Shown in pieces: positions 1-64,000 of a DNA stretch of 64,000 nucleotides (position 1 is its first letter; each line of letters begins with the position of its first letter). Made by a program: the position numbers and the translations under genes. Under the pieces are notes generated by a model. That model worked only from the letters and a program-made list of their open reading frames with translations. It was not told where the DNA came from and searched no databases. The DNA is from Halorubrum salinum (GTDB taxonomy: Archaea > Halobacteriota > Halobacteria > Halobacteriales > Haloferacaceae). The DNA lies in contig NZ_JANHDO010000001.1 in NCBI RefSeq assembly GCF_024494575.1, positions 620,001 to 684,000 on the forward strand, read 5' to 3'.

Positions 1-398
1 ACGGCGACGAGACCCACGCGGCCGCCTCCAGCGAGGACCTCGCGGAGTACGGCTGGGACGCCCCCACGGGCAACCTCCCCAGCGCGTACCTTACGGGGTA
101 TCTCGCGGGCGCTCGCGCCGTCGACGCCGGCCTCGACGAGGCCGTCCTCGACATCGGGCTCAACACGGCGACCCCCGGCAACAAGACGTTCGCAGTACAG
201 GAAGGAGCGATCGACGCCGGCCTCGAGATCCCGCACAACGACGACGTGCTGGCCGACTGGTCGCGTACGCGTGGCGAGCACATCGCCGCGTACGACGAGC
301 AGCTCGACGAGCCGCTGTACAGCGGCGATTTCGACGCGGCCGACCTACCCGAGCACTTCGACGACGTGCTCGCGACAATCCAGGAGGACCATGAGTAG
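1..398 (+). CDS. rpl18: 50S ribosomal protein uL18 (C-terminal part)
   Basis: The reading frame is open from base 3 and enters the window without its start. The C-terminal ~130 residues match archaeal uL18, the 5S rRNA-binding protein of the large subunit: a GYLAGARA helix, then LNTATPGNK and an acidic tail ending LATIQEDHE. It overlaps the start of uS5 by 8 bases, as expected for the archaeal spc operon. Only the truncation limits the call. Confidence 0.93.
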
Positions 399-1038
399 AC
401 ACAACGACGGCTGGGAACCGCGGACGCGGCTCGGCCGCAAGGTACAGAACGGCGATATCTCGTCGATGGAACAGGCGCTCGACTCCGGGCTCCCGCTGAA
501 GGAGGCCGAGATAGTCGACCAGCTACTTCCGGGCCTCGAAGACGAGGTGCTGGACATCAACATGGTCCAGCGTATGACCGACTCCGGCCGGCGCGTGAAG
601 TTCCGCTGTGTGGTCGCCGTGGGCAACCGCGACGGCTACCTCGGGTACGCGCAGGCCCGCGACGATCAGGTCGGCGGTGCGATCCAGAAGGCGATCGACG
701 TCGCGAAGCTGAACATCATCGAGGTGGACCGCGGCTCCGGCTCCTGGGAGGACCAGCCCGGCGGCACGAACTCCCTCACCCGAAAGGCCGAGGGGAAAGC
801 CGGCTCCGTCACCGTCGAGATCAAGCCCGCCCCGCAGGGGCTCGGGCTGGCGGCGGCAGAGACCGTTCGGAACATCTTGGAGCTCGCCGGCGTCGAGGAC
901 GCCTGGACGAACTCCGACGGCAACACGCGCACGACCGTGAACCTCGCGAAGGCGACGTTCAACGCCTTAGAGAACGCGGCGCAGTCCCGCACTCCCCAAC
1001 ACGCGCGAGAAGTCCACTACGACGAGGTGAGCGAGTGA
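391..1038 (+). CDS. rps5: 30S ribosomal protein uS5
   Basis: A 215-aa archaeal uS5, which helps set decoding accuracy in the small subunit. The frame is open further upstream, but the ATG at 391 (MSRHNDGW) is chosen because it lies just inside the uL18 stop and gives the usual archaeal length. The double-stranded RNA-binding-like part ([20 protein letters not shown]) and the C-terminal domain ([20 protein letters not shown]) are both intact. It overlaps uL30 by one base (TGATG). Confidence 0.95.
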
Positions 1039-1502
1039 TGCAAGCGATCGTGCAGCTCCGCGGCGACGTGAACCTCGAATACGGCGTCGAGGACACGCTC
1101 GACATGCTGAACGTCGGGCGCGTCAACCACGCGACGTTCGTTCCGGAGACGGACTCGTACCGGGGCATGATCACGAAGGTGAACGACGTCGTCGCCTTTG
1201 GCGAGCCGAGCGTCGACGCGGTCGCGCGGACCATCGCGCGCCGCGGCGAGCCGCTCGACGGCTCCGCCGACATCGACGACGAGTGGATCGACGACAACAC
1301 CGACTTCGCCGACCTGGACGCGCTGGCCGAGGCGCTCGTCGACGAGGAGACGTCTCTGCGAGAGCAGGGCCTCTCGCCGACGCTGCGACTCCACGCCCCC
1401 CGCGGCGGTCACGAGGGCATCAAACACCCGGTGATCGAGGGCGGCGAGCTCGGGAAACACACCACCGAGGAGATCGATTCCCTCCTGGAGGCCATGCGAT
1501 GA
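1038..1502 (+). CDS. rpl30: 50S ribosomal protein uL30
   Basis: A 154-aa archaeal-type long uL30 (bacterial L30 is about 60 aa), starting MQAIVQLRG. The ATG at 1038 overlaps the uS5 stop; the GTG three bases earlier is less likely. The conserved core MLNVGRVNHATFVPETDS is present, followed by the archaeal C-terminal extension rich in acidic residues. It ends overlapping the start of uL15 by 4 bases (ATGA), indicating translational coupling. Confidence 0.94.
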   Translation: MQAIVQLRGDVNLEYGVEDTLDMLNVGRVNHATFVPETDSYRGMITKVNDVVAFGEPSVDAVARTIARRGEPLDGSADIDDEWIDDNTDFADLDALAEALVDEETSLREQGLSPTLRLHAPRGGHEGIKHPVIEGGELGKHTTEEIDSLLEAMR

Positions 1503-1993
1503 CGAGCAAGAAACGCAAACAGCGTGGGTCTCGAACCCACGGCGGCGGAACGCACAAGAACCGACGCGGTGCCGGTCACCGCGGCGGTCGCGGCGCGGCC
1601 GGCCGCGCGAAACACGAGTACCACAACTACGGTCCGCTCGGTAAACACGGGTTCAAGCGCCCGGAGGACTCTCAGACGGACGTCCTCGAAGTCAAGGTCC
1701 AGAAGCTCGACGAGGACGCGGCGCTGTACGCCGCGGAGGGCCTCGCCGAGGAAGACGGCGACGCGTACGTCATCGACGCGCGCGACGTCGTCGACGACGG
1801 CTACGAGGCCGACGTCGTGAAGGTGCTCGGCGGCGGACAGGTCCGCCGCGAGCTTCGCGTCACGGCAGACGCGTTCACCGCTGGCGCGGTCGAACTCATC
1901 GAGGAGGCCGGCGGCGCGGCGACGCTCTCTGAGCGCGCCGAGGCCGCTGCCGAATCAGAAAACACTTCAGACGACGAGGCCGACGAGGCGTAA
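1499..1993 (+). CDS. rpl15: 50S ribosomal protein uL15
   Basis: A 164-aa uL15. The basic N-terminus (SKKRKQRGSRTHGGGTHKN) and the Gly/Arg-rich segment GAGHRGGRGAAGRAKHEY are the family signature that threads into the large-subunit rRNA. The acidic C-terminus is typical of haloarchaea. The ATG at 1499 overlaps the uL30 stop; the open frame upstream of it is a GC-rich shadow. secY follows after 2 bases. Confidence 0.94.
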   Translation: MTSKKRKQRGSRTHGGGTHKNRRGAGHRGGRGAAGRAKHEYHNYGPLGKHGFKRPEDSQTDVLEVKVQKLDEDAALYAAEGLAEEDGDAYVIDARDVVDDGYEADVVKVLGGGQVRRELRVTADAFTAGAVELIEEAGGAATLSERAEAAAESENTSDDEADEA

Positions 1994-1995
1994 TC

Positions 1996-3474
1996 ATGAG
2001 CTGGAAGGAGGCCGCCGAACCGGTGCTCTCGCGGATGCCAGTCGTGGAGCGGCCGGCGGGTCACGTCCCGTTCAAACGGAAGCTCACGTGGACGGCAGGT
2101 GTCCTGATCGTCTACTTCTTCCTGACCAACATCAACCCGTTCGGGTTGGCGGTCGGGCAGGGGTCTGACTTCTTCGGGCAGTTCCGGTCGGTCCTCGCCG
2201 GCTCGTCCGGCTCGCTGCTGCAGGTCGGTATCGGTCCGATCGTCACGGCGTCCATCGTCCTGCAGCTTCTCGGTGGCGCAAACCTGCTTGGGCTCGACAC
2301 GGACGACCCACGCGATCAGGTGCTGTATCAGGGCCTCCAGAAGCTGCTGGTGATCATCGTCTCCGCGCTCACCGCTGCACCGATGGTCTTCACGGGAGAG
2401 TTCCTCCCGGCAGACCCGGCCGTCGCGCAGTCGCTCGGCATCGGCGTGTTCGGCGTCGAGCTGCTGATATTCGCCCAGATCTTCGCCGGCGGTGTCCTCA
2501 TCCTGTTCATGGACGAGATCGTGAGCAAGTGGGGCGTCGGCTCCGGCGTCGGGCTGTTCATTATCGCCGCGGTCAGCCAGCAGATCGTCGGTGGCTTCTT
2601 CAGCTTCTCGGCGCTCGGTGCGAACGGATTCTTCGCCAACTGGTACGCGCTCATCTTCGGCGGCAACCCGAGCACGCTGTCGCCGTTCACGAGCGAGGGG
2701 CTCCAGAATCTGCTCTTCGATCCGGGTAACATCCTCGCGCTGTTCACGACGCTTTTCATCTTCGGAATCGTCGTGTACGCCGAGTCGGTTCGGGTCGAGA
2801 TTCCCCTGTCACACGCCCGGGTAAAGGGTGCCCGCGGACGCTTCCCGGTGAAGCTCATCTACGCGTCCGTCCTGCCGATGATCCTCGTTCGCGCGCTGCA
2901 GGCGAACATCCAGTTCCTCGGACAGATCCTCTCCTCGCAGTGGGCGGGGATGCCGGCGTGGCTCGGAGAGTACAGCCAGCAGGGCCAGCCCATATCCGGG
3001 CTGTTCTACTACCTGAATCCGATCCAGACGCGGAGCGAGTGGATGTGGTTCCTCGGCGAGATCCCGGCGAGCGTCGAGCCGTGGATGATCGCCGTTCGGC
3101 TCGGGATCGATCTAACCTTCATGATCGTCGGCGGAGCCATCTTCGCCATCTTCTGGGTGGAAACGACCGGGATGGGCCCGGAAGCGACCGCACAGCAGAT
3201 CCAGGGCTCCGGGATGCAGATTCCCGGCTTCCGTCGGAATCCGCAGGTCGTAGAGAAGGTGATGGAACGGTACATCCCGCAGGTGACCGTCATCGGCGGT
3301 GCGCTGGTCGGGTTCCTCGCCGTCATGGCGAACCTGCTCGGCACCATCGGCGGCGTCTCCGGAACCGGCCTGCTGCTCGCGGTCTCCATCACGTACAAGC
3401 TGTACGAGGAGATCGCCGAGGAGCAGTTGATGGAGATGCATCCGATGATGCGCCAGATGTTCGGAAACGAATAG
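1996..3474 (+). CDS. secY: Preprotein translocase channel subunit SecY
   Basis: A 492-aa SecY (Sec61-alpha), the pore of the Sec translocon. About ten hydrophobic membrane segments can be traced, beginning with TWTAGVLIVYFFLTNINPFG, and the cytosolic loop VRVEIPLSHARVKGARGRFP that contacts the ribosome is present, as is the C-terminal EEQLMEMHPMMRQMFG typical of archaea. The gene is last in the spc operon and is followed by a T-run. Length is normal for haloarchaea. Confidence 0.97.
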   Translation: MSWKEAAEPVLSRMPVVERPAGHVPFKRKLTWTAGVLIVYFFLTNINPFGLAVGQGSDFFGQFRSVLAGSSGSLLQVGIGPIVTASIVLQLLGGANLLGLDTDDPRDQVLYQGLQKLLVIIVSALTAAPMVFTGEFLPADPAVAQSLGIGVFGVELLIFAQIFAGGVLILFMDEIVSKWGVGSGVGLFIIAAVSQQIVGGFFSFSALGANGFFANWYALIFGGNPSTLSPFTSEGLQNLLFDPGNILALFTTLFIFGIVVYAESVRVEIPLSHARVKGARGRFPVKLIYASVLPMILVRALQANIQFLGQILSSQWAGMPAWLGEYSQQGQPISGLFYYLNPIQTRSEWMWFLGEIPASVEPWMIAVRLGIDLTFMIVGGAIFAIFWVETTGMGPEATAQQIQGSGMQIPGFRRNPQVVEKVMERYIPQVTVIGGALVGFLAVMANLLGTIGGVSGTGLLLAVSITYKLYEEIAEEQLMEMHPMMRQMFGNE

Positions 3475-3516
3475 CATAGACGCCGCCACTCGCGGCACTG
3501 CGCTGCAGCGATCTCA

Positions 3517-3522
3517 TTTTTT
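3517..3522 (+). terminator. T-run terminator after the spc operon
   Basis: Six consecutive T on the coding strand, 42 bases after the secY stop, in otherwise GC-rich DNA. Archaeal RNA polymerase terminates at U-rich stretches without needing a hairpin, so this probably ends the ribosomal-protein/secY transcript before the separately regulated genes that follow. Confidence 0.6.
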
Positions 3523-3637
3523 GAACCGCTCGACGACTAGCGACCGAACTCTCGACTACTGCTCGGCGCGTCTACCGCCCGTCGAATCCGCCGAGCTACC
3601 GGTACCCGTTCGCGATGCTGTCCACCGTTCATACCAC

Positions 3638-3653
3638 TTTAGGCCGGCCCAAA
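3638..3653. promoter_or_regulatory. Upstream iron-box-like palindrome
   Basis: TTTAGGCCGGCCCAAA, a near-perfect inverted repeat resembling the TTAGG...CCTAA operators of the DtxR/IdeR/SirR family of Fe/Mn-dependent repressors. It lies just upstream of the TATA box of the gene at 3692, centred 34 bp from the second copy, so the two sites flank the TATA box. Confidence 0.6.
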
Positions 3654-3664
3654 ACGAAATACTC

Positions 3665-3687
3665 TTATTTATTTAGGCTGGCCTAAA
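3665..3687 (+). promoter_or_regulatory. TATA box overlapped by second iron-box-like palindrome
   Basis: The A/T run at 3665-3675 is a TATA box 17-27 bases before the ATG at 3692. TTTAGGCTGGCCTAAA at 3672-3687 (symmetric except for the two central bases) covers the end of the TATA box and the expected transcription start, an arrangement for repression. The arms match DtxR/IdeR-type iron boxes, and haloarchaea are known to have such repressors (Idr1/Idr2, SirR). Inference: the operon is switched on by low iron or manganese. Confidence 0.7.
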
Positions 3688-3691
3688 ATAT

Positions 3692-3985
3692 ATGGGAGAC
3701 GATCCGTCGGATCGCGGGAGAACAGACGCGGGACGGTCACGGACGTACGATCCCGGGGCGGACCCGTCAGCGCAGGCGGAGTCATCTCAGGACGACTGTG
3801 GATCTGCTATGCTGGCCCGCGCGTGGGTCATCGCCGCACGGTACGGTGACCCGACAGCGTACGGGATCCCGGAGCCTCCGTCGATGTCCGTCTCGGAGAC
3901 GGACGCCGGCGGGATCGCGCTGTCGACGGCGGCTGGAGCCGATCCGTTCATCCGAGCCGGAAACCCAGTTCCGATCCAGAGGTAA
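3692..3985 (+). CDS. Unknown 97-aa protein, first gene of the iron-box operon
   Basis: I do not recognise this family. The first ~35 residues are low-complexity and polar; the rest (from LARAWVIAARYGDPTAYG to a C-terminus DPFIRAGNPVPIQR) looks ordered, and the two Cys give no metal motif. No membrane segment. The ATG lies 5 bases after the second palindrome, suiting a leaderless transcript. It is 30 bp upstream of the next gene on the same strand. The three-gene order and the promoter suggest a role in iron or metal limitation, but no activity can be read from the sequence. Confidence 0.7.
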   Translation: MGDDPSDRGRTDAGRSRTYDPGADPSAQAESSQDDCGSAMLARAWVIAARYGDPTAYGIPEPPSMSVSETDAGGIALSTAAGADPFIRAGNPVPIQR

Positions 3986-4015
3986 CGGGCGGATCCTCTC
4001 TGTATCCCACCCACG

Positions 4016-4294
4016 ATGGCCAGACCCACGCTCGTCGACATCCGCGACAGAATCCACGCGCTGGCGAGCGAGAGCGGCGAGTTCTCGCTCGTCTGTGCGC
4101 GGTACGGTGACCGACCGGTTCCCGCGGCCGAACTGCGCTTCGACAGCCGCGCCACGGCGCGGGTCGCCGCCCGCGAGACGGAGAGATACCGCGCGGCCCT
4201 CCGTCGATACGACCCGCAGCTACCGTACTACGACGTGATCGTCCGTCAGGAGTCGACGGACGTTACAGGCGTCTCTCGGGTGTCAGCGCCGTGA
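4016..4294 (+). CDS. Small haloarchaeal protein (DUF7552-like)
   Basis: A 92-aa soluble protein. The pattern LVDIRDRIHALASESGEFSL...CARYGDRPVPAAELRFDSRATA...RYDPQLPYYDVIV matches, from memory, the haloarchaeal DUF7552 family, which has no known function. It contains a single Cys and no membrane segment. The stop overlaps the GTG start of the next gene (GTGA), so the two are translationally coupled; both follow the iron-box promoter. Confidence 0.8.
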   Translation: MARPTLVDIRDRIHALASESGEFSLVCARYGDRPVPAAELRFDSRATARVAARETERYRAALRRYDPQLPYYDVIVRQESTDVTGVSRVSAP

Positions 4295-5103
4295 CTTCTG
4301 TCCGGACACACGTCCGTCGGGCGCTCGGTCGCGTCGCGGACGAACGCGAGCACCTCGCGGAGAAGCGGGCGGCCCTCGACGAGTTCGGGCGGGCCGTTCG
4401 CGACCTCGGCGTCGACGTCCCGAACCCATCTGCGACCCGGTCTGACACCCCAGCCGGTGACGCGGCGGCCGCCGCTGCGCCGGCGGTTCGAGGGACCGAA
4501 CCGGGGGCAGACCGGTGCCGTTCGGTTCGCGACGCGTTCGCCGAGACCGTTCGTCCCTACAGCGTTGACGACGTCGAGACGCCCGAGCCGCTGGTCGAGA
4601 CGATGCGTGCGGAACTCACAGACGACTTGGCTGCGGCGCTCGCGCCCGGCTCCGGCGGACAGTTCACTCCGATGACTAAACGCGCCGTCCTCTCGGCGGT
4701 CGCGGACCGCAAACGGGAGCTGACGGTCACGGACCGAGCGCTCGACGCGGAGGCGCGGTCGCTTCGGTCGGCGGCCGACGAGATCGAGACCGTCGTCGGG
4801 TGGCTCGTCGAAGCCAACGAGACCCCGCTTTCGGGACTGGATTTCACCGAACTCCGAGCACGTCACAACGAGCTGAGGGGCCATCGGACGCTGTGTGCGG
4901 AGGTCTGTCGCGAGCGGCAGGAGTTCCTGCACGGGACCACGAGCCTAGACGCCGACGTGGGGATCACACACCGCTCGCTGGTCGAGTACGCCTACTCGGA
5001 GCTGTCCGTGTCTCACCCGGTCTTGTCCACGGCGACGCGGCTCATCGCACTCTGTGCCGAGTGTCAACGCACCGTCCGCGACCATCTCGTTCGCCGGGTC
5101 TGA
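4291..5103 (+). CDS. Alpha-helical haloarchaeal protein (DUF7260-like)
   Basis: A 270-aa protein, GTG start overlapping the previous stop by 4 bases. Long helices rich in Arg/Glu (residues ~8-35 and ~125-170, with heptad-like spacing) suggest coiled-coil regions; Cys and His occur near the C-terminus (TLCAEVCRERQEFLHG, LIALCAECQRTVRDHL), where CxxC could bind metal. Architecture and neighbours resemble the haloarchaeal DUF7260 proteins, of unknown function. As third gene of the iron-box operon it may sense or respond to metal; that is inference. Confidence 0.75.
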   Translation: MTSVRTHVRRALGRVADEREHLAEKRAALDEFGRAVRDLGVDVPNPSATRSDTPAGDAAAAAAPAVRGTEPGADRCRSVRDAFAETVRPYSVDDVETPEPLVETMRAELTDDLAAALAPGSGGQFTPMTKRAVLSAVADRKRELTVTDRALDAEARSLRSAADEIETVVGWLVEANETPLSGLDFTELRARHNELRGHRTLCAEVCRERQEFLHGTTSLDADVGITHRSLVEYAYSELSVSHPVLSTATRLIALCAECQRTVRDHLVRRV

Positions 5104-5190
5104 CGTGTCCGGTGGATCCGCCGATCCGCGGCACTCGGAGGTCGGGAGACACTCCGCCGGGTTGATACTCGCTCGCGCCGTTGTGCGACC

Positions 5191-5247
5191 ATGAACGCGG
5201 GCGCAATCGCGGACGCCGCTCGGACGGCGGGGTGGGACGTGTGGTAG
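5191..5247 (+). CDS. Possible 18-aa upstream ORF / leader peptide
   Basis: ATG at 5191 lies 21-30 bases after an A/T patch (TTGATACTC, 5162-5170) that could be a TATA box, the position of a leaderless start. It encodes 18 residues ending GWDVW and stops 5 bases before the ATG of the next gene. The two Trp near the end could matter for translation-coupled control, or the ORF may simply occur by chance; the length is too short to decide. Confidence 0.3.
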   Translation: MNAGAIADAARTAGWDVW

Positions 5248-5252
5248 GTCCC

Positions 5253-5477
5253 ATGTCCGACGCCGAGCGCGAGGCGGGGAACCGCAAGATCAAGGCCGGC
5301 TTTCTGCTTCTCGTCGCGGTATCACCGCCGCTCATCGCCCTCCAGTGGGGAGCGACGCCGACACAGCTGGTCGTCGCGCTCGCCGTCGGTGTGGTCCTCG
5401 GGCTGGCGCTGGTGTGGTATCTCGGTCGGCTCGCAAAAGAGTTTACCGGGGGGAAGCGCCGTCCGAGACGCAGGTAG
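5253..5477 (+). CDS. Two-TM small membrane protein
   Basis: A 74-aa protein from ATG 5253 (MSDAEREAG). Two hydrophobic stretches, residues ~16-33 and ~39-58, are separated by a short loop and followed by a basic tail (GGKRRPRRR), suggesting a hairpin anchor with the tail in the cytoplasm. The frame is open upstream, but that part is Arg/Gly-rich and unlike a protein. No family recognised with certainty. It is convergent with surE. Confidence 0.7.
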   Translation: MSDAEREAGNRKIKAGFLLLVAVSPPLIALQWGATPTQLVVALAVGVVLGLALVWYLGRLAKEFTGGKRRPRRR

Positions 5478-5542
5478 CGGCGGGACGGCCCGAACTCGCC
5501 GAGAGCCGGGCGGGCACCGAGACAGAACGCGTGACTCGGAGG

Positions 5543-6418
5543 CTACTGCGACCGCCGCTCCGGCGTCGCGGTCTCGTCTCCCCGAATCGTGACGACGTCG
5601 CCCGCTCGGTCGGCGGCGACGGACCGTGACGACGACAGCGGCGAGATACTCACTTCTCCCTCGACCGCCGCCCGCCGGTCCGACCCGGGGTCGTCGGGCA
5701 CGTCGCCGCGGAGGAACTCCCGCCAGAACCGGTCGCGGAGCTCCATTCCCATCTCGCCGCGTCGTTCGTCGAATCCGCTCTCGCCCGCCTCAGTCTCACC
5801 GGGGCGGAACTCGATCACGTCGAAGCCGCGAGCGGGCTCGGTCAGTCGGTATGTCGGCTGAGCGGCGGCCTCGTCGTCGGCGGCAGGGGCGTTGACGTTC
5901 AACACGTCCGCGCCGAAGGGGAGCCCGACTTCGCCGTCGGAGCGCGTCGCGTCTTCGAGGATGTCGGAGACGACCTCCGCAGCGAGCGCGAACGCGTCGG
6001 TTCCGAGCGTCGGCGGAACGGGGAGGTTTCCGCGATCGTACAGCGACACCGCGACCGCAGGCGTCCCGAGGAACGACGCCTCCATCGCCGCCCCGACCGT
6101 CCCGGACTGTCCGAGGATGTGCGCACCGATGTTTGGTCCGTGGTTACAGCCGGAGACGACGACGTCCGGATCCAGGTCGAGGGCGACGTCCGCGACGGCG
6201 ACGCAGTCGGCCGGCGTCCCCTCGACCGCGTAGCCGGCGTCGGTCTCTTCGTACTCCACCGTCGCGTCCCACCACGAGCGCGCCCCGCCGACCCCGGACT
6301 GGTTGGTCGCGGGCGCGACGACCGTCACGTCGTACTCGCGCGAGAGCACGTCCGAGAGCGCGCGGAGTCCGACGGCGTCGATGCCGTCGTCGTTGGTGAG
6401 GAGGACCGTCGGAGTCAT
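5543..6418 (-). CDS. surE: 5'/3'-nucleotidase SurE
   Basis: A 291-aa SurE, a metal-dependent phosphatase of nucleoside 5'- or 3'-monophosphates. The N-terminal metal motif VLLTNDDGIDAVGLRAL is present, as are the nucleotide-site SGVGGARSWW segment and VVSGCNHGPNIGAHILGQSG. The start is taken at MTPTVLLTN; an in-frame ATG nine codons earlier would put nine uncharacteristic residues before the motif. The length includes a moderately extended acidic C-terminus. It lies 53 bp downstream of carA on the same strand and could share its transcript. Confidence 0.92.
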   Translation of the reverse strand: MTPTVLLTNDDGIDAVGLRALSDVLSREYDVTVVAPATNQSGVGGARSWWDATVEYEETDAGYAVEGTPADCVAVADVALDLDPDVVVSGCNHGPNIGAHILGQSGTVGAAMEASFLGTPAVAVSLYDRGNLPVPPTLGTDAFALAAEVVSDILEDATRSDGEVGLPFGADVLNVNAPAADDEAAAQPTYRLTEPARGFDVIEFRPGETEAGESGFDERRGEMGMELRDRFWREFLRGDVPDDPGSDRRAAVEGEVSISPLSSSRSVAADRAGDVVTIRGDETATPERRSQ

Positions 6419-6471
6419 GCGAGCCACTCGGCACGGAGGAGTCAAAACGTCGCCGGTCGAGCCCGGGGGTT

Positions 6472-7533
6472 TCAGTCGGCCGTGACGTGCGGCGTCGACT
6501 CCGCGAGGTCCATGACCTCGTCGAAGAAGCCGAGCGAGTCGTGTGGGCCGGGGTTCGCTTCGGGGTGGTACTGACGGGTGATGATCTCCAGTTCCTCGTT
6601 GTCGAGTCCCTCGACCGTGTCGTCGTTGACGTTCACCTGTGTCACGTCGAGCGGGCCCGTGTCCTCGACGGTGTAGCCGTGGTTCTGCGTCGTCATCACG
6701 ACCTTGTCGGTCCGGAGGTCCTTGACCGGCTGGTTGACGCCGCGGTGGCCGAACGCCATCTTCTCTGTCGATCCGCCGAGCGCGCTCGTTATCACCTGCT
6801 GGCCGAGACAGATGCCGGCCATCGGCAGTTCGCCCGCGAACTCGTCGACGACCTCCTGTGCGGCGACGAAGTTCTCGGGGTCACCCGGGCCGTTCGAGAC
6901 GAACAGCACGTCCGGGTCGACCGCGGCCACGTCCTCGGGGGTCGCGTCGTACGGGAGGACGTGGACGTCCGCGCCGCGCTCCGTGAGCGACGAGATGATA
7001 GAGCCTTTCGCGCCGCAGTCGAGGAGCGCGACGTCGGCCGCGCCGCCGCCCTCGGTGACGGTCGGCTCGGAGACCGACACCTGCGCGCCGATGTCGACGT
7101 GGTCGCTCATCGGCTTGCAGGCTTCCATCTCCTCGACCGCGTCCTCGGGGGTCGCGTCCGGGCCGGCGGCGATGCCGCAGGCCATCGCGCCCTCCTCGCG
7201 GACGGTGGTGACGATCTCGCGGGTGTCCAGGTGGTCGATCGCCGGGACGCCCTCCTCGGCGAGCCAGTCGGCGACGTCGTCGGTCAACTCGCGTGCGACC
7301 GCCGCGCGAGGCTGGACCGACGATGATTCGAACCGCTCGGTTCGGACGCCGTAGTTTCCGATCAACGGGTACGAGAACGTGAGGACTTGCTCGGCGTAGG
7401 AGGGGTCGGTGAGCGACTCCTCGTAGCCTGTGTACGCGGTCGTAAACACAAGTTCGCCACGGGTGCGCCCCGGCGCACGAGCGCGCGCTTCGAGCACGCG
7501 TCCGTCGGCCAGCGCGATATAGGCGTCCGACAT
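6472..7533 (-). CDS. carA: Carbamoyl-phosphate synthase small (glutaminase) subunit
   Basis: A 353-aa CarA. It hydrolyses glutamine and passes ammonia to CarB for carbamoyl phosphate, which feeds pyrimidine and arginine synthesis. The N-terminal domain (ALADGRVLEARA, TTAYTGYEESLTDPSYA) is followed by a class I amidotransferase domain with the nucleophile Cys about residue 242 in GICLGQQVI and the His-Glu pair in QYHPEANPGP. carB is not adjacent but 11 kb away on the same strand. A TATA box (about 7556-7563) lies ~27 bp before the ATG, and a palindrome abuts the start codon. Confidence 0.96.
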   Translation of the reverse strand: MSDAYIALADGRVLEARARAPGRTRGELVFTTAYTGYEESLTDPSYAEQVLTFSYPLIGNYGVRTERFESSSVQPRAAVARELTDDVADWLAEEGVPAIDHLDTREIVTTVREEGAMACGIAAGPDATPEDAVEEMEACKPMSDHVDIGAQVSVSEPTVTEGGGAADVALLDCGAKGSIISSLTERGADVHVLPYDATPEDVAAVDPDVLFVSNGPGDPENFVAAQEVVDEFAGELPMAGICLGQQVITSALGGSTEKMAFGHRGVNQPVKDLRTDKVVMTTQNHGYTVEDTGPLDVTQVNVNDDTVEGLDNEELEIITRQYHPEANPGPHDSLGFFDEVMDLAESTPHVTAD

Positions 7534-7546
7534 TACGAGATACGTA
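7534..7546. promoter_or_regulatory. TACG-N5-CGTA palindrome at the carA start
   Basis: TACGAGATACGTA directly abuts the carA ATG (start codon at 7531-7533, minus strand). With the TATA box at about 7556-7563, the site covers the expected transcription start of a leaderless message, a repressor-type position. The same 8 defined bases with the same spacing recur at 7585, 21782 and 22137. Confidence 0.65.
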
Positions 7547-7584
7547 CGCGTATAGGCTAATAAATGCGTCGTTCGAAGCTGTGT

Positions 7585-7597
7585 TACGATATTCGTA
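7585..7597. promoter_or_regulatory. TACG-N5-CGTA palindrome between carA and lrp-like gene
   Basis: TACGATATTCGTA, the core of a longer 17-base palindrome GTTACGATATTCGTAAC (7583-7599). It lies between divergent carA and the Lrp/AsnC-type regulator gene, upstream of the carA TATA box and just upstream of where the regulator's promoter should be. AT-centred dyads of this size are typical Lrp-family operators, so autoregulation plus control of carA is the simplest reading. Confidence 0.7.
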
Positions 7598-7629
7598 ACG
7601 AGTAAGTCACCGGCGAAAGTGTGTGACGT

Positions 7630-8043
7630 ATGGACGACCTCGACCGCCGGATCCTCTCTATCCTGCGCCGGGACGCGCGAACGCCGTACACGGAGATCGC
7701 AGATCAGGTGGGTACCTCGGAGGGAACCGTGCGCAACCGCGTCGACCGCATGACTGACGAGGGGATCATAGAGCGGTTCACCGTCACCACTCGGACGGGG
7801 AACGTGAAGGCGATGATCGAGATCTCGGTGGAGATGAACGTCGATACCGCCGCGGTCAGCGATCGGATGGTCGACTGGGAAGAGGTCGATTTCGTCTGGC
7901 AGGTCTCCGGCGAAGACGACATCGTCCTCGTCGTCGACGCCGTGGACACGCGCGCCGTCAACGAACTCATCTCGCAGGCACGAGAGATGGACGAGGTCAA
8001 ATCGACGAAGACTCGCCTGATCCTCGACGAGCGGCTCGGCTGA
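7630..8043 (+). CDS. Lrp/AsnC-family transcription regulator
   Basis: A 137-aa protein with the classic layout: N-terminal helix-turn-helix (DDLDRRILSILRRDARTPYTEIADQVG, TVRNRVDRM) and a C-terminal RAM/Lrp-type ligand domain (IEISVEMNV ... FVWQVSGEDDIVLVVDAVD). Such proteins bind an amino acid or other small effector and form octamers on dyad operators. It is divergent from carA with a palindrome between them, so it is a candidate regulator of carA, carB and itself. The effector cannot be told from sequence; glutamine, arginine or a pyrimidine would fit the target. Confidence 0.9.
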   Translation: MDDLDRRILSILRRDARTPYTEIADQVGTSEGTVRNRVDRMTDEGIIERFTVTTRTGNVKAMIEISVEMNVDTAAVSDRMVDWEEVDFVWQVSGEDDIVLVVDAVDTRAVNELISQAREMDEVKSTKTRLILDERLG

Positions 8044-8149
8044 GCGCGGTGAGTCTCGGAACGTCGCCGCTCGGTGACGTCTGTCCCCGCGGCGGCGTCC
8101 GTCTCTTCGGCCGGGTTCCGCGGCCGGAGGGCTCCGCCGATCGCCTCGC

Positions 8150-8599
8150 TCAGTCGTCTTCGAGCGCCTGCGCGATGCGCTGAAGCTGTCGCGTCGCGTC
8201 GCGGACCTCGTCGCGGAGCTGGCGAACCTCGCGGACGAGCTCCTCGTTGCCGGCCTGGTCGCCTCCCTCCTCGCCGCGGCCGCCCGGCCCGCCGCCCATG
8301 CCCGGCGGACCGCCCGCGCCGCCGGGACCGCCGCCGCCCATCATGCCGGACATCATCTGTGCGAAGGGGTTGCCGCCGCCACCGCCGCCCATGCCCGGCG
8401 GACCGCCGCCACCGCCGCCCATCATCTCCTCGGGACTGGGACGGTCGCCCTCCTCGCGCTCCTGTTCGCGTCGCTCGCGGATCTCCTCGACGCGCTCGCG
8501 GAAGGACTTTTCCTCTCCGTCGCCGGCGTCAGCGTCCTGACTCGCGGCGTCGCCCTGTTCGTCGCCGGTCTCGGCGTCTTCGGCGTCGTCGTCTGCCAT
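8150..8599 (-). CDS. Gly/Met/Pro-rich protein with flanking coiled coils
   Basis: A 149-aa protein with unusual composition. The N-terminus is acidic (~30 aa), followed by a charged helix (FRERVEEIRERREQERE), a ~60-aa low-complexity centre of Gly runs with PPGMGGG repeats and MM pairs, and a C-terminal predicted coiled coil (LVREVRQLRDEVRDATRQL). No Cys, no signal peptide, no membrane segment. Function unknown. The ATG at 8599 begins MADDDAED. The Pro-rich frame on the opposite strand is a mirror of the Gly repeats. Confidence 0.75.
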   Translation of the reverse strand: MADDDAEDAETGDEQGDAASQDADAGDGEEKSFRERVEEIRERREQEREEGDRPSPEEMMGGGGGGPPGMGGGGGGNPFAQMMSGMMGGGGPGGAGGPPGMGGGPGGRGEEGGDQAGNEELVREVRQLRDEVRDATRQLQRIAQALEDD

Positions 8600-8693
8600 G
8601 CGAGGAGGTTCGATTCCCCGGCCGAAAAGGGTTGTCGCTCCGGGCTCCGCGCACCTCCCGACGAGAGCGACCGGAGTCACCCCGGATCCGCGT

Positions 8694-8849
8694 TCAGGCT
8701 CGGACCGGTGTCTGACAGTTCGGACACTCGGTCGTCTCCGTGTCGCGACCGATGGCCGGTACGTGATCGCCGCAGTTCGGGCACCGGGTCCGCGTCCGGG
8801 CGTACTCGGTGCTCGACCGGACGGGCGTGTGGTCTGTCCCATCGCTCAT
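8694..8849 (-). CDS. Small zinc-ribbon protein, 51 aa
   Basis: A short ORF with two CPNC knuckles (CPNCGDHVP and CPNCQTPV) 16 residues apart, a complete four-Cys zinc ribbon. Starts MSDGTDHT and ends PVRA. A TATA-like TATATAGG lies about 8889-8896, ~40 bp from the ATG, so a short leader is possible. Small one-ribbon proteins are abundant in haloarchaea and mostly uncharacterised; nucleic-acid or protein binding is likely but unproven. Confidence 0.8.
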   Translation of the reverse strand: MSDGTDHTPVRSSTEYARTRTRCPNCGDHVPAIGRDTETTECPNCQTPVRA

Positions 8850-9007
8850 GCGTGCGTGTGACTGACTCACGTGATATATGGCTTGCCTATATACCCCCTA
8901 AAACACCGCATACAATATTGAGGCCGGCGACGCGAACGGTCGCGACGACACCGCCGGCGACGACGCCGACAGCCGCGACGGCCGCGACGACGGCGATCGC
9001 ACCCTTC

Positions 9008-9985
9008 TCACTCGTGTCCGGACACCCGAACCGGCTCGTACGGCTCTTCCAGCCAGTCCATGTCAGATGCGGACAAGTCGATATCGAGTGCCTCCACGGC
9101 GTCTTCGAGGTGTTCGACGGTCGTGGTCCCGACGATGGGGGTGTCGACGCGGTCTTTGTGGAACAGCCACGCGAGGCCGATCTGCGCCATCTTCACGCCC
9201 TTCTCGTCGGCCAACTCGGCGACGCGTTCGTTGATCGTCGGGCCGCCGCCCTCGCGGTAGGGGTGCTCGTAGAGATGCTCTTCCGTCTCGCCGCGCAGCG
9301 TGGCGTCGACGTCCTCGTGCGGTCGCGTGAGGTACCCGCGCGCGAGCGGGCTCCACGGCATCACGCCGACGTCCTCTTTGTCACACAGCGGCAGCATCTC
9401 GCGCTCCTCCTCGCGGTACGCGAGGTTGTAGTGGTTCTGCATCGTGGCGAACCGCTCGTACCCCTCGCGCTCGCTCACGCGGAGCGACTCGGCGAACTGG
9501 TGGGCCCACATCGAGGAGGCACCCGGATATCGGACGTCTCCGCGGCGGACCGCGTCGTCGAGCGCCGCGAGCGTCTCCCCGATCGGGGTGTCGTAGTCCC
9601 AACGGTGGATCTGATACAGGTCGATCGTGTCCATCCCGAGCCGGTCGAGGCTGTTCGCGAGTTCCTGGTCGAGCGCCTTCCGCGAGATCCCCCCCGAGTT
9701 CGGGTTCGACTCGTCCATCTGGAAGTACGCCTTCGTGGCGACGGTGAACTGGTCGCGGTCGTACTCCGCGAGCGCGTCGCCGAGGACGCGCTCCGAGGCA
9801 CCGTTCGAGTACATGTTCGCGGTGTCGAAGAACGTCACGCCGAGATCGATCGCTCGGTCGATCAGCTCGCGGCCCGCCTCCTCGTCTAAGACCCACTCGC
9901 GCCAGTCGGGGTCACCGAAGCTCATGCAACCGAGACAGATCTTCGAGACGGTCATGCCCGTGTTCCCGAGCGTCGTGTACTCCAT
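9008..9985 (-). CDS. Aldo/keto reductase
   Basis: A 325-aa NADP-dependent oxidoreductase of the AKR superfamily (YghZ/Gfo-like general stress group). The TIM barrel is complete: MEYTTLGNTGMTVSKICLG start, catalytic Asp-Tyr in FFDTANMYSNGASE, the His strand DLYQIHRWDYDTP, and a C-terminal cofactor-binding region (GLAWLFHKDRVDTPIVGTT). An in-frame ATG 17 codons upstream is rejected since MEYTTLG is the usual family start. Substrate unknown. Confidence 0.92.
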   Translation of the reverse strand: MEYTTLGNTGMTVSKICLGCMSFGDPDWREWVLDEEAGRELIDRAIDLGVTFFDTANMYSNGASERVLGDALAEYDRDQFTVATKAYFQMDESNPNSGGISRKALDQELANSLDRLGMDTIDLYQIHRWDYDTPIGETLAALDDAVRRGDVRYPGASSMWAHQFAESLRVSEREGYERFATMQNHYNLAYREEEREMLPLCDKEDVGVMPWSPLARGYLTRPHEDVDATLRGETEEHLYEHPYREGGGPTINERVAELADEKGVKMAQIGLAWLFHKDRVDTPIVGTTTVEHLEDAVEALDIDLSASDMDWLEEPYEPVRVSGHE

Positions 9986-10070
9986 ACCCGGTCCACGACT
10001 GCCCGGCACAAAAATGCACTCGGGTGGGGACCTCACCGCTCGCTACCGGTGTCTCGGACCCCGATCCGAC

Positions 10071-10268
10071 TCACCGGTTTCGGAACGACGCCGTGTAAAC
10101 GAAGAACGCTCCGGTGAGAATGACGAACGCGAGGAAGGTGACGAGCGCGAGGACGTTCGCGACCGGGGCGAGCGGAAACAGGAACTCCGGGCCGGTCGTC
10201 GCGAGCACCAGCACGGCGAGGAGGGCAGCGATCAGCCCGAGCAGCCAGTTCGTGAGGACGTTGTCCAT
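10071..10268 (-). CDS. Two-TM small membrane protein, 65 aa
   Basis: Starts MDNVLTNWLLGL and consists of two hydrophobic helices (residues ~6-24 and ~35-58) with a short Pro-containing loop and a C-terminal FRNR. No recognised family. It lies between the aldo/keto reductase and the SDR on the same strand with gaps of 85 and 160 bp, so it probably has its own promoter. Confidence 0.7.
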   Translation of the reverse strand: MDNVLTNWLLGLIAALLAVLVLATTGPEFLFPLAPVANVLALVTFLAFVILTGAFFVYTASFRNR

Positions 10269-10428
10269 GCGGTCGACTCTCCCGGACGCGGGATAAAAAC
10301 GCGGGGTATAGGCGGTCGTCTCTACGCTCCCTCTGACGCGGGATATCGGCAGTCGCATCCGCCTCCCGATGAGGGGCTGCCACCGAACCGGCCGCGGTCG
10401 AGACCGAGTCGGCCGCCGCGGGGCCGGC

Positions 10429-11115
10429 TCAAAACTCCTCGACGTGCGGTCGGAGATCCAGTTCCAGCGTCCACGCCGAGCGGTCTTGGGTGACGAGGTC
10501 CCAGTAGGCGTCCGCGATCGCGTCGGGATCGAGGAACGACTCGGGATCGTCTGCGCCCGACGGCGGGGCGATCTGCCCGTCGATCACGGTGTGAGCGACG
10601 TGGACCCCTTCTGGACCGAGTTCTCGGGCCATCGACTCGGCGAGCCCGCGAGCGGCGAACTTGCCAGCGCTGAATCCGGCGGCCCCGCCGCGTCCCCGGA
10701 CCGCGGAGGTCGCGCCGGTGAAGACGACCGTCCCGCCGTCGCCGTCGAGCATGTCGTCGATAGCGGCCTGTACACAGCACAGCGCCCCGGTCGCGGACAC
10801 GTCGAGCGCGTGCTCGAACTCCGCGAGCGAGATGTCGCGGACGCCCTTCCACGCCCCGCCGCTGGCGTTGAAGACGAGCGCGTCGATCGGACCGAACGCG
10901 TCTCGAACCGTCTCGAAGGCGGCGTCGACCGCGTCCGGGTCGGTCACGTCGGCCGCGACGGCCAGCGCGCGCTCGCCGAGGTCCGCCGCGACCGATTCGG
11001 TGTGGTCGGTCGAACGCGAAAGCAGGGCGACGCGACACCCCTCCTCGTGGAAGCGACGCGCGATCGACTCCCCGAGGCCCGGACCGACGCCCGCGACGAC
11101 TGCGGTTCGTGGCAT
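10429..11115 (-). CDS. Short-chain dehydrogenase/reductase
   Basis: A 228-aa SDR oxidoreductase. The nucleotide-binding glycine motif is VAGVGPGLGESIARRF (G-x3-G-x-G variant), NASGGAW corresponds to the NNAG motif and FTGATSAV carries the catalytic Ser position. The classical Tyr-x3-Lys appears as FSAGKFA: Phe replaces Tyr, although Lys is kept. That could change or abolish classical activity. ATG at 11115 (MPRTAVVAG) is divergent from the photolyase gene with ~130 bp between. Substrate unknown. Confidence 0.87.
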   Translation of the reverse strand: MPRTAVVAGVGPGLGESIARRFHEEGCRVALLSRSTDHTESVAADLGERALAVAADVTDPDAVDAAFETVRDAFGPIDALVFNASGGAWKGVRDISLAEFEHALDVSATGALCCVQAAIDDMLDGDGGTVVFTGATSAVRGRGGAAGFSAGKFAARGLAESMARELGPEGVHVAHTVIDGQIAPPSGADDPESFLDPDAIADAYWDLVTQDRSAWTLELDLRPHVEEF

Positions 11116-11244
11116 GGTCGAGCAAGGGTCGCCGGCGACAAAAGCGTGCGCTCGCCGGCGAGCGAGGCGACGCCTCCGACGACGAGAGCCCCGACCCGTA
11201 GGGTCGCCCCCGAAAGCTATGTCTCTCCCGTCCGTAGCCGGCGC

Positions 11245-13038
11245 GTGAGCGACCGGACGACCCTGTGGCTGCTCGGCGACCAGCTCAACCCCGACCTCGA
11301 CGCGCTCGCCGACGCCGACGAGGTCCTGTTGATCGAAGCGCACGGGTTCGCCGACCGGAAGCCGTACCACGCGCACAAGCTGACGCTCGTCTTCTCGGCG
11401 ATGCGCCACTTCCGCGACGACCTCCGCGACCGCGGACACGAGGTCCGGTACGTCCGCGCCGAGTCGTTCGGCGAGGGGCTCGACGCGTTCCTCGCCGACC
11501 GAGGCGGGAACGGTTCGGGGGCCGATACCGACGCCGACCTCCGACTCATGCGCCCCGCGAGCCACGGGGCGGGCGAGCGGCTCCGAGAACTGGTCGCCGA
11601 GCGCGATGCGACCCTGACCCTCCTCGACAACGAACTGTTCTGGACGACGCCGGCAGCGTGGCGGGCGTGGGCTGACGAGTCGGCAGACGCCGCCGACGCG
11701 CCGTCGGGCCGCGCCGTCGGGACCGCGATCAACGACGACGGCACCGCGACCCGCACCTATCGCCAGGAACACTGGTACCGACACGTCCGCCGCGAGACGG
11801 GCGTGCTGATGGACGACGGCGACCCCGTCGGCGGCGAGTGGAACTACGACGACCTGAACCGGGAGACGCCGCCGGACGACTGGACCCCGCCAGAACGGCC
11901 GCGGTTCGAGCCCGACGAACTGACCCGCGAGACCCACGCGTGGGTCGTGGATCGATTCGACACGTGGGGGAACGAGTCGATCGACGGGACCGACGACGAG
12001 CCCGGCTTCGCGTGGCCCGTCACGCGCGAGGAGGCCGACCGCGCGCTCGATGCGTTCGTCCGCGAGGGTCTCCCCGCGTTCGGCCGGTACCAGGACGCCA
12101 TGGTCGGCGGCGAGCCGTTCCTCGCGCACTCGCTGCTCTCGCCCGCGATCAACCTCGGGCTCCTCGACCCGCGCGAGCCCGTCCGCGCCGTCGAGGCGGC
12201 CTACGAGGCGCGCGGCGCCGAGCCGGGGGCGTACGACCCCGCGCACGGGCGCGACGGCGGGACGGCCGAGACCTCGCTCGGCGACTTCGGCGGCGGTCCC
12301 GGTGAGAACGACGACGGCTCCGAGAGACGAGGCGACGGCTCCGAGACACGAGACGCTGACGCGGACTCGTCCGCCGACCTCCCGCCCGTTCCGCTCAACG
12401 CGGCGGAGGGGTTCGTTCGACAGGTGCTCGGCTGGCGCGAGTTCGTCCGCCACGTCTACCGCGAGGCGATGCCCGGACTGGCGACGGCGAACCGGCTGGA
12501 CCAGACGCGGGACCTCCCGCCGGCCTACTGGGACGGCGAGACGGACATGCGGTGTCTCTCCGCGGCGGTGGGACACGTTCGCGAGCACGGGTACGCCCAC
12601 CACATCGAGCGCCTGATGGTGCTTTCGAACTTCGCGCTGCTCTACGGGACCCGACCGGCCGCGCTCAACGAGTGGTTCCACCTCGGGTTCGTCGACGCCT
12701 ACCACTGGGTGACGACGCCGAACGTCGTCGGGATGGGGTCGTTCGGCACCGACCTCCTCTCCTCGAAGCCGTACGCCGCCTCCGGAAGCTACGTGAACCG
12801 GATGAGCGACCACTGCGCCGACTGTCCGTACGCCGTCTCCCGAACGACCGGCGAGGGGGCCTGCCCGTTCAACGCGCTCTACTGGGACTTCCTCGCAGAG
12901 CACGAGGAGGCGCTTCGCGGCACCGGGCGCATGGGGCTGATGTACTCGCACGTCGACGACAAGGGTGACGCGGAGTGGGCGGCGATCCACGAGCGCGCGA
13001 GCGAGGTCCGCGCGCTGGCCGACGACGGCGAGTTATAA
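11245..13038 (+). CDS. Fe-S cluster photolyase/cryptochrome (FeS-BCP/PhrB type)
   Basis: A 597-aa flavoprotein of the Fe-S bacterial cryptochrome/photolyase group, which repairs (6-4) photoproducts or senses light. N-terminal Rossmann domain (LWLLGDQLNPDLDAL), FAD-binding helical domain (VLGWREFVRHVYREAMPG, MVLSNFALLYG) and four cluster Cys (MRCLSAAV; HCADCPY; GACPFN) are present. GTG 11245 is the likely start (VSDRTTLW). Odd feature: a ~50-aa acidic low-complexity insert at residues ~328-380 between the antenna/linker part and the FAD domain. High UV exposure of haloarchaea fits a repair role. Confidence 0.9.
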   Translation: MSDRTTLWLLGDQLNPDLDALADADEVLLIEAHGFADRKPYHAHKLTLVFSAMRHFRDDLRDRGHEVRYVRAESFGEGLDAFLADRGGNGSGADTDADLRLMRPASHGAGERLRELVAERDATLTLLDNELFWTTPAAWRAWADESADAADAPSGRAVGTAINDDGTATRTYRQEHWYRHVRRETGVLMDDGDPVGGEWNYDDLNRETPPDDWTPPERPRFEPDELTRETHAWVVDRFDTWGNESIDGTDDEPGFAWPVTREEADRALDAFVREGLPAFGRYQDAMVGGEPFLAHSLLSPAINLGLLDPREPVRAVEAAYEARGAEPGAYDPAHGRDGGTAETSLGDFGGGPGENDDGSERRGDGSETRDADADSSADLPPVPLNAAEGFVRQVLGWREFVRHVYREAMPGLATANRLDQTRDLPPAYWDGETDMRCLSAAVGHVREHGYAHHIERLMVLSNFALLYGTRPAALNEWFHLGFVDAYHWVTTPNVVGMGSFGTDLLSSKPYAASGSYVNRMSDHCADCPYAVSRTTGEGACPFNALYWDFLAEHEEALRGTGRMGLMYSHVDDKGDAEWAAIHERASEVRALADDGEL

Positions 13039-13051
13039 CTCGCCGGGAGCG

Positions 13052-13555
13052 TCACTCGAACAGGCTGTCCACGGTGCGAACGAACCGGTCGACGATCCGG
13101 TCCGGGAGCGACGGCGACACCGTATCGAGCAGGTCGGCCGTCCGTTCGGGGCGAGCGAGAGAGAGGGTCATCGGGTGGTCGGTCGACTTCTCGACGACGC
13201 CGCGCTCGGTCAGGTTCGAGACGTGCCACGACACCGTGCTGCGCGCCAGATCGAGGTCGTCCGCCAGATCGACCGGACGCGCCGGGCCCTCGGCGTGAAG
13301 CCGGACGATGATTCCGCGGGCGGTCTCGCGGCGGAGGAACGCGATCACCGCCCGTTCCCACGGGTCGAACTGCGGGTCGAAGTAGTGCGTCTGTCCGGCG
13401 ATCCGCTCGGCCGCGACCTCGCCGTCGCCGACCAGACGCCGCAGGTGGTACTGCGCCTGTCCGGTGGCGATGTCGAGGTCGCGACTCACCCGATTGAAGT
13501 GTACGCCGGGGGTCTCGCGGACGTGTTCGCGGACCCGGGCTCTGGTGTCCGGCAT
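13052..13555 (-). CDS. Double winged-helix regulator next to nos cluster
   Basis: A 167-aa protein with two winged helix-turn-helix units: residues ~5-45 (VREHVRETPGVHFNRVSRDL, GQAQYHLRRL) and ~85-130 (RPVDLADDLDLARSTVSWHV, LTERGVVEKS). This two-wHTH layout is common in haloarchaeal regulators. No ligand domain is seen. Position beside the nos-type genes suggests it controls them, perhaps with the palindrome near 17835; this is inference from context. Confidence 0.85.
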   Translation of the reverse strand: MPDTRARVREHVRETPGVHFNRVSRDLDIATGQAQYHLRRLVGDGEVAAERIAGQTHYFDPQFDPWERAVIAFLRRETARGIIVRLHAEGPARPVDLADDLDLARSTVSWHVSNLTERGVVEKSTDHPMTLSLARPERTADLLDTVSPSLPDRIVDRFVRTVDSLFE

Positions 13556-13696
13556 CGGTTGTCGTCGACGCTACCGGTCGCCCGAATAAAAGGCGTCCGC
13601 GCGTTCTCCGCTCGTGAGACCGGCCGCGCTCCGAGGCGATTGCGCCCCTCGCGAGGCGTGGCTTCTTGTCCATCGCGGCGCAAGCCGTACGCACGC

Positions 13697-14071
13697 GTGA
13701 ACTCGATCGCGGGGTCGACGGCGACCGGTAGCTGGGGCGTAGAGGGATCGCTTCCGCTGCTCGTCGTCGTCGCCGTCGCGGGGGTCGGGACGGGCGCGCT
13801 GTTTCTCGTGAGCCTGCTGGCGTATCGCCGCCGGCGATCCCCGCAGTACCGGCTGATAAGCCTCGCCGTCGGCGCGCTCTTGGCCCGCTCCGTCGTCGGC
13901 GCAGGTACCGTGCTCGGCGTCGTTCCGATGCCGGTCCACCACTTCGTCGAACACAGCCTCGACTTCTTGGTGTCGGCGATCGTGTTGTACGCGGTGTACG
14001 CGTACGCGCCGGGCTCGGTGCCGGAGACGGCGGAGACGCGCGCCGAGACGGACGACCCGTCCGACGACTGA
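13697..14071 (+). CDS. Three-TM membrane protein in nos neighbourhood
   Basis: A 124-aa protein from GTG 13697. Three hydrophobic segments: ~14-38 (LPLLVVVAVAGVGTGALFLV), ~48-72 and ~76-104. Segment three begins MPVHHFVEH, with three His and a Met at the membrane edge that could bind copper or haem, then an acidic tail. I believe haloarchaeal homologues are DUF7471-like, from memory. It is convergent with the ABC permease and divergent from the double-wHTH gene. A metal-related membrane role is inference. Confidence 0.7.
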   Translation: MNSIAGSTATGSWGVEGSLPLLVVVAVAGVGTGALFLVSLLAYRRRRSPQYRLISLAVGALLARSVVGAGTVLGVVPMPVHHFVEHSLDFLVSAIVLYAVYAYAPGSVPETAETRAETDDPSDD

Positions 14072-14083
14072 CGCTTGGCCGCG

Positions 14084-14971
14084 TCACTCGTCGGAACGGA
14101 CTCGCTCTATCGCCGCGTCGACGCGTCGGCCGAGGGCGATCGACGCGCCGCCGCCGACCGCGCCGCCGAGCGTCCACCCGGCGAGCGACGCGAGCGCCCG
14201 ACCGGTCGGAACGAAGTCGGTCTCGGGCGCGAAGGCCACGCCGATCACGTGCTCGAAGACGAGTCCGCGGAAGGCCCCGTTGGGCGTGAGCGCGAGTAGG
14301 TCCGGCGTCGCCGCGGCCGAGGTTCCGGCGGAGAGAGACTCCAAGAGCGCGAGGTCCCCGCCGAGAACCCCGCCGACGAGCACGAGCGCGCCGAGCGCGA
14401 TGGCGCTCCGACGGCTCGACGCGATCGCGGAGACGCCCGCCGCGACCGACAGGTACGCCGCGCCGAGTCCGAACACGAACGCGAGGAACCGCACGTACAA
14501 GAGCGGCGAATCCACGCCGGCGTGCGTGGCGAAGATACCGGTGTCGGGGGCCGCCGTCAGGCCGACGTACACGCCGACGAGCGCCGCGGGACCGCCGACC
14601 ACGACCGCGAGCGCGACGAGCCGCGCCAGCAACACCCCGGCGACGTAGCTCGCGACGCCGACCGGGTACGTCCGGATCACCGCGAGTTCGCCGGTCGCCG
14701 CGTCCGCGAGAAACGCGCGGTAGCCGAGCACGACCGCGGCCGCGGGCACGAGCGCCTCGACCGGCAGGAGCAGGTCGACGATCGCCGGGACGAACCCGGT
14801 CGCGCCGCCGCCGCCGACGGCGACCACCCCGAACAGCGCGACACCGAGCCCGACGGCGAGCGCGGCGTACCCCGGCGTTCGCGCCACCGTGGCCAGTTCG
14901 CGCCGGAACACGGTGTCGACTCCGCGCAGCCGGGCCGCGAGACCGACGCGACCGCGCTTGGGCCCCGTCAT
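14084..14971 (-). CDS. nosY: ABC-2 type permease, NosY-like
   Basis: A 295-aa membrane protein with about six hydrophobic segments, starting with a cytosolic RxxRGVDTVFRRELATVART motif typical of ABC-2/NosY permeases. Its ATG overlaps the ATPase stop by 4 bases (ATGA). With the ATPase and NosD it would form the NosDFY complex known to help assemble the copper centre of N2O reductase. NosZ itself is not in the window, so the substrate protein is uncertain. Confidence 0.83.
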   Translation of the reverse strand: MTGPKRGRVGLAARLRGVDTVFRRELATVARTPGYAALAVGLGVALFGVVAVGGGGATGFVPAIVDLLLPVEALVPAAAVVLGYRAFLADAATGELAVIRTYPVGVASYVAGVLLARLVALAVVVGGPAALVGVYVGLTAAPDTGIFATHAGVDSPLLYVRFLAFVFGLGAAYLSVAAGVSAIASSRRSAIALGALVLVGGVLGGDLALLESLSAGTSAAATPDLLALTPNGAFRGLVFEHVIGVAFAPETDFVPTGRALASLAGWTLGGAVGGGASIALGRRVDAAIERVRSDE

Positions 14972-15759
14972 CGGTCGGACACCCCCGTCACGTGGACGGA
15001 CCCGTCGGTCTCGTCATCGCCAGCGGGAGCGGCCGACTCCTCTCCGGTTCCGTCTCCCCGCCCGATCGCGACGCGGTACAGGTCGTCCACGCTCTCGACG
15101 TCGTAGTCGGCACGCAGCCGATCCAGCGGGCCGGCGGCGGCGATCCGTCCGCGGTCGACGACGACGAGGCGGTCCGCGTGCGCCTCGACGAGTTCGAGGT
15201 CGTGAGAGCTGATCACCACGGCGGTCCCCTCGGGCGCGCGCTCGGCCGCGGTCCGGAACGCCCGCTCGCGCATCGTCGGATCGAGGCCGCTCGCGGGCTC
15301 GTCGAGCACCGCGACGGAAGGGTCGCCGAGGAGCGCCTGGGCGATCCCCAGCAGGCGGCGCATCCCGCCCGACAGCGACTCGACGCGCTTGTCCGCGGCG
15401 TCGGAGAGCCCGACCCGTTCGAGCGCGGCGTCCGGGTCGGCGTCGACGAGTCGCCCGTAGAACGCGAGCGTCTCTCGCGCGGTGAACCCGTCGCGGAACG
15501 GCACGCGCTGCGGGAGGTAGCCGATCGGTTTGCGCGCGCCTGCGCCGCCGTGGCTGACCTCTCCGGTCGTCGGCTCGGTCACGCCGGCGAGTATGCCGAG
15601 AAGCGTCGACTTCCCGGAGCCGTTCGGTCCGACGACCGCGGTGACGCCCGGCGAGACGGACAGCGAGACGCCGTCGAGCACCGTGACGCCGCCGTAGCTC
15701 CGGGAGACGTCGGACACCGACGCGAGCGCGTCCCCGTCGGCCACGGCGTGGTCGCTCAC
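14968..15759 (-). CDS. nosF: ABC transporter ATPase, NosF-like
   Basis: A 263-aa ABC ATPase. Walker A GPNGSGKST (residue ~40), Q-loop in IGYLPQRVPF, signature LSGGMRRLLGIAQ, Walker B VAVLDEPASGLDP and switch His ISSHDLELV are all intact. The GTG start (VSDHAVADG) overlaps the nosD stop by 4 bases and its stop overlaps nosY, so D-F-Y form one coupled operon. It powers the NosDFY copper-site maturation complex by analogy with denitrifiers. Confidence 0.88.
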   Translation of the reverse strand: MSDHAVADGDALASVSDVSRSYGGVTVLDGVSLSVSPGVTAVVGPNGSGKSTLLGILAGVTEPTTGEVSHGGAGARKPIGYLPQRVPFRDGFTARETLAFYGRLVDADPDAALERVGLSDAADKRVESLSGGMRRLLGIAQALLGDPSVAVLDEPASGLDPTMRERAFRTAAERAPEGTAVVISSHDLELVEAHADRLVVVDRGRIAAAGPLDRLRADYDVESVDDLYRVAIGRGDGTGEESAAPAGDDETDGSVHVTGVSDR

Positions 15760-17792
15760 GCGGCCACCTCCGCGGTCGCGTCGTCCGGCTCCGCGGTCCC
15801 GTTGTCGGAGCGTCCCCGCCAGTCGCCGTAGACCGGCCCGCCGTCCGGGTCCGTCGCGGCCGCGGCGCGCTCTGGAGCGTGCGGCTCGGGGGAGGGTGCG
15901 GGGTCGAGGATACCGCCCGTGCGGGCCCCGGGAACCGTTCCGCGGAGCCGGTCGAGGAGGGTCGCCGCGGGGGACTCGCTCGCGAGGATCGCCGCCGGCT
16001 CGCGCGCGAGCGCGGCGTCGACCGGCGCGGTCGGTCGGTAGGCCCGCTCGCCGGGCGCGGCGAGGCCGAGTTCGGCGCTCACGTCGGCCCCCTCCCAGTA
16101 GTTGCCGCGGTCGTCGTCGGCCCAGACGCGGAGCGCGCCCGGTCCGGCGTCGGCGTGGACGTCGTTGCCGACGAAGTCGTTCGCGACGACCCGACTCGAC
16201 GGGACGACGGTCGTCGCGCGCGCACCGAGCCCGTTGTTCGCGGCCACGTTGTGCTCGTACAGCGACCCGCGCGCGCTCGTCGAGAACCCGAGATCGTTGT
16301 CGGCGAGCGTGTTGTACCCGACGTACGTGCGCGTTCCCGACGCCTGTATCCCCGCGCCGGAGTCCCGCACGTCGTTGCCGACGATGGCGTTGCCCGCCGG
16401 CCGCGTCATCACCGTGATCCCGCCGAACGTCTCGTTCCGGAACGCGTTGTCGGCGATGAGCGTCTCGCCCGTGTACATCAGGTGCGTCCCGTACCGGTTG
16501 CCGGCGAAAGAGGAGTCCCGGACGACCGACCCGTCGGCGCGGTGGAGGTACACCCCGTCGCGCCCGCCGACGAACGCGCTGTCCGTCACCGTCACGCGCG
16601 ACTGCATCCCGACGATACCCATGAATCCGTCTTGCCACTCCTCGGTCCCGTCGACGCGGAGTCCGCGGACCACGGCGTCGGACCCCTCGCGGAGGAGCAG
16701 CCCGCTTGCCTCGGTGTCGATCGTCACGTCGTCGACGAAGAGCCCGGACGCGCCGATCGCTTTCACTCCGGCGTCGCCGTGCCCGTACCCGAGCCGGATG
16801 TTCGTGTCCCACGCCTCGCCCGCCTCTGGCGGGCGGCTCGCGGCCTCCGGGTCCCGCGTCTGCGTTCCGGTACCCGAAATCCGCAGTCCGGTGACAGAGA
16901 CGTTCGGCGCGCGGACGGTGAGGACCGACCCGTTCCCGTCGCCGCGAAGCCGCGTCGCCCCGCTCTGTGACCCGTTATCGACGCCCGTTCCGCCGCCAGA
17001 CACCGTCACCGACTTCGTGATCGCAACCGTTTCCTCGTAGGTTCCGGGCGGAACGACGACGGTCGTGTCCGGCGGCGCGTCGTCGACCGCGGCCTGAATC
17101 GTGGGTGCGTCCTCACCGACGACGACCGAAACCGGACGGTCGCTCCGGCGCTCCGCGGACGCGATTCGCCGGTCGGCTTCGCTCCAGCGTCGCGGGGCCG
17201 TCTCCCGCACGACCGCCGCGGTGTCCGTGTCGAACGAGCGGCCCCGGAGCGTCTCCCACCCGATCACGGCTCCGCCGTGGTCGTCGACGAAGGCCGCCGC
17301 GGCGTCTCGGTCGCGAAACGGTACCACGGTCTCGCCGGCCGGCGAGCGCGCCGCGCTGCCGACGACGTAGACCGCCTCGGACGCGGGCGTCCACTCGCCT
17401 GCGAGCTCGGCGGCGAACAGCCCCTCGTCGGTGACGCCCGGGCGGCTCGAATCGAACGTCTCGACGTAGGCCGCGATCGGGTAGCCGAACTGGCGTTCGG
17501 TGCGGTCGGCCGCGAGCGCCGACGCGAACGACTCGACGCCGTTGTAGCCGACCACGTACTGCAGCTGCGAGTAGAACACCTGCACTCGCGGGAGCGTCGC
17601 GTCGCCGGCCATGAGCGCGTCCGTCTCGCTCGAGAGCCCCAGCTCGACGACGTCGTCGTACGCCACCGGCGACGGCGCGGCGTCGCTCGGGTCCGCGGCG
17701 AACGCCGCACCCGTCGCGACCGCGAGCGCGAGCGCGAACAGGAGGAGCGCCGCGAGCGCGCGCCCGGACCGGTCGCGGTATGGATCGAACAC
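15756..17792 (-). CDS. nosD: NosL-NosD fusion protein (periplasmic beta-helix)
   Basis: A 678-aa exported protein. Residues 1-33 form a signal peptide (ALAALLLFALALAVATGAAFA). Residues ~40-205 resemble the NosL fold, including a strong C-terminal match (AVYVVGSAARSPAGETVVPF, DHGGAVIGWETL), but contain no Cys, so the copper-binding CxxCxM site is lost. From ~225 on it is a NosD right-handed parallel beta-helix of carbohydrate-binding/CASH repeats (TIQAAVDDAPPDTTVVVPPG, then repeated GNRYGTHL, NAIVGNDV, GYNTLADND). C-terminal ~80 aa are low complexity. It heads the nosDFY operon. Confidence 0.87.
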   Translation of the reverse strand: MFDPYRDRSGRALAALLLFALALAVATGAAFAADPSDAAPSPVAYDDVVELGLSSETDALMAGDATLPRVQVFYSQLQYVVGYNGVESFASALAADRTERQFGYPIAAYVETFDSSRPGVTDEGLFAAELAGEWTPASEAVYVVGSAARSPAGETVVPFRDRDAAAAFVDDHGGAVIGWETLRGRSFDTDTAAVVRETAPRRWSEADRRIASAERRSDRPVSVVVGEDAPTIQAAVDDAPPDTTVVVPPGTYEETVAITKSVTVSGGGTGVDNGSQSGATRLRGDGNGSVLTVRAPNVSVTGLRISGTGTQTRDPEAASRPPEAGEAWDTNIRLGYGHGDAGVKAIGASGLFVDDVTIDTEASGLLLREGSDAVVRGLRVDGTEEWQDGFMGIVGMQSRVTVTDSAFVGGRDGVYLHRADGSVVRDSSFAGNRYGTHLMYTGETLIADNAFRNETFGGITVMTRPAGNAIVGNDVRDSGAGIQASGTRTYVGYNTLADNDLGFSTSARGSLYEHNVAANNGLGARATTVVPSSRVVANDFVGNDVHADAGPGALRVWADDDRGNYWEGADVSAELGLAAPGERAYRPTAPVDAALAREPAAILASESPAATLLDRLRGTVPGARTGGILDPAPSPEPHAPERAAAATDPDGGPVYGDWRGRSDNGTAEPDDATAEVAA

Positions 17793-17834
17793 TGCTTGCG
17801 GTGACGTTCGTTCCCCGTCCGTTTAGCCGATCTG

Positions 17835-17849
17835 GTTCGTTCCTCGAAC
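17835..17849. promoter_or_regulatory. GTTCG-N5-CGAAC dyad between nosD and nosL
   Basis: Inverted repeat GTTCGTTCCTCGAAC in the 111-bp gap between divergent nosD and nosL; GTTCGTTCC also occurs as a direct repeat ~23 bp away toward nosD, and a second short dyad GGTCTAAGACC lies at 17872-17882. Probably the shared control region of both transcripts; which protein binds is not known. Confidence 0.45.
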
Positions 17850-17903
17850 GGGCCGCTGAATGGCTTCCGAGGGTCTAAGACCGACGTATCCCTACTCGAA
17901 CGC

Positions 17904-18518
17904 GTGACAGACAACGACGCCTCACCACCGGAACCGGAGCGGTCGACCCCGATTCGAACGGCAGTGTCGCGCCGCCGCGCGCTGGCCGGGGTCGGCGGCG
18001 GACTCGCCACGGCGGCGGCCGGGTGTCTCGGCGGCTCGAGCGGGACGAGCGAGTCGATCGCGCCCGTCTCGATCGCCGACGATCAGGCCTGTGACCAGTG
18101 CGGGATGATAATCGCCGACCACCCGGGGACGGTCGGACAGGTCCACTTCGAGGACGACGAGCCCGAGGGCGGCCGACCGGCGCAGTTCTGCAGCGGCACG
18201 TGTACGTACAGCTACCGGTTCGACGCCGAAGACGACGGCCGGACGCCGCTCGCCACGTTCCTCACCGACTACTCGACCGTCGAGTACGAGGTGTACGACG
18301 AGGGGTCGGACACGCTGCTCTCGTCGCACACCGGCGAAGACGCGTTCGCGCAATCCACGGCCCTCACGGTCGTCGCTCGGAGCGAGATCGTCGGCGCGAT
18401 GGGTCCGGATCTAGTCCCGTTCAGCGAGGAGACGGACGTCGAGTCGTTCGTCGCCGAGTACGGCGGCGAGTCGATGGCCGCGGCGGAGGTCGACCGGGCG
18501 ACGCTCGACGCGTTGTAG
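17904..18518 (+). CDS. nosL: NosL-like copper chaperone lipoprotein
   Basis: A 204-aa protein from GTG 17904. It has an N-terminal twin-arginine-like region (SRRRALAGVGGGLATAAAGC) with a lipobox Cys, so it is an exported lipoprotein. The Cu(I) motif CDQCGMIIADHPG and a second Cys pair in AQFCSGTCTYSYRF are present; the C-terminal half matches the NosL fold (VGAMGPDLVPFSEE). It would deliver copper to a cuproenzyme. It is divergent from nosDFY, and lies just before carB, tail to tail. Confidence 0.9.
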   Translation: MTDNDASPPEPERSTPIRTAVSRRRALAGVGGGLATAAAGCLGGSSGTSESIAPVSIADDQACDQCGMIIADHPGTVGQVHFEDDEPEGGRPAQFCSGTCTYSYRFDAEDDGRTPLATFLTDYSTVEYEVYDEGSDTLLSSHTGEDAFAQSTALTVVARSEIVGAMGPDLVPFSEETDVESFVAEYGGESMAAAEVDRATLDAL

Positions 18519-18537
18519 CCCCGCTCGACCGGCGACG

Positions 18538-21500
18538 CTACTCGGCCGCGCCCCACTTCTCGACGCGCTTCGGCCGGTCGGAGACGGCCATCACGTCGAT
18601 GTCGTCGTCCGCGTGCTCGATCGCTTCGAGCGCCGCCTTCGCGGATGCGTACGTCGAGAAGTACGTGATCTCCTCTTCGACGGCGCTCTCCAGCAGCTCG
18701 CGCTGACGCGAGACGATGAGGTCGATCTCGCCGTGTTTCGCGGCCTCTATCAGGTCCGTCGCCTCGCTCAGCTGGAAGTGCTCCGCGTACCCCTCGACGA
18801 GCGCCTCGCCCGCCTCCGTGTCGGGGTCGGGGAACTCCTCGGCCGAGAGGTCGACGACGGCGGTGCCGGACTCGGGGATCGGCTTGCTCGTCGCGTCCTG
18901 CGCCTTGTCGTACGCCTTCCCGAACGACCGGGCGGTGCCCATGACCTCGCCGGTCGATTTCATCTCCGGGCCGAGCCGGGGGTCCGACCCCGGCAGGCGG
19001 TCGAACGGGAGGACGACCTCCTTCACGCTCAGGTGCTCCGGGATCTGCTCTGCCGCGTCGAGGTCGGCGAGCGAGACGCCGTCCGTCATCACCTTCGCCG
19101 CGAGCTTCGCTATCGGAACGCCCGTCGCCTTCGAGACGAACGGGACCGTCCGCGAGGAGCGCGGGTTCGCCTCTAACACGAACACCTGGCTTTCTGCGTC
19201 GTCGTCGTGAACGCCCGTCACGGCGAGCTGGACGTTGAGCAGCCCGACGGTGTCGAGCGCGCGGGCGATGTCCTCCGTCACCTCGCGAACACGCGCGAGG
19301 GTGTCGTCGTCGAGCGAGCGGGGCGGGATCATACAGGCGGAGTCGCCGGAGTGCACGCCGGCGCTCTCGACGTGTTCCATCACGCCGCCGAGCAGCACGT
19401 CCTCGCCGTCCGCGACGGCGTCGACGTCCAGTTCGACCGCGTCGGCGAGGAACTGATCGACCAGGATCGGCTTGTCGGGCGAGACCCGGACCGCCTCCTC
19501 GATGTACTCCTCCAGCTCCGCGTCGCTCTCGACGACGCGCATCGCGCGCCCCCCGAGCACGTAGGAAGGACGGACGAGGACGGGGTAGCCGATCTGGTGG
19601 GCCAAATCGAGCGCCTCGGCCTCGCTCGTGGCGGTTCCCCCCTCCGGCTGGGCGACGCCCATCTCGTCCATCAAGACGTTGAAGCGGTCCCGGTCTTCCG
19701 CCAGATCCATCGCCTCGACGCTCGTGCCCAGCACCTCGCAGTCGAGCCCGCGGCGGTCGATCTCCGCTTTGAGCGGTTCGCCCACGTTCACGGAGGTCTG
19801 TCCGCCGAACTGGACCATCACGCCGTCCGCGCCGGTCGTCTCTATCACGTCTGCGACCTCCTCCGCGGAGATGGGCTCGAAGAACAGCCCGTCGGAGGTG
19901 TCGTAGTCCGTCGAGACCGTCTCGGGGTTGTTGTTGACGACGTGCGCGTCGATGCCGAGTTCGCGGAGCGCGCGGACCGCGTGGACCGCGCAGTAGTCGA
20001 ACTCGACGCCCTGCCCGATCCGGATCGGACCGCCGCCGACGACCACGACGCTCTCGACGTCGGGGTCGACGCGGACCTCGTTGGCCGCGCCCGCGGTGTC
20101 CGCGCCCTGCAGGAACTCCGGCAGCCGCGCGGAGTAGTAGTACGGCGTGGACGCCTCGAACTCGCCCGCGCAGGTGTCGACCTGCTTGTACGTCCGGTCC
20201 GGAACCTGCGTCTCGACTTCGCCCACGTCGGCGTCGACGCCGCCGGCGGTCGCGGTCGCCGCGATCTCGGCGTCCGTCCGACCGACCATGGCGGCATCGG
20301 TGAAGTCGCCCTCAGCGGCCGCGGCCGTGCCGTCGGCGATCTTCTCGAAGCGCTCGACGTACCAGCGGTGGATCCCCGTCAGGTCGATCACGTCGTCGAC
20401 GCCGTAGCCGCGGTCGAACGCCTCGAACATCGCGTACGGCCGGTCGGGACTCGGGCGTTCGAGGTACTCCGACTCCAGCTCCGAGTCGGAGACCGTCCCG
20501 AAGTCGACCGCGGGGTCGTACTCCGAGGAGCGGAGCGCCTTCACCATGCTCTCCTCGAACGTCCGCCCGATGGACATCGCCTCGCCGGTCGACTTCATCG
20601 CCGTTCCGAGTTCGAAGTCCACGTCGTCGAACTTGTCGATCGGCCAGCGCGGCACCTTCGTAACCACGTAGTCGATCGCTGGCTCGAAGGCGGCCGTCGT
20701 CTCGCCGGTGATCTCGTTTTCGATCTCGTGGAGCCGCTTGCCAAGGGCGACCTTCGCAGTCACGCGGGCGATGGGGTAGCCGGTCGCCTTCGAGGCGAGC
20801 GCGGAGGAGCGAGAGACCCGCGGGTTCACCTCGACGACGCGGTACTCGCCGCCGGGAGTACCGTCGTCGTGCCACGCGAACTGGATGTTACAGCCGCCCT
20901 GGATCCCGAGTTCGCGGATGACGCCGAGCGCTGCGTCGCGCATCTCCTGGTGGCCGTCGTCCGGGATCACCTGCGAGGGAGTCACGACCGTCGACTCGCC
21001 GGTGTGGATCCCCATCGGGTCGATGTTCTCCATGTTGCAGATGATGATACAGGAGTCGTCGGCGTCCCGCATCACCTCGTACTCCAGTTCGACCCAGCCC
21101 GCGATGGACTCGGTGATGAGCACTTCGCTGTTGCGCGAGAGCCGCAGCCCCTTACGGACGCGCTCGACGAGCTCGTCGAACTCCTCGACGACGCCGGAGC
21201 CGGAGCCGCCGAGGGTGTACGTCGTCCGCGAGATGACGGGGAGCCCGCCGACCGAATCGACGGCGTCCCGGACGCGCTCGCGGAACGCCTCCTCGTCGAA
21301 GTCCGTGACCGACTCGTCCTCGCCGAGCGAGATGGTCGTCGACTTGGGTACCGGCTGGCCGATGTTCTCCATCCGCTGGCGGAACAGGTCGCGGTCCTCC
21401 GTCGCGTAGATGGTGTCGAGCGGCGTCCCCATCACCTCCACGTCGTGCTCTTCGAGGATGCCCTGCTCGGCGAGTTCGGCGGTGACGTTCAGCCCGGTCT

Positions 21501-21768
21501 GTCCCCCGAGCCCGGCGATCACGCCGTCGGGCTGTTCGATCCGGATGACCTCCGCTATCGCCTCCGGCGTGATCGGCTCGATGTAGACCCGGTCCGCCGT
21601 CTCCGGATCGGTCATGATAGTCGCCGGATTCGAGTTCACCAGGACGACGCGCGCGCCCTCCTCCTGAAGCGCGCGACACGCCTGCGCTCCGGAGTAGTCG
21701 AACTCCGCCGCCTGTCCAATCTGTATCGGTCCGCTACCGATGAGCAGTATGGTCCGGTCCTCGCTCAT
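18538..21768 (-). CDS. carB: Carbamoyl-phosphate synthase large subunit
   Basis: A 1076-aa CarB, with two homologous ATP-grasp halves (first PVISRTTYTLGGSGSGVVEE, second PVLVRPSYVLGGRAMRVVES), the carboxyphosphate and carbamate phosphorylation sites, an oligomerisation region, and a C-terminal MGS-like allosteric domain (from about 940, ending in VSRQRELLESAVEEEITYFS). Complete, normal length. TATA-like TTATTA (~21793-21798) lies ~27 bp before the ATG and is overlapped by the same palindrome found at carA. The 850-aa open frame on the opposite strand is a GC shadow. Confidence 0.97.
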   Translation of the reverse strand: MSEDRTILLIGSGPIQIGQAAEFDYSGAQACRALQEEGARVVLVNSNPATIMTDPETADRVYIEPITPEAIAEVIRIEQPDGVIAGLGGQTGLNVTAELAEQGILEEHDVEVMGTPLDTIYATEDRDLFRQRMENIGQPVPKSTTISLGEDESVTDFDEEAFRERVRDAVDSVGGLPVISRTTYTLGGSGSGVVEEFDELVERVRKGLRLSRNSEVLITESIAGWVELEYEVMRDADDSCIIICNMENIDPMGIHTGESTVVTPSQVIPDDGHQEMRDAALGVIRELGIQGGCNIQFAWHDDGTPGGEYRVVEVNPRVSRSSALASKATGYPIARVTAKVALGKRLHEIENEITGETTAAFEPAIDYVVTKVPRWPIDKFDDVDFELGTAMKSTGEAMSIGRTFEESMVKALRSSEYDPAVDFGTVSDSELESEYLERPSPDRPYAMFEAFDRGYGVDDVIDLTGIHRWYVERFEKIADGTAAAAEGDFTDAAMVGRTDAEIAATATAGGVDADVGEVETQVPDRTYKQVDTCAGEFEASTPYYYSARLPEFLQGADTAGAANEVRVDPDVESVVVVGGGPIRIGQGVEFDYCAVHAVRALRELGIDAHVVNNNPETVSTDYDTSDGLFFEPISAEEVADVIETTGADGVMVQFGGQTSVNVGEPLKAEIDRRGLDCEVLGTSVEAMDLAEDRDRFNVLMDEMGVAQPEGGTATSEAEALDLAHQIGYPVLVRPSYVLGGRAMRVVESDAELEEYIEEAVRVSPDKPILVDQFLADAVELDVDAVADGEDVLLGGVMEHVESAGVHSGDSACMIPPRSLDDDTLARVREVTEDIARALDTVGLLNVQLAVTGVHDDDAESQVFVLEANPRSSRTVPFVSKATGVPIAKLAAKVMTDGVSLADLDAAEQIPEHLSVKEVVLPFDRLPGSDPRLGPEMKSTGEVMGTARSFGKAYDKAQDATSKPIPESGTAVVDLSAEEFPDPDTEAGEALVEGYAEHFQLSEATDLIEAAKHGEIDLIVSRQRELLESAVEEEITYFSTYASAKAALEAIEHADDDIDVMAVSDRPKRVEKWGAAE

Positions 21769-21781
21769 TGAGCGGACGGAA

Positions 21782-21794
21782 TACGTTCATCGTA
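21782..21794. promoter_or_regulatory. TACG-N5-CGTA palindrome at the carB promoter
   Basis: TACGTTCATCGTA lies 14 bp upstream of the carB ATG and touches the TATA-like element on the minus strand (TTATTACG). Same half-sites and spacing as the sites between carA and the Lrp/AsnC gene, so carA and carB probably answer to one regulator. Confidence 0.65.
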
Positions 21795-21831
21795 ATAAGG
21801 CCGACGATAGAATACGAATCTCGCAGTGACT

Positions 21832-21846
21832 TTGCGATTTTCGCAA
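21832..21846. repeat. TTGCGA-N3-TCGCAA inverted repeat upstream of carB
   Basis: A 15-base dyad (TTGCGATTTTCGCAA) 64 bp upstream of the carB start and 76 bp past the stop of the small winged-helix gene. It could be a second carB operator or part of the terminator of the upstream gene; the central T-run on the plus strand would not serve the minus-strand transcript. Confidence 0.4.
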
Positions 21847-21921
21847 GGTACGGTGTGACATGTTGCGGCGATGCGACGACACGCGTCGTAGTGTGACCCG
21901 CGGCGGCCGCCCGCGGCCGCA

Positions 21922-22137
21922 TCAGGCGTCGAGCGCGTAGCGGTACGGCCGGTCAGCGATGACCTCTATCTCTCCGCGTTCGGCCCACCGCCCCAGCACG
22001 GTCGCGACCCGATGGGGACTGTCGAGGCCGTCGCGCTCGTCTACGAGCGCGAGGATCTCCCGCGCCGTGAGCGGCTCGTCGGCGGCGTCGAGCACGCCGC
22101 GGATGCGCTCGTACCGGTCGAATTCACCGGTTCTCAT
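21922..22137 (-). CDS. Small winged-helix protein, 71 aa
   Basis: A single wHTH-like domain: YERIRGVLDAADEPLTAREI as helix 1-2, HRVATVLGRWAERGEI as the recognition helix and wing, ending YRYALDA. No other domain. TATA-like CCTATATG (about 22160-22168) lies ~27 bp before the ATG, so the message is leaderless. The TACG-N5-CGTA palindrome overlaps its start codon, placing it in the same putative regulon as carA/carB, which are its neighbours. DNA binding is likely, target unknown. Confidence 0.8.
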   Translation of the reverse strand: MRTGEFDRYERIRGVLDAADEPLTAREILALVDERDGLDSPHRVATVLGRWAERGEIEVIADRPYRYALDA

Positions 22138-22149
22138 ACGTCTTACGTA
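22137..22149. promoter_or_regulatory. TACG-N5-CGTA palindrome at the small winged-helix gene
   Basis: TACGTCTTACGTA starts at the first base of the ATG (minus strand) of the 71-aa wHTH gene, the same geometry as at carA: between the TATA box and the first codon, where a bound protein would block initiation. Fourth copy of the motif in the window. Confidence 0.6.
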
Positions 22150-22268
22150 CGGTCCCAGAGCATATAGGGTTCAGTGAGACACGAGTCGGACAACTGTCTG
22201 ACACGCCTCCTGAAACGACCGTTTCCGCTCGTTTCAGTCGGTTTCGCTCGCACCCGCGGCGGGGACCG

Positions 22269-22802
22269 TCAGGCGTACGGGTCCTCGGCCTCGAGGTCGC
22301 GTTCGGCGCGGTACTGGTCGACGAACTCGCTCACGTCGAACTCGACCATCTCCGCTTCGAACGCCGAGAGCGCCTCGTCGTCGTCGGCGTGGCTCACGGC
22401 GTGTTCCATCAGTTCGACGACGAGTTCGACGACGATCTCGTGGAGTCGGCGGGAGTCGAACGCCGTCACCCACGCCATCGCGTAGCCGACGTCGGCGTTC
22501 TCGGTCGCGTCGTGCGCGACGACTTGGTCGGGAAACTCCTCTAACACGACGCCGAGGAGGTGCGGCGTGTCGAACTCCGGCATCTCCTCGCTCGTCGTCT
22601 CGATCGCCTCGCGGAGCACGTCGACGAGGAAGTCGGGGAGGAAGCGCTCCGGGGGGTGGACGTCCATCACGACCGCGTGCGTCTCGCCGCAGTCGCACGC
22701 GAACTCGCGCATCCCCAGGTCCAGATCGCCGACGCCGATCGTCTCCCCGCACGGCAGCTCCAGCGTGTTCTCGTCGCCACCGGGGACGCGCGGCTGGGAC
22801 AT
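22269..22802 (-). CDS. Haloarchaeal DUF5815-like protein
   Basis: A 177-aa acidic protein. N-terminal LELPCGETIGVGDLDLGMREFACDCGETHAVVMDVHPPERFLP resembles a Cys-containing beta domain (C-x-C and an earlier Cys could bind metal); the rest is helical (FLVDVLREAIETTSEE, HEIVVELVVELMEHAVSHAD). From memory this is the DUF5815 family, found only in haloarchaea; function unknown. TATA-like ATTTTAAT about 27 bp upstream supports the ATG at 22802. Confidence 0.8.
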   Translation of the reverse strand: MSQPRVPGGDENTLELPCGETIGVGDLDLGMREFACDCGETHAVVMDVHPPERFLPDFLVDVLREAIETTSEEMPEFDTPHLLGVVLEEFPDQVVAHDATENADVGYAMAWVTAFDSRRLHEIVVELVVELMEHAVSHADDDEALSAFEAEMVEFDVSEFVDQYRAERDLEAEDPYA

Positions 22803-22897
22803 AGACGCACTTGGCCGCTCACGGGATTAAAATGCGCGGAACGGAACGACTCGTCGGAGGCCCCGGATACGGGTCGTCCGCTGCGACGACGCGGCGA

Positions 22898-23902
22898 TCA
22901 GTCCGCCGCGGACGCCGTCCCGAGGTACGCGTCGTTGATCTCGTACTCGCCGTCGTCGTTCTCGACCAGGTACTCGCCGTAGTAGGGGACGCGGTTCGCG
23001 ACGACCGCCTCGAACGTCTCGGCTATCTCCTCGCGGGTCATCTCGCCCATCGACCGGAGGTCGTCGTTGCGGTTGAGACACCCCTTCAGGTACCCCTCGT
23101 GCGTGACGCGCACGCGGCCGCAGTTCGCACAGAACTCCTCGTTCTCGACGGGGTCGACGATCTCGACCATGCCGCCGCCCTCTCCGTCGGCGTCCTCGCC
23201 GACGAAGTACCGCTTGCGGTCGTGCATCTCGCGGTGCTCGACGCGGTCGGCCTCCGCCGCGAGCCAGTCGTGTACGCGCCCGATATCGATGTTCCACTCG
23301 GGCTTGCCCGTGAGCTCCGGCATGTACTCGATGAGCTGGAGCTGGAGTCCCTCGTTGTCGGCGACGTGCTCGACCATCTCCTCGACGTAGCCCGCGGTGT
23401 GCGAGAACACGACCATGTTGAGTTTCACGGGGTCGAGCCCGGCGTCGACCGCGGCCTTCACGCCCTCCAACACTCGCTCGTACGCGCCCGACTTCGTCAC
23501 CTCGGCGAAGTCCTCGGGGTCGAGCGCGTCCTGCGAGACGTTCACTCGGTCCAGCCCGGCGGCTTTCAGGTCCGCGGCGCGCCCCGGCAAGAAGGTCCCG
23601 TTCGTCGTCATCGACACCTCCATCGACTCCGGCGTGCGCTCGATTATCTCCTCTAGATCCTGTCGCAACATCGGCTCGCCGCCGGTGAACTTCACCGAGT
23701 CGACGCCGTACCCCTCGACGACCTCCAGGAAGCGTACCACGTCGTCCGCGCTCATCTCCGACTCGCTCGGCTCCATCGGGCCGCGCGTGTCGCCGAGCCC
23801 CTCGTTGTGACAGTAGACGCAGTCGAAGTTACACCGGTCGGTGAGCGAGATCCGCACCCCTGTCACCTCCCGTCCGAAGTCGTCCGCGAGCGGCCCGTTC
23901 AT
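22898..23902 (-). CDS. moaA: GTP 3',8-cyclase MoaA
   Basis: A 334-aa radical-SAM enzyme for the first step of molybdenum cofactor synthesis (GTP to 3',8-cH2GTP, with MoaC). The N-terminal cluster motif CNFDCVYC sits at residues 24-31, SAM-binding [10 protein letters not shown] follows, and the C-terminal second cluster motif [18 protein letters not shown] is intact. The start at [10 protein letters not shown] agrees with a TATA box (TATTTAAG) about 27 bp upstream. The C-terminus ends ASAAD rather than the Gly-Gly seen in bacterial MoaA. moaE and a MoaD-like gene lie elsewhere in the window. Confidence 0.94.
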
Positions 23903-23970
23903 GTTCACACGAACCCGCTGGGATCGCTTAAATATCTGGTTCGATCGGCGGGTGAGGAAACCGAATTCGG

Positions 23971-24129
23971 TTATCTTCTCCCGCCGTCGTCGACGCCGAC
24001 CGCCCCCAGCGCCTCCCGCGCGTACGCCGTCGCCACGTACCCGAACACGACCGCGACGAGCGCGAGCGACCCCCACACGAGCGCGGCGAACGCGGTCGGC
24101 CCGAGCGTCGCGAGCACGGGCGGCGTCAC
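23971..24129 (-). CDS. One-TM small partner of the symporter, 52 aa
   Basis: GTG at 24129 overlaps the symporter stop by 4 bases (GTGA), so it is translated with it. The protein begins [20 protein letters not shown], spans the membrane once (~residues 12-38) and ends in a short polar tail GVDDGGRR. Small single-TM proteins coupled to SSS-family symporters are a known pattern. It is too small for similarity calls; the overlap and hydrophobicity are the evidence that it is real. Confidence 0.7.
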
Positions 24130-25730
24130 GCCTCCTCACCCCCGTCGATCCGATCGGCTTCGGCGTCGCCTTCGCCGGGGCCGTCGCCCCTCCCGTTGAC
24201 GTCGGTGGGCCTGCCGCCCCTCCCGTCGCCGCCCTCCGCGGCTACGCCCCCGTCGGTCATCGGGCTGTCGAGCCGTCGGCACTCCGCGCCGAGGGCTCCG
24301 AGATCGGCCCCTTCGCCGCCGACGACGTGGGCGACCGCGGTGGCGGCCGCCGAGACGGTCGTCGCACCGGCGAACGCGACGAGGAACGACGGGGTCGGCG
24401 TCGGACCCGGGAGCGCCGCGAGCGCCGGCGCGAACTGCGGGAAGTACGCGGTGCCGACCGTCAGCCCGGCGAGGCTGGCGGCGACCGCGCCGCGGTCGGA
24501 GAGGCTCGTCGACCAGAGGCCGGCGAGGAACGGGACGAAGACGGCCGCCGCGACGAGGTCCGCGGTGAGGAACAGCGCGAGCACGCTGTACCCCTGTGCG
24601 CCGACGACGGCCGCGCCGATCGCCACGAGTGCGGTGAGCAGGCGGCCGGCGCGACCGAGCGGTCGCCCCTCGGCGTCGAGCACCCGCGCGAGGTCGACGG
24701 TGACGAGGCTCGCGATGGCGGTACACATCGTGTCGGCGGAGCTCGCGACGAGGAGCACCGCGAGGACGACGACGGACAGCGCCACCCACTCCGGGAACGC
24801 CTCGACCACGAGGAGGAAGAAGGCGACCGACGCGCCGCCGTCGGCGGTGAGCCCGAGCGCCGCGGAGGCGATCCCGAACAGCCCCGCGAGAAGCACCAGC
24901 GGGACCACGGCCACCGCCGCCACGGCGAACCCGCGGCGGACCGACTCGTCGTCGCGGGCGGCGTACACGCGCTGCCACACGCCCTGATTCAGCATGTTCG
25001 CGCCGAGCACCGCGAACGCGACGTACACGCCGAAGGCGACGCCCGGGCCGAACGTCGGGTCGAGAAGCGTCGGATCGGCCGACGTCGCGGCGGCGTGAAG
25101 CGACCCCGCACCGCCGAGCGCGATGACCGCCCCGGCGAAGCTCACTGCCAGAAGCGGCAGGATCACGATCGCCTGTAGGGTGTCCGTGAACACGCTGGCG
25201 ACGAGGCCGCCGTACGCCGTGTACAGCAGGACGAACCCGCCGATGAGCGCCGCGGTGTACGCCTGCGGCACCTCGGCGACGAGCGAGAGCGCCGCGGCCA
25301 CGCCGGTCAGCTCGGCGGCGAGGAACACGGACATGTAGAAGATCGAGACGGCGACCACGAGCGCGTACATCGACCGCCCGTACCGCGCGAGCGCGAACTC
25401 CGTCAGCGAGTGGCCCTCGGGGAGCAGCTCCCGGACGCGCAGGCCGACGGGGACGAAGAGCAGGAACGGGACCGCGCTCCCGACGGCGTAGCCGAGCACC
25501 GCGGGGAGCCCGCCGAACGCGGCTCCGGCCTCGGCGGGAGCCAGCAGTATCCACGCGCCCATCACGCTGGCGACGAGGGTGGCCGTCGTGGCCGCCGGAC
25601 CGGTGGTCGACCGCGCCGTGACGTAGTCGTCGAGGGTGCGAACGCGCCCGCGGGCGTGGAGCACGCCCGCAACGGTGAACGCCCCTAGCGCGACGACGGT
25701 GACCGCCAGCGCGAGTTCGGTCGAGACCAT
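24126..25730 (-). CDS. Sodium:solute symporter (SSS family), thiamine-linked
   Basis: A 534-aa transporter with about 13 hydrophobic segments of the SSS/LeuT fold: [20 protein letters not shown] (TM1 region), then [20 protein letters not shown] (TM5-6 signature of SSS proteins), and [13 protein letters not shown]-terminal ~60 aa are polar low complexity. It overlaps the second tenA by one base and the 52-aa gene by four, so tenA-tenA-symporter-small TM form one operon next to a ThiN-domain regulator. Import of a thiamine precursor or degradation product (for example an aminopyrimidine) is inferred from context. Confidence 0.87.
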
Positions 25731-26392
25731 CAGATCTCCTCCGCCGCGTACGCGGCGTCGAAGAACGCGACTTCGAGCGAGACGGTTCGGCCGAACAGGC
25801 CGGCGACCCGCTCGCGCCGCCGCGGGGACAGCGACGGGCCGACGCGGTCGAGCTCCGCGCGCAGGAAGTCGACGAACGACGCGAACGGCGGCGCGGCGTG
25901 CAGCTCGATCCACTCGGAAAAGAGCGGGTCGGCGGGGCGGTCGTCGGCCTCTCGGGTCGCCCACGAGAGGTAGATCCACTCCGCGGGCACGAGCACCGCC
26001 AGCGTCTCGGCGTACCCGCCCTCGCGGCGGGCGCGGCCGAGTAGATCACGGAACGCCGCGGTCGGCTCCGCGAGGACCGGGTCGGTCCGGTCTCTCCCCG
26101 GAACGTCGTGCGCGTCGAACGCGCGCTCGAAGAAGTCGTTCTCCGCGTCGGTGAGCGTGTCGAGGAACGCGACGTAGCGGCGTCGCGCGTCCGTCGACGG
26201 CGCGTCCGCGAGCGCGACGGCGAACGCCGCGGTCAGGTCCTCGACGACCGCGTAGTCCTGCACGACGTACCGCGCGAACGCGTCGCGGTCGAGGGTCCCG
26301 GCACCCAGCTCTCGCGTGAACCGGTGGTCCGTCGCCGCGCGCCACTCGTCTTCGACCCCGTCGCGGAGGGTCGCGGTGAAGCGGTCGCTCAC
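25730..26392 (-). CDS. TenA-family protein lacking the catalytic Cys (TenA_E type)
   Basis: A 220-aa all-helical TenA homologue, GTG start (VSDRFTATL) overlapping the upstream tenA by 4 bases. The pyrimidine-binding Asp is kept (RYVVQDYAVV, residue 46), but the position of the nucleophile Cys reads VPAEWIYLSW: Ala-Glu in place of Pro-Cys. This is the TenA_E pattern, whose members in plants and other organisms act on N-formyl or amino-HMP rather than as classical thiaminase II. It probably works with the Cys-type paralogue upstream on different pyrimidine intermediates. Confidence 0.87.
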   Translation of the reverse strand: MSDRFTATLRDGVEDEWRAATDHRFTRELGAGTLDRDAFARYVVQDYAVVEDLTAAFAVALADAPSTDARRRYVAFLDTLTDAENDFFERAFDAHDVPGRDRTDPVLAEPTAAFRDLLGRARREGGYAETLAVLVPAEWIYLSWATREADDRPADPLFSEWIELHAAPPFASFVDFLRAELDRVGPSLSPRRRERVAGLFGRTVSLEVAFFDAAYAAEEI

Positions 26393-27048
26393 GCCGCCCA
26401 CCCCTCGTCGGCGTACGCCATCTCCCAGAAGGCCAGCTCGAGGCGGGCGCTCGTCAGGAACGCCTCCCGCATCTCGTCGCGGTAGCCGGGGCGGGCGGCC
26501 GCGCGGTCGTCGACCAACTCGCGCAGGGCCGCCGTCTCCGCCCGAAACGCCTCGCTCGTATACGTCTCGATGAACGGCGTGTACCGGTGGTCTCCCTCCG
26601 CGATCTCGGCCATGTGTTCCGCGACGTCGAGGTACCCCTGCATGCACGGGAACAGCGCCGCGACGGCGACCGGGACCGGCCGCTCGTGGGCCGTGCGGAC
26701 GAGGAAGCTCGTGTACGCCTCGCAGGTCGGCGTCTTCTCCGTCTCCGCGAGGTCGGCCTCGCTCACCCCGTACTCCGCCGCGAACGACCGGTGAAGGTCG
26801 AGCTCCTCGGAGAGCACGGCGTCGCCCCCGCCCAGGAGCGTCGCCATCGCCGACTCGTCGCGCGCCTTCGCGCCCGCCACGGCGTAGGTCCGCGCGTAGT
26901 CGAACAGGTACCGGTAGTCCTGTTCGAGCCACCGCCGGAACGCGACCGGATCGAGGTCGCCCGCGGCCAGTTCAGTGACGAACGGGTGATCGAGCTGTGC
27001 GGCCCATATCTCCGCGCCCGCGTCGAGCAGGTCGTCGGTGAACGCCAT
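26389..27048 (-). CDS. tenA: Aminopyrimidine aminohydrolase / thiaminase II TenA (Cys type)
   Basis: A 219-aa TenA_C-type enzyme. It hydrolyses 4-amino-5-aminomethyl-2-methylpyrimidine to HMP in thiamine salvage. Asp44 (LEQDYRYLFD), Cys135 (ALFPCMQGYL) and the C-terminal Glu (LELAFWEMAY, ~205) match the numbering of the Bacillus enzyme. First gene of the operon; a TATA box (TTATATTAG, ~27071-27079) precedes the ATG by ~27 bp. Transcribed divergently from the ThiN-domain regulator. Confidence 0.93.
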   Translation of the reverse strand: MAFTDDLLDAGAEIWAAQLDHPFVTELAAGDLDPVAFRRWLEQDYRYLFDYARTYAVAGAKARDESAMATLLGGGDAVLSEELDLHRSFAAEYGVSEADLAETEKTPTCEAYTSFLVRTAHERPVPVAVAALFPCMQGYLDVAEHMAEIAEGDHRYTPFIETYTSEAFRAETAALRELVDDRAAARPGYRDEMREAFLTSARLELAFWEMAYADEGWAA

Positions 27049-27057
27049 GAAAACCCC

Positions 27058-27093
27058 GTGGTATCAGCGACTAATATAACTACTGTATACCAC
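27058..27093. promoter_or_regulatory. GTGGTAT / ATACCAC dyad flanking the tenA TATA box
   Basis: Perfect 7-base arms at 27058-27064 and 27087-27093, 22 bases apart, placed either side of the tenA operon's TATA box and within the 127-bp gap shared with the divergent ThiN regulator. A dimer could bind here and occlude TBP. Likely target of the adjacent regulator; no binding site is known to me for direct comparison. Confidence 0.5.
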
Positions 27094-27175
27094 GCGGGCC
27101 GTTCGGTCTCTCTCGGCCGCTCCGAGCCCGCGCGCCGTCGGACCCTTTTAGGAGCCGGCTCGCGTTCCGTTCGCT

Positions 27176-28093
27176 ATGTCGCTGCAGTTGCCGAGCGAGA
27201 TCGTCGTCGAGCGGTTCCTTCCCACCGTCCGCGTGTTACTCGCCCGCGCGCTCGACGAGCGGGGGTTCACTCAACAGGAGGTCGCCGATCGCCTCGGCGT
27301 CACGCAGGCGGCGGTGAGCCGCTACGTGAGCGGTGACGCCGCGATCGAATCCCGGATCGCGGAGGACCCCCACACGCAGCGGACGGTCGAGACCGTCGCG
27401 GACGGGTTCGAAGCCGGGGACATCGACGAGTACGAGGCGCTCGCGGAGCTGTCGGCGCTGGTCGACGAACTCGAGGACCGGGGACCGATCTGCGCGATCC
27501 ACGAGGAGGAGATGCCGGCGCTCGCCGGGCTCGGCTGTGACCTGTGCGTTCGCGGCGACGACGACCGGCTTCGAGCCGAGCGGGAGGCGCTCGCCGACGT
27601 TCGGAAGGCCGCGCGGCTGTTCGCCCGCACCGAGGGGACCGCCCGCGTCGTGCCCAACGTCGGGACGAACGTCGGCACCGCCCTCCCGGACGCGACCGAC
27701 CACGCGGACGTCGCCGCGATCCCCGGCCGGATCTACGAGATGGACGGCCGGGTCGAAGTGCCGGCGAACCCCGAGTTCGGCGCGTCCCGTCACGTGGCCG
27801 GCACCGTCCTCGCGGCCGCCGCCGTCGACCCGTCCGTGCGGGCCGCGATCAACGTCCGCACCGACGACGCGCTGCTCGCCGCCGCCCGCGAGCGCGGGTT
27901 CGATCCGCTCCGGGTGGACGCCGACTACGACGACAGGAACCGGCGGCTCCGGGAGCGGTTCCGCGAGGACGGCGTCCGGCCGGTCGTGTACCACGAGGGG
28001 GCGTTCGGCATCGAGCCGGTCACCTACGTGCTCGGGTCGACCGCCGTCGACGCGGTCCGGCGGCTCGCCGATCTGATCCCGGCCGACCGCTAG
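27176..28093 (+). CDS. thiR: ThiR-type regulator: HTH plus ThiN (thiamine-phosphate synthase-like) domain
   Basis: A 305-aa protein: N-terminal helix-turn-helix (FTQQEVADRLGVTQAAVSRY, residues ~29-48), a short Cys-containing linker (GPICAIHEEEM, AGLGCDLCVRG) and a C-terminal ThiN domain (ARVVPNVGTNVGTAL; PGRIYEMDGRV; VPANPEFGASRHVAGTVL). Stand-alone HTH-ThiN proteins are the archaeal ThiR repressors, which sense thiamine phosphates. A TATA box (CTTTTAG, ~27145-27151) lies ~27 bp upstream. The adjacent divergent operon, with two tenA genes and a transporter, is its obvious target. Confidence 0.9.
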   Translation: MSLQLPSEIVVERFLPTVRVLLARALDERGFTQQEVADRLGVTQAAVSRYVSGDAAIESRIAEDPHTQRTVETVADGFEAGDIDEYEALAELSALVDELEDRGPICAIHEEEMPALAGLGCDLCVRGDDDRLRAEREALADVRKAARLFARTEGTARVVPNVGTNVGTALPDATDHADVAAIPGRIYEMDGRVEVPANPEFGASRHVAGTVLAAAAVDPSVRAAINVRTDDALLAAARERGFDPLRVDADYDDRNRRLRERFREDGVRPVVYHEGAFGIEPVTYVLGSTAVDAVRRLADLIPADR

Positions 28094-28163
28094 CCCCCTT
28101 CTCGGCCGACCGCTAGATTCCGACCGCTCGCTCCTCGCCGTCCGAACACCGGGCGGCCGCGGC

Positions 28164-28931
28164 TCACACCTCGACGACCAGCCCGTCTCTCGCGACCTCG
28201 ACTTCGCCCGAAAAGCCCGCGTCCCTGACGCCCCGTGCCATCTCGCGCTCGCGGCCTCCCGTGTGCGGGTACAGGTGCGAGAGCAGCAGGCGGCCGACGT
28301 CGGCGTCGGCGAAGGCGCGGCCCAATTCGGTCGGGTTCGGGTGGTTCGACACGTCTGTCCCGTCGGGGAACGAGCAGTCGTGGACGACCAGTTCGCTGCC
28401 GTCGGCGAACGACGCCAACCCCGCGAACGCCTCCGTGTCGCCCGATATCGCGAGCGGTCCGCTTTCGCCCGGCACGTCGGCGCTCGGCGGCGAGAACCGG
28501 TAGGCGAGGCCCTCCATCGAGTGGCGGGTCTCGCGGGCCGCCACGTCGAACCCGGCGGCCGAGAACGACCGCGACGCGGACACCTCTCGGACCGACAGGT
28601 CGATCCGGCCGTCGAGGTACCCGTGGACGTCGAACAGCCCGTCGACGAGCGCCTTCGTCCCCGTCGGCCCGACGACCTCCAAGTGGTCCGCCCCGGCGAG
28701 CCACCGGGCTTTCACGAGCGGTAAGAGCGCTGCGACGTGATCGAGGTGGTGATGGGTCAACAGCACGGTCGAGACGCCCTCGTAGCCGGGGTCGGTCTCC
28801 GCGAGCCGGTGGAGGACGCCCTCGCCGCAGTCGACGAGCAGCGTTCGGCCGTCGTCGGTGAGGAGGTAGCCGGCCTGCGCGCGGTCCGGAACCGGCATCG
28901 CGCTGCCGGAGCCGAGCACGGTGAGTTCCAT
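28164..28931 (-). CDS. MBL-fold metallohydrolase (RNase Z-like)
   Basis: A 255-aa metallo-beta-lactamase-fold hydrolase. The metal motif LLTHHHLDHVAALLPL is intact, and the further ligands GDTE, HDCSFP and LSHLYPH are present. Start MELTVLGSGSAMPVPDR is the family N-terminus. It resembles ElaC/arylsulfatase-like members but lacks the long exosite of true tRNase Z, so RNA processing is not assured. Substrate unknown. Confidence 0.88.
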   Translation of the reverse strand: MELTVLGSGSAMPVPDRAQAGYLLTDDGRTLLVDCGEGVLHRLAETDPGYEGVSTVLLTHHHLDHVAALLPLVKARWLAGADHLEVVGPTGTKALVDGLFDVHGYLDGRIDLSVREVSASRSFSAAGFDVAARETRHSMEGLAYRFSPPSADVPGESGPLAISGDTEAFAGLASFADGSELVVHDCSFPDGTDVSNHPNPTELGRAFADADVGRLLLSHLYPHTGGREREMARGVRDAGFSGEVEVARDGLVVEV

Positions 28932-29070
28932 GCCTCGACCGAGGCCGCAGACGCCTAAGTGCCCCACGGTGGGCGACCGGGCCGGCCGTTCGCCCACCGC
29001 GGGCACCAGAAAAAACCAACCTGATAATCGGAGACGAGGGTACATATACCGACTCGCGACTTCGGTCTCT

Positions 29071-30654
29071 ATGAGCAGTCAGCGTGTCGCCATCGACGAC
29101 GACGTGCGCGCGACGGTGCAGGGCGACGAACTCTTGGACGACCTCGGTATCGACGACGCGGAGATCGACCGGCGGAAGCGTCACACGCGGTTCGACGAGG
29201 ACGACGAAGCGAGGCTCGAATCGATCGCCGCCGACCTCGATCCGGTCGCAGACGACATCGTGGACGACTTCTATCAACACATCAGCGAGGACCCTCAGAT
29301 AGAGCAGATCCTCGACCGTTCGTCCATGCCGATGCCGGCGCTCGTCGCGGGGCAGCGCCGCTACCTCGACCGGCTCGTCGCCGGCGAGTACGGCCGCGAC
29401 TACTTCGCCGACCGCGCCCGCGTCGGGCGGCTGCACGACCTCCTCGGGCTCGGTCCCGCCGCGTACCTCGGACAGTACTCGGTGTACTACGAGGGCCTGT
29501 TCGACGTGCTCGCCGAACGGGCGGTCGCGGGGCGCGGCGAGCGCGCCGACGCCGTCAGCGACGGCGGCGTCGACGCGGTGGGCGGAGCGAACGGGGGACC
29601 GGACGCAGCGGCGGGGACGACCGACGCCGCCGATACCGAAACACCGTCCCGACCGGACGCCGCCGAGGCGGTCGAGACGTTCAAGCGCGAGGCGCTGTCG
29701 GTGCTCAAGGCGTTCTTACTCGACCAGCAGCTCGCGATCGACACCTACGTCGACTCCTACGCCGCGGAGGCCGAGCGGGAGGCGCGCAGGCAGCGCGAGC
29801 TCGCACGCGACGTGGGCGAGCGGATCGGCGAGCCGGCGCGAGCCCTCCGAGAGACGACGGCGGAGGTCGCGGCGGAGAGCGACCGGATCGACGGCCTCGC
29901 GCGCGAGCAGTCGGAGCGGATGGACCAGCTCTCGCGGGAGGCGAACGAGATGACGGCGACGGTCGAGGAGGTGGCGGCGACGGCCGACGAGGTCGCGACG
30001 ACGAGCGACGACGCGGCCGATCTCGCCGGCGAGGGCGTCACCGCTGCCGAGGAGGCCGCGGACGCGATGGAGGAGATCGAGGAGGCCACGGCGGAGGTGC
30101 GCGAGGAGATGGACCGGCTGCAGGCGCGGGTCGACGAGATCCGGGGCGTCACCGACGTGATCGGCGACGTGGCGGACCAGACGAACCTCCTCGCGCTGAA
30201 CGCCTCCATCGAGGCGGCGCGCGCCGGCGAGGCCGGGTCGGGGTTCGCGGTCGTCGCGGACGAGGTGAAGTCGCTCGCACAGGACGCGAGCGACCACGCG
30301 GCCGACATCGAGGAGACCGTCGACGAGGTGGCCGAGAGCGGCGACGCGACGGTCGACGAACTCGAACGGACCGCGGACCGCGTCGAGACGGGGACGGAGC
30401 GGGTCGACCGCGCGCTCGACCGGCTCGCGGAGATCGAAGACGCGGTCGTCGACGCGTCGGACGGGGTCGCCGAGGTGTCGGAGGCGATGGACTCGCAGGC
30501 CGCCTCCGTCGAGGAGGTGGCCGCGATGGTCGACGAGTCTGCCGACTCCGCCGAGGCCGTCGCCGACGGCGCGAGCGAGATCGCGGTCGCGACCGACAGC
30601 CAGCGCGAGCGCGTCGGAGACATCGCCGACGCCGCGGACGACCTCGCCGAGTGA
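29071..30654 (+). CDS. hemAT: HemAT: globin-coupled chemotaxis (aerotaxis) transducer
   Basis: A 527-aa oxygen sensor. Residues ~30-155 form the sensor globin, with the proximal haem ligand His122 in ARVGRLHDLLGLGPAAYL and a linker rich in Gly/Asp (~165-200). The rest is a coiled-coil methyl-accepting domain with the strictly conserved hairpin DVADQTNLLALNASIEAARA. No membrane segment, so it is a soluble receptor feeding CheA/CheW. TATA TACATATA lies ~25 bp before the ATG. Known haloarchaeal homologue: HemAT-Hs. Confidence 0.94.
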   Translation: MSSQRVAIDDDVRATVQGDELLDDLGIDDAEIDRRKRHTRFDEDDEARLESIAADLDPVADDIVDDFYQHISEDPQIEQILDRSSMPMPALVAGQRRYLDRLVAGEYGRDYFADRARVGRLHDLLGLGPAAYLGQYSVYYEGLFDVLAERAVAGRGERADAVSDGGVDAVGGANGGPDAAAGTTDAADTETPSRPDAAEAVETFKREALSVLKAFLLDQQLAIDTYVDSYAAEAEREARRQRELARDVGERIGEPARALRETTAEVAAESDRIDGLAREQSERMDQLSREANEMTATVEEVAATADEVATTSDDAADLAGEGVTAAEEAADAMEEIEEATAEVREEMDRLQARVDEIRGVTDVIGDVADQTNLLALNASIEAARAGEAGSGFAVVADEVKSLAQDASDHAADIEETVDEVAESGDATVDELERTADRVETGTERVDRALDRLAEIEDAVVDASDGVAEVSEAMDSQAASVEEVAAMVDESADSAEAVADGASEIAVATDSQRERVGDIADAADDLAE

Positions 30655-30783
30655 CGGTCCCGGCCGCGGGCCGCTCCGGCCCGGCCCGTCGCTCTGACTT
30701 GCCCCGTCGCGTCGCCGCGGCTCTCCCCGGCCTGCCGCGCCGTCGCGGCCGGCCACTCCGCCGGACCAGTGGTGGCCGACCCG

Positions 30784-31209
30784 CTACTTGATCAGGAACA
30801 CCGGGACTGTCGCGTCGTCGGCGACGCGGTCAGAGACGCTCCCGAGCGACTGGATCCGCTCGCGCGGGGACTTCCCCTCGGGGCTCAAGACGATCACGTC
30901 GGTCTCGTTTTCCTCGGCGTAGGCGACGATCTCAGTGTCGGGCGTCCCCTCGACGACGTGCGTCTCCGCGTCGAGTCCGGCCTCGCGAGCCCGGTCGGCG
31001 ACGCGCGCCACCGCCGCGTCCCCCTGTGATTCGAGGTCCGCGACGATCTCGTCGTGGAGGTCGCCGGAGTTCGCGGTGACGATCCGCCGGTCGACGACGT
31101 ACAGCGCGTGGACCGTCGCGTCGTGGTCGCTCGCCAGCCGCACCGCGTGGTCGAGCGCTCGGTCGACCGCCTCGCTACCGTCGGTCGGCACCAGGATGTC
31201 GTCGTACAT
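30784..31209 (-). CDS. UspA-family universal stress protein
   Basis: A 141-aa single-domain Usp. N-terminus MYDDILVPTDGSEAVDRALD and the ATP-binding pattern near the end (VLSPEGKSPRERIQSLGSVS), a degenerate G-2x-G-9x-G(S/T), with VFLIK terminus. Such proteins are small ATP- or cAMP-binding stress factors. Convergent with hemAT; head to head with the acetyltransferase. Confidence 0.9.
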   Translation of the reverse strand: MYDDILVPTDGSEAVDRALDHAVRLASDHDATVHALYVVDRRIVTANSGDLHDEIVADLESQGDAAVARVADRAREAGLDAETHVVEGTPDTEIVAYAEENETDVIVLSPEGKSPRERIQSLGSVSDRVADDATVPVFLIK

Positions 31210-31315
31210 GTCTCCCGATTCGATCCGGGGACAAATAACGGTACGCCAACGGGCCCGTCCTGCGGGAAGATCGGCCGAGGAAAACCACTATCGGGGTGGG
31301 GCCGCCACACAGGCC

Positions 31316-31885
31316 ATGCCCACCGAAACCGAACGAATGCTCGCCGGCGAGCCGTACGACCCCACCGATCCGGCCCTCGTCGCCGACCGCGAGCGCGCTC
31401 GCGGGCTGGTCCGGCGGTACAACGCGACGACCGAGGCGGAACGCGACCACCGGCAGACGCTCCTCGACACGCTGTTCGACGCGGGCGGGAGCGAGGCCGT
31501 CGTCGAGCCGCCGTTCCGGTGTGACTACGGCTACAACGTCTCCGTCGCCACCGACTTCTTCGCGAACTTCGGCTGCGTGTTCCTCGACGTCGCCCCGATC
31601 CGGTTCGGCGACCGCTGTCTGCTCGGTCCCGGCGTCCACGTGTACACGCCGACGCACCCGATCGACCCCGACGAGCGCGCGACGGGACGCGAGCGCGGAG
31701 AGCCGGTGACCGTCGGCGACGACGTGTGGATCGGCGGCCGCGCCGTGGTCACGCCCGGCGTGACGATCGGCGACGGCGCGGTCGTCGCGGCCGGCTCCGT
31801 CGTGACGAGCGACGTGCCAGAGCGCGTCGTCGCGGGCGGAAACCCGGCACAGGTGATCCGCGAGATCCCCGACGAAGCGGCCTAA
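31316..31885 (+). CDS. maa: Maltose/galactoside O-acetyltransferase (left-handed beta helix)
   Basis: A 189-aa acyltransferase of the LacA/Maa family. N-terminal helical segment (TERMLAGEPYDPTDPALVAD), then hexapeptide repeats (FRCDYGYNVSVATDFFANFG; VTVGDDVWIGGRAVVTPGVT) forming the beta helix, with the catalytic His in VHVYTPTHPID. Uses acetyl-CoA to acetylate sugars. The stop overlaps that of the convergent prs by 4 bases. Confidence 0.9.
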   Translation: MPTETERMLAGEPYDPTDPALVADRERARGLVRRYNATTEAERDHRQTLLDTLFDAGGSEAVVEPPFRCDYGYNVSVATDFFANFGCVFLDVAPIRFGDRCLLGPGVHVYTPTHPIDPDERATGRERGEPVTVGDDVWIGGRAVVTPGVTIGDGAVVAAGSVVTSDVPERVVAGGNPAQVIREIPDEAA

Positions 31886-32751
31886 TCCGAGCCGAGAGAG
31901 CCGAGCGCTGCGGCGAGCGGAGCGGCGACGCTGACGACGCTACACCCGCGCTCTATCGTGTCGGTCCCGACGAGGCGATCGACGCCCGCGCTCCGGAGTT
32001 TCGTCACGGCGTTGGCCGCGAGCATGGGATGGACGCAGGCGGCGATCACGCCCGCCGCGCCGCGGTCGGTCAGTACCGAGACGGACTCGCTCATCGTCGA
32101 CCCGGTGGCGATAATGTCGTCGACGACGACCACGTCGCGGCCGGCGACGGGCGCGTCCGACGGGGAGACCTCGACCGCGCCGGTGTCGCGGTCGCGGTGC
32201 TTCTCGAAGTAGTCGACCTCACCGGTGCCGTGGGCGTCGCGTACCGTCTCCGCGACGTCGACCGCGCCCTCGTCGGGCGCGAGAAACAGCGGGTCGGCGA
32301 GGTCGTCGGGGAGCGGGTCGGCGAGGACGGCCGCGGCGTCGACGATCTCCACGGGCACGTCGTAGAACGCTGCGACGTCCCGTTCGTGGGGGTTGACGAG
32401 GACGACGCGGTCGGTTCCGGTCGAGATCGCGCGCGCCATCGCGCGCGCCGAGACGGGCTCGCCGTCGCCGAACGACTGGTCCTGTCGCGCGTATCCCATG
32501 TACGGGACGACGGTGGTCACGTCCGTCGCGCCCGCCTCGCGGACGGCGTCCTGTAGCTGGAGCAGTTCGACCCACGCGGCGTCGGAGTCGGTCGCGGCGA
32601 CCACCGTCGCCGACTCCCCGTCGAAGTCGGGGACCGCGGCGAGCGACTCGCCGTCCGGGAACCGGTCGTACGTCGGCGTCGCGAGCGGGTTCCCCGTCTC
32701 CTCGGCCAGCGCGGCCGCGAGGATCTGTGAGCTGGATCCGGGTACGATCAT
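31882..32751 (-). CDS. prs: Ribose-phosphate diphosphokinase (PRPP synthetase)
   Basis: A 289-aa Prs that makes PRPP from ribose 5-phosphate and ATP for nucleotide, His and Trp synthesis. The archaeal (class III) form is recognised by MIVPGSSSQILAAALAEETG, the ATP site YDRFPDGESL, NPHERDVAAFYDV and the PRPP motif VVVVDDIIATGSTM. The start (ATG 32751) follows a TTTACC box by ~27 bp; upstream in-frame sequence is not protein-like. Confidence 0.93.
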   Translation of the reverse strand: MIVPGSSSQILAAALAEETGNPLATPTYDRFPDGESLAAVPDFDGESATVVAATDSDAAWVELLQLQDAVREAGATDVTTVVPYMGYARQDQSFGDGEPVSARAMARAISTGTDRVVLVNPHERDVAAFYDVPVEIVDAAAVLADPLPDDLADPLFLAPDEGAVDVAETVRDAHGTGEVDYFEKHRDRDTGAVEVSPSDAPVAGRDVVVVDDIIATGSTMSESVSVLTDRGAAGVIAACVHPMLAANAVTKLRSAGVDRLVGTDTIERGCSVVSVAAPLAAALGSLGSD

Positions 32752-32916
32752 GGTCGCCCGTATCCCGGACACCGGTAAACCAGTTTCCTTACACCGACGA
32801 CGCGGCGCTCCGGTTGCGGGAGACGCCGGGCGAGCCAGACGTTCGCACACGCCAGCGACCCACGCACCGGCCCCACAGGGGCGGATATTTACGCGTTGGA
32901 CGGGTACGACGCGGTA

Positions 32917-33567
32917 ATGAGCGAATCCGGAGACCCGGTCGGTCTCCCCTGTCCGGCGTGTTCGCCGGGCGAGGAGACCGTCCACGAGGTGTTACGCCCC
33001 GGCGGACAGGCGACCGTCCGCTGTACCGACTGCGACCACACGTACAAGACCGAGATACCGGAAGAAGAGACCGTCGAGCTGACGATCGTCGTCTCACAGG
33101 ACGGCGAGTCGTTCACGACGCGGATGGACGTGCCCGCAGACACCTACGTCGCGACCGGCGAGGAGTTCGTCGTCGACACCGACGACGCGCTGATGCAGGT
33201 GCGCGTCACCGGGATCGAGGTCGGTCCCGAACAGCGCGTCGAGGAGGCCGACATCGAGGACGTCGAGACGCTGTGGACGCGCGCGGTCGACAACGTCGCC
33301 GTCGCGGTGACGCTACACCCGAAGGACGGTGCCGCGGACCAGACGCGCTCGCTGCGCGTGAACGTCCCCGGCGACTACGAGTTCACCGTCGACGAGACGG
33401 CGGAGTTCGGCGACGAGGAGTTCACCGTCGAGGGGCTCCAGATCCGCGAGGACGCCCCCGAGTACCGCCACGAAAAGCTCGACCATCCCGGCGACTTCGC
33501 GTACGCCAAGGACCTCAAGCGCGTGTACGCTCGCGACGAGAGCCTGACCGCGTGGTCGGCGTGGTGA
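32917..33567 (+). CDS. HVO_0476-type zinc finger protein
   Basis: A 216-aa protein with an N-terminal zinc ribbon (LPCPACSPGEETVHEVLRP, then VRCTDCDHTY) and a beta-rich acidic remainder (VSQDGESFTTRMDVPADTYV; FTVEGLQIREDAPEYRHEKL). This matches, from memory, the archaeal HVO_0476 family, function unknown. ATG 32917 (MSESGDPVG) is preceded by TATA ATATTTA at ~27 bp; an earlier in-frame ATG at 32896 would overlap the promoter. Confidence 0.85.
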   Translation: MSESGDPVGLPCPACSPGEETVHEVLRPGGQATVRCTDCDHTYKTEIPEEETVELTIVVSQDGESFTTRMDVPADTYVATGEEFVVDTDDALMQVRVTGIEVGPEQRVEEADIEDVETLWTRAVDNVAVAVTLHPKDGAADQTRSLRVNVPGDYEFTVDETAEFGDEEFTVEGLQIREDAPEYRHEKLDHPGDFAYAKDLKRVYARDESLTAWSAW

Positions 33568-33765
33568 TCACGTCGACGTCGATGCGGTGACGAGGCCGGC
33601 GCGCAACACGGCGACCGCACCGACGATGTCGACGTGACTGCGGCCGACCCCGAGCACGCGTACGGGCGGCCGACCAGCCCGAAATCGTGCCACGCGTCCG
33701 CACGGAAGGCTGCAAGCGCTGCCAGCAAAGTGTAGTTATTAATTATGCGGGTCGTCTGGCCGCGT

Positions 33766-34017
33766 ATGGCAGAGATAGCCATCGAGTACGCCGCCGGCAG
33801 TCGCCTCCAGCCGGAGGCCGAGACGGCCCGACGCCTGATCGACTCGTACCTCGGTGATCGGCCCGACGTCGACGCGGTAACGCTTTCGCCCTCCAGTGAC
33901 TCCGTGTTCTGTGTCAGCGTCGAAGGCGACCGCATCTGGTGTACGGACCCCCGCGAGTGGATCGACGCGATGGAGGCGGTCACGGCCGCGCGGCGACGCC
34001 TCTCCGAGGTCTCGTGA
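33766..34017 (+). CDS. Rdx/SelW-like small protein without the CxxC motif
   Basis: An 83-aa protein: a beta strand (AEIAIEYAAGSRLQPEAETA), a helix and a beta meander (VTLSPSSDSVFCVSVEGDRI) followed by a C-terminal helix. The layout resembles the Rdx (SelW/T/H) thioredoxin-like family of archaea, but where the redox CxxC would be it reads AAGS, leaving only lone Cys later. TATA TTATTAATTA at ~33735-33744 supports the ATG at 33766 rather than the in-frame ATG at 33745. Family placement is tentative. Confidence 0.7.
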   Translation: MAEIAIEYAAGSRLQPEAETARRLIDSYLGDRPDVDAVTLSPSSDSVFCVSVEGDRIWCTDPREWIDAMEAVTAARRRLSEVS

Positions 34018-34035
34018 GAACGGGGTCACCCCCGC

Positions 34036-34878
34036 TCACCGCTCCGCCGCGCTGACCGCGTGCGCGAAGACGAACTCGCGGAGGAGCTTCCCGCCCAGCG
34101 CCGCGGCTTGCCCGTCGTCGCGGTCGTTCACTTCGACGACGTCGAAGCCGACGGCGCGCGGCGCGACCGTCCGAACGAGGTCGCGGACCGTCCGTGGGGT
34201 CAGGCCGAACGGCTCCATCGTCCCCGTCCCCGGCGCGAACCCGGGATCGAGGCCGTCGATGTCGATCGAGCAGTACACCGTCTCGTCGGCGAACGGACCG
34301 GGTCCGTCCCCGTCGAGCGCGTCGGTCCACTCGCGCGCGTCCTCCGGAGCGACCACGGTCACGTCGGCCTCGTCGGCGCGGTCCCACTCGGCCTCCGAGC
34401 CGGTGCGCGCGCCGACGATCACGGCGCGGTCGACGCCGAGGTCGTCGAGGGCCCGCCGGGTGACGCACGCGTGGTTCAGCGGATTCCCGTCGTAGGCGTC
34501 CCGCAGGTCGAGGTGAGCGTCGCAGACGACGAGCACGTCCGGGTCGGTCGCGGCGACGCCCGCGTGCGTGACGGTGTGCTCGCCGCCGACGAGAAGCGGG
34601 ACGGCGTCGTCGTAGACGACGCTTCTGAGTTCCGCGGCGAGATGGTCGAGGTACGCCTCGACGTCGTCCCACGGCCGCACGTCTCCGGCGTCACAGACGC
34701 CGTGAGCGGAGAAGCGGCTCTCCGTTCTGCGGTCGTAGTCGTCGAACGTCTCGGCGAACCGCCGGACTCGGTCCGGTCCGAACCGGGTGCCCGGCTGAAA
34801 GGTGGTCGTCGCGTCGAGGGGAGCGCCGACGACCACGTAGGAAGCAGCCTCGCGATCGGTCGTCGCTCCCGGAAACAT
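34036..34878 (-). CDS. speB: Agmatinase-family ureohydrolase
   Basis: A 280-aa arginase/agmatinase-fold Mn enzyme. Metal ligands are in VGGEHTVTHAG (His101), VVCDAHLDLRDAY (Asp120, His122, Asp124) and YCSIDIDGLDPGFAP. N-terminus begins MFPGATTDRE followed by YVVVGAPLDATTTFQPGTR. It releases urea from agmatine or, in haloarchaea, more probably from aminopropylagmatine in the route that supplies the aminobutyl group for aIF5A. It is 9 bp downstream of the aIF5A gene on the same strand, which strongly supports that link. Confidence 0.9.
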   Translation of the reverse strand: MFPGATTDREAASYVVVGAPLDATTTFQPGTRFGPDRVRRFAETFDDYDRRTESRFSAHGVCDAGDVRPWDDVEAYLDHLAAELRSVVYDDAVPLLVGGEHTVTHAGVAATDPDVLVVCDAHLDLRDAYDGNPLNHACVTRRALDDLGVDRAVIVGARTGSEAEWDRADEADVTVVAPEDAREWTDALDGDGPGPFADETVYCSIDIDGLDPGFAPGTGTMEPFGLTPRTVRDLVRTVAPRAVGFDVVEVNDRDDGQAAALGGKLLREFVFAHAVSAAER

Positions 34879-34887
34879 CGGCCTCGA

Positions 34888-35265
34888 TTACCCGACGACC
34901 TTCCGCTGGCCCTCGTACTCCAGGTACTCGATGTTGTCGTCGGAGGAGAAGTCCTCGCCCTCGGGGATGCGCATCGTGAACGTCTCGTAGGTGTCCAGGT
35001 CCATGACCTGCGCGTCGTCGCCGGAGACGGAGACGACCTGCCCCTGCTTCCGCTGGATGATCGGCACCCAGACCTTCGCGTCGACGGGCTGGGAGAGCGA
35101 GCGCTTCTTCTCGTCGAAGACGCCCTTCCCCTCGACGCGGGCCTTGGCGCTCCCGTGTTTCCCGGGTTTGGCGGTGCTGTAGTGATTGATCTTGCAGGGC
35201 GAGTCGTCCATCATGACGTAGCTGCCCTCCTGTAGTTCGCGAACCTGCTTCTGCTCTCGCGGCAT
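34888..35265 (-). CDS. eif5A: Translation initiation factor aIF5A
   Basis: A 125-aa aIF5A. The loop [12 protein letters not shown] carries Lys36, the residue modified to (deoxy)hypusine, which lets the factor rescue ribosomes at polyproline stretches. The C-terminal OB-fold is [20 protein letters not shown]. The gene precedes the agmatinase gene by 9 bp in one operon, tying the factor to polyamine supply. Confidence 0.97.
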
Positions 35266-35328
35266 GCGCGAACCTTCCTCCGGCGCGGGTATAAACGGTT
35301 TGGAACGCCGCCGCGACCGTTCTCGTCG

Positions 35329-35616
35329 TCAGGGGTCGAGTTCGTCGACGTACGTGTCGTCTTCCTCGTCTTCGTCGTCGACGTTTCCGTCCGGCGGCAC
35401 GAACGACCCCGTGTACAGGTAGCTCGCGACGAACAGCACGATGAATCCGACGCCGACCGCCGCGGTCGTCCGCACGACGATCGGGAAGTCGACCCAGTAG
35501 AAGAAGCGGTCGGAGATCGCCATCGCGATCACGGCGACGAACAGCAGCTTCTGCTCGTCGGTCGGGTTCCGAACGAATCCGACCACGTCGGCTTTGAGCT
35601 CGCTCAACAGTCCCAT
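35329..35616 (-). CDS. Two-TM haloarchaeal membrane protein, 95 aa
   Basis: Begins MGLLSELKADVVGFVRNPT; two hydrophobic helices at about 26-40 and 45-68 and a highly acidic tail (DDEDEEDDTYVDELDP). Its ATG overlaps the aminotransferase stop by one base, so it is co-translated with it. Unknown family. Confidence 0.75.
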   Translation of the reverse strand: MGLLSELKADVVGFVRNPTDEQKLLFVAVIAMAISDRFFYWVDFPIVVRTTAAVGVGFIVLFVASYLYTGSFVPPDGNVDDEDEEDDTYVDELDP

Positions 35617-36764
35617 CAGGCCGCACCCCCGTTCGTCGCGGTCTCCCCCGTCTCGTCGATAACGCGGTCGACGCGGTCGAGCCCCTCCTCCAGCTCCGCC
35701 GTCGGCAGCCCGAACCCGATGCGGAAGCGGTCCGGGAACCCGAACAGGTTCCCCGGCGCGAGCACGACGCTCGCCTCCGAGACGACCGTCCGACAGAACG
35801 CCTCGGCGTCGGCGAAGCCGTCCGGCACCGTCACGAACCCGTTGACGCCGACCGGGTCGTACCAGTCGAGGCCGCGGTCCGCGACCCAGTCGGCGACGAC
35901 GTCTCGGTTCGTCTCGGCGAGCTCGCGGTTCTCGGAGAGGATTCGGTCCTCGCGTCTGCCGAGCGCCTGTTCCGCGACGTGTTGGCCGAAGATCGACGGA
36001 GAGATCGTCGTGTAGTCCTTCCACTGCCACGCCCGTTCGACGACCGGCTCCGGACCGGCTATCCAGCCGAACCGGAGCCCGGCGAGCCCGTACGCCTTCG
36101 TGAGGCTCGTCGTCGAGATCCCGTGTCGGCCGTAGCTCGCGACCGGCGGTTGCGGGTCCTCTGCGAGCAGCCGGTACACCTCGTCACAGAGCAGGTACGC
36201 GCCGTTCTCGACGGCGACGTCGTATATCGCTCGCATCGCGTCCTCGTCGTGATACCGACCGGTGGGGTTGTTGGGGTTGTTCACCACGACGACCGCGGTG
36301 TCCTCCCGGACCGCGTCGGCGACCGCGTCGGCCGAGAGCTCCCACGCCGGCGGCTCCAACTCGACGCGCGTCACCTCGCCGAACGCCTCCGGGACGGCGT
36401 GGAGGGCCTGATACGTCGGCGTCACGACGACCGCGTGGGTGCCGGTGCCGATCGGGTCGTAGTCGCCGCCTCCTCCCTCCCCGACGCCCGCTTCGTCGCC
36501 GAGCAGCGACGCGAACGCGAGGAAGTTCGCCTCTTGGGTCCCGCACGTGACGAGGACCTCGTCGGCGCTGCGCCCGTATCGGTCGCCCACCGAGGCGCGG
36601 AGGTCGGGGTCGCCGTTCGTCGGGATGACGTAGTCGAGCCGACCCGGATCGAGGTCGAAGCGGCTCGCGTCCAGCGACCGAATCCCGCTCTCGGCCAACA
36701 TGATATCGGCCTCGTGTTCGTGTTCCGCGAACCAGCGTTCGAGACCGAACGGGTCGATGCGCAT
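35616..36764 (-). CDS. PLP-dependent aminotransferase (class I/II)
   Basis: A 382-aa fold-type I aminotransferase. VNNPNNPTGRYH is the cofactor Asn motif, LLCDEVYRLLAE binds the pyridine nitrogen, and the Schiff-base Lys is in TTSLTKAYGLAGLRFGW. N-terminus MRIDPFGLERWFAEHEHEAD resembles a subgroup often annotated aspartate/tyrosine/aromatic aminotransferase or capreomycidine synthase-like; substrate not determinable here. Last Arg for the alpha-carboxylate is in FRIGFGLP. Confidence 0.9.
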   Translation of the reverse strand: MRIDPFGLERWFAEHEHEADIMLAESGIRSLDASRFDLDPGRLDYVIPTNGDPDLRASVGDRYGRSADEVLVTCGTQEANFLAFASLLGDEAGVGEGGGGDYDPIGTGTHAVVVTPTYQALHAVPEAFGEVTRVELEPPAWELSADAVADAVREDTAVVVVNNPNNPTGRYHDEDAMRAIYDVAVENGAYLLCDEVYRLLAEDPQPPVASYGRHGISTTSLTKAYGLAGLRFGWIAGPEPVVERAWQWKDYTTISPSIFGQHVAEQALGRREDRILSENRELAETNRDVVADWVADRGLDWYDPVGVNGFVTVPDGFADAEAFCRTVVSEASVVLAPGNLFGFPDRFRIGFGLPTAELEEGLDRVDRVIDETGETATNGGAA

Positions 36765-36878
36765 ACGACCGCTCGGAGCGGCGCGAGGATATGTGCTACG
36801 GTCTCTCGCGTTCGCGAGCACCGTTCGATCGACCGAGGCGGCACCGCTCGGGCGTCGGACGCCGTGTCGCGTCCGTCG

Positions 36879-37313
36879 CTAGCAACAGAACATGAACGGA
36901 TAGACGAGCGCGACGCGGTCGCCGTCCGTCAGCTCCGTGTCGAACCCCCGTTCGTTCTCGTTGAAGCGGCCGTTCACGAGGATCCGGGCGTACGCTATCG
37001 TCTGCTCGCCGACCGGATTCTTCGTCCACGTTCCGGGGAGCTCCTCCGGCGTCGGTGCCCAGCCGCTGTGTGTCGCGTCGGCCTCCGTCTCCGCGATGAG
37101 CATCTCCTGAAGCTCGGGATACTCCTCGAACAGGTCGTCGAGGAACGCACGGAGCGTCTCCCCGGCGAACGCGTACTCGAACTCGTCTTCGCCGAGTTCG
37201 GTGCGGACGTGGCCGGTGCACTTGACGGTGACCGTGGTCGTCGCGTCCGTACTCGACGCCGATTCGGGACCGTCCTCGGTCCGAGGGTCGGTCGCTTCCC
37301 GTGTCGCGGTCAT
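36879..37313 (-). CDS. MoaD/ThiS-like beta-grasp protein ending in Cys-Cys
   Basis: A 144-aa protein whose fold matches MoaD/ThiS ubiquitin-like proteins: VTVKCTGHVRTELGEDEFEY (strands 1-2), FLDDLFEEYPELQEML (helix), ARILVNGRF and TELTDGDRVALVYPF before the C-terminus. Instead of the adenylated Gly-Gly it ends MFCC. An N-terminal extension of ~28 aa is disordered. ATG 37313 begins MTATREATD. It may be a sulfur carrier using thiol chemistry or a non-activated MoaD paralogue; both are inference. Confidence 0.8.
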   Translation of the reverse strand: MTATREATDPRTEDGPESASSTDATTTVTVKCTGHVRTELGEDEFEYAFAGETLRAFLDDLFEEYPELQEMLIAETEADATHSGWAPTPEELPGTWTKNPVGEQTIAYARILVNGRFNENERGFDTELTDGDRVALVYPFMFCC

Positions 37314-37395
37314 GCCGATCGATACGCGACCGAGCCGGGTAAGCCGCCGCGCGAACATGTTCGGTGCGTTCCGTCGTCCGCCGCACGCGACCGTC

Positions 37396-37833
37396 TCAGG
37401 GCCGGTCGCTCCGATTCGACCAGCTCGTCGCGTCGGCCGCGAGGTCTCGGACTTCGCGCCGGATCTGTCCGTAGTTGTCGGCGATGTCCTGCGTGGTCGC
37501 TATCCCAACCGGTCGCATGTCCTCCGTGACGACGAGCTTTTTTACCCCCTCCGAGCGCATTCGGTCGGTCGCGGTCCGGAGCGTCGCCGACGGCCGGATC
37601 GTCACGACCGGGCTGGTCATCGCCTTCCGTAGCGGAATGGCCGAAAACGGTTCGTCGGCGGCGTATCCCGCGTGGAGCACGTCGGCCTCGGTCGCGATCC
37701 CCGCCGGCGTCCGGCCGTCGACGACGATCACGCTCCCGACCCGGTTCCGGAGCATCCGCTCCGCCGCCTCCCTGACCGACGCGCCGACGTCGCAGGTGAC
37801 CAACTCCGTCGACATCACCTCCTCGACGAGCAT
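37396..37833 (-). CDS. CBS-domain pair protein
   Basis: A 145-aa protein with two CBS motifs: [20 protein letters not shown] ... [20 protein letters not shown] and [20 protein letters not shown] ... [21 protein letters not shown] tandem CBS module binds adenine nucleotides or SAM and usually regulates a partner. No other domain. Convergent position lies before engB on the opposite strand (head to head). Confidence 0.9.
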
Positions 37834-37950
37834 GCCCGTCCGTACTCGCGGCGCGCACTTGGTCGTACGGGTCGCGTCGGGCGTCGGCTCTCGGATCCCG
37901 GCCGACCCCACGACGCGCCCTTTAACCGGCTCCCTCGCGCAGATGGGCAC

Positions 37951-38571
37951 ATGTTCGAAGACCGGCCGGACCGCGACGCCGAGGTCGTCCTCGTGGGACG
38001 CTCGAACGTCGGCAAGTCCACGCTGATGCGCGAACTGACGGGCCACGACTTCTCGACCGGCGGCAAGCCGGGCGTGACCCGCCAGCCGAACCACTTCGAC
38101 TGGGCCAGCGAGGGGTTCATGTTCACCGACCTGCCCGGGTTCGGATTCATGTCGGGCGTGGAAGACGAGCGCCGCGAGCAGATCAAGACGGACATCGTCC
38201 AGTACCTGGAGGCGAACGCGGAGCACATCCTCGCGGGCGTCGTCGTCATGGACGGAAAAGCCGCGGTCGACATCATCGACCGACACGCGGAGCGCGGGAA
38301 CGTCCCGCACGACGTGGAGATGTACGGCTTCCTCGAAGACGTGGGCGTCGAGCCTATCGTGGCCGTGAACAAGACCGACAAGATCGACGATCTCGACGAG
38401 CGGCTCGACGAGATCTGCGACCGGCTCGGACTGTTTCCGCCGTGGCAGCAGTGGTCCGACCGGATCGCCCCGATCTGCGCGAAACGCGGCGACGTCGAGG
38501 CGCTGGAGGAGTGTCTCCAAACGCGCTTTCACGAGCACAACCGGGACGACCTGTTGAAGTTCGTCTCGTAG
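37951..38571 (+). CDS. engB: Ribosome-assembly GTPase EngB
   Basis: A 206-aa EngB/YihA-type GTPase. G1 [10 protein letters not shown] (residues ~15-24), G2 GKPGVTRQ, G3 DLPGFGF, G4 VNKTDKID and G5-like ICAKRGD are in order. The TTTAA box at ~37921 lies ~27 bp before the ATG. It probably acts in large-subunit assembly as in bacteria. Confidence 0.93.
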
Positions 38572-38744
38572 GTGTCTCCCGTCGTCCTCGTCGAACGCCT
38601 TCCGTTCTGTCACTCTCAGATATCGAACAACGGTTCCTGTCCGGACTCACGACGGCGCACGGTCGATTTCGATTGCTCGATCGCCTCCCGTGAGCCGTCC
38701 TCGACCCCCACAAGCTTATGCCCGGCCTCGCCGTGGCCCCGGAC

Positions 38745-38957
38745 ATGACTACGCCATTCGCCGAGCTCGCAGCGTCGACGCCCCTCCAGGCCGGGATCCT
38801 CGCCAGCCCGACCGGACAGCTGCTCGCCGCGCTCGTCGCCGCAGCGATCGTGATCGTCCTCGGGAAGTTCGTGTTGAAGCTCGCGTGGCGACTCGTCACG
38901 ATCGGCATCGTCGTCGTCGCCGCCGCCTACCTGCTGACGGTCCTCGGCATCATCTGA
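38745..38957 (+). CDS. Small membrane protein, 70 aa
   Basis: Starts MTTPFAELAASTPLQAG and has two hydrophobic stretches (~residues 24-42 and ~47-68), including IVIVLGKFVLKLAWRLVTIG, ending LTVLGII. An in-frame ATG at 38718 is an alternative start (9 more residues). Unknown function; some haloarchaeal chromosomes carry similar tiny proteins near engB, which I cannot verify. Confidence 0.65.
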   Translation: MTTPFAELAASTPLQAGILASPTGQLLAALVAAAIVIVLGKFVLKLAWRLVTIGIVVVAAAYLLTVLGII

Positions 38958-39030
38958 GGCGGCGAAACCGGCACGAAACGAGAAAACGCGGCCGCGAGGC
39001 CGGTCGGTAGAGAACGGTTCCGGAGCGGGC

Positions 39031-41298
39031 CTACTGGAACGCCGCGCCGGGCTCGGCTTCCGTGCGGTCGACGTCCGACCGCTTGAACTGCTTTTCTATC
39101 TCCTCGTAGCGCTCCCGGGTCTCGGGGGTGACGCTCGGGTTCACCTCCTGTAGGGCGTCCTCGAAGTGCTGCATCGTCACGCGGACGTTGCCGACGGACT
39201 CGCCGACCTCCTCACGCGAGACGCTGCCGATGAACTCCCGCGAGGCGTTCATCGACGCCTCCCGAGCGACGGCCTCGATGTCGGCCCCGACGTACCCCTC
39301 CGTCTTGCGGGCGAGCGCGTCGAGATCGACGTCGTCGGCCAGCGGCTTGTTCCGGGTGTGGACCTCCAGGATCTTCCTGCGCGCCTCCTCGTCCGGCACG
39401 GGGACGTGGACGTGGCGGTCCAAGCGTCCGGGCCGGAGCAGCGCGGAGTCGATCAGGTCCGGGCGGTTCGTCGTCGCGATGACGACCACGTCTTCCAGCG
39501 ATTCGAGCCCGTCGAGCTCCGTCAGCAGCTGGGAGACGACGCGCTCGCCGACGCCGGAGTCGCCGGAGTTCTTCCCGCGCTCGGTCGCGATCGAGTCGAT
39601 CTCGTCGAAGAACACGATGGTCGGCGCGTTCTCGCGGGCCTTGCTGAACACTTCGCGGACGCCCTTCTCGGACTCGCCCACGTACTTGTTCAGCAGCTCG
39701 GGCCCCTTGATCGAGATGAAGTTCGACTCGCTCTCGTTGGCGACGGCCTTCGCGAGCAGGGTCTTCCCCGTGCCCGGCGGGCCGTACATCAGGACGCCCT
39801 TTGCGGCCTGCATGTCCAGCTCCTCGAACACCTCGGGGTACTCTAACGGCCATTGGATCGTCTCGCGGAGCCGCTCTTTGGTGTCCTCTAAGCCCCCGAC
39901 CTGGTCCCAAGTGACGTCGGGGACTTCCACGAACACCTCGCGCAGCGCCGAGGGTTCGATCCCCTTGATCGCCTCCTTGAAGTCGCTCTCGGTGACCTGG
40001 ATGGAGTTCAGCACGTCCGCGTCGATCTCGTCGCTCTCTAAGTCGAGCTCGGGGCGGATGCGCCGCAGCGCGTGCATCGCGGACTCCTTCGCCAGCGACT
40101 CGAGGTCGGCTCCGACGAAGCCGTGGGTGTTCTCGGCGTACTCGTCCAAGTCGATCCCCTCGACCAGCGGCATGTTCCGCGTGTGGACCTGCAGGATCTC
40201 CTTGCGGCCGTCGCGGTCGGGGACGCCGACCTCGATCTCGCGGTCGAAGCGACCGCCGCGACGGAGCGCGGGATCGATGGCGTCGACGCGGTTGGTCGCG
40301 CCGATGACGACGACCTCGCCGCGCTCTTCGAGCCCGTCCATGAGCGAGAGCAGTTGGGCCACGACGCGCCGTTCCACGTCGCCACCGGCCTCCTCGCGCT
40401 TGGGCGCGATGGAGTCGAGCTCGTCCATGAAGATGATCGCGGGCGACTCCTCGGCCGCCTCCTCGAACACCTCGCGGAGCTGCTCTTCTGACTCCCCGTA
40501 GTACTTCGACATGATCTCCGGGCCGGAGATCGTGTGGAAGTTCGCGTCGATCTCGTTGGCGACGGCCTTCGCGATCAGGGTCTTCCCCGTGCCCGGCGGC
40601 CCGTGCAGGAGGACGCCTTTCGGCGGGTCGATCCCGAGCCGCTTGAACAGCTCCGGGTGCCGCATGGGCAACTCGATCATCTCGCGGACCTGCTCTAACT
40701 CGTCGTCGAGCCCGCCGATGTCCTCGTAGGTCACGTCGGGGCCCTCGCTGGCCCCGTCGGACCCGTCACCGCGTTCCGCTATCTCCTCGGCGGCGACCTC
40801 GGAGATCGAGATATCGGTCTCGTCGGTGATGACGACGGTGCCGCCGGGGTGCGTCTCGGCGACCTTCATCGGCACGGCCTGCGACTGACCGCCCATCAGG
40901 CCGAAGCCCATCGAGGTGCGGATCGTCTGTCCCTCGGTCACCGGCTGACCGGAGAGCTTGTCCCGGATGAACGGCGCGATCTGACCGCGCACCCGAAGCT
41001 GGCTCGGGAACGCGATAGTCACGGACTCCGCGCGGGAGACGTCGACGGACTCGACCGTCACGCGGTCGTCGATCCCGACGTTCGCCTCCTGACGGAGCCG
41101 ACCGTCGATGCGGACGACGCCCGTGCCGTCGTCTTCGGGGTAGCCGGGCCAGACGCGAGCGATCGCGGCTCCGTCTTGCCCTTCGACGCGAACGATGTCG
41201 CCGCCCGAGAGCCCGAGCTCGTCGGCCGCGACGCGGTCGATCGCCGCGAGGCGGCGACCGGCGTCCTTCTGTTTCAGCGGTCTGACGGTGAGATTCAT
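39031..41298 (-). CDS. cdc48: Cdc48/VCP-type AAA+ ATPase (CdcH)
   Basis: A 755-aa AAA+ unfoldase that extracts or unfolds proteins, often for the proteasome. N-terminal double-psi barrel/Cdc48 domain (residues 1-~180), D1 with Walker [13 protein letters not shown] (233-244) and Walker [14 protein letters not shown]2 with [12 protein letters not shown] and [11 protein letters not shown], and SRH motifs with Arg fingers. The C-terminus EAEPGAAFQ lacks a typical HbYX proteasome-docking triplet. Its ATG overlaps the stop of the Hsp20-like gene by 4 bases, so the two are coupled. Confidence 0.97.
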
Positions 41299-41546
41299 CG
41301 CTCGCCCTCCACCGTGATCACGCCGTTCGCGACCGAGACGGAGTCGGCCGTTCCGGGAAGGTCGAACTCGGATTCGACCGGCTCGCCGGACCCCTCGATC
41401 ACGACGATCGCCGTCTCACCGACGGTGTCGACTGAGACGTTCTCGGCGTCGGCGCCCAGATCGGCGGCGACGACCCAGCCGTCCTCGTACTCGTACCGAC
41501 GAAGCAGCGCGCCGTCGCCGGCCGATTGGGTCTGTTGGTGATTCAT
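41295..41546 (-). CDS. Hsp20-like small protein (DUF7127-type), cdc48 partner
   Basis: An 83-aa protein with a compact beta-sandwich-like sequence: [53 protein letters not shown]. It resembles the alpha-crystallin core without flanking arms and, from memory, the haloarchaeal DUF7127 family. Its stop overlaps the cdc48 start by 4 bases, and this gene is first in the operon behind a palindromic promoter. Possible adaptor or cochaperone for Cdc48; inference. Confidence 0.8.
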
Positions 41547-41563
41547 CCTAACAACAAGTTAGG
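41547..41563. promoter_or_regulatory. CCTAAC-N5-GTTAGG palindrome at the Hsp20/cdc48 operon start
   Basis: CCTAACAACAAGTTAGG, a perfect 6+6 dyad, sits immediately before the ATG (minus strand), between the TATA box TTTAAATAC (41571-41579) and the first codon. That covers the transcription start of a leaderless message, so a bound factor would repress. Candidate heat-shock or proteotoxic-stress operator. Confidence 0.6.
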
Positions 41564-41737
41564 CGCAGAAGTATTTAAATCTGTCGCGTAAAACCGCAGG
41601 ACGTGAGCGAATGAGATCTGTACCGGTAGTGTTGCGGTTCGACGGTGACTGCGATGCGCGGAGCTGCGCTCGGCACGGACGGTCCCGCCGCACCCGGCGG
41701 CCGGACGCTTATCATCCGACGCGCGGGAGGGTTGGTC

Positions 41738-42520
41738 ATGGAACGCGTCACGCATCACGCTCGCGCGACGGCCTACCGGGTCGCGGACCCCGGAGGGGAC
41801 GGCCCGACGGTCTGTTTCGTTCACGGTAGCGGCGGAACGAAAGACGTGTGGACGGCGCAAGCCCGAGCGAGCGGGCGGTTTCGAACCGTCGCGCTCGACC
41901 TGTCGGGACACGGCGACAGCGAGGACGTGGACACGGCGGCGGGAACAGAGACTCTCGCCGCGTACGCCGACGACGTCGTCGCCGTCGCCGCGGAGACGGA
42001 CGCGACCGTGCTCTGTGGCAGTTCACTCGGCGGGGCCGTGGCGCTGCGCGTCGCGCTCGACCGCGACCACGCGCTGGACGGACTGGTCCTCGCGGGCACG
42101 GGCGCGACGCTCGGCGTCGCTCCCGAGCTACTGGACGCGCTTTCGACCGACTTCGACCGGGCGATCGATTACCTACACGACCCCGACCGCCTCTTTCACG
42201 ACGCGCCGCCGGAGTACGTCGAACGGTCGCGCATCGCCATGCGGGAGTGCGGCCGCGAGGTCACGGAGCGCGATTTCTGGACCTGCCACGCCTTCGACGT
42301 CCGCGAGCGCCTCGGCGAGATCGCCGTCCCGTCGCTCGCGGTCGTCGGCGAGCACGACGCGCTCACGCCGCCCGCGTCCCACGAGTACCTCGCCGACCGG
42401 ATCGGCGACTGCGAGTACGCGGCGATCGACGACGCCGCTCACCTCGCGATGCTCGAACGGCCCGCGGCGTTCAACGCCGCGCTGTCGGCGTTCCTGCGGC
42501 GCGTGCGCTCCTCGCCGTAG
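41738..42520 (+). CDS. Alpha/beta hydrolase
   Basis: A 260-aa alpha/beta-hydrolase fold enzyme. Oxyanion strand CFVHGSGGTKDVW, nucleophile elbow LCGSSLGGAVALRVAL (Ser~99), acid VVGEHDALTPP and His in DDAAHLAMLERP form the triad. Substrate unknown (esterase/haloperoxidase-like). ATG at 41738 (MERVTHHAR). Confidence 0.9.
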   Translation: MERVTHHARATAYRVADPGGDGPTVCFVHGSGGTKDVWTAQARASGRFRTVALDLSGHGDSEDVDTAAGTETLAAYADDVVAVAAETDATVLCGSSLGGAVALRVALDRDHALDGLVLAGTGATLGVAPELLDALSTDFDRAIDYLHDPDRLFHDAPPEYVERSRIAMRECGREVTERDFWTCHAFDVRERLGEIAVPSLAVVGEHDALTPPASHEYLADRIGDCEYAAIDDAAHLAMLERPAAFNAALSAFLRRVRSSP

Positions 42521-42819
42521 CCGTCTCGGAAACTGACGGCACGTGACGCGGGAGGTTACGAGCAACGGAAAACGCGGGCGAAGAACGCTTGAGAGCACAC
42601 GGGTCGTCGACGACCCGTGCGCGCTGCGCCTCGAAGACGGTCCACACTGGACTCATTGCGGTACCGCTCGGCAACTGAACACAGTCGATATCGGTCTCCG
42701 ATGGCCTTGATACTCACCTCGTGGTATGTGTTACCACCTCACAGTATATAAAATGATCGGCAACGAGGGCGAGGGAACCAGCCGGTACGCTTTCGGTGGT
42801 CGGCGTCGAGCGGTGGTCC
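42521..42819. promoter_or_regulatory. Non-coding region with promoter of the DUF2391 gene
   Basis: 299 bp without a credible gene. Apart from the perfect palindrome it holds GTGGTATGTGTTACCAC (42721-42737; dyad GTGGTA-N5-TACCAC) immediately upstream of a strong TATA box TATATAAAA (42743-42751). Because the dyad is upstream of TATA, an activator is more likely than a repressor. The distance from TATA to ATG 42820 is ~70 bp, so this transcript should carry a leader, or an earlier GTG (42796) is used. Confidence 0.5.
42598..42619. repeat. Perfect 22-bp palindrome
   Basis: The 22 bases centred on GTCGAC form an uninterrupted palindrome; arms CACGGGTCGTC / GACGACCCGTG. It lies in the 299-bp region between the hydrolase and the DUF2391 gene, 78 bp after the hydrolase stop. 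It could fold as a cruciform or stem without loop, act in termination, or be a protein site. No matching copy was noticed elsewhere. Confidence 0.55.
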
Positions 42820-43608
42820 ATGGGTACCGACGGGGACGACGCGGGGCGCTCCGCCGCCGACGCGGCGAGATCCGACGATGGTTCGGCGGCTTCCGTCGAT
42901 GAGGGGTCTTCGGGGTCCGGTGATCGACTGGCGGACGGCGGTGATAGATCGGCAGATCCCACGTACGCTCCGAGCGACCCCGACATCAACGATCTGCTCG
43001 CGAAACTCGACGCGCTCCGTGACACCGTCGACGAGGGGCACGAGCGGGAGAAGGTGCGACAGACGATCTCGCTCGTCGAACGAATGCCCGGGAGCGCGGC
43101 GTTCACCACCCGGATCACCAAGTACACCTCGCGGGACATGGCGGAGGCGTTCGTCGGGGCGGTCCTCTTTTCGCTGCCGCTGCTCGTCGAAGGAGGCGTC
43201 TTCGAGATCGCAGCGTGGTTCGCCGCGACCGCGCCGGGTGGCGTTCCGGTCTTTCTGATCGCGCACGTCTGCTTCGTCCTCGTCATGACCGCCGGTCTGC
43301 TCTATTTCGCCGACTTCCGACACATCGAAGTCAGACACCCGATTCTCGGCGTTATCCCGCGCCGGTACGCGGGCATCCTGCTCGTCTCGCTCGTAACGTC
43401 CGTGTTCATGCTGCTTCTCTGGGGTCGACTCCACGAGGGGGGGCCGACTGCGCTCGAACAGGTGGGCCGGGTAGCGGTCGTCTGGGCGGCCGCCGCCTTC
43501 GGTGCCAGTCTCGGGGACATCCTTCCGGGCGAGTCACAGGGCGAGGACATCTACGACATCGACTTGGACCTCGACTTCGACCGCGGCGGTCGCGAGCGGG
43601 AGGACTGA
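42820..43608 (+). CDS. DUF2391-type membrane protein
   Basis: A 262-aa protein. The first ~75 residues are acidic and disordered, then a helix (LLAKLDALRDTVDEGHEREK) and about five hydrophobic segments (AFVGAVLFSLPLLVEGGVFE; PVFLIAHVCFVLVMTAGLLY; YAGILLVSLVTSVFMLLLWG; VAVVWAAAAFGASLGDILPG). The layout matches the archaeal DUF2391 (TIGR02587-like) integral membrane family. Function unknown. ATG 42820 chosen over GTG 42796. Confidence 0.83.
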   Translation: MGTDGDDAGRSAADAARSDDGSAASVDEGSSGSGDRLADGGDRSADPTYAPSDPDINDLLAKLDALRDTVDEGHEREKVRQTISLVERMPGSAAFTTRITKYTSRDMAEAFVGAVLFSLPLLVEGGVFEIAAWFAATAPGGVPVFLIAHVCFVLVMTAGLLYFADFRHIEVRHPILGVIPRRYAGILLVSLVTSVFMLLLWGRLHEGGPTALEQVGRVAVVWAAAAFGASLGDILPGESQGEDIYDIDLDLDFDRGGRERED

Positions 43609-43710
43609 CCGCTCCGGGAGCCCCGTCACCCCCGCCTGACCGGTCGGCCAGCCGCGCGATCGATCCGCGTTTTCCACACCTTTTTCGCCGCGGCGACCCT
43701 ACGAGAGTTC

Positions 43711-44094
43711 ATGTCAGCGTTACGCGACGCGCTCCGGGACCTCCCGGACGCGGTGTTTGCGGATCTGCTCGAATCCGACGAGGGATACGTTCTCGTCGTC
43801 GACCTCCCGGGGGCAACCGCGGAGACGACCGAGGTACTCGCGGAGGACGGGCGGCTCGTTATCGAAGGCCGGCGAGAGAAGGCCGTTCCGGACGGCTTCC
43901 GCTACGTGCGAGAGGACCGTCCGCTGTTCCTCGACGCCGAGTTGCCACTTCCCGCGGACGCCGACGAAAGCGGGGCGGACGCGGAGATGGACCGCGGCGT
44001 CCTCGAAGTCACCATCCCCAAGCGGAGCGACGACGCCGCGCGCACTATCCCGATCGACGAGGGAGACGGGGACGGCTCCGACCGTGACGCCTGA
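43711..44094 (+). CDS. Hsp20/alpha-crystallin family small heat-shock protein
   Basis: A 127-aa Hsp20: beta sandwich with YVLVVDLPGATAETTEVLAE, LVIEGRREKAVPDGFRYVRE and the C-terminal GVLEVTIPKR motif (the conserved GVL and IPx positions of alpha-crystallins), short acidic tail. N-terminal arm is short. It lies 3-6 bp before the UbiB-kinase gene on the same strand, so the two are probably one operon. Confidence 0.87.
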   Translation: MSALRDALRDLPDAVFADLLESDEGYVLVVDLPGATAETTEVLAEDGRLVIEGRREKAVPDGFRYVREDRPLFLDAELPLPADADESGADAEMDRGVLEVTIPKRSDDAARTIPIDEGDGDGSDRDA

Positions 44095-44097
44095 CGG

Positions 44098-45771
44098 GTG
44101 GTGACGCTGGTCAACCTTCGCGCATACTGGCGATTCGTCGTGGTCATGCGGCAGTTCTCGCCGCTGATCGTCGCCTACTGGCGGGACCGGAAACGGTACC
44201 TCCTGTTCGGCGGCGGTCGCGAGGTCGACACGGAGACCCAGCGGGAGCGGGCGGCGATCCTCCTCGACACCCTGCTCACCCTCGGCCCGACATTCATCAA
44301 GCTCGGCCAGCTGCTCTCGACGCGGCCGGACATCCTCCCGCCCGCGTACATCGAGGTGTTGGAGGACCTCCAAGACGACGTGCCGCCCGCCCCGTGGGAG
44401 GAGTCACGGACCGTACTCGAAGACGAACTCGGCCCCGTCGACGACGTCTTCGACGACTTCGACCGGGAGTCGATAAGCGGCGCGAGCCTCGGTCAGGTGT
44501 ACACGGCCCGATACGACGGCGACCCGGTCGCGGTGAAGGTCCGCCGCCCGGGGATCGAGTCGCTCGTCGAGGCGGACCTCCGGACCATCCGCTGGTCGAT
44601 CCCGCTCGTCAAACAGTTCACCGGGAGCGGACGGGCGTTCTCGCTCGAGAACCTCGCCGACGAGTTCGCGAAGACGATCCGCGAGGAGATGGATTACGAG
44701 CGAGAGCGGACCATCCTCGAAGAGATCCGCGGCAACTTCGCGGACGAAGACCGAATCCGGATTCCGGACACCTACGAGGCCGTCTCGGGCCCGCGCGTGC
44801 TCACCATGGAGTACGTCCCCGGAACGAAGATCAGCGACATTGACACGCTCGACGACGCGGGGTTCGACCGGAACGCCATCGCAGAGACGCTCCAAGAGGT
44901 GTACCTCCAGATGATAATCGAAGACGGGGTGTTCCACGCCGACCCCCACCCCGGTAACCTCGCCGTCGACGACGACGGCACGGTGATATTCTACGACTTC
45001 GGCATGGCGGGTCGCGTCGAGCCGTTCATTCAAGAGAAGATCGTCGACTTCTACGTCGCGGTCGCCCGACAGGACATCGACGCGATACTGGACACGCTGA
45101 TCGCGATGGGAACGCTGTCGCCGGACGCCGACCGCGAGGTGATGGGGAACGTGATGGAACTCGCCATCGCGGACGCCAGCGGTGAGGACATAGAGCAGTA
45201 CCAGGTGAATCAGATAATCGAGCAGGTGGAGTCGACGATATACGAGTTCCCGCTGCGGCTCCCCCCGAACCTCGCGCTCGTGTTGCGGGTCGCGACGGTC
45301 GTCGAAGGGGTCTGTGTTACGCTCGACCCCGAGTTCGACTTCATCTCGACGGCGACGGAGTACCTCCGAGACGAGGGGTACTACGAGGAGACGGCACGGA
45401 ACCTCGCCCAGCAGGCCGGACAGCAGGCCCAGCGGACCGCCGAGGCGCTGTTCACCGTGCCGCCGAAGGCAGACGACTTTCTCGACCGAGCGAACCGCGG
45501 CGACCTCCACGTCGACGTCACGATCGAAGACGACTCGAAGGTCCTCGACAAGCTCGCGATGCGGATCGCCTACTCCGTGCTGCTCGCGGTCGGCGTGCTC
45601 TCGGCGACGATCCTCTACTCGTTCGCCGAGGAGTGGCGGCTCGCGGCGGTCGTCCTCGTGTTGGCCGCGCCGCTCGCGGTCGCCCTCTACCGGTCGTTCC
45701 GAAAGAAGCGCGGGATCCGCGCGCGGCCGCAGTTCACGCGACAGGGAATGAAAAAGCGACGCGAGGAGTGA
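44098..45771 (+). CDS. UbiB/ABC1/AarF atypical kinase
   Basis: A 557-aa member of the UbiB/ADCK family. KxGQ motif in FIKLGQLLSTRPDILP, ATP-site VYTARYDGDPVAVKVRRPGI (Ala-rich loop GASLGQV), catalytic HADPHPGNL and DFG in VIFYDFGMAG. Two C-terminal TM helices (YSVLLAVGVLSATILYSF; LAAVVLVLAAPLAVALY). In archaea lacking ubiquinone these probably aid menaquinone or isoprenoid/quinone homeostasis. Start GTG at 44098 or 44101. Confidence 0.92.
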   Translation: MVTLVNLRAYWRFVVVMRQFSPLIVAYWRDRKRYLLFGGGREVDTETQRERAAILLDTLLTLGPTFIKLGQLLSTRPDILPPAYIEVLEDLQDDVPPAPWEESRTVLEDELGPVDDVFDDFDRESISGASLGQVYTARYDGDPVAVKVRRPGIESLVEADLRTIRWSIPLVKQFTGSGRAFSLENLADEFAKTIREEMDYERERTILEEIRGNFADEDRIRIPDTYEAVSGPRVLTMEYVPGTKISDIDTLDDAGFDRNAIAETLQEVYLQMIIEDGVFHADPHPGNLAVDDDGTVIFYDFGMAGRVEPFIQEKIVDFYVAVARQDIDAILDTLIAMGTLSPDADREVMGNVMELAIADASGEDIEQYQVNQIIEQVESTIYEFPLRLPPNLALVLRVATVVEGVCVTLDPEFDFISTATEYLRDEGYYEETARNLAQQAGQQAQRTAEALFTVPPKADDFLDRANRGDLHVDVTIEDDSKVLDKLAMRIAYSVLLAVGVLSATILYSFAEEWRLAAVVLVLAAPLAVALYRSFRKKRGIRARPQFTRQGMKKRREE

Positions 45772-45791
45772 GAAGTCGGCCGGGTCCGTGA

Positions 45792-45803
45792 CGCGGATCC
45801 GCG
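45792..45803. repeat. Stem-loop-like dyad after the UbiB gene
   Basis: CGCGGATCCGCG palindrome nested within a looser repeat (GGTCC at 45783, GGACC at 45804), starting 12 bp after the UbiB stop, in the short gap before the convergent protease gene. Could be a bidirectional RNA hairpin for termination; low confidence. Confidence 0.35.
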
Positions 45804-45854
45804 GGACCGACGTCTCAGGCGGGAGGTCGTCACCCCGGGTGAGAGATCTGCTCT

Positions 45855-47003
45855 TCAGGTCGTCACGACCTGTATCGGCACGAGCAGGAAACAGAGCGCG
45901 CCCAGCGCGAACGTCGCGATCCCGACGGCGATCCGGGGCCATCCGAGCCGCGTTTCGTCCGTCGGATTCGCCGGTCCGTTGTACGCGATCACGAGCGAGA
46001 ACACGCCCCAGAACGCCCACAGCCCCACCGACTGGTCGATCCCGAATCCGCGCCAGAAGTAGAGGTACGCGGCGACGGTGAACAGCGCGGCGGGCACGAG
46101 CGACGCGATGGTCTCCTGTCGCGGTCCGACCATCGCGCGGACCATGTGACCGCCGTCGAGCTGCCCGACGGGAAGGAGGTTGAGGAGGGTGAAGAACATC
46201 CCGACCCAGCCGCCGATCACCACCGGATGCGCCGTCAGGCCCGGGTCCTCGTACGAGGTCGGCTGCCCGAGGAGGTCGGCGATGATCGACAACAGCGGCG
46301 GATTATTGAACTGGATGACGGTGCCCGAGGCGTCGGCGAGCGCCGCGGGGACCCGGATCGGATCGAGCGAGAGGCCGATCGCGGTCACGACGACCGTCGC
46401 GACGAGCCCCGCGATCGGCCCGGCGACGCCGATGTCGAAGAGCGCCTTCCGCGAGGGCATCCGTCCCCGCATTCGGATCACAGCACCCAGCGTGCCGAAC
46501 GGGAACACGAACGGAATGACGTACGGTAGCGAGACGTCGACGCCGTGGTACCGCCCGGCGACGTAGTGGCCCAGTTCGTGCGTCATCAGGACGCCGAGCA
46601 CCGCGACCGTGAACGGCCACCCCTGCAGGACGGAAAGCGGGTTCGCCGTGATCTCTCCCCATCCGACGTAGAACCATCCGTACGCCCCGACGAAGAGCGT
46701 CGACAGGACGGTCGCGACGAACATCGCGAGGTTGACCCACGGGACCCCGTCTCGGTCGTGGCCGAACGGCGTCGCGACGACGACGTGCCGGCCGTCCACC
46801 ACGTCGACGTCGACGTCGTATCCGGCCTCGCGGAACGGCGGGACCAGCTTCCGCACCAGCGTCCGCTCCGGAACGTACGACTCGCCCACGTACCGGACGC
46901 GACCGTCGTCCCGATGGACCTCGTCGACCCGGAAGAACGTCCGCAGCGGCTCCGGACGCGGCGCGTCGGTCGTCGCCGACGCCCTTCCGTCGTGTTCTGG
47001 CAT
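45855..47003 (-). CDS. Site-2-type (M50) membrane metalloprotease
   Basis: A 382-aa intramembrane protease. Zinc motif HELGHYVAGRYHGVDV and the Asp motif LLNLLPVGQLDGGHMVRAMV are intact. About eight hydrophobic segments follow an N-terminal soluble domain of ~100 aa (VDEVHRDDGRVRYVGESYVP). TATA TTTATAC at ~47026-47033 lies ~25 bp before ATG 47003. Cleaves membrane anchors of regulators by family analogy; substrate unknown. Confidence 0.92.
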   Translation of the reverse strand: MPEHDGRASATTDAPRPEPLRTFFRVDEVHRDDGRVRYVGESYVPERTLVRKLVPPFREAGYDVDVDVVDGRHVVVATPFGHDRDGVPWVNLAMFVATVLSTLFVGAYGWFYVGWGEITANPLSVLQGWPFTVAVLGVLMTHELGHYVAGRYHGVDVSLPYVIPFVFPFGTLGAVIRMRGRMPSRKALFDIGVAGPIAGLVATVVVTAIGLSLDPIRVPAALADASGTVIQFNNPPLLSIIADLLGQPTSYEDPGLTAHPVVIGGWVGMFFTLLNLLPVGQLDGGHMVRAMVGPRQETIASLVPAALFTVAAYLYFWRGFGIDQSVGLWAFWGVFSLVIAYNGPANPTDETRLGWPRIAVGIATFALGALCFLLVPIQVVTT

Positions 47004-47282
47004 CGTCCGTCGTAACTGGTCGTCCAGTATAAACCCCGCGTCGGACGACGGTCTCTTGGCGGGGGAGCCGACGCCCACTCGCAGCGGTATCCGAACGGCG
47101 CGCGTGGTAGACGTGTCCGAACAGCGCGTGCGGACTATCGAAAAACCGCGACACCGGCAGTCTTCACGCTATCGGGAGGAAGACGAAAAGCGAGTCTGCT
47201 GGGAGGAACGACGCGGCGGGGACGCGCGTGAGCGCGCTGTCGTAGTGGCGGTCTGCCGGTCACTCGGTGGCTATCGGCGACG

Positions 47283-47540
47283 TTACGCCGGCTCGATGCG
47301 CCACGTCGTCGCGCCCGTGTACGACCACTTCTCGACGGTGAGCTCGGTGGCCGAGTCGCGGAGCTTCACCATCAGCGCGCCGATCTCCTTCGGGGAGAGG
47401 TCGACGTCGTCGGCGATGAACTTTCCTTTGAAATACATCTCGCCTTCTTCGGCGCGATCGAGCAGGTACTGTTTCAGCCGCTCTTCTTTGCTGCGGTCGT
47501 CGGCCGTCGCGTTCGTGGAGGGGTTTGCAGTCGCGCTCAT
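47283..47540 (-). CDS. DUF7123-like small regulator-like protein
   Basis: An 85-aa protein with a winged-helix-like layout: EERLKQYLLDRAEEGEMYFK, KFIADDVDLSPKEIGALMVK, TVEKWSYTGATTWRIEPA. Recalled haloarchaeal family DUF7123. A TATA box (TTTATAA, ~47569-47575) sits ~30 bp upstream of the ATG and a perfect ACCGTT-N-AACGGT dyad lies upstream of that. DNA binding plausible, unproven. Confidence 0.82.
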   Translation of the reverse strand: MSATANPSTNATADDRSKEERLKQYLLDRAEEGEMYFKGKFIADDVDLSPKEIGALMVKLRDSATELTVEKWSYTGATTWRIEPA

Positions 47541-47583
47541 GATACACTCACGTCTTGCCCCCGGAAGGTGTTATAAAGCGGCG

Positions 47584-47596
47584 ACCGTTGAACGGT
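47584..47596. promoter_or_regulatory. ACCGTT-N-AACGGT palindrome upstream of the DUF7123-like gene
   Basis: ACCGTTGAACGGT is a 13-base perfect dyad with a 1-base centre, ~10 bp upstream of the TATA box of the minus-strand gene. Activator-type position. Also very close to the stop of a possible Cys-rich mini-ORF at 47599. Confidence 0.4.
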
Positions 47597-47598
47597 GT

Positions 47599-47751
47599 TC
47601 AGTAGCTTTCAGGGCGTTTTACGCGGAGCGACCGGTCTAAAACGTGTCTGACGGACCGTTTACAACGCTCGCAAACGACGTTAGACATTTTACAGAGCCA
47701 GCAGAGTCTGTCTTTTAGCGTGAGGTCCGAGCGTGCAGTTATGCATTTCAT
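47599..47751 (-). CDS. Possible 50-aa Cys-rich protein
   Basis: MKCITARSDLTLKDRLCWLC followed after six residues by CERC and a basic tail (HVLDRSLRVKRPESY). C-x2-C...C-x2-C would make a zinc knuckle, and the basic tail could bind RNA or DNA. But composition departs from other haloarchaeal proteins (few acidic residues) and no promoter was clear. A longer in-frame version to 47895 is unlikely. Kept because the paired CxxC is unusual for random sequence. Confidence 0.35.
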   Translation of the reverse strand: MKCITARSDLTLKDRLCWLCKMSNVVCERCKRSVRHVLDRSLRVKRPESY

Positions 47752-47891
47752 CTGACACCATAGGCGCACGATTGCGGTGAATATTGCTTCGATGCGGCTA
47801 GGTGCTCCTCGCTCGCGTCCGGGCGATCTGTTCGTTTCCGCTTTTCGACCCTGAACGAATCGCGTCCGCCGGTCGAATCGAGGGGGCGCTA

Positions 47892-48758
47892 TCACTCGCG
47901 CTGGTGGACCCAGAACGCCTCGGCTTCGGTGGTCTCTTTTTTGAATATCGGGACCTCGTCTTTGAGCCGATCGATCCCGTCTTCGACCGCGCGGAACGCC
48001 TCTCGGCGGTGTCCCGCGAGCACGACGACGAACACGATGTCTTCACCTGACTCTATCACGCCCGTCCGGTGGTGCATGCGGACGTCGAAGACACCGTCGC
48101 GCTCGGTCAGCTCCGCGGCGATGGCGTCCATTCGATCGCGCGCGACGCCCTCGTACTTCTCGAAGGCGAGGTGGGTCGTCCGGTCGTCGTCCGCGCCGTC
48201 GCGCTCACGAACCCGCCCGGTGAACGTCGCGATCGCCCCGGAGCGGTCGGCGCGTGAAGACGCCTCCACTCTTCGAACCAGCGTCTCGCGGGTGATCCAC
48301 GGTTCCGCGTCGTCGAGGTCGACGACGAGCCGGTCGAGCGCGACGTCGTCCGCCGAGGGTGCGGTGGCGAGAACCTGACCCGGAACGTCGTCGGGGGAGA
48401 CACCGTCGCCGAGGAGGACGGCGGGCACGCGCAGGCGCGACTCGCCGAGCACGAGGAGGTAGTCGTGGGCGGGGGCGAGGTCGTCGAGCATCTCGTCGAG
48501 GCCGTCGACGCGCCCGGAGCCGGACCACGACCCGTCCGCGTCGAGCGCGATTTCGGTGTCGTAGTCGGGGTCCGTTCGCGTCGTCGACGCGGTCCGAGCG
48601 TCGACGGTCCCGCCGTCGGTCGCGCTCTCGTCCGTGTCGTCTCCGCCAGCATCGGATCGCTCGCGACGGTCGACGACGGCCACCCGTCCGTCGAGCCGAT
48701 CGGCGAGGGCCGCGGCGAGGGCCGCGGCGTCGGACCCGAGGATCGATATCGGCTGCAT
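47892..48758 (-). CDS. moaE: Molybdopterin synthase catalytic subunit MoaE with MobB-like N-terminus
   Basis: A 288-aa protein. Residues ~1-150 resemble a MobB-type nucleotide-binding domain but are degenerate: instead of a P-loop there is ILGSDAAALAAALADRL and a low-complexity Asp/Thr segment (~35-65). The C-terminal ~140 aa are MoaE: ATFTGRVRERD, LAFEKYEGVARDRMDAIAAE, VRMHHRTGVIESGEDIVFVV and HRREAFRAVEDGIDRLKDEV with the catalytic Lys region KKETTEAEAFWVHQ. It transfers sulfur from MoaD to make molybdopterin. Partner MoaD-type gene lies ~10 kb away. Confidence 0.88.
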   Translation of the reverse strand: MQPISILGSDAAALAAALADRLDGRVAVVDRRERSDAGGDDTDESATDGGTVDARTASTTRTDPDYDTEIALDADGSWSGSGRVDGLDEMLDDLAPAHDYLLVLGESRLRVPAVLLGDGVSPDDVPGQVLATAPSADDVALDRLVVDLDDAEPWITRETLVRRVEASSRADRSGAIATFTGRVRERDGADDDRTTHLAFEKYEGVARDRMDAIAAELTERDGVFDVRMHHRTGVIESGEDIVFVVVLAGHRREAFRAVEDGIDRLKDEVPIFKKETTEAEAFWVHQRE

Positions 48759-48852
48759 ACTCGGTAGCGGTGTGCGAGCGGCTTAGGCGTTTCCCGGCGG
48801 CCGCGTCCGGGCTTGATAATCCTTAAGACCGCGACAGGGATATTCGACGGTA

Positions 48853-49578
48853 ATGAGAGTCGTCGTTTCTGTCGGCGGGAGCGTGCTCGCGCCCGATCTC
48901 GACCCGGACCGGGTGGCCGCGTACGCCGACGCGATCGAGCGGCTGGTCGCGGCCGACCACGAGGTCGGCGTCGTCGTCGGCGGCGGCGGCGTCGCGCGCG
49001 AATACATCGAGACGGCACGCGCCCTCGGCGCGAACGAGGTCGAACTCGACCAGTTCGGCATCGGGACGACCCGACTCAACGCCCGGCTGCTGATCGCCGC
49101 GCTCGGAGAGACCGCGGCCGTCTCGCCGGCGACCGAGTACGACGAGGCGGCGGCCGGGCTCCGCCGCGGCGAGGTGTCTGTGATGGGCGGGATGACGCCC
49201 GGACAGACAACCGACGCCGTCGCCGCCGCGTTCGCCGAGTCCGTCGACGCCGACCTGCTCGTGTACGCGACGAGCGCCGACGGCGTGTACGACGCAGACC
49301 CCAACGCTGACCCGGACGCGACGCAGTTCGCCGAGATGTCGCCCGCGGAGCTCGTCGAGGTCGTCCTCCCGATGAGCCGCGACGCCGGTGCCTCCGCTCC
49401 CGTCGACCTGCTCGCCGCGAAGCTCATCGACCGCGCGGGGATGCGCGCGATCGTCCTCGACGGCACCGACCCGAGCGCCGTCGTCGACGCCGTCGTCTCC
49501 GGCGACCACTCCGGCACCGACGTGATCCCCGTCGGCGGCGACGAACGGGCCGACCCCGTACGCACGGAGCAGTCATGA
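48853..49578 (+). CDS. pyrH: UMP kinase PyrH
   Basis: A 241-aa archaeal UMP kinase of the amino-acid-kinase fold. N-terminal VVVSVGGSVLAPDLDPDRV, the nucleotide loop VVVGGGGVAREYIETARALG, and VYATSADGVYDADPNADP are conserved. Makes UDP from UMP. TATA CCTTAAG ~27 bp before the ATG (leaderless). Its stop overlaps the lysS start by 4 bases. Confidence 0.95.
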   Translation: MRVVVSVGGSVLAPDLDPDRVAAYADAIERLVAADHEVGVVVGGGGVAREYIETARALGANEVELDQFGIGTTRLNARLLIAALGETAAVSPATEYDEAAAGLRRGEVSVMGGMTPGQTTDAVAAAFAESVDADLLVYATSADGVYDADPNADPDATQFAEMSPAELVEVVLPMSRDAGASAPVDLLAAKLIDRAGMRAIVLDGTDPSAVVDAVVSGDHSGTDVIPVGGDERADPVRTEQS

Positions 49579-51332
49579 CCGACCGCGACGCCACTGGCGG
49601 ACCGAGCGACTCCCCGCACATCCTCTCTGATCGTCCGGCGGTGGGCGAAGGTGAGGAGGCCGACGGTGACGACGGGGACGCGCTAGCCGGCGGCGAAACT
49701 AGCGATGGTACGGCGGGCGACGACTTCCACGCGTTCTGGGCCGACGTCGTCGCGGACGAGATCGAGGCGCGCGGCGTCGACGATCCGGTCGTGATCAAAG
49801 GCGGCGTCTCGCCTTCGGGCGTGGCACACCTCGGGAACTTCAACGAGATCATGCGCGGCTACTTCGTCGCCGAGGTGCTCCGCGACCGCGGACACGAGGT
49901 CAGACAGGTGTTCACCTCCGACGACAAAGACCCCCTCCGGAAGATCCCGCGAAAGCTGGCGAACGCCGACGGCGAGATCGTCGGGCTCGGCGAGGTCGAC
50001 GCCGGCGCGCTCGGGCGGAATCTCGGCAGGCCGTACACCGCGATACCGGACCCGTTCGGCGAGCGCGAGTCGTACGCCGCCCACTTCGCGGCCCTGCTCG
50101 AAGCCGACGCCGACCGGCTCGACGTCCCGGTCGAGATGGTGTCTAACACCGAGTTGTACGCCGACGGGACGTTCGACTCGGTCACCCGAACCGTCCTCTC
50201 CGACCTCGACCGCGTCCGAGAGGTGCTCTCTGCGTACCAGGACAAAGTCGACGGGGAGTACGTCCCGTTCAACCCCGTCTGTGCCGAGTGCGGGAAGATC
50301 ACGGAGACGGTCACCGGGGTCGACACGGAGAGCGAGACGGTCGAGTACGTCTGCACCGACATGGCGGTCGGCGACGAGACGATCGAGGGCTGCGGCCACG
50401 AAGGGACTGCCACGTTCCGCGAGGGGAAGCTCCCGTGGCGGCTGGAGTGGCCCGGTCAGTGGGACGTGCTGGACGTCGACTTCGAGCCGTTCGGAAAGGA
50501 CCACGCCGAGGGGTCGTGGCCCTCCGGGGTCGACGTCGCTCGTAACGTCCTCGGGATCGAGCCGCCGGTGCCGATGGTGTACGAGTGGTTCACGCTCAAC
50601 GGCGAACCGCTCTCGTCGTCCGCGGGCAACATCGTCACCGTCCCGGAGCTGTTGGACCTCCTCGAACCCGAAGTGCTGCGGTACTTCTTCGCGCTCCATC
50701 CGAAGAAGGCCCGAGACCTCGACGTCGAGCGGCTCGATCAGCTCGTCGACCGCTTCGACCGCTTCGAGCGCGCGTACTTCGGCGAGGTCGACGACGAGGG
50801 GCTGACAGCCTTCGCCGAGCGCGCGTACCCGTTCGTCGTCGGGCGTCCCGAGGACCCGCCGACCGAGAAGCCGATCCGACTGCCATACACGTTCGCGGCC
50901 GTCCTCGGGATGGTCGACGACCCGGCGTTCCGCGAGCGGCTCGCCCGCGACGAGGGACACATCCCCGAGGATGCGAGCGACGAGGCGATCGCGGCCGCCC
51001 TCGCCCGCGTCGAGAAGGCGCGGAACTGGGCGGAACGGACGGAAAACGAGTACGACTACCGGCTTCAGACCGCGCTTCCGAACGTCGACTTCGACGACGA
51101 CGTTGCGGCCGCGCTCGACGACCTCGCCGATTTCGTCGCCGCCGGTCACGACGGCGAAGCGATACAGAGCGAGATGTACGAGACGGCTCGCGACCACGGG
51201 ATCGAGGTCAGCGACTTCTTTTCGGCCGGATACCGGCTTTTCTTCGACGACACGCAGGGGCCGCGGCTCGGCGAGTTCCTCGGCGAACTGGAGCGCGAGT
51301 ACGTGGTCGAGCGGCTCCGACGGGAGGCGTAG
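49575..51332 (+). CDS. lysS: Class I lysyl-tRNA synthetase
   Basis: A 585-aa class I LysRS (unlike the class II enzyme of most bacteria and eukaryotes). The HIGH-like motif is SGVAHLGNFNEIMRG, a Cys-rich insertion CAECGKITETVTGV with CGHEG suggests zinc, and the KMSKS-like motif is LSSSAGNIVTVPE. The N-terminus carries an extra ~50-aa acidic tail. ATGA overlap with pyrH upstream; directly adjoining gene downstream. Confidence 0.95.
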   Translation: MTDRDATGGPSDSPHILSDRPAVGEGEEADGDDGDALAGGETSDGTAGDDFHAFWADVVADEIEARGVDDPVVIKGGVSPSGVAHLGNFNEIMRGYFVAEVLRDRGHEVRQVFTSDDKDPLRKIPRKLANADGEIVGLGEVDAGALGRNLGRPYTAIPDPFGERESYAAHFAALLEADADRLDVPVEMVSNTELYADGTFDSVTRTVLSDLDRVREVLSAYQDKVDGEYVPFNPVCAECGKITETVTGVDTESETVEYVCTDMAVGDETIEGCGHEGTATFREGKLPWRLEWPGQWDVLDVDFEPFGKDHAEGSWPSGVDVARNVLGIEPPVPMVYEWFTLNGEPLSSSAGNIVTVPELLDLLEPEVLRYFFALHPKKARDLDVERLDQLVDRFDRFERAYFGEVDDEGLTAFAERAYPFVVGRPEDPPTEKPIRLPYTFAAVLGMVDDPAFRERLARDEGHIPEDASDEAIAAALARVEKARNWAERTENEYDYRLQTALPNVDFDDDVAAALDDLADFVAAGHDGEAIQSEMYETARDHGIEVSDFFSAGYRLFFDDTQGPRLGEFLGELEREYVVERLRREA

Positions 51333-51590
51333 ATGGCCGAGGACCGATCGCTCGACGAGTTCGCGGGCGCGGCGGACGCCGATCGAGACGACGGACACGG
51401 CGATCGGAGCGACGCGGACACAGCGCCGGAGAGCGGCGAACAGAGTGAGACGGACGCCGAGCCGGTCACCGCGACCGCGACGTGGACCGCGGACGGTGCC
51501 GACTGCGACCGGTGCGGCGAGCCGATCAGTCGTCGCTGGCGCGACGGCGACGCGCTCGTCTGTGCCGACTGCAAGGACTGGTCTGGATAG
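51333..51590 (+). CDS. Small zinc-ribbon protein after lysS (DUF7573-like)
   Basis: An 85-aa protein starting with the base after the LysRS stop. N-terminal ~45 aa are acidic and disordered; the C-terminus is a zinc ribbon CDRCGEPISRRWRDGDALVC-x2-C. From memory it matches haloarchaeal DUF7573. Contiguity suggests co-transcription with pyrH-lysS. Confidence 0.82.
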   Translation: MAEDRSLDEFAGAADADRDDGHGDRSDADTAPESGEQSETDAEPVTATATWTADGADCDRCGEPISRRWRDGDALVCADCKDWSG

Positions 51591-51617
51591 CGGAAAAGAC
51601 GCGAGGTCGGTGCTCGG

Positions 51618-51911
51618 TTACTCGCCGTCGACGATGACTTCGACGGGACCGTCGTCGTCCGAGTCGGCCGCGTCCCCGTCGCTGCCGCCGGCCCCGCTCT
51701 GCGTCTGCTGGTAGTAGAGCCCGCCGGCGACCGCGAGGACGATCCACGACCGCCAGTTCGCGAGGTTCAGCGTGTAGCCGATGCCGAACGGCTTCTCGAC
51801 CAGCATGCCCTCGTCCGGCTGCCAGTGCGACGAGAGGAGTCGACCGAGGCTCGGTCGATCGAAGTTGTACGGGATTCCGAGAATCTCACCCGACGACGGT
51901 TTGTCTGCCAT
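51618..51911 (-). CDS. DUF5808-like membrane-anchored protein, 97 aa
   Basis: Starts MADKPSSGEILGIPYNFDRP. The GIPYNFDRPSLGRL...WQPDEGMLVEKPFGIGYTLN segment resembles the DUF5808 domain; one TM helix (SWIVLAVAGGLYYQQ) precedes an acidic tail. Start set at 51911, where the TATA box TTTATAT (~51933) is ~25 bp upstream. Convergent with the zinc-ribbon gene. Function unknown. Confidence 0.82.
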   Translation of the reverse strand: MADKPSSGEILGIPYNFDRPSLGRLLSSHWQPDEGMLVEKPFGIGYTLNLANWRSWIVLAVAGGLYYQQTQSGAGGSDGDAADSDDDGPVEVIVDGE

Positions 51912-52028
51912 ATCGGTGAATCGCCCGCCGGCCATATAAATCGTGGCGCAAGCCGTCGCGCGTCGGGGGAGATCTCGGAGCCGCACGCCTCCCGCTCACC
52001 GGGACCCTCGGCCGCCGGCGTCTCCCGC

Positions 52029-53705
52029 TCACCGGTACCGGCCGCGCCCCTCGACGTCGCGGAGACGGTCGAGGACGGTCGGGTCGCCGACGGCGGCGTA
52101 CCCCGTCTCGAACGCGTCGATCAGCGCCTCCGGGTCGGTCGCAGTCGCCCGGACCGACCCCTCGAAGACGTGGAGGTCCATCGCGTGGTCTTCGACGTGA
52201 CCGGTGTGGTAGCCGAGTCCGAAATCGATGAGCGCGGTCCGCGACGCCTCCGGGGCCGACCGCGGCTCGTCCGCAATTCTGACGTTTCGGGTCGTCGGAT
52301 CCCCGTGGACGATCCCGGCCTCGTGGAGCGTCGCGAGGTGACGCCCCGTCGCGCGCACCCACGCCTCGCCGTCGTCGAGGGCGGCCGCGAGGTCCCGGTC
52401 GCCGACGTGCTGGAGCGTGAGCGTTGCGTTCGGCACGTCGACGTCGTACACGAGCGGGGTCGGGACGCCGGATCGGCGCGCCTCGCTCGTGATCCGCGCC
52501 TCGGAGACGGTCCGGTCGCGCCTGATCGAGCGGTCCAGCTCCGGGTGTCGATACCGCTTCGGAACCCGGCGCTTGATCACGCGGTCGCCCCCGTCACCCG
52601 CCTCGATATCGACGACCGCCTCCGCTCCCCGGCGGTCGGTCACGCGAGTCTCGGCCGCGTCGACGCCCTCGCCGACGGCGACCGATCCGTCGTCGCGCCA
52701 CGTCACGGGCACCTGATCCGGACGGAAGTTCGGATCGACGGCGGAGTCGGCGATCGCGACGGCGTCGTCCGCCCGCGCCATCTTCGCGCCGAGGACGGCG
52801 ATCATCCCGGCGTTGTCGCGGAGGAAGCGCGGCTCGGGCGCGTGAAAGTCGGCTCCGCGGTCTTCACACATCGCCGAGAGCATCTCTCGCAGCCGGTCGT
52901 TCTGGGCGACGCCGCCGCCGAGGACGAGTTCGGTCGCCCCGGTCAGAGACAGCGCGCGCTCGGCGACCTCGGTGAGCATCGCGAACACGTGTTCTTGAAG
53001 CGAAAAGCAGATCGCCTCCACCGACACGCCGTCGTCGTACGCGTCGTTGGCCGCGGAGCTGATCCCCGAAAACGAGAAGTCCATCCCCTTGACGACGTAC
53101 GGGAGATCGAGGAGGTCGTCGGGGCCGTCCGAAGCGTGCTCCGCCGCGTACTCCGCGGCCGCGGCCTCGACCTTCGGTCCGCCGGGGTGGTCCCATCCGA
53201 CGTGGCGGGTGAACTTGTCGATCGCGTTGCCGACGCCGGCGTCCATCGTCTCGCCGAGCACGCGGTAGCGACCGTCGTGGTAGCCGAGGAGGTGCGCGTT
53301 CGCCCCGGAGGCGTTAAGACAGACCGGGCTGTCGAACCCCGAGCGATGCCTGCCGATCTCGAGGTGTGCCACCATGTGGTTCACCCCGACGAGGGGGACG
53401 TCGAGCGCGCCCGCGAGCGCCCGCGCCGCGGTGCCGACCGTACGGAGGCAGGGGCCGAGCCCGGGTCCGCGCGAGAAGGCGACCGCGTCGACGGCGTCCG
53501 GGCCGTACTCGTTCTCCGCGGCGGTCAACACCGCGTCGACGACCGCGGGGATCGCCTCGGACATGTGTTCCGCGGCCTCGCGCGGGTGAATGCCGCCGCT
53601 GTCCGGCTCGTAGGGGTTCGATTCGATGAGAACAGCGTCGGTCTCGGCGTCGTACAGCGCGGCGCTCGCACACCACGCGGTTCCCTCGATGCCGAGAACG
53701 CGCAT
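52029..53705 (-). CDS. kae1-bud32: Kae1-Bud32 fusion (tRNA t6A synthesis, KEOPS)
   Basis: A 558-aa fusion of two KEOPS subunits. Kae1 part (~1-330): VLGIEGTAWCASAAL start, metal-binding HMVAHLEIGRH and the nucleotide loop LGGGVAQNDRLREML. Bud32 atypical kinase part (~350-558): IKRRVPKRYRHPEL, GIVHGDPTTRNVRI catalytic loop and LIDFGLGYHTGHVEDHAMDL. The enzyme adds threonylcarbamoyl to A37 of ANN-decoding tRNAs; Bud32 stimulates it. Such fusions are known in methanogens and haloarchaea. Confidence 0.96.
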   Translation of the reverse strand: MRVLGIEGTAWCASAALYDAETDAVLIESNPYEPDSGGIHPREAAEHMSEAIPAVVDAVLTAAENEYGPDAVDAVAFSRGPGLGPCLRTVGTAARALAGALDVPLVGVNHMVAHLEIGRHRSGFDSPVCLNASGANAHLLGYHDGRYRVLGETMDAGVGNAIDKFTRHVGWDHPGGPKVEAAAAEYAAEHASDGPDDLLDLPYVVKGMDFSFSGISSAANDAYDDGVSVEAICFSLQEHVFAMLTEVAERALSLTGATELVLGGGVAQNDRLREMLSAMCEDRGADFHAPEPRFLRDNAGMIAVLGAKMARADDAVAIADSAVDPNFRPDQVPVTWRDDGSVAVGEGVDAAETRVTDRRGAEAVVDIEAGDGGDRVIKRRVPKRYRHPELDRSIRRDRTVSEARITSEARRSGVPTPLVYDVDVPNATLTLQHVGDRDLAAALDDGEAWVRATGRHLATLHEAGIVHGDPTTRNVRIADEPRSAPEASRTALIDFGLGYHTGHVEDHAMDLHVFEGSVRATATDPEALIDAFETGYAAVGDPTVLDRLRDVEGRGRYR

Positions 53706-53716
53706 TCGGCGGAGCG

Positions 53717-54025
53717 TTAGGCCTCTTCGGCGTCCGCGTCGCCCTCGCCGCCGATCTTGTTGCGTTCGAGCATGTACTCCTGTTCGACGTCGAGCGCGTC
53801 GGCCGCGGAGTCGTACACCTTCGCGTAGCCGACCGTCTTGCGCATGCCGAACTTGGTGTCTAGCTCGTGGACGACGACTTCCTCGGAGTCTTTGTCCAGC
53901 TTGGCCGCGAGCGAGTCGCGGACCGAGAGACGGGAGGGCGTCGCCTCCTCGTGGGTCGTCTCGAAGCGGATATCGGTGCGGTGCAACATGGGGTTCTCCT
54001 CTTCGGAGATGATGTCGACGTCCAT
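53717..54025 (-). CDS. rps24e: 30S ribosomal protein eS24
   Basis: A 102-aa eS24: MDVDIISEEENPMLHRTDIR, SRLSVRDSLAAKLDKDSEEV, KFGMRKTVGYAKVYDSAADA. Normal size plus an acidic C-terminus. It lies 11 bp upstream of kae1-bud32, tightly packed; the S27ae gene usually found in this neighbourhood of archaeal genomes is not between them. Confidence 0.95.
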   Translation of the reverse strand: MDVDIISEEENPMLHRTDIRFETTHEEATPSRLSVRDSLAAKLDKDSEEVVVHELDTKFGMRKTVGYAKVYDSAADALDVEQEYMLERNKIGGEGDADAEEA

Positions 54026-54101
54026 GGTCAGTTACGCGTATATCCCCCCGAAAGCTGTAAAAGGATTTCGAAGCGGGGGTGTCGCGGCGGATCGACGGTT
54101 A

Positions 54102-54716
54102 TTATCTGTCGTCCGGATCGACGCCGAGCGCGTCGTACGCCGCGTCGACGTCGCCGTCGAGCGCCTCGAACAGCTCGCGAGCCTCGGCCCGCGTCTCCGA
54201 GGTGACCGGAACCCGGACCATCCCCTCGCCCGGCTGTCCGTAGACGACGCTCGCCCCGTTCGACGCGGCGAGGATCGCCGGCAGCGTCGCGAGGTCCTCC
54301 TCGCCCGTCACCTCGATCCACGTCGGTTCGTCGTCGGCCAACGCCGTCGCGAGCGCCGAGAGCAGCTCCGCCGACAGCGACGCCGCGGGGTTGCTCACGG
54401 AGACTCGTCGGACCTCCGGGTCCGCGAGCGACGCCTCGATCTCCTCGTCGACCGCCTCGCGCTCCGTCTTCCCGTCGATGACGGCCACGTCGGGAACGCG
54501 CCCGGCCGCACGGAGGTGATAGGTGACCACGTCCCCGACGGCGATGATCGGAGCGTCCCTCACGGTCGGGTCGGCTGCGGCCCGATCGGCCGCGGTCGTC
54601 TCGGCGTGCGCCGCGGCCGTCTCCGCGGCCTCCGCGAGCAGCGCGTCGGTGTCGGTCGTCACCGGGCCGAGGGGGTCCTTGAACGCGTCTCTGAGTGAGT
54701 CTGGAAGGGTGAGCAT
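54102..54716 (-). CDS. GTP-dependent dephospho-CoA kinase (DUF359)
   Basis: A 204-aa member of the archaeal DUF359 family, which phosphorylates dephospho-CoA with GTP as the last step of CoA synthesis. Strands IIAVGDVVTYHLRAAGRVPD and VAVIDGKTEREAVD with SVSNPAASLSAELLSALATA, then WIEVTGEEDLATLPAILAAS and VVYGQPGEGMVRVPV are family marks. Start MLTLPDSLRDAF. It sits between spt4 and eS24, its usual archaeal position. Confidence 0.9.
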   Translation of the reverse strand: MLTLPDSLRDAFKDPLGPVTTDTDALLAEAAETAAAHAETTAADRAAADPTVRDAPIIAVGDVVTYHLRAAGRVPDVAVIDGKTEREAVDEEIEASLADPEVRRVSVSNPAASLSAELLSALATALADDEPTWIEVTGEEDLATLPAILAASNGASVVYGQPGEGMVRVPVTSETRAEARELFEALDGDVDAAYDALGVDPDDR

Positions 54717-54751
54717 GACTGGGCGTGTGGTCGGCTTTCGGCGTGTCCGTC

Positions 54752-54949
54752 CTACCGGACCTTCAGCGCGTACGAGCCCGCCTTCGTGACGTTCATCTCT
54801 TCGGCGATCTCGCTTTCCTCCGGCCGGGTGATGATGACGTATCCCGCCCAGTCCTCCGTCAGCGACGACGACCCGCAGTGCTCGCAGGTCTGTGCGTCGG
54901 GGTCGTTGACGTGGTGACACTCCCGACACGCGAGGCGGTCCTCGGCCAT
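54752..54949 (-). CDS. spt4: Transcription elongation factor Spt4 (RpoE2)
   Basis: A 65-aa zinc protein: CRECHHVNDPDAQTCEHCG (four Cys), then LTEDWAGYVIITRPEESEIA and VTKAGSYALKVR. Partners with Spt5 to make RNA polymerase processive. Its ATG overlaps the rpo7 stop by one base; the two usually move together in archaea. Confidence 0.95.
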   Translation of the reverse strand: MAEDRLACRECHHVNDPDAQTCEHCGSSSLTEDWAGYVIITRPEESEIAEEMNVTKAGSYALKVR

Positions 54950-55524
54950 CAGTCGGCCTCCTCACCGGTCTGTTCGCGGTGTTTCCGCTGTCCCTCCAGC
55001 CACTCGTGTTTCCCGAGACCGGGCTGTTTCGCCGTGAGCCCGATCTTCGAGTCGCGGGGGTTGCGCTCGTCGATGCTCTTCGTCACGACGCGGACCCGGA
55101 CGGCGTCGTCGACGCCGAGCGTCTTATCGGAGTCCGAGGAGGCGAGCTGCTGGTTCGCCCCGTCGAACGTGAGGTACTCGTCCGTGATCTGCGAGACGTG
55201 GAGCAGCCCGTCGACCGGACCGATACCGACGAACGCCCCGAACTCCACCGTCTCCACGACGGTACCGTCCGCGACCTCCTGCATGTCGGGGTCGTAGGTG
55301 AGCGCGTCGAACTCGGCCTCGTAGTAGACGCCGGGCCGGTTGTGTAACACCGCCCCCTCGCCGATGTCGTGGACGTTGATGACGCTCACGACGCTGCCGA
55401 CCTCCTCGTCCATCCGTCCTTCCAGTTTGTCCTGTAGCAGGGCTTTCACCCGCTCGTCGGTGACGTCCGCCAGGTGTTTCGGCGGTACCTCGACCGTATC
55501 CTTGAGTCGAACTCGTTTGTACAT
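54949..55524 (-). CDS. rpo7: RNA polymerase subunit Rpo7 (E')
   Basis: A 191-aa Rpo7. Tip domain MYKRVRLKDTVEVPPKHLAD, then the S1/OB domain ADGTVVETVEFGAFVGIGPV, DGLLHVSQITDEYL. Forms the stalk of archaeal RNA polymerase with Rpo4 and contacts nascent RNA. Extended C-terminus (KHEWLEGQRKHREQTGEEAD). Confidence 0.96.
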   Translation of the reverse strand: MYKRVRLKDTVEVPPKHLADVTDERVKALLQDKLEGRMDEEVGSVVSVINVHDIGEGAVLHNRPGVYYEAEFDALTYDPDMQEVADGTVVETVEFGAFVGIGPVDGLLHVSQITDEYLTFDGANQQLASSDSDKTLGVDDAVRVRVVTKSIDERNPRDSKIGLTAKQPGLGKHEWLEGQRKHREQTGEEAD

Positions 55525-55545
55525 AGTGTTGGTTGTCCGCGTCCG

Positions 55546-55983
55546 CTAGGGTTCCGTTATCGCCAGTGTGTTCCGACCCCTTAAACCGATTACTGGTGCG
55601 TCCGCCTCCAGCACCCGATTCGCCAGCGGTCGATCGTTGGTGACGACGCCGTCGATCCGGCCCTCGGTGACCAGCTCGACGAGCGCGTCGTCCGCGTACG
55701 TTTCCTCGGTCTCTACCGTCTCCGCCCGCGCCGCGAGGTCCGCGCCCACGCTCGCCGCGGTCGCCTCCGCGCCGTTTCCGGCCTGCAGTCCGTCCAGTTC
55801 GGCGACGACGGCCGCGGGAACGACCGCCTCGTAGGTCCCGAGGAGCCGATCGAGCTCCTCGAAGAGCCGGACGTTCGCCTCGACCGGAGCCATGAGCGCG
55901 CTCGCGTCGAGCGCGACGACCGGCGGGGCCGCGTCCGCACCCGCCGAGGCGTCTGCCAGGAGCGAGCGGGCGGGGTCTGTCAC
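55546..55983 (-). CDS. PIN-domain ribonuclease (FCF1/VapC9-like)
   Basis: A 145-aa PIN protein. Acidic active-site residues in VVALDASALMAPVEAN, AAVVAELDGLQ, YADDALVELV and GVVTNDRPLANRV. GTG start one base after the aIF2-gamma stop, so co-transcribed. In archaea this family neighbours aIF2-gamma/Rpo7 and is thought to process rRNA precursors; not a toxin, as no antitoxin gene adjoins. Confidence 0.88.
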   Translation of the reverse strand: MTDPARSLLADASAGADAAPPVVALDASALMAPVEANVRLFEELDRLLGTYEAVVPAAVVAELDGLQAGNGAEATAASVGADLAARAETVETEETYADDALVELVTEGRIDGVVTNDRPLANRVLEADAPVIGLRGRNTLAITEP

Positions 55984-55984
55984 G

Positions 55985-57229
55985 TTACGAGAGCGTCCCG
56001 ACGCCGATGAGCCGCCACCGCGCGCCGACGCGTCGGTTGATCGCTATCTGTGCGCCCTCCTCGGCGCAGACGGGGCGTTTGAGGCTCACCTCGCACTCGC
56101 CGTCGCGAGCGCTCGTCACCGCCCCGACCGTGGTGGCGGTGCCGACGGTGAGCATCAGGGGCTCGCCCGTGCTGATCTCCTCGATGTCGCTCTCGCCGCT
56201 CTCGTCGTCCTCCTTCCCCACGACGCGGTCGAGCAGATCGACTTGCATCTCGAACTCGTTGCGGGTCGGCGGGAGCGTTCCGGGCTCGCCCGCGACCTGC
56301 CCCGCGAGCGCGTCGCCTTTCGTCAGGCTCGGGTCGAGCCCCGTGCCGACGCCGAGCAGGCCGCCCGGGCGGGCGCTCTCGACGTCGTTGCTGCCGGCCT
56401 GCAGCGAGCGGACCGTCGTTTCGAGCGGCCGCCACTCCGTCTGGCCCTCCTCGTCGACCTCGCGACCGGGGCGGATCTCGAGGCCGTCGCCGACCGACAG
56501 CTCGCCGCTGACGAGCGAGCCGCCCACGACGCCGCCCTTGAGGTCCGCGGCGGTCGCGCCCGGGCGGTTGATGTCGAACGATCGGGCCGCGTACATCCGG
56601 GCGCTCTCGCCGGGGTCGCGGTCCGGCGTCGGGATCTCCGTCTCGATCGCGTCGATGAGGAGATCGAGGTTGACCTCCTGTTGGGCCGAGACGGGGACTA
56701 TCGGCGCGTCCTCCGCGACGGTGCCCTCGACGAACTCCTGGATCTGCTGGTAGTTGTCGACGGCGCGGTCGCGGTCGACCAGATCCACTTTGTTCTGTGC
56801 GATGACGACGTTCTCGATCCCGATCAGGTCCAGCGCCATCAGGTGCTCTTCCGTCTGTGCCTGCGGGACGTCCTCCGTGGCGCTCACGACGAGCACCGCC
56901 CCGTCCATGATCGAGGCTCCCGACAGCATCGTCGCCATCAGCGTCTCGTGGCCGGGCGCGTCGACGAACGAGACGGTTCGGAGCGGCTCGCTCTCGGAGC
57001 CGTCTTCGCACGTCTCGTCGACGGTGTAACACTCGGGCGCGTCGACGCCGGGGCAGCGGCGGAACGTCGCGTCCGCGTAGCCCAGTCGGATCGAGATGCC
57101 GCGTTTCATTTCCTCGCTGTGCTGGTCGGTCCACGATCCGGACAACGCCTGCACGAGCGTCGTCTTCCCGTGGTCGACGTGACCGACGAGACCGATGTTC
57201 ACCTCCGGTTGTGTGTTGGCTTCAGTCAC
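55985..57229 (-). CDS. eif2g: Translation initiation factor aIF2 subunit gamma
   Basis: A 414-aa GTPase that carries Met-tRNAi to the small subunit. G1 [17 protein letters not shown], switch region [17 protein letters not shown], a zinc knuckle ([18 protein letters not shown]), G3 [11 protein letters not shown]4 AQNKVDLVD and domain II/III ([20 protein letters not shown]). Heads an operon with the PIN, Rpo7 and Spt4 genes. Confidence 0.97.
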
Positions 57230-57311
57230 TGTTGGACCTCCTAACGGAGCAGTCTTACCGGAAATTCGCCCCGTGCGAGTGATAAAGTTGCTGTTATAGT
57301 GGCGATGTTCC

Positions 57312-57536
57312 CTACGGCCGCGTCACGACCGAGTCGCGCATGTCCGGACCGGACGCCCGGGTGAGCCCCACGACGAGCGTGACGGTCATGACCGCGAGCA
57401 GTGCCACCACGGCGAGGAAGAACCCGGTCACCCCGACCCGCGTCAGGAGCGCCGTCCCGAGCAGGTCGCCGCCGACCGCGGCGAGGAGGGCGAGTACCGC
57501 GAGTCCGAGCAGCCGGTCCTGTGATGTCGTTGTCAT
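57312..57536 (-). CDS. Two-TM small membrane protein, 74 aa
   Basis: ATG 57536 ([12 protein letters not shown]). Two hydrophobic helices, ~8-28 and ~36-58, then a polar tail ([12 protein letters not shown]). Unknown family; stands alone with its own promoter about 80 bp upstream of the aIF2-gamma operon's start in opposite order (same strand). Confidence 0.7.
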
Positions 57537-57698
57537 ACGAACCGCTTGGGGCCGGAGCGGGTTAAGCCGCACTCGACACCTGTCGGTACGTCTCACGCTC
57601 TCACACGCCGCCGATCGACGCCGTCGGGGCTCCGCTCGCCGCGGGCGGCGACTCCGTCCGACGCGACTTTACGCCTCACGGTCGTAGCCGCTCTCGAC

Positions 57699-58163
57699 AT
57701 GGGATACGCGTGCCCCGTCTGTGAGACGCCACAGCGCGACGGCGAGCACCTCGCACATCATCTCGCGTTCACGGCGTTGCTCCACGGCGACGACCACGCC
57801 GCGTGGCTCGACGAGCGCGTCCCGGACTGGGCCGACCGCGATCCAGCCGGGCTCGCGGCCGAGGTGACACCGCACGCCGAGGAGGCCGAGTACCACGAGG
57901 TGTTCGAGGACACGGCCGACCGCGGGCGACCGAACGTGGACGTCGGCGCGCACGCGGACCCAGGACACGGGCACGGCGGACACGACCACGCGCACGGCTC
58001 CGCCGCGAGGGACGGCGTGGTCGACGAGACCGACGCGACCGACCCGGAGACGGCCGAGGCGCTTCGGGAGGCACGAGAGATGACGCGGAAGATGCTCGAC
58101 GAGTCGGACGACGGTGGCGGCCGTGACTCGGAAGGAAGCGGCGGCGACGACTCGAACTCGTAA
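57699..58163 (+). CDS. DUF5810-like Zn-finger protein with His/Gly tail
   Basis: A 154-aa protein. N-terminal zinc-finger-like YACPVCETPQRDGEHLAHHL (C-x2-C with His-rich helix) then a helical acidic middle and a His/Gly-rich metal-binding-type stretch (ADPGHGHGGHDHAHG, residues ~88-102). Recalled family DUF5810, haloarchaea only. Followed by the DUF5809-like gene 36 bp later, a conserved pair. Possible metal binding or storage. Confidence 0.82.
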   Translation: MGYACPVCETPQRDGEHLAHHLAFTALLHGDDHAAWLDERVPDWADRDPAGLAAEVTPHAEEAEYHEVFEDTADRGRPNVDVGAHADPGHGHGGHDHAHGSAARDGVVDETDATDPETAEALREAREMTRKMLDESDDGGGRDSEGSGGDDSNS

Positions 58164-58199
58164 CGGAACGCCCTTTTCGCTTCGGAGTCGAGGCGCGGT

Positions 58200-58637
58200 A
58201 TGCACACCAGAGGGACGTTCGCCCCGGAGAGCCGCGCCGACGCGCTCGAACGCTACGAGGAGGTCGGTCCGGTCGCACAGGTCGTCGTCCGCGAGGCGAC
58301 GAAGGCGATGGAGTTCGACGCCGACGAGTACGACGAGCGCGTCACGCCCGAGGTCGTCCAGACCGCCCGCGACGCCGCCTTCGCCGAACTGCTCGCGGTC
58401 CACGTCGGCGACGACGGCGAGTTCGACGCGTGGCTCGCGGACAGCGAGTTCGACGACGAGGACGTGGTACGGATCGGCTCCGAGAACGTCGAGAACGTGG
58501 TGTGGCACCCGATACCGTTCGCCGACACGGTGATCGCGGCGACGTACCAAGAGGAGCCCGACGCGGCCGCGAGCACCCTCCGCCGGAACGCGTTCGGGCG
58601 CGTGTACCGCGAGGAGTTCTACGAGTCCGGGCGCTAG
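58200..58637 (+). CDS. DUF5809-like protein
   Basis: A 145-aa acidic soluble protein: MHTRGTFAPESRADALERYE, ATKAMEFDADEYDERVTPEV, VVWHPIPFADTVIAATYQEE, RNAFGRVYREEFYESGR. No Cys. From memory DUF5809 of haloarchaea; it is regularly paired with the DUF5810 gene that precedes it here. Function unknown. Confidence 0.82.
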   Translation: MHTRGTFAPESRADALERYEEVGPVAQVVVREATKAMEFDADEYDERVTPEVVQTARDAAFAELLAVHVGDDGEFDAWLADSEFDDEDVVRIGSENVENVVWHPIPFADTVIAATYQEEPDAAASTLRRNAFGRVYREEFYESGR

Positions 58638-58711
58638 CGCGGGTATCGGCGCGTATAAAAACAGAAACCGAGGGCGTCGGAGTCGACCCGACGCGGCCGC
58701 GACGCCGGCGC

Positions 58712-59974
58712 TCAGGCGAGCTCGTCGATCTTGTCGACGACGGCCTCGGCGAACTCGCTCGTCGCGAGCTTCTCGCCGCCGTCGATCTGGCGGTGGAGGT
58801 CGTAGGTGACCTGTCCGGATGCGATGGTCTCCTCGACGGCGTCGCGAACGAGGTCCGCGGCGTCGTCCCAGCCGAGGTAATCGAGCATCTCGCGGCCGGA
58901 GAGGATCATCGCGGTGGGGTTCACCTTGTCCTCGCCCGCGTACTTCGGCGCGGAGCCGTGAACCGGCTCGGCCAGACAGCGGCCGTGGCCGAAGTTGGCA
59001 CCGGGTGCGATGCCCAGACCGCCGATCTGCGCGCCGGCGGCGTCGGACATGTAGTCGCCGTTGAGGTTCATCGTCGCGATGACCTCGTACTCGTCCGTCC
59101 GGGTGAGAAGCTGCTGGAGCATGTTGTCGGCGATGCGGTCGTTCACGACGACGGTGCCCTCGGGCTGTTCGCCGTCGTGTTCGTCCCACAGCTCGTCCTC
59201 GGTGATGACGTCGTCGCCGTACTCCTCCTCTGCGACCTCGTAGCCCCAGTCGCGGAACGCGCCCTCGGTGAACTTCATGATGTTCCCCTTGTGGACGAGG
59301 GTGACGGTGTCGCGGTCGTTGGCGACGGCGTAGTCGATCGCCTCGCGGATGAGGCGCTTCGAGCCGAACTCCGAGATCGGTTTGACGCCGATCCCGACGG
59401 GGCCGTCGTGGATGACGTCCGCGACCTCCATGTCGTCTTCGAGGAACCTGCGTACCTTCTCTACCTCGTCGGTGCCGGCCTCCCACTCGACGCCGGCGTA
59501 GACGTCCTCCGTGTTCTCACGGAAGGTGATCATGTCCATCGCCTCGGGGTTTTTCACGGGCGACGGGACGCCTTCGAGGTGGTAGGTCGGCCGGACGTTC
59601 GCGTACATATCGAGCGTCTGCCGGAGCGCGACGTTCAGCGAGCGGAAGCCCGCGCCGACGGGCGTCGTCAGCGGGCCCTTGATCGCGACGCGGTGACTTC
59701 GGATGGCCGAGACCGTGTCCTCGGGGAGGTTCTCGTCGTACTTCTCACGGGCGCTCTCGCCCGCGTAGACGCGCATCCACGCGATGGAGCGGCCGGTCGC
59801 CTCCGCGGCGGCGTCGAGTACCTTCTGTGCTGCCGGTCCGACGTCGGTGCCGATCCCGTCGCCGTGGATGATCGGGATAATGGGATTCGACGGGACGTTC
59901 AGCTCGCCTGTCTCCTCGTCGGCGAGCGTGATCGCCTCGCCGTCTTCGGGGACGTCGACCTTATCGTAGCTCAT
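58712..59974 (-). CDS. icd: Isocitrate dehydrogenase (NADP+)
   Basis: A 420-aa dimeric-type Icd of the TCA cycle, giving 2-oxoglutarate, CO2 and NADPH. IPIIHGDGIGTDVGPAAQKV start, substrate Ser loop SRSHRVAIKG-like (IRSHRVAIKGPLTTPVGAGF), RLIREAIDYAVANDRDTVTL and the signature NLNGDYMSDAAGAQIGGLGI followed by EPVHGSAPKYAG. TATA TTTAAG (~60000) sits ~27 bp before the ATG at 59974; the longer upstream frame is rejected. Confidence 0.96.
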   Translation of the reverse strand: MSYDKVDVPEDGEAITLADEETGELNVPSNPIIPIIHGDGIGTDVGPAAQKVLDAAAEATGRSIAWMRVYAGESAREKYDENLPEDTVSAIRSHRVAIKGPLTTPVGAGFRSLNVALRQTLDMYANVRPTYHLEGVPSPVKNPEAMDMITFRENTEDVYAGVEWEAGTDEVEKVRRFLEDDMEVADVIHDGPVGIGVKPISEFGSKRLIREAIDYAVANDRDTVTLVHKGNIMKFTEGAFRDWGYEVAEEEYGDDVITEDELWDEHDGEQPEGTVVVNDRIADNMLQQLLTRTDEYEVIATMNLNGDYMSDAAGAQIGGLGIAPGANFGHGRCLAEPVHGSAPKYAGEDKVNPTAMILSGREMLDYLGWDDAADLVRDAVEETIASGQVTYDLHRQIDGGEKLATSEFAEAVVDKIDELA

Positions 59975-60139
59975 GAACGTTCGTGGATTCTTGGGGGCGC
60001 TTAAAGTGCCTGCCGCTTTGCCGCTGGCGTCAAATTCGCCGGAATCGAACGGCGAGACCGGGCCCGACTTCAGCGGCCGAGAGGGCGGCCACGGGCGGTC
60101 AGACGCGTCGGACACGGCGGACGCGCCCCGGCGACCCGG

Positions 60140-61642
60140 TCACCGGCGGTCACACCGCCGCTCTCCGAGCGACGCGACCCGCGTCTCGCCGTCGACGACG
60201 TCCACGGAGACGAACGAGACCTCGACGCGTTCGACCGCCGCGTCCGCGCGTCCGCCGGCGCGGTCACAGAGGTGCCCGAGGAGGTGACGGGTGCGAGTCG
60301 GCTCCGGCGAGTCCGCGAGCAGCGTGAGGAACTTCCGCCACCGCGCCGTCGGATACGCGCGGGCCTCCGTCGGCGGCCTGTCGGCTGCGACGACGTCGCC
60401 GTACAGGGCGTCCACCCGGTCGCCGTCCGCGGTCGCGGCCGTCGCGAGCACGAGCCTGTCCGTCGTGGGCGGGTCGGGTGCGAACATGTCCCACCCGCTC
60501 TCTGCGGGGTCGCTCACCGCGGCGACCGGCTCCGGCGTCGCGACGACCCCGATAGCCAGTGCGTTCCAGCAGAGCAGCGCCGCGAGCAGGACCGCGGCGA
60601 CGACCGGCGCGGCTCGCCGGCCGGCGGCGGCGACGCGACGGGCCACCGATCCCGGTCCGCTCGGGCCCGACCGCGGCGCTCGGACCACCCCTCCGACACG
60701 CGTCGCGACCGGAGCGACGCGCCGCTCCGCCCGGTCCCACACCGCGGGCGGGAAGAACGGCAGCAGTCCGACGACGGACACGAGCGGAAACACCCCGATC
60801 TGGAGGACGAACGGCATCGCGAGGTGCCCGGCGACGAAGACGCCCGCGAGCGCCGCTCGGAGCCGCCCGGTGGCGAGGACGAGAAGCGGCGAGGCGGCGA
60901 GCAGCCCGAGCCAGCCGTAGGTGGCGACCGAGAGAAGACCGGGGACCTCGGGGACGAGCCCGCCGAGCGGCCCGTGGAGGTACGTGAGTCGGAACACCCG
61001 CCCGACTGCCTCGCCGGTGGTCCACGCCGCGCCGCGGAGCTTCACGATCGCGTTCGACGCGTAGACCACGACCGTGACGGTCAAGAGCAGCGTCGACGCG
61101 GGACCGACGAACCGGTCTCCGGCGCCGCCGGATCGGTCACCGGTTCCGCTCGCGCCCCCGTCGCGTCTGACCGCGTCGATCGACCACCGCGAGCCGAGCG
61201 GACACAACAGGCCGACGCCGAGCAGGTGTGCGAGGAGGAGGTCGCCCGCGTTGAGCACGAGGGGGTTCCGCGCCTGCAGCGATAACAGGAGCGCGAGCGA
61301 CGCCGCGGCCGCGAGCCGGGTCCGGTGGCCGACCGCGAGCGCGGCGGCCGCGACGCCGGCCAGCGCGAACAGCGCCGCGACCGCCAGCGGGCCGTCGGCG
61401 AGGGCGTGAAGCGAGACCCGGGCGGCGAGCGGGTACGTCTCGGCCAGCGCCGCGCGCGGAAGCACGCCGGCGTCGGTGTAGAACGCCGTCAGGTTCCGCG
61501 CGCGGAGCCCGAGGTCGACGAGGAGGACGATCCCGAGCCCGATCCGGAACGCCGCGAGCGCGCGCCGGCCGACGCCGAGGCGGTCGCCGGCCGCGGCGCG
61601 CAGGCGGTCGATCGCCGACCCGTTCGGTCCGTCGTCGCTCAC
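60140..61642 (-). CDS. HTTM/VKGC-like multi-pass membrane protein
   Basis: A 500-aa protein from GTG 61642, with about nine hydrophobic segments. [40 protein letters not shown] and [20 protein letters not shown] match the HTTM domain, which vitamin K-dependent gamma-carboxylases share; [11 protein letters not shown] in the C-terminus resembles the HTTM end (W-x-MFAP). Bacterial and archaeal members are mostly uncharacterised; no substrate candidate lies next to it. The Lys of carboxylases cannot be confirmed by eye. Confidence 0.83.
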
Positions 61643-61789
61643 AGTGCTGGTCTCTCCGAGGCGCGGAGATATGTCTTGCGGGGACGGGGTCGCGGGGGAC
61701 GCCCGACCCGTGGCCGCTCTCCGGCACCGCTCGTCGAGCGCGCCAGCGCGGAGCCGAGGATACAAATCCGGTCGCCGCGTGCGTCGGGT

Positions 61790-62863
61790 ATGGTCACGTT
61801 CCTCGCCGGCGGCACGGGGACGCCGAAGCTGCTCGAGGGTGCGACGCGCGTGTGGGACCCCGACGAGATCGCGGTCGTCGCCAACACGGGCGACGACGTC
61901 GAGCTCGGCGGCCACCTCGTCTGTCCGGACGTCGACACCGTGCTGTTCGCCGGCGGCGGCGTCCTCGACCGCGAGACGTGGTGGGGGATCGAGGGCGACA
62001 CGACGGAGACCCACGAACAGCTCCGACGGCTCGCCGACGAGATGGGGATCGAGGCGGGGCCGCGGTACCTCGACGCCGACGCGCAGACGGCGGGCCGCGA
62101 GATAGCCCGGTGGCGACGCTTCTCGGCCGTCGGCGAGTTCATGGAGATCGGCGACCGCGACCGCGCGGTACACCTCACGCGCACGGGCCTCCTCGACGAG
62201 GGGCACACGCTCACGGAAGCCACCCGGACGCTCGCCGACGCCTTCGGGCTCGACGTCGACCTCCTCCCGATGTCCGACGACCCGGTCGCGACGCTCGTGT
62301 CCACCGCGTCCGGTGAGACGCTCCACTTCCAGGAGTACTGGGTGGCGCGACGCGGCGAGCCCACAGTCGCCGACGTGGAGTTCCGCGGTGCCGACGCCGC
62401 GGCACCGACGGACGCGGTTCGGCAGGCGCTCGCGGACCCGGTCGTGATCGGTCCTTCGAACCCCGTCACGAGCATCGGGCCGATGCTCGCGCTCCCCGGT
62501 TTCGAGCGCGCGCTCCGCGAGACACCGGTGGTCGCGGTCTCGCCGTTCGTCGGTGACGAGGTGTTCTCCGGGCCGGCCGCCGACCTGATGGCCGGGACCG
62601 GAACCGAGCCCTCGACCGCCGGCGTCGCCGACACGTACCCGTTCGCGGACGCGTTCGTGCTCGACGAGGACGATCCGACGTCCCTCGATCGGCACGTCGA
62701 GCGCACCGACACACAGATCGGCGACGCCGACGACGCCGAGCGAGTCTCTCTGGCGTGCGAGCGCGCGCTGGCCGCGGTCGACGCGGGCGGCGTAGGCCCC
62801 GGCGGCGACCTCGGCCGCGTCGGAGACCGCTCCACCGACGACGCGGAGGTGACGGAGCGATGA
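61790..62863 (+). CDS. cofD: 2-phospho-L-lactate transferase CofD (coenzyme F420 synthesis)
   Basis: A 357-aa CofD joining the lactyl/enolpyruvyl phosphate to the deazaflavin [22 protein letters not shown] is the conserved N-terminus, [20 protein letters not shown] and [20 protein letters not shown] are the substrate motifs. TATA GATACAAAT ~25 bp before the ATG (leaderless). C-terminal ~30 residues are low complexity. Its stop overlaps the next gene by 4 bases. Confidence 0.95.
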
Positions 62864-63699
62864 GCCCCCGGGTGGTCGACCTCGATCCGCCGTTCCTCGC
62901 CGCCGCGAGCCTCAGCGGCGCGGCCGACGCCGGCTGGGCCCGGCGGGCGGCCCCTCACGTCGACGCCGCGGTGCTTGGCGGGATCGCGCTCGACCCGCCG
63001 AGCCGATCGGCCGCGCGGGCCCTCGTCTCCCGCGACCGCTCGGAGTTCCTCCCGGACGACCCGGTCGCGTGGATCGGGCGTCAGCTCGACGCGGTCGCCG
63101 ACGCTCCCGCGGTCCCCGGCGTCAACGTCCGCAGCGCGACCCTCGATCCGATACGGGAGGCGGCCGCGGTCTGTGCCGACCGCGGCGCAGTCTGTGAGAT
63201 CAACGCCCACTGCCGCCAGCCGGAACTCCGCGAGGTGGGCTGCGGTGAGTCGCTGCTCCGCGACACGGACCGGCTCGCCGAGTACGTCGCGGCCGCCGCG
63301 CAGACGGGGGCGACGACGAGCGTGAAGGTGCGCGCGGAGGTCGAGGGCGTCGACCTCGTCGACGTCGCGGACGCGGTCGAGCGCGCGGGCGCGGACTGGC
63401 TCCACGTCGACGCGATGGACTCGGAGCGGGTCGTTCGCGACCTCGCCGAGCGAGGCCCGACAGTCCTCCGAACCGACGCGGCGACGCCCCAAACCGACCT
63501 CACCGTGATCGCGAACAACGGCGTCAGAGGCCGAGAGACGGTCTCCGAGTACGCCGCCCACGGTGCAGACGCCGTGAGCGTCGGCCGGCCGAGCGAGCGG
63601 CCCGCGGCCCTCGCGCGCGTCGCGGACGCGGTGACGGCGTGGCGAGAGGGGTCGCTGTCGGGGGCCGATCCCGAGGAGCGATCGGAGGCGTCGCCGTGA
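62860..63699 (+). CDS. Dus-like TIM-barrel protein following cofD
   Basis: A 279-aa flavin-type TIM barrel resembling tRNA-dihydrouridine synthase/dihydroorotate dehydrogenase-like proteins: [60 protein letters not shown] and [20 protein letters not shown] with [19 protein letters not shown] replaces the N(x)GCP catalytic motif of true Dus, although a Cys is present. ATGA overlap with cofD and GTGA with the next gene, so co-translated. Role in F420 or CoA-related chemistry is inference. Confidence 0.85.
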
Positions 63700-64000
63700 C
63701 CGCAGACGGCGGTCGCCCACCGGCGCGAGGCGGCTCGTCACCGGTCGATGACGCCGTCCTCGCGATGCTCCTCGAAGTCGCCGGGACGCCGAAACCCGGC
63801 AACGTCGACCGGCGTCGCGACCTCGCCGACCTCCGATTCGAGTCGTTCCTCGGCGGCGCGGTCGGAGCCCGGAGCGGCCTCGAACTGGCCGCCCGCGACC
63901 GAGAACGCGAGGCGGCAGACGGCGACCCGAGCGGCGAGGCTCCCGACGGGGCACCCGTCGGCGCCGCGTTCGAGCGCGCCGTCTCCGGGATGGTCGACCG
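63696..64000 (+). CDS. Triphosphoribosyl-dephospho-CoA synthase-like (CitG/MdcB), partial
   Basis: GTG start overlapping the previous stop by 4 bases; runs off the window after 101 codons. LAMLLEVAGTPKPGNVDRRR and DLRFESFLGGAVGARSGLEL match the N-terminus of CitG/MdcB. In bacteria these make the prosthetic group of citrate or malonate decarboxylases; haloarchaea generally lack these, so the real activity in this cofD operon is uncertain. Confidence 0.85.
   Translation, partial: MTADGGRPPARGGSSPVDDAVLAMLLEVAGTPKPGNVDRRRDLADLRFESFLGGAVGARSGLELAARDREREAADGDPSGEAPDGAPVGAAFERAVSGMVD

Follow-up and report, generated by a model that had tools for sequence, protein, structure and literature searches.

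We describe in the genome of Halorubrum salinum a real, conserved operon for the salvage of thiamine precursors, in which two TenA-type enzymes are encoded together with a sodium symporter of the SSS family that belongs with the known ThiV/SSSP transporters. The thiamine-salvage reading of this operon is strongly supported. At a probability of roughly 0.55, we favor a thiamine-regulated operon in which the symporter imports aminomethylpyrimidine (AmMP), formylaminomethylpyrimidine (FAMP) or both, which the TenA enzymes then convert to HMP. A first-pass annotation of the DNA had likewise suggested pyrimidine salvage controlled by a regulator of the ThiN type, regarding precursor import as the likeliest function of the symporter, and this view is supported by tenA adjacency, by co-occurrence and by the operator described below. 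Thiamine degrades readily, and many organisms live on its fragments. Which transporter carries AmMP or FAMP has been posed as an open question (PMC10470507). What is new at this locus concerns the substrate, the one-helix partner and the combination of TenA types; the transporter family itself had already been linked to vitamin B1.

Organization of the salvage locus

The locus lies within a 64-kb stretch of DNA that was analyzed as a whole (the window; Table 1). The operon, encoded on the strand opposite to the regulator, runs from the Cys-type tenA1 through the Cys-less tenA2 and the SSS gene to a gene for a 52-aa protein. All three gene junctions overlap: tenA1 and tenA2 by four bases (GTGA), tenA2 and SSS by one (TGATG, the ATG start of SSS falling within the tenA2 stop), and SSS and the small gene by four (GTGA, its GTG start lying on the SSS stop). 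The gene coordinates, five-gene layout and one- and four-base overlaps of the first-pass annotation thus agree with the sequence and with domain searches. An Rfam scan of the window found no riboswitch. The arrangement is not a product of chance: TenA-SSS adjacency, gene order and the small ORF each recur elsewhere.

Table 1 Features of the locus, with positions counted from the first base of the window.
Feature	Position	Strand	Properties
HTH-ThiN regulator (ThiR type)	27176..28093	+	305 aa; ThiN PF10120 167.7 bits and HTH_3; divergent from tenA
tenA1, Cys-type TenA (aminopyrimidine hydrolase/thiaminase II)	26389..27048	-	219 aa; PF03070 149.5 bits; TIGR04306 133.6 bits
tenA2, Cys-less TenA (TenA_E-like), Glu138 in AEWxYxxW	25730..26392	-	220 aa; PF03070 71.2 bits
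SSS-family sodium symporter, haloarchaeal ThiV/SSSP-like	24126..25730	-	534 aa; PF00474 66.2 bits
One-transmembrane-helix protein, candidate SSS accessory subunit	23971..24129	-	52 aa; homologues behind SSS
Predicted ThiR-type operator TATACAGTAGTTATATTAGTCGCTGATACC	27060..27089	-	12-41 bases upstream of tenA; motif score
moaA, downstream flank of ancestral site, outside mechanism	22898..23902	-	TIGR02668 381.5 bits
RNase Z-like metallo-hydrolase (MBL), upstream flank of ancestral site, outside mechanism	28164..29045	-	PF12706

The operon pairs two types of TenA

TenA_E enzymes turn FAMP into AmMP and TenA_C enzymes turn AmMP into HMP (PMC10470507, PMC5635689). TenA1 retains the active-site set of B. 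subtilis TenA, with Cys135 within FPCMQGY; D44, Y47, Y112, C135, Y163 and E204 are kept in at least 90% of 32 orthologues. It passes the TIGR04306 cut-off (130 bits) and has the residues that define TenA_C. TenA2 has no Cys at the active-site position (PAEWIY), and in its alignment E138 and E207 are invariant and A137 nearly so. Since TenA_E is defined by the lack of an active-site Cys, a Glu at the position of P. furiosus Glu129 and a C-terminal Glu (PMC5635689), and E138 falls at the Glu129 position by local alignment, TenA2 has the residues of this type. Among proteins of solved structure it comes closest to S. pneumoniae 1z72/2a6b (173 bits versus 44 for the plant TenA_E 2f2g), and not to 1rtw.

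Thiamine gene content of the host

The H. salinum genome (2.73 Mb, 99.86% complete) encodes no ThiC, the enzyme for the pyrimidine half of vitamin B1, which is absent from 35 of the 52 genomes of the genus searched, the host included. Thi4, ThiE (198.6 bits), ThiD (245.6 bits) and a ThiB-like protein (115.5 bits) are present. Judged by this gene content, the host would require external pyrimidine or whole thiamine, and because of the ThiB-like gene the symporter need not be the sole uptake route. Across the family, ThiC and SSS are uncorrelated (ThiC in 20/64 genomes with SSS and 26/84 without), and the idea that loss of ThiC drives the presence of ThiV was rejected on these counts.

The symporter co-occurs strictly with TenA

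An SSS symporter of about 50% identity or more was found in 64 of the 148 genomes of the family. TenA is encoded in all 64, versus 38 of the 84 genomes lacking the symporter (Fisher 3e-15; presence and absence sets for the 148 genomes transcribed by hand from search listings). When labels were shuffled within genera, 57.4 joint occurrences were expected, and none of 20000 shuffles reached the 64 observed. The neighborhood conservation check proposed by the first-pass annotation was run: TenA and SSS are adjacent in 31 of 60 haloarchaeal loci fetched, spread over many genera, and an HTH-ThiN regulator of 61-65% identity lies near tenA/SSS in other genera. That annotation had named as evidence against itself a usual association of symporter orthologues with genes for another substrate, together with a lack of pyrimidine uptake in transport assays; the neighborhoods do not refute it, as tenA is often adjacent and always co-occurs, and the operator is found even at unlinked SSS genes.

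The exact gene order of the window was found in one congener (locus L220, genome G156), with proteins 80-93% identical. Among 30 congeneric loci at the site between the MBL gene and moaA, 19 are empty, nine hold tenA1 alone, and two, the window and G156, carry SSS and the small protein; in another genus SSS lies between the same flanks without tenA. The site looks like an old one from which parts were lost rather than one that was filled recently. A plasmid carries the module in Halarchaeum. In the symporter tree, one branch divides the members linked to tenA from those linked to acetyl-CoA synthetase, and the window symporter groups with a tenA-linked member.

A predicted operator shared by haloarchaeal thiamine genes

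The upstream regions of 27 tenA genes yielded a 30-bp motif (TATAACTtAGTTATAYnAcccaGTtATAAC), with a log-likelihood of 417 versus 86-93 for shuffled sequences. Its top-scoring site in the whole window is the operator upstream of tenA1, at 26.2 bits; with neither congeners nor window in the training set, this site still reaches 17.7 bits (99% quantile of controls, 13.8). The motif also precedes the host thi4 (25.5 bits; 24.5 held-out) and thiC of congeners (25-32 bits; 23-31 held-out), promoters that were outside the training set.

All 23 promoters of tenA-unlinked SSS genes, from the acetyl-CoA-synthetase-, MBL- and moaA-linked groups of the clade, score 10.7-24.2 bits, and under held-out training 22 of them exceed 6 bits and one scores 1.7. 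For 630 other upstream regions the 95% quantile is 2.2 bits and the 99% quantile 20.2, the top scorers being mostly neighbors that share a promoter with SSS or tenA, and Nramp-like genes. With tenA promoters excluded, 900 kb of sequence contain 42 sites of at least 15 bits, of which 26 lie at SSS, nine at Nramp-like and four at ThiN genes; 39 of the 42 lie no more than 200 bp from the start of an SSS, ThiN or Nramp-like gene, and such regions make up 3.8% of the sequence. In the motif scan, tenA, SSS, thi4 and thiC share a predicted operator, which defines a haloarchaeal thiamine regulon with additional, unassigned members. The regulon also takes in an Nramp-family protein that lacks metal-binding motifs.

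From its position and from what is generally known of ThiN repressors, ThiR is the probable binding protein of the predicted operator, which would overlap the TATA box judging by the usual layout of haloarchaeal promoters. The host encodes two HTH-ThiN paralogues, and no operator was detected by the motif scan upstream of the second. Assignment of this second gene as ThiDN was rejected, its sequence being that of another HTH-ThiN regulator.

The symporter belongs with the ThiV/SSSP family

ThiV/SSSP is an established SSS family for HMP/thiamin (PMC4260697, PMC2211319, PMC11452348, PMC6593275), and its tree includes a Euryarchaeota-Halobacteria clade (McRose et al. 2014; PMC4260697). The first-pass annotation had placed SSS symporters outside the standard thiamine transporters, which these publications contradict; the locus is thus a candidate for a novel substrate and a novel small subunit, but not for a new transporter family.

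Symporters of this family have a Tyr in cTMD2 and an acidic residue in cTMD3, and all but one of those compared have a Phe followed by His or another polar residue in cTMD6, a reported signature and not a strict definition (PMC11452348). In the window symporter, Y81 (cTMD2) and E140 (cTMD3; Glu, not Asp) are invariant in the SSS alignment, helices being placed by alignment, and the Na2-site serines S330 and S331 are invariant with the bacterial relatives and align with the SS of vSGLT. The cTMD6 signature is replaced by L247-N248, versus F-H in Halomonadaceae; the His position is Asn in all members of the haloarchaeal set and the Phe position aliphatic in nearly all. An AlphaFold model reached only moderate confidence (pLDDT 66) and is used here for no statement about single residues; its Foldseek matches (SGLT, CHT1, SiaT) are as expected for an SSS protein.

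TPP riboswitches precede most bacterial SSS relatives tested

The window symporter is 39-42% identical to SSS proteins of Halomonadaceae. The nearest bacterial SSS found, in a plasmid collection, is from Halomonas (41%) and lies directly behind a TPP riboswitch (65.1 bits), and such a riboswitch precedes the SSS gene start in 14 of 16 Halomonadaceae loci tested. Among 80 Halomonadaceae loci, 23 encode a Cys-less TenA shortly behind SSS, about 38-43% identical to the window TenA2, with no Cys TenA detected alongside; the one bacterial Cys-less TenA ORF read out has the motif TEWIY. One type of symporter, and with it the Cys-less TenA, thus stands under two kinds of predicted thiamine control, a repressor in archaea and a riboswitch in bacteria.

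In archaea, operon structure, shared regulation and invariable joint occurrence link the transporter to both TenA types; in bacteria, riboswitch operons link it to the Cys-less TenA. The transporter question can therefore be tested in model haloarchaea.

A one-helix protein encoded behind the symporter

About half of the haloarchaeal loci encode, directly behind SSS, a homologue of the 52-aa protein (33-49 aa, one helix), and across genera the small ORF overlaps SSS by one or four bases, with tenA nearby or not. The 52-aa protein matched no model in Pfam or NCBIfam. A relationship to CcmD or KdpF was considered and rejected, the matches being below threshold and confined to single homologues. 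The protein also gives no match to NF038354 (cut-off 40), versus 64 and 75 bits for controls from Sulfitobacter and Paracoccus. NCBI names small proteins beside other bacterial SSS genes putative transporter subunits, and according to structure entries MAP17, a protein with one helix, is the partner of human SGLT2. For the 52-aa protein the likeliest role is thus that of an accessory subunit, in which case it would add to the known one-helix subunits of SSS symporters; since the other half of the loci lack it, the symporter family can do without it.

Proposed mechanism and alternative readings

In the mechanism we propose, low thiamine, probably sensed as TPP, would release the HTH-ThiN repressor from the 30-bp operator, which lies where the TATA box of the tenA promoter is expected. 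The symporter, as a haloarchaeal ThiV, would use the sodium gradient to take up a pyrimidine from thiamine breakdown, most likely AmMP and/or FAMP, with the 52-aa helix most likely as its accessory subunit. The Cys-less TenA would then remove the formyl group, the Cys TenA would convert AmMP to HMP, and ThiD and ThiE, encoded elsewhere, would provide thiamine phosphate.

The choice of substrate is where other readings have to be weighed. The symporter might carry HMP itself, with the TenA enzymes serving breakdown products that are made inside the cell or enter otherwise; we consider this doubtful, although SAR11 ThiV, the only ThiV with direct HMP uptake data, is a likely high-affinity HMP importer (PMC11452348), a result that speaks against our favored mechanism, as do the absence of a correlation between ThiC and SSS, the ThiB-like gene and the presence of the small protein in only about half of loci. 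SAR11 mostly lack TenA. The TPP riboswitches on the closest bacterial relatives and the conserved TM2 Tyr and TM3 acidic residue also agree with HMP transport. An HMP carrier would, however, need no TenA in 64 of 64 genomes; that TenA is never missing would point to a substrate dependent on it, AmMP or FAMP, rather than to HMP. In TM6 the window symporter has L-N where HMP/thiamin symporters have F-H, which weighs against the favored mechanism, and the replacement of F-H across the haloarchaeal set weighs against HMP.

Uptake of thiamine as such, a compound open to hydrolysis by the Cys TenA, is improbable: one reconstruction counts ThiV among the B1 transporters (PMC6593275) and TenA1 matches thiaminase II, but a ThiB-like thiamine-binding protein is already encoded, and TenA is always present though thiamine import would not require it. 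Least credible is that the symporter carries some other solute, for instance proline, acetate or pantothenate, and has its place in the operon only incidentally. Automatic annotation does call the protein a sodium:proline symporter, yet the proline/pantothenate assignment was rejected with equivalog scores of 34 (panF) and 32 bits (putP) versus cut-offs of 328 and 516. Acetyl-CoA synthetase genes do adjoin SSS in one clade of 15 loci, but an acetate-linked reading of that clade was likewise discarded: the operator lies at these SSS promoters (10.7-24 bits; most 6-20 held-out) and not at the synthetase promoters, which average about -14 bits, and all genomes concerned have TenA.

Returning to AmMP and FAMP, one possible though tentative elaboration is that SSS and the 52-aa helix form a two-component sodium symporter for these TenA substrates, distinguished from HMP-carrying ThiV by the His-to-Asn change in TM6, and that the Nramp-fold protein is a second vitamer transporter of the regulon. 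Were the two-component reading true, a transporter for the B1 breakdown products AmMP and FAMP would have been identified.

Comparison with known systems

Archaeal ThiR repressors, HTH-ThiN proteins reportedly described at thi genes by Hwang and by Rodionov in 2017, share with the window regulator the fusion of HTH to ThiN and the placement at thi genes, while the host differs in having two such paralogues. Like ThiV/SSSP of SAR11, Methylobacillus, algae and the Halobacteria clade, the window symporter is an SSS protein with thiamine-type regulation beside thi genes or tenA, and it has the same TM2 and TM3 residues; unlike them, it stands under a ThiR-type operator and not a riboswitch, has L-N in TM6, co-occurs obligately with TenA and is overlapped by a small one-helix gene. 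The pairing of an SSS symporter with a single helix recalls SGLT2-MAP17 and NF038354-type partners, to which the small protein has no detectable sequence relation. The TPP riboswitch-thiV-(Cys-less tenA) operons of Halomonadaceae resemble the locus in symporter and Cys-less TenA, but have a riboswitch in place of the repressor, no adjacent Cys TenA and no small protein. Finally, one Cys TenA beside one Cys-less TenA with a conserved Glu corresponds to the TenA_C/TenA_E pairs of plants, algae and Bacillus (TenA and YlmB), except that the Cys-less enzyme of the window is, among solved structures, closest to 1z72/2a6b, far above 2f2g.

An Nramp-like protein encoded beside tenA

Apart from the SSS symporter, tenA or tenA-thiV is adjoined in many genera by a gene for an Nramp-like protein (226-235 bits to PF01566), at which the predicted thiamine operator is often present, scoring 12-14 bits in the H. 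salinum genome and up to 24 bits elsewhere. In the family survey, this protein co-occurred with TenA (62/64 versus 40/84 genomes). The metal motifs DPGN and MPH were absent from TM1 and TM6, which instead read AAGPATMAS and GGAVHITLVTMHS, respectively. This metal-motif-free protein is a candidate transporter of a non-metal vitamer.

Genes for Nramp-like proteins and a regulator paralog (G000, H. salinum; C, contig; L, fetched locus)
Feature	Genome position	Locus position	Remark
Nramp-family protein	G000:C3:106558-107838	L230:2559-3881	PF01566
Nramp-family protein, further loci		L033:3632-4945, L044:3302-4648, L045:8665-10122, L231-L237	PF01566
Second HTH-ThiN regulator	G000:C5:102324-103238	L221:825-1739	40% identical to the window's HTH-ThiN regulator

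Related regulators, symporters and apparently disrupted genes

The second HTH-ThiN regulator has no operator upstream; nearby genes, judged by eye, are dCTP-deaminase-like and TPP-dependent 2-oxoacid dehydrogenase E1-like.

In two genomes of the family thiC appears as two separate matches (G057:C2:138484-139742, G092:C2:55473-56731), possibly through a frameshift or sequencing error, and in one congener moaA is apparently broken, with stops and frame changes (G100:C1:1619226-1620203).

One SSS clade (loci L047-L072) adjoins acetyl-CoA synthetase genes and nonetheless retains the thiamine operator. In a sister SSS subfamily (40% identity; loci L087-L090), promoters scored with the motif lacked the operator; downstream lie small one-helix ORFs and a 5-formyltetrahydrofolate cyclo-ligase-like gene (PF01812), from a paralogue family tied to thiamine in the literature.
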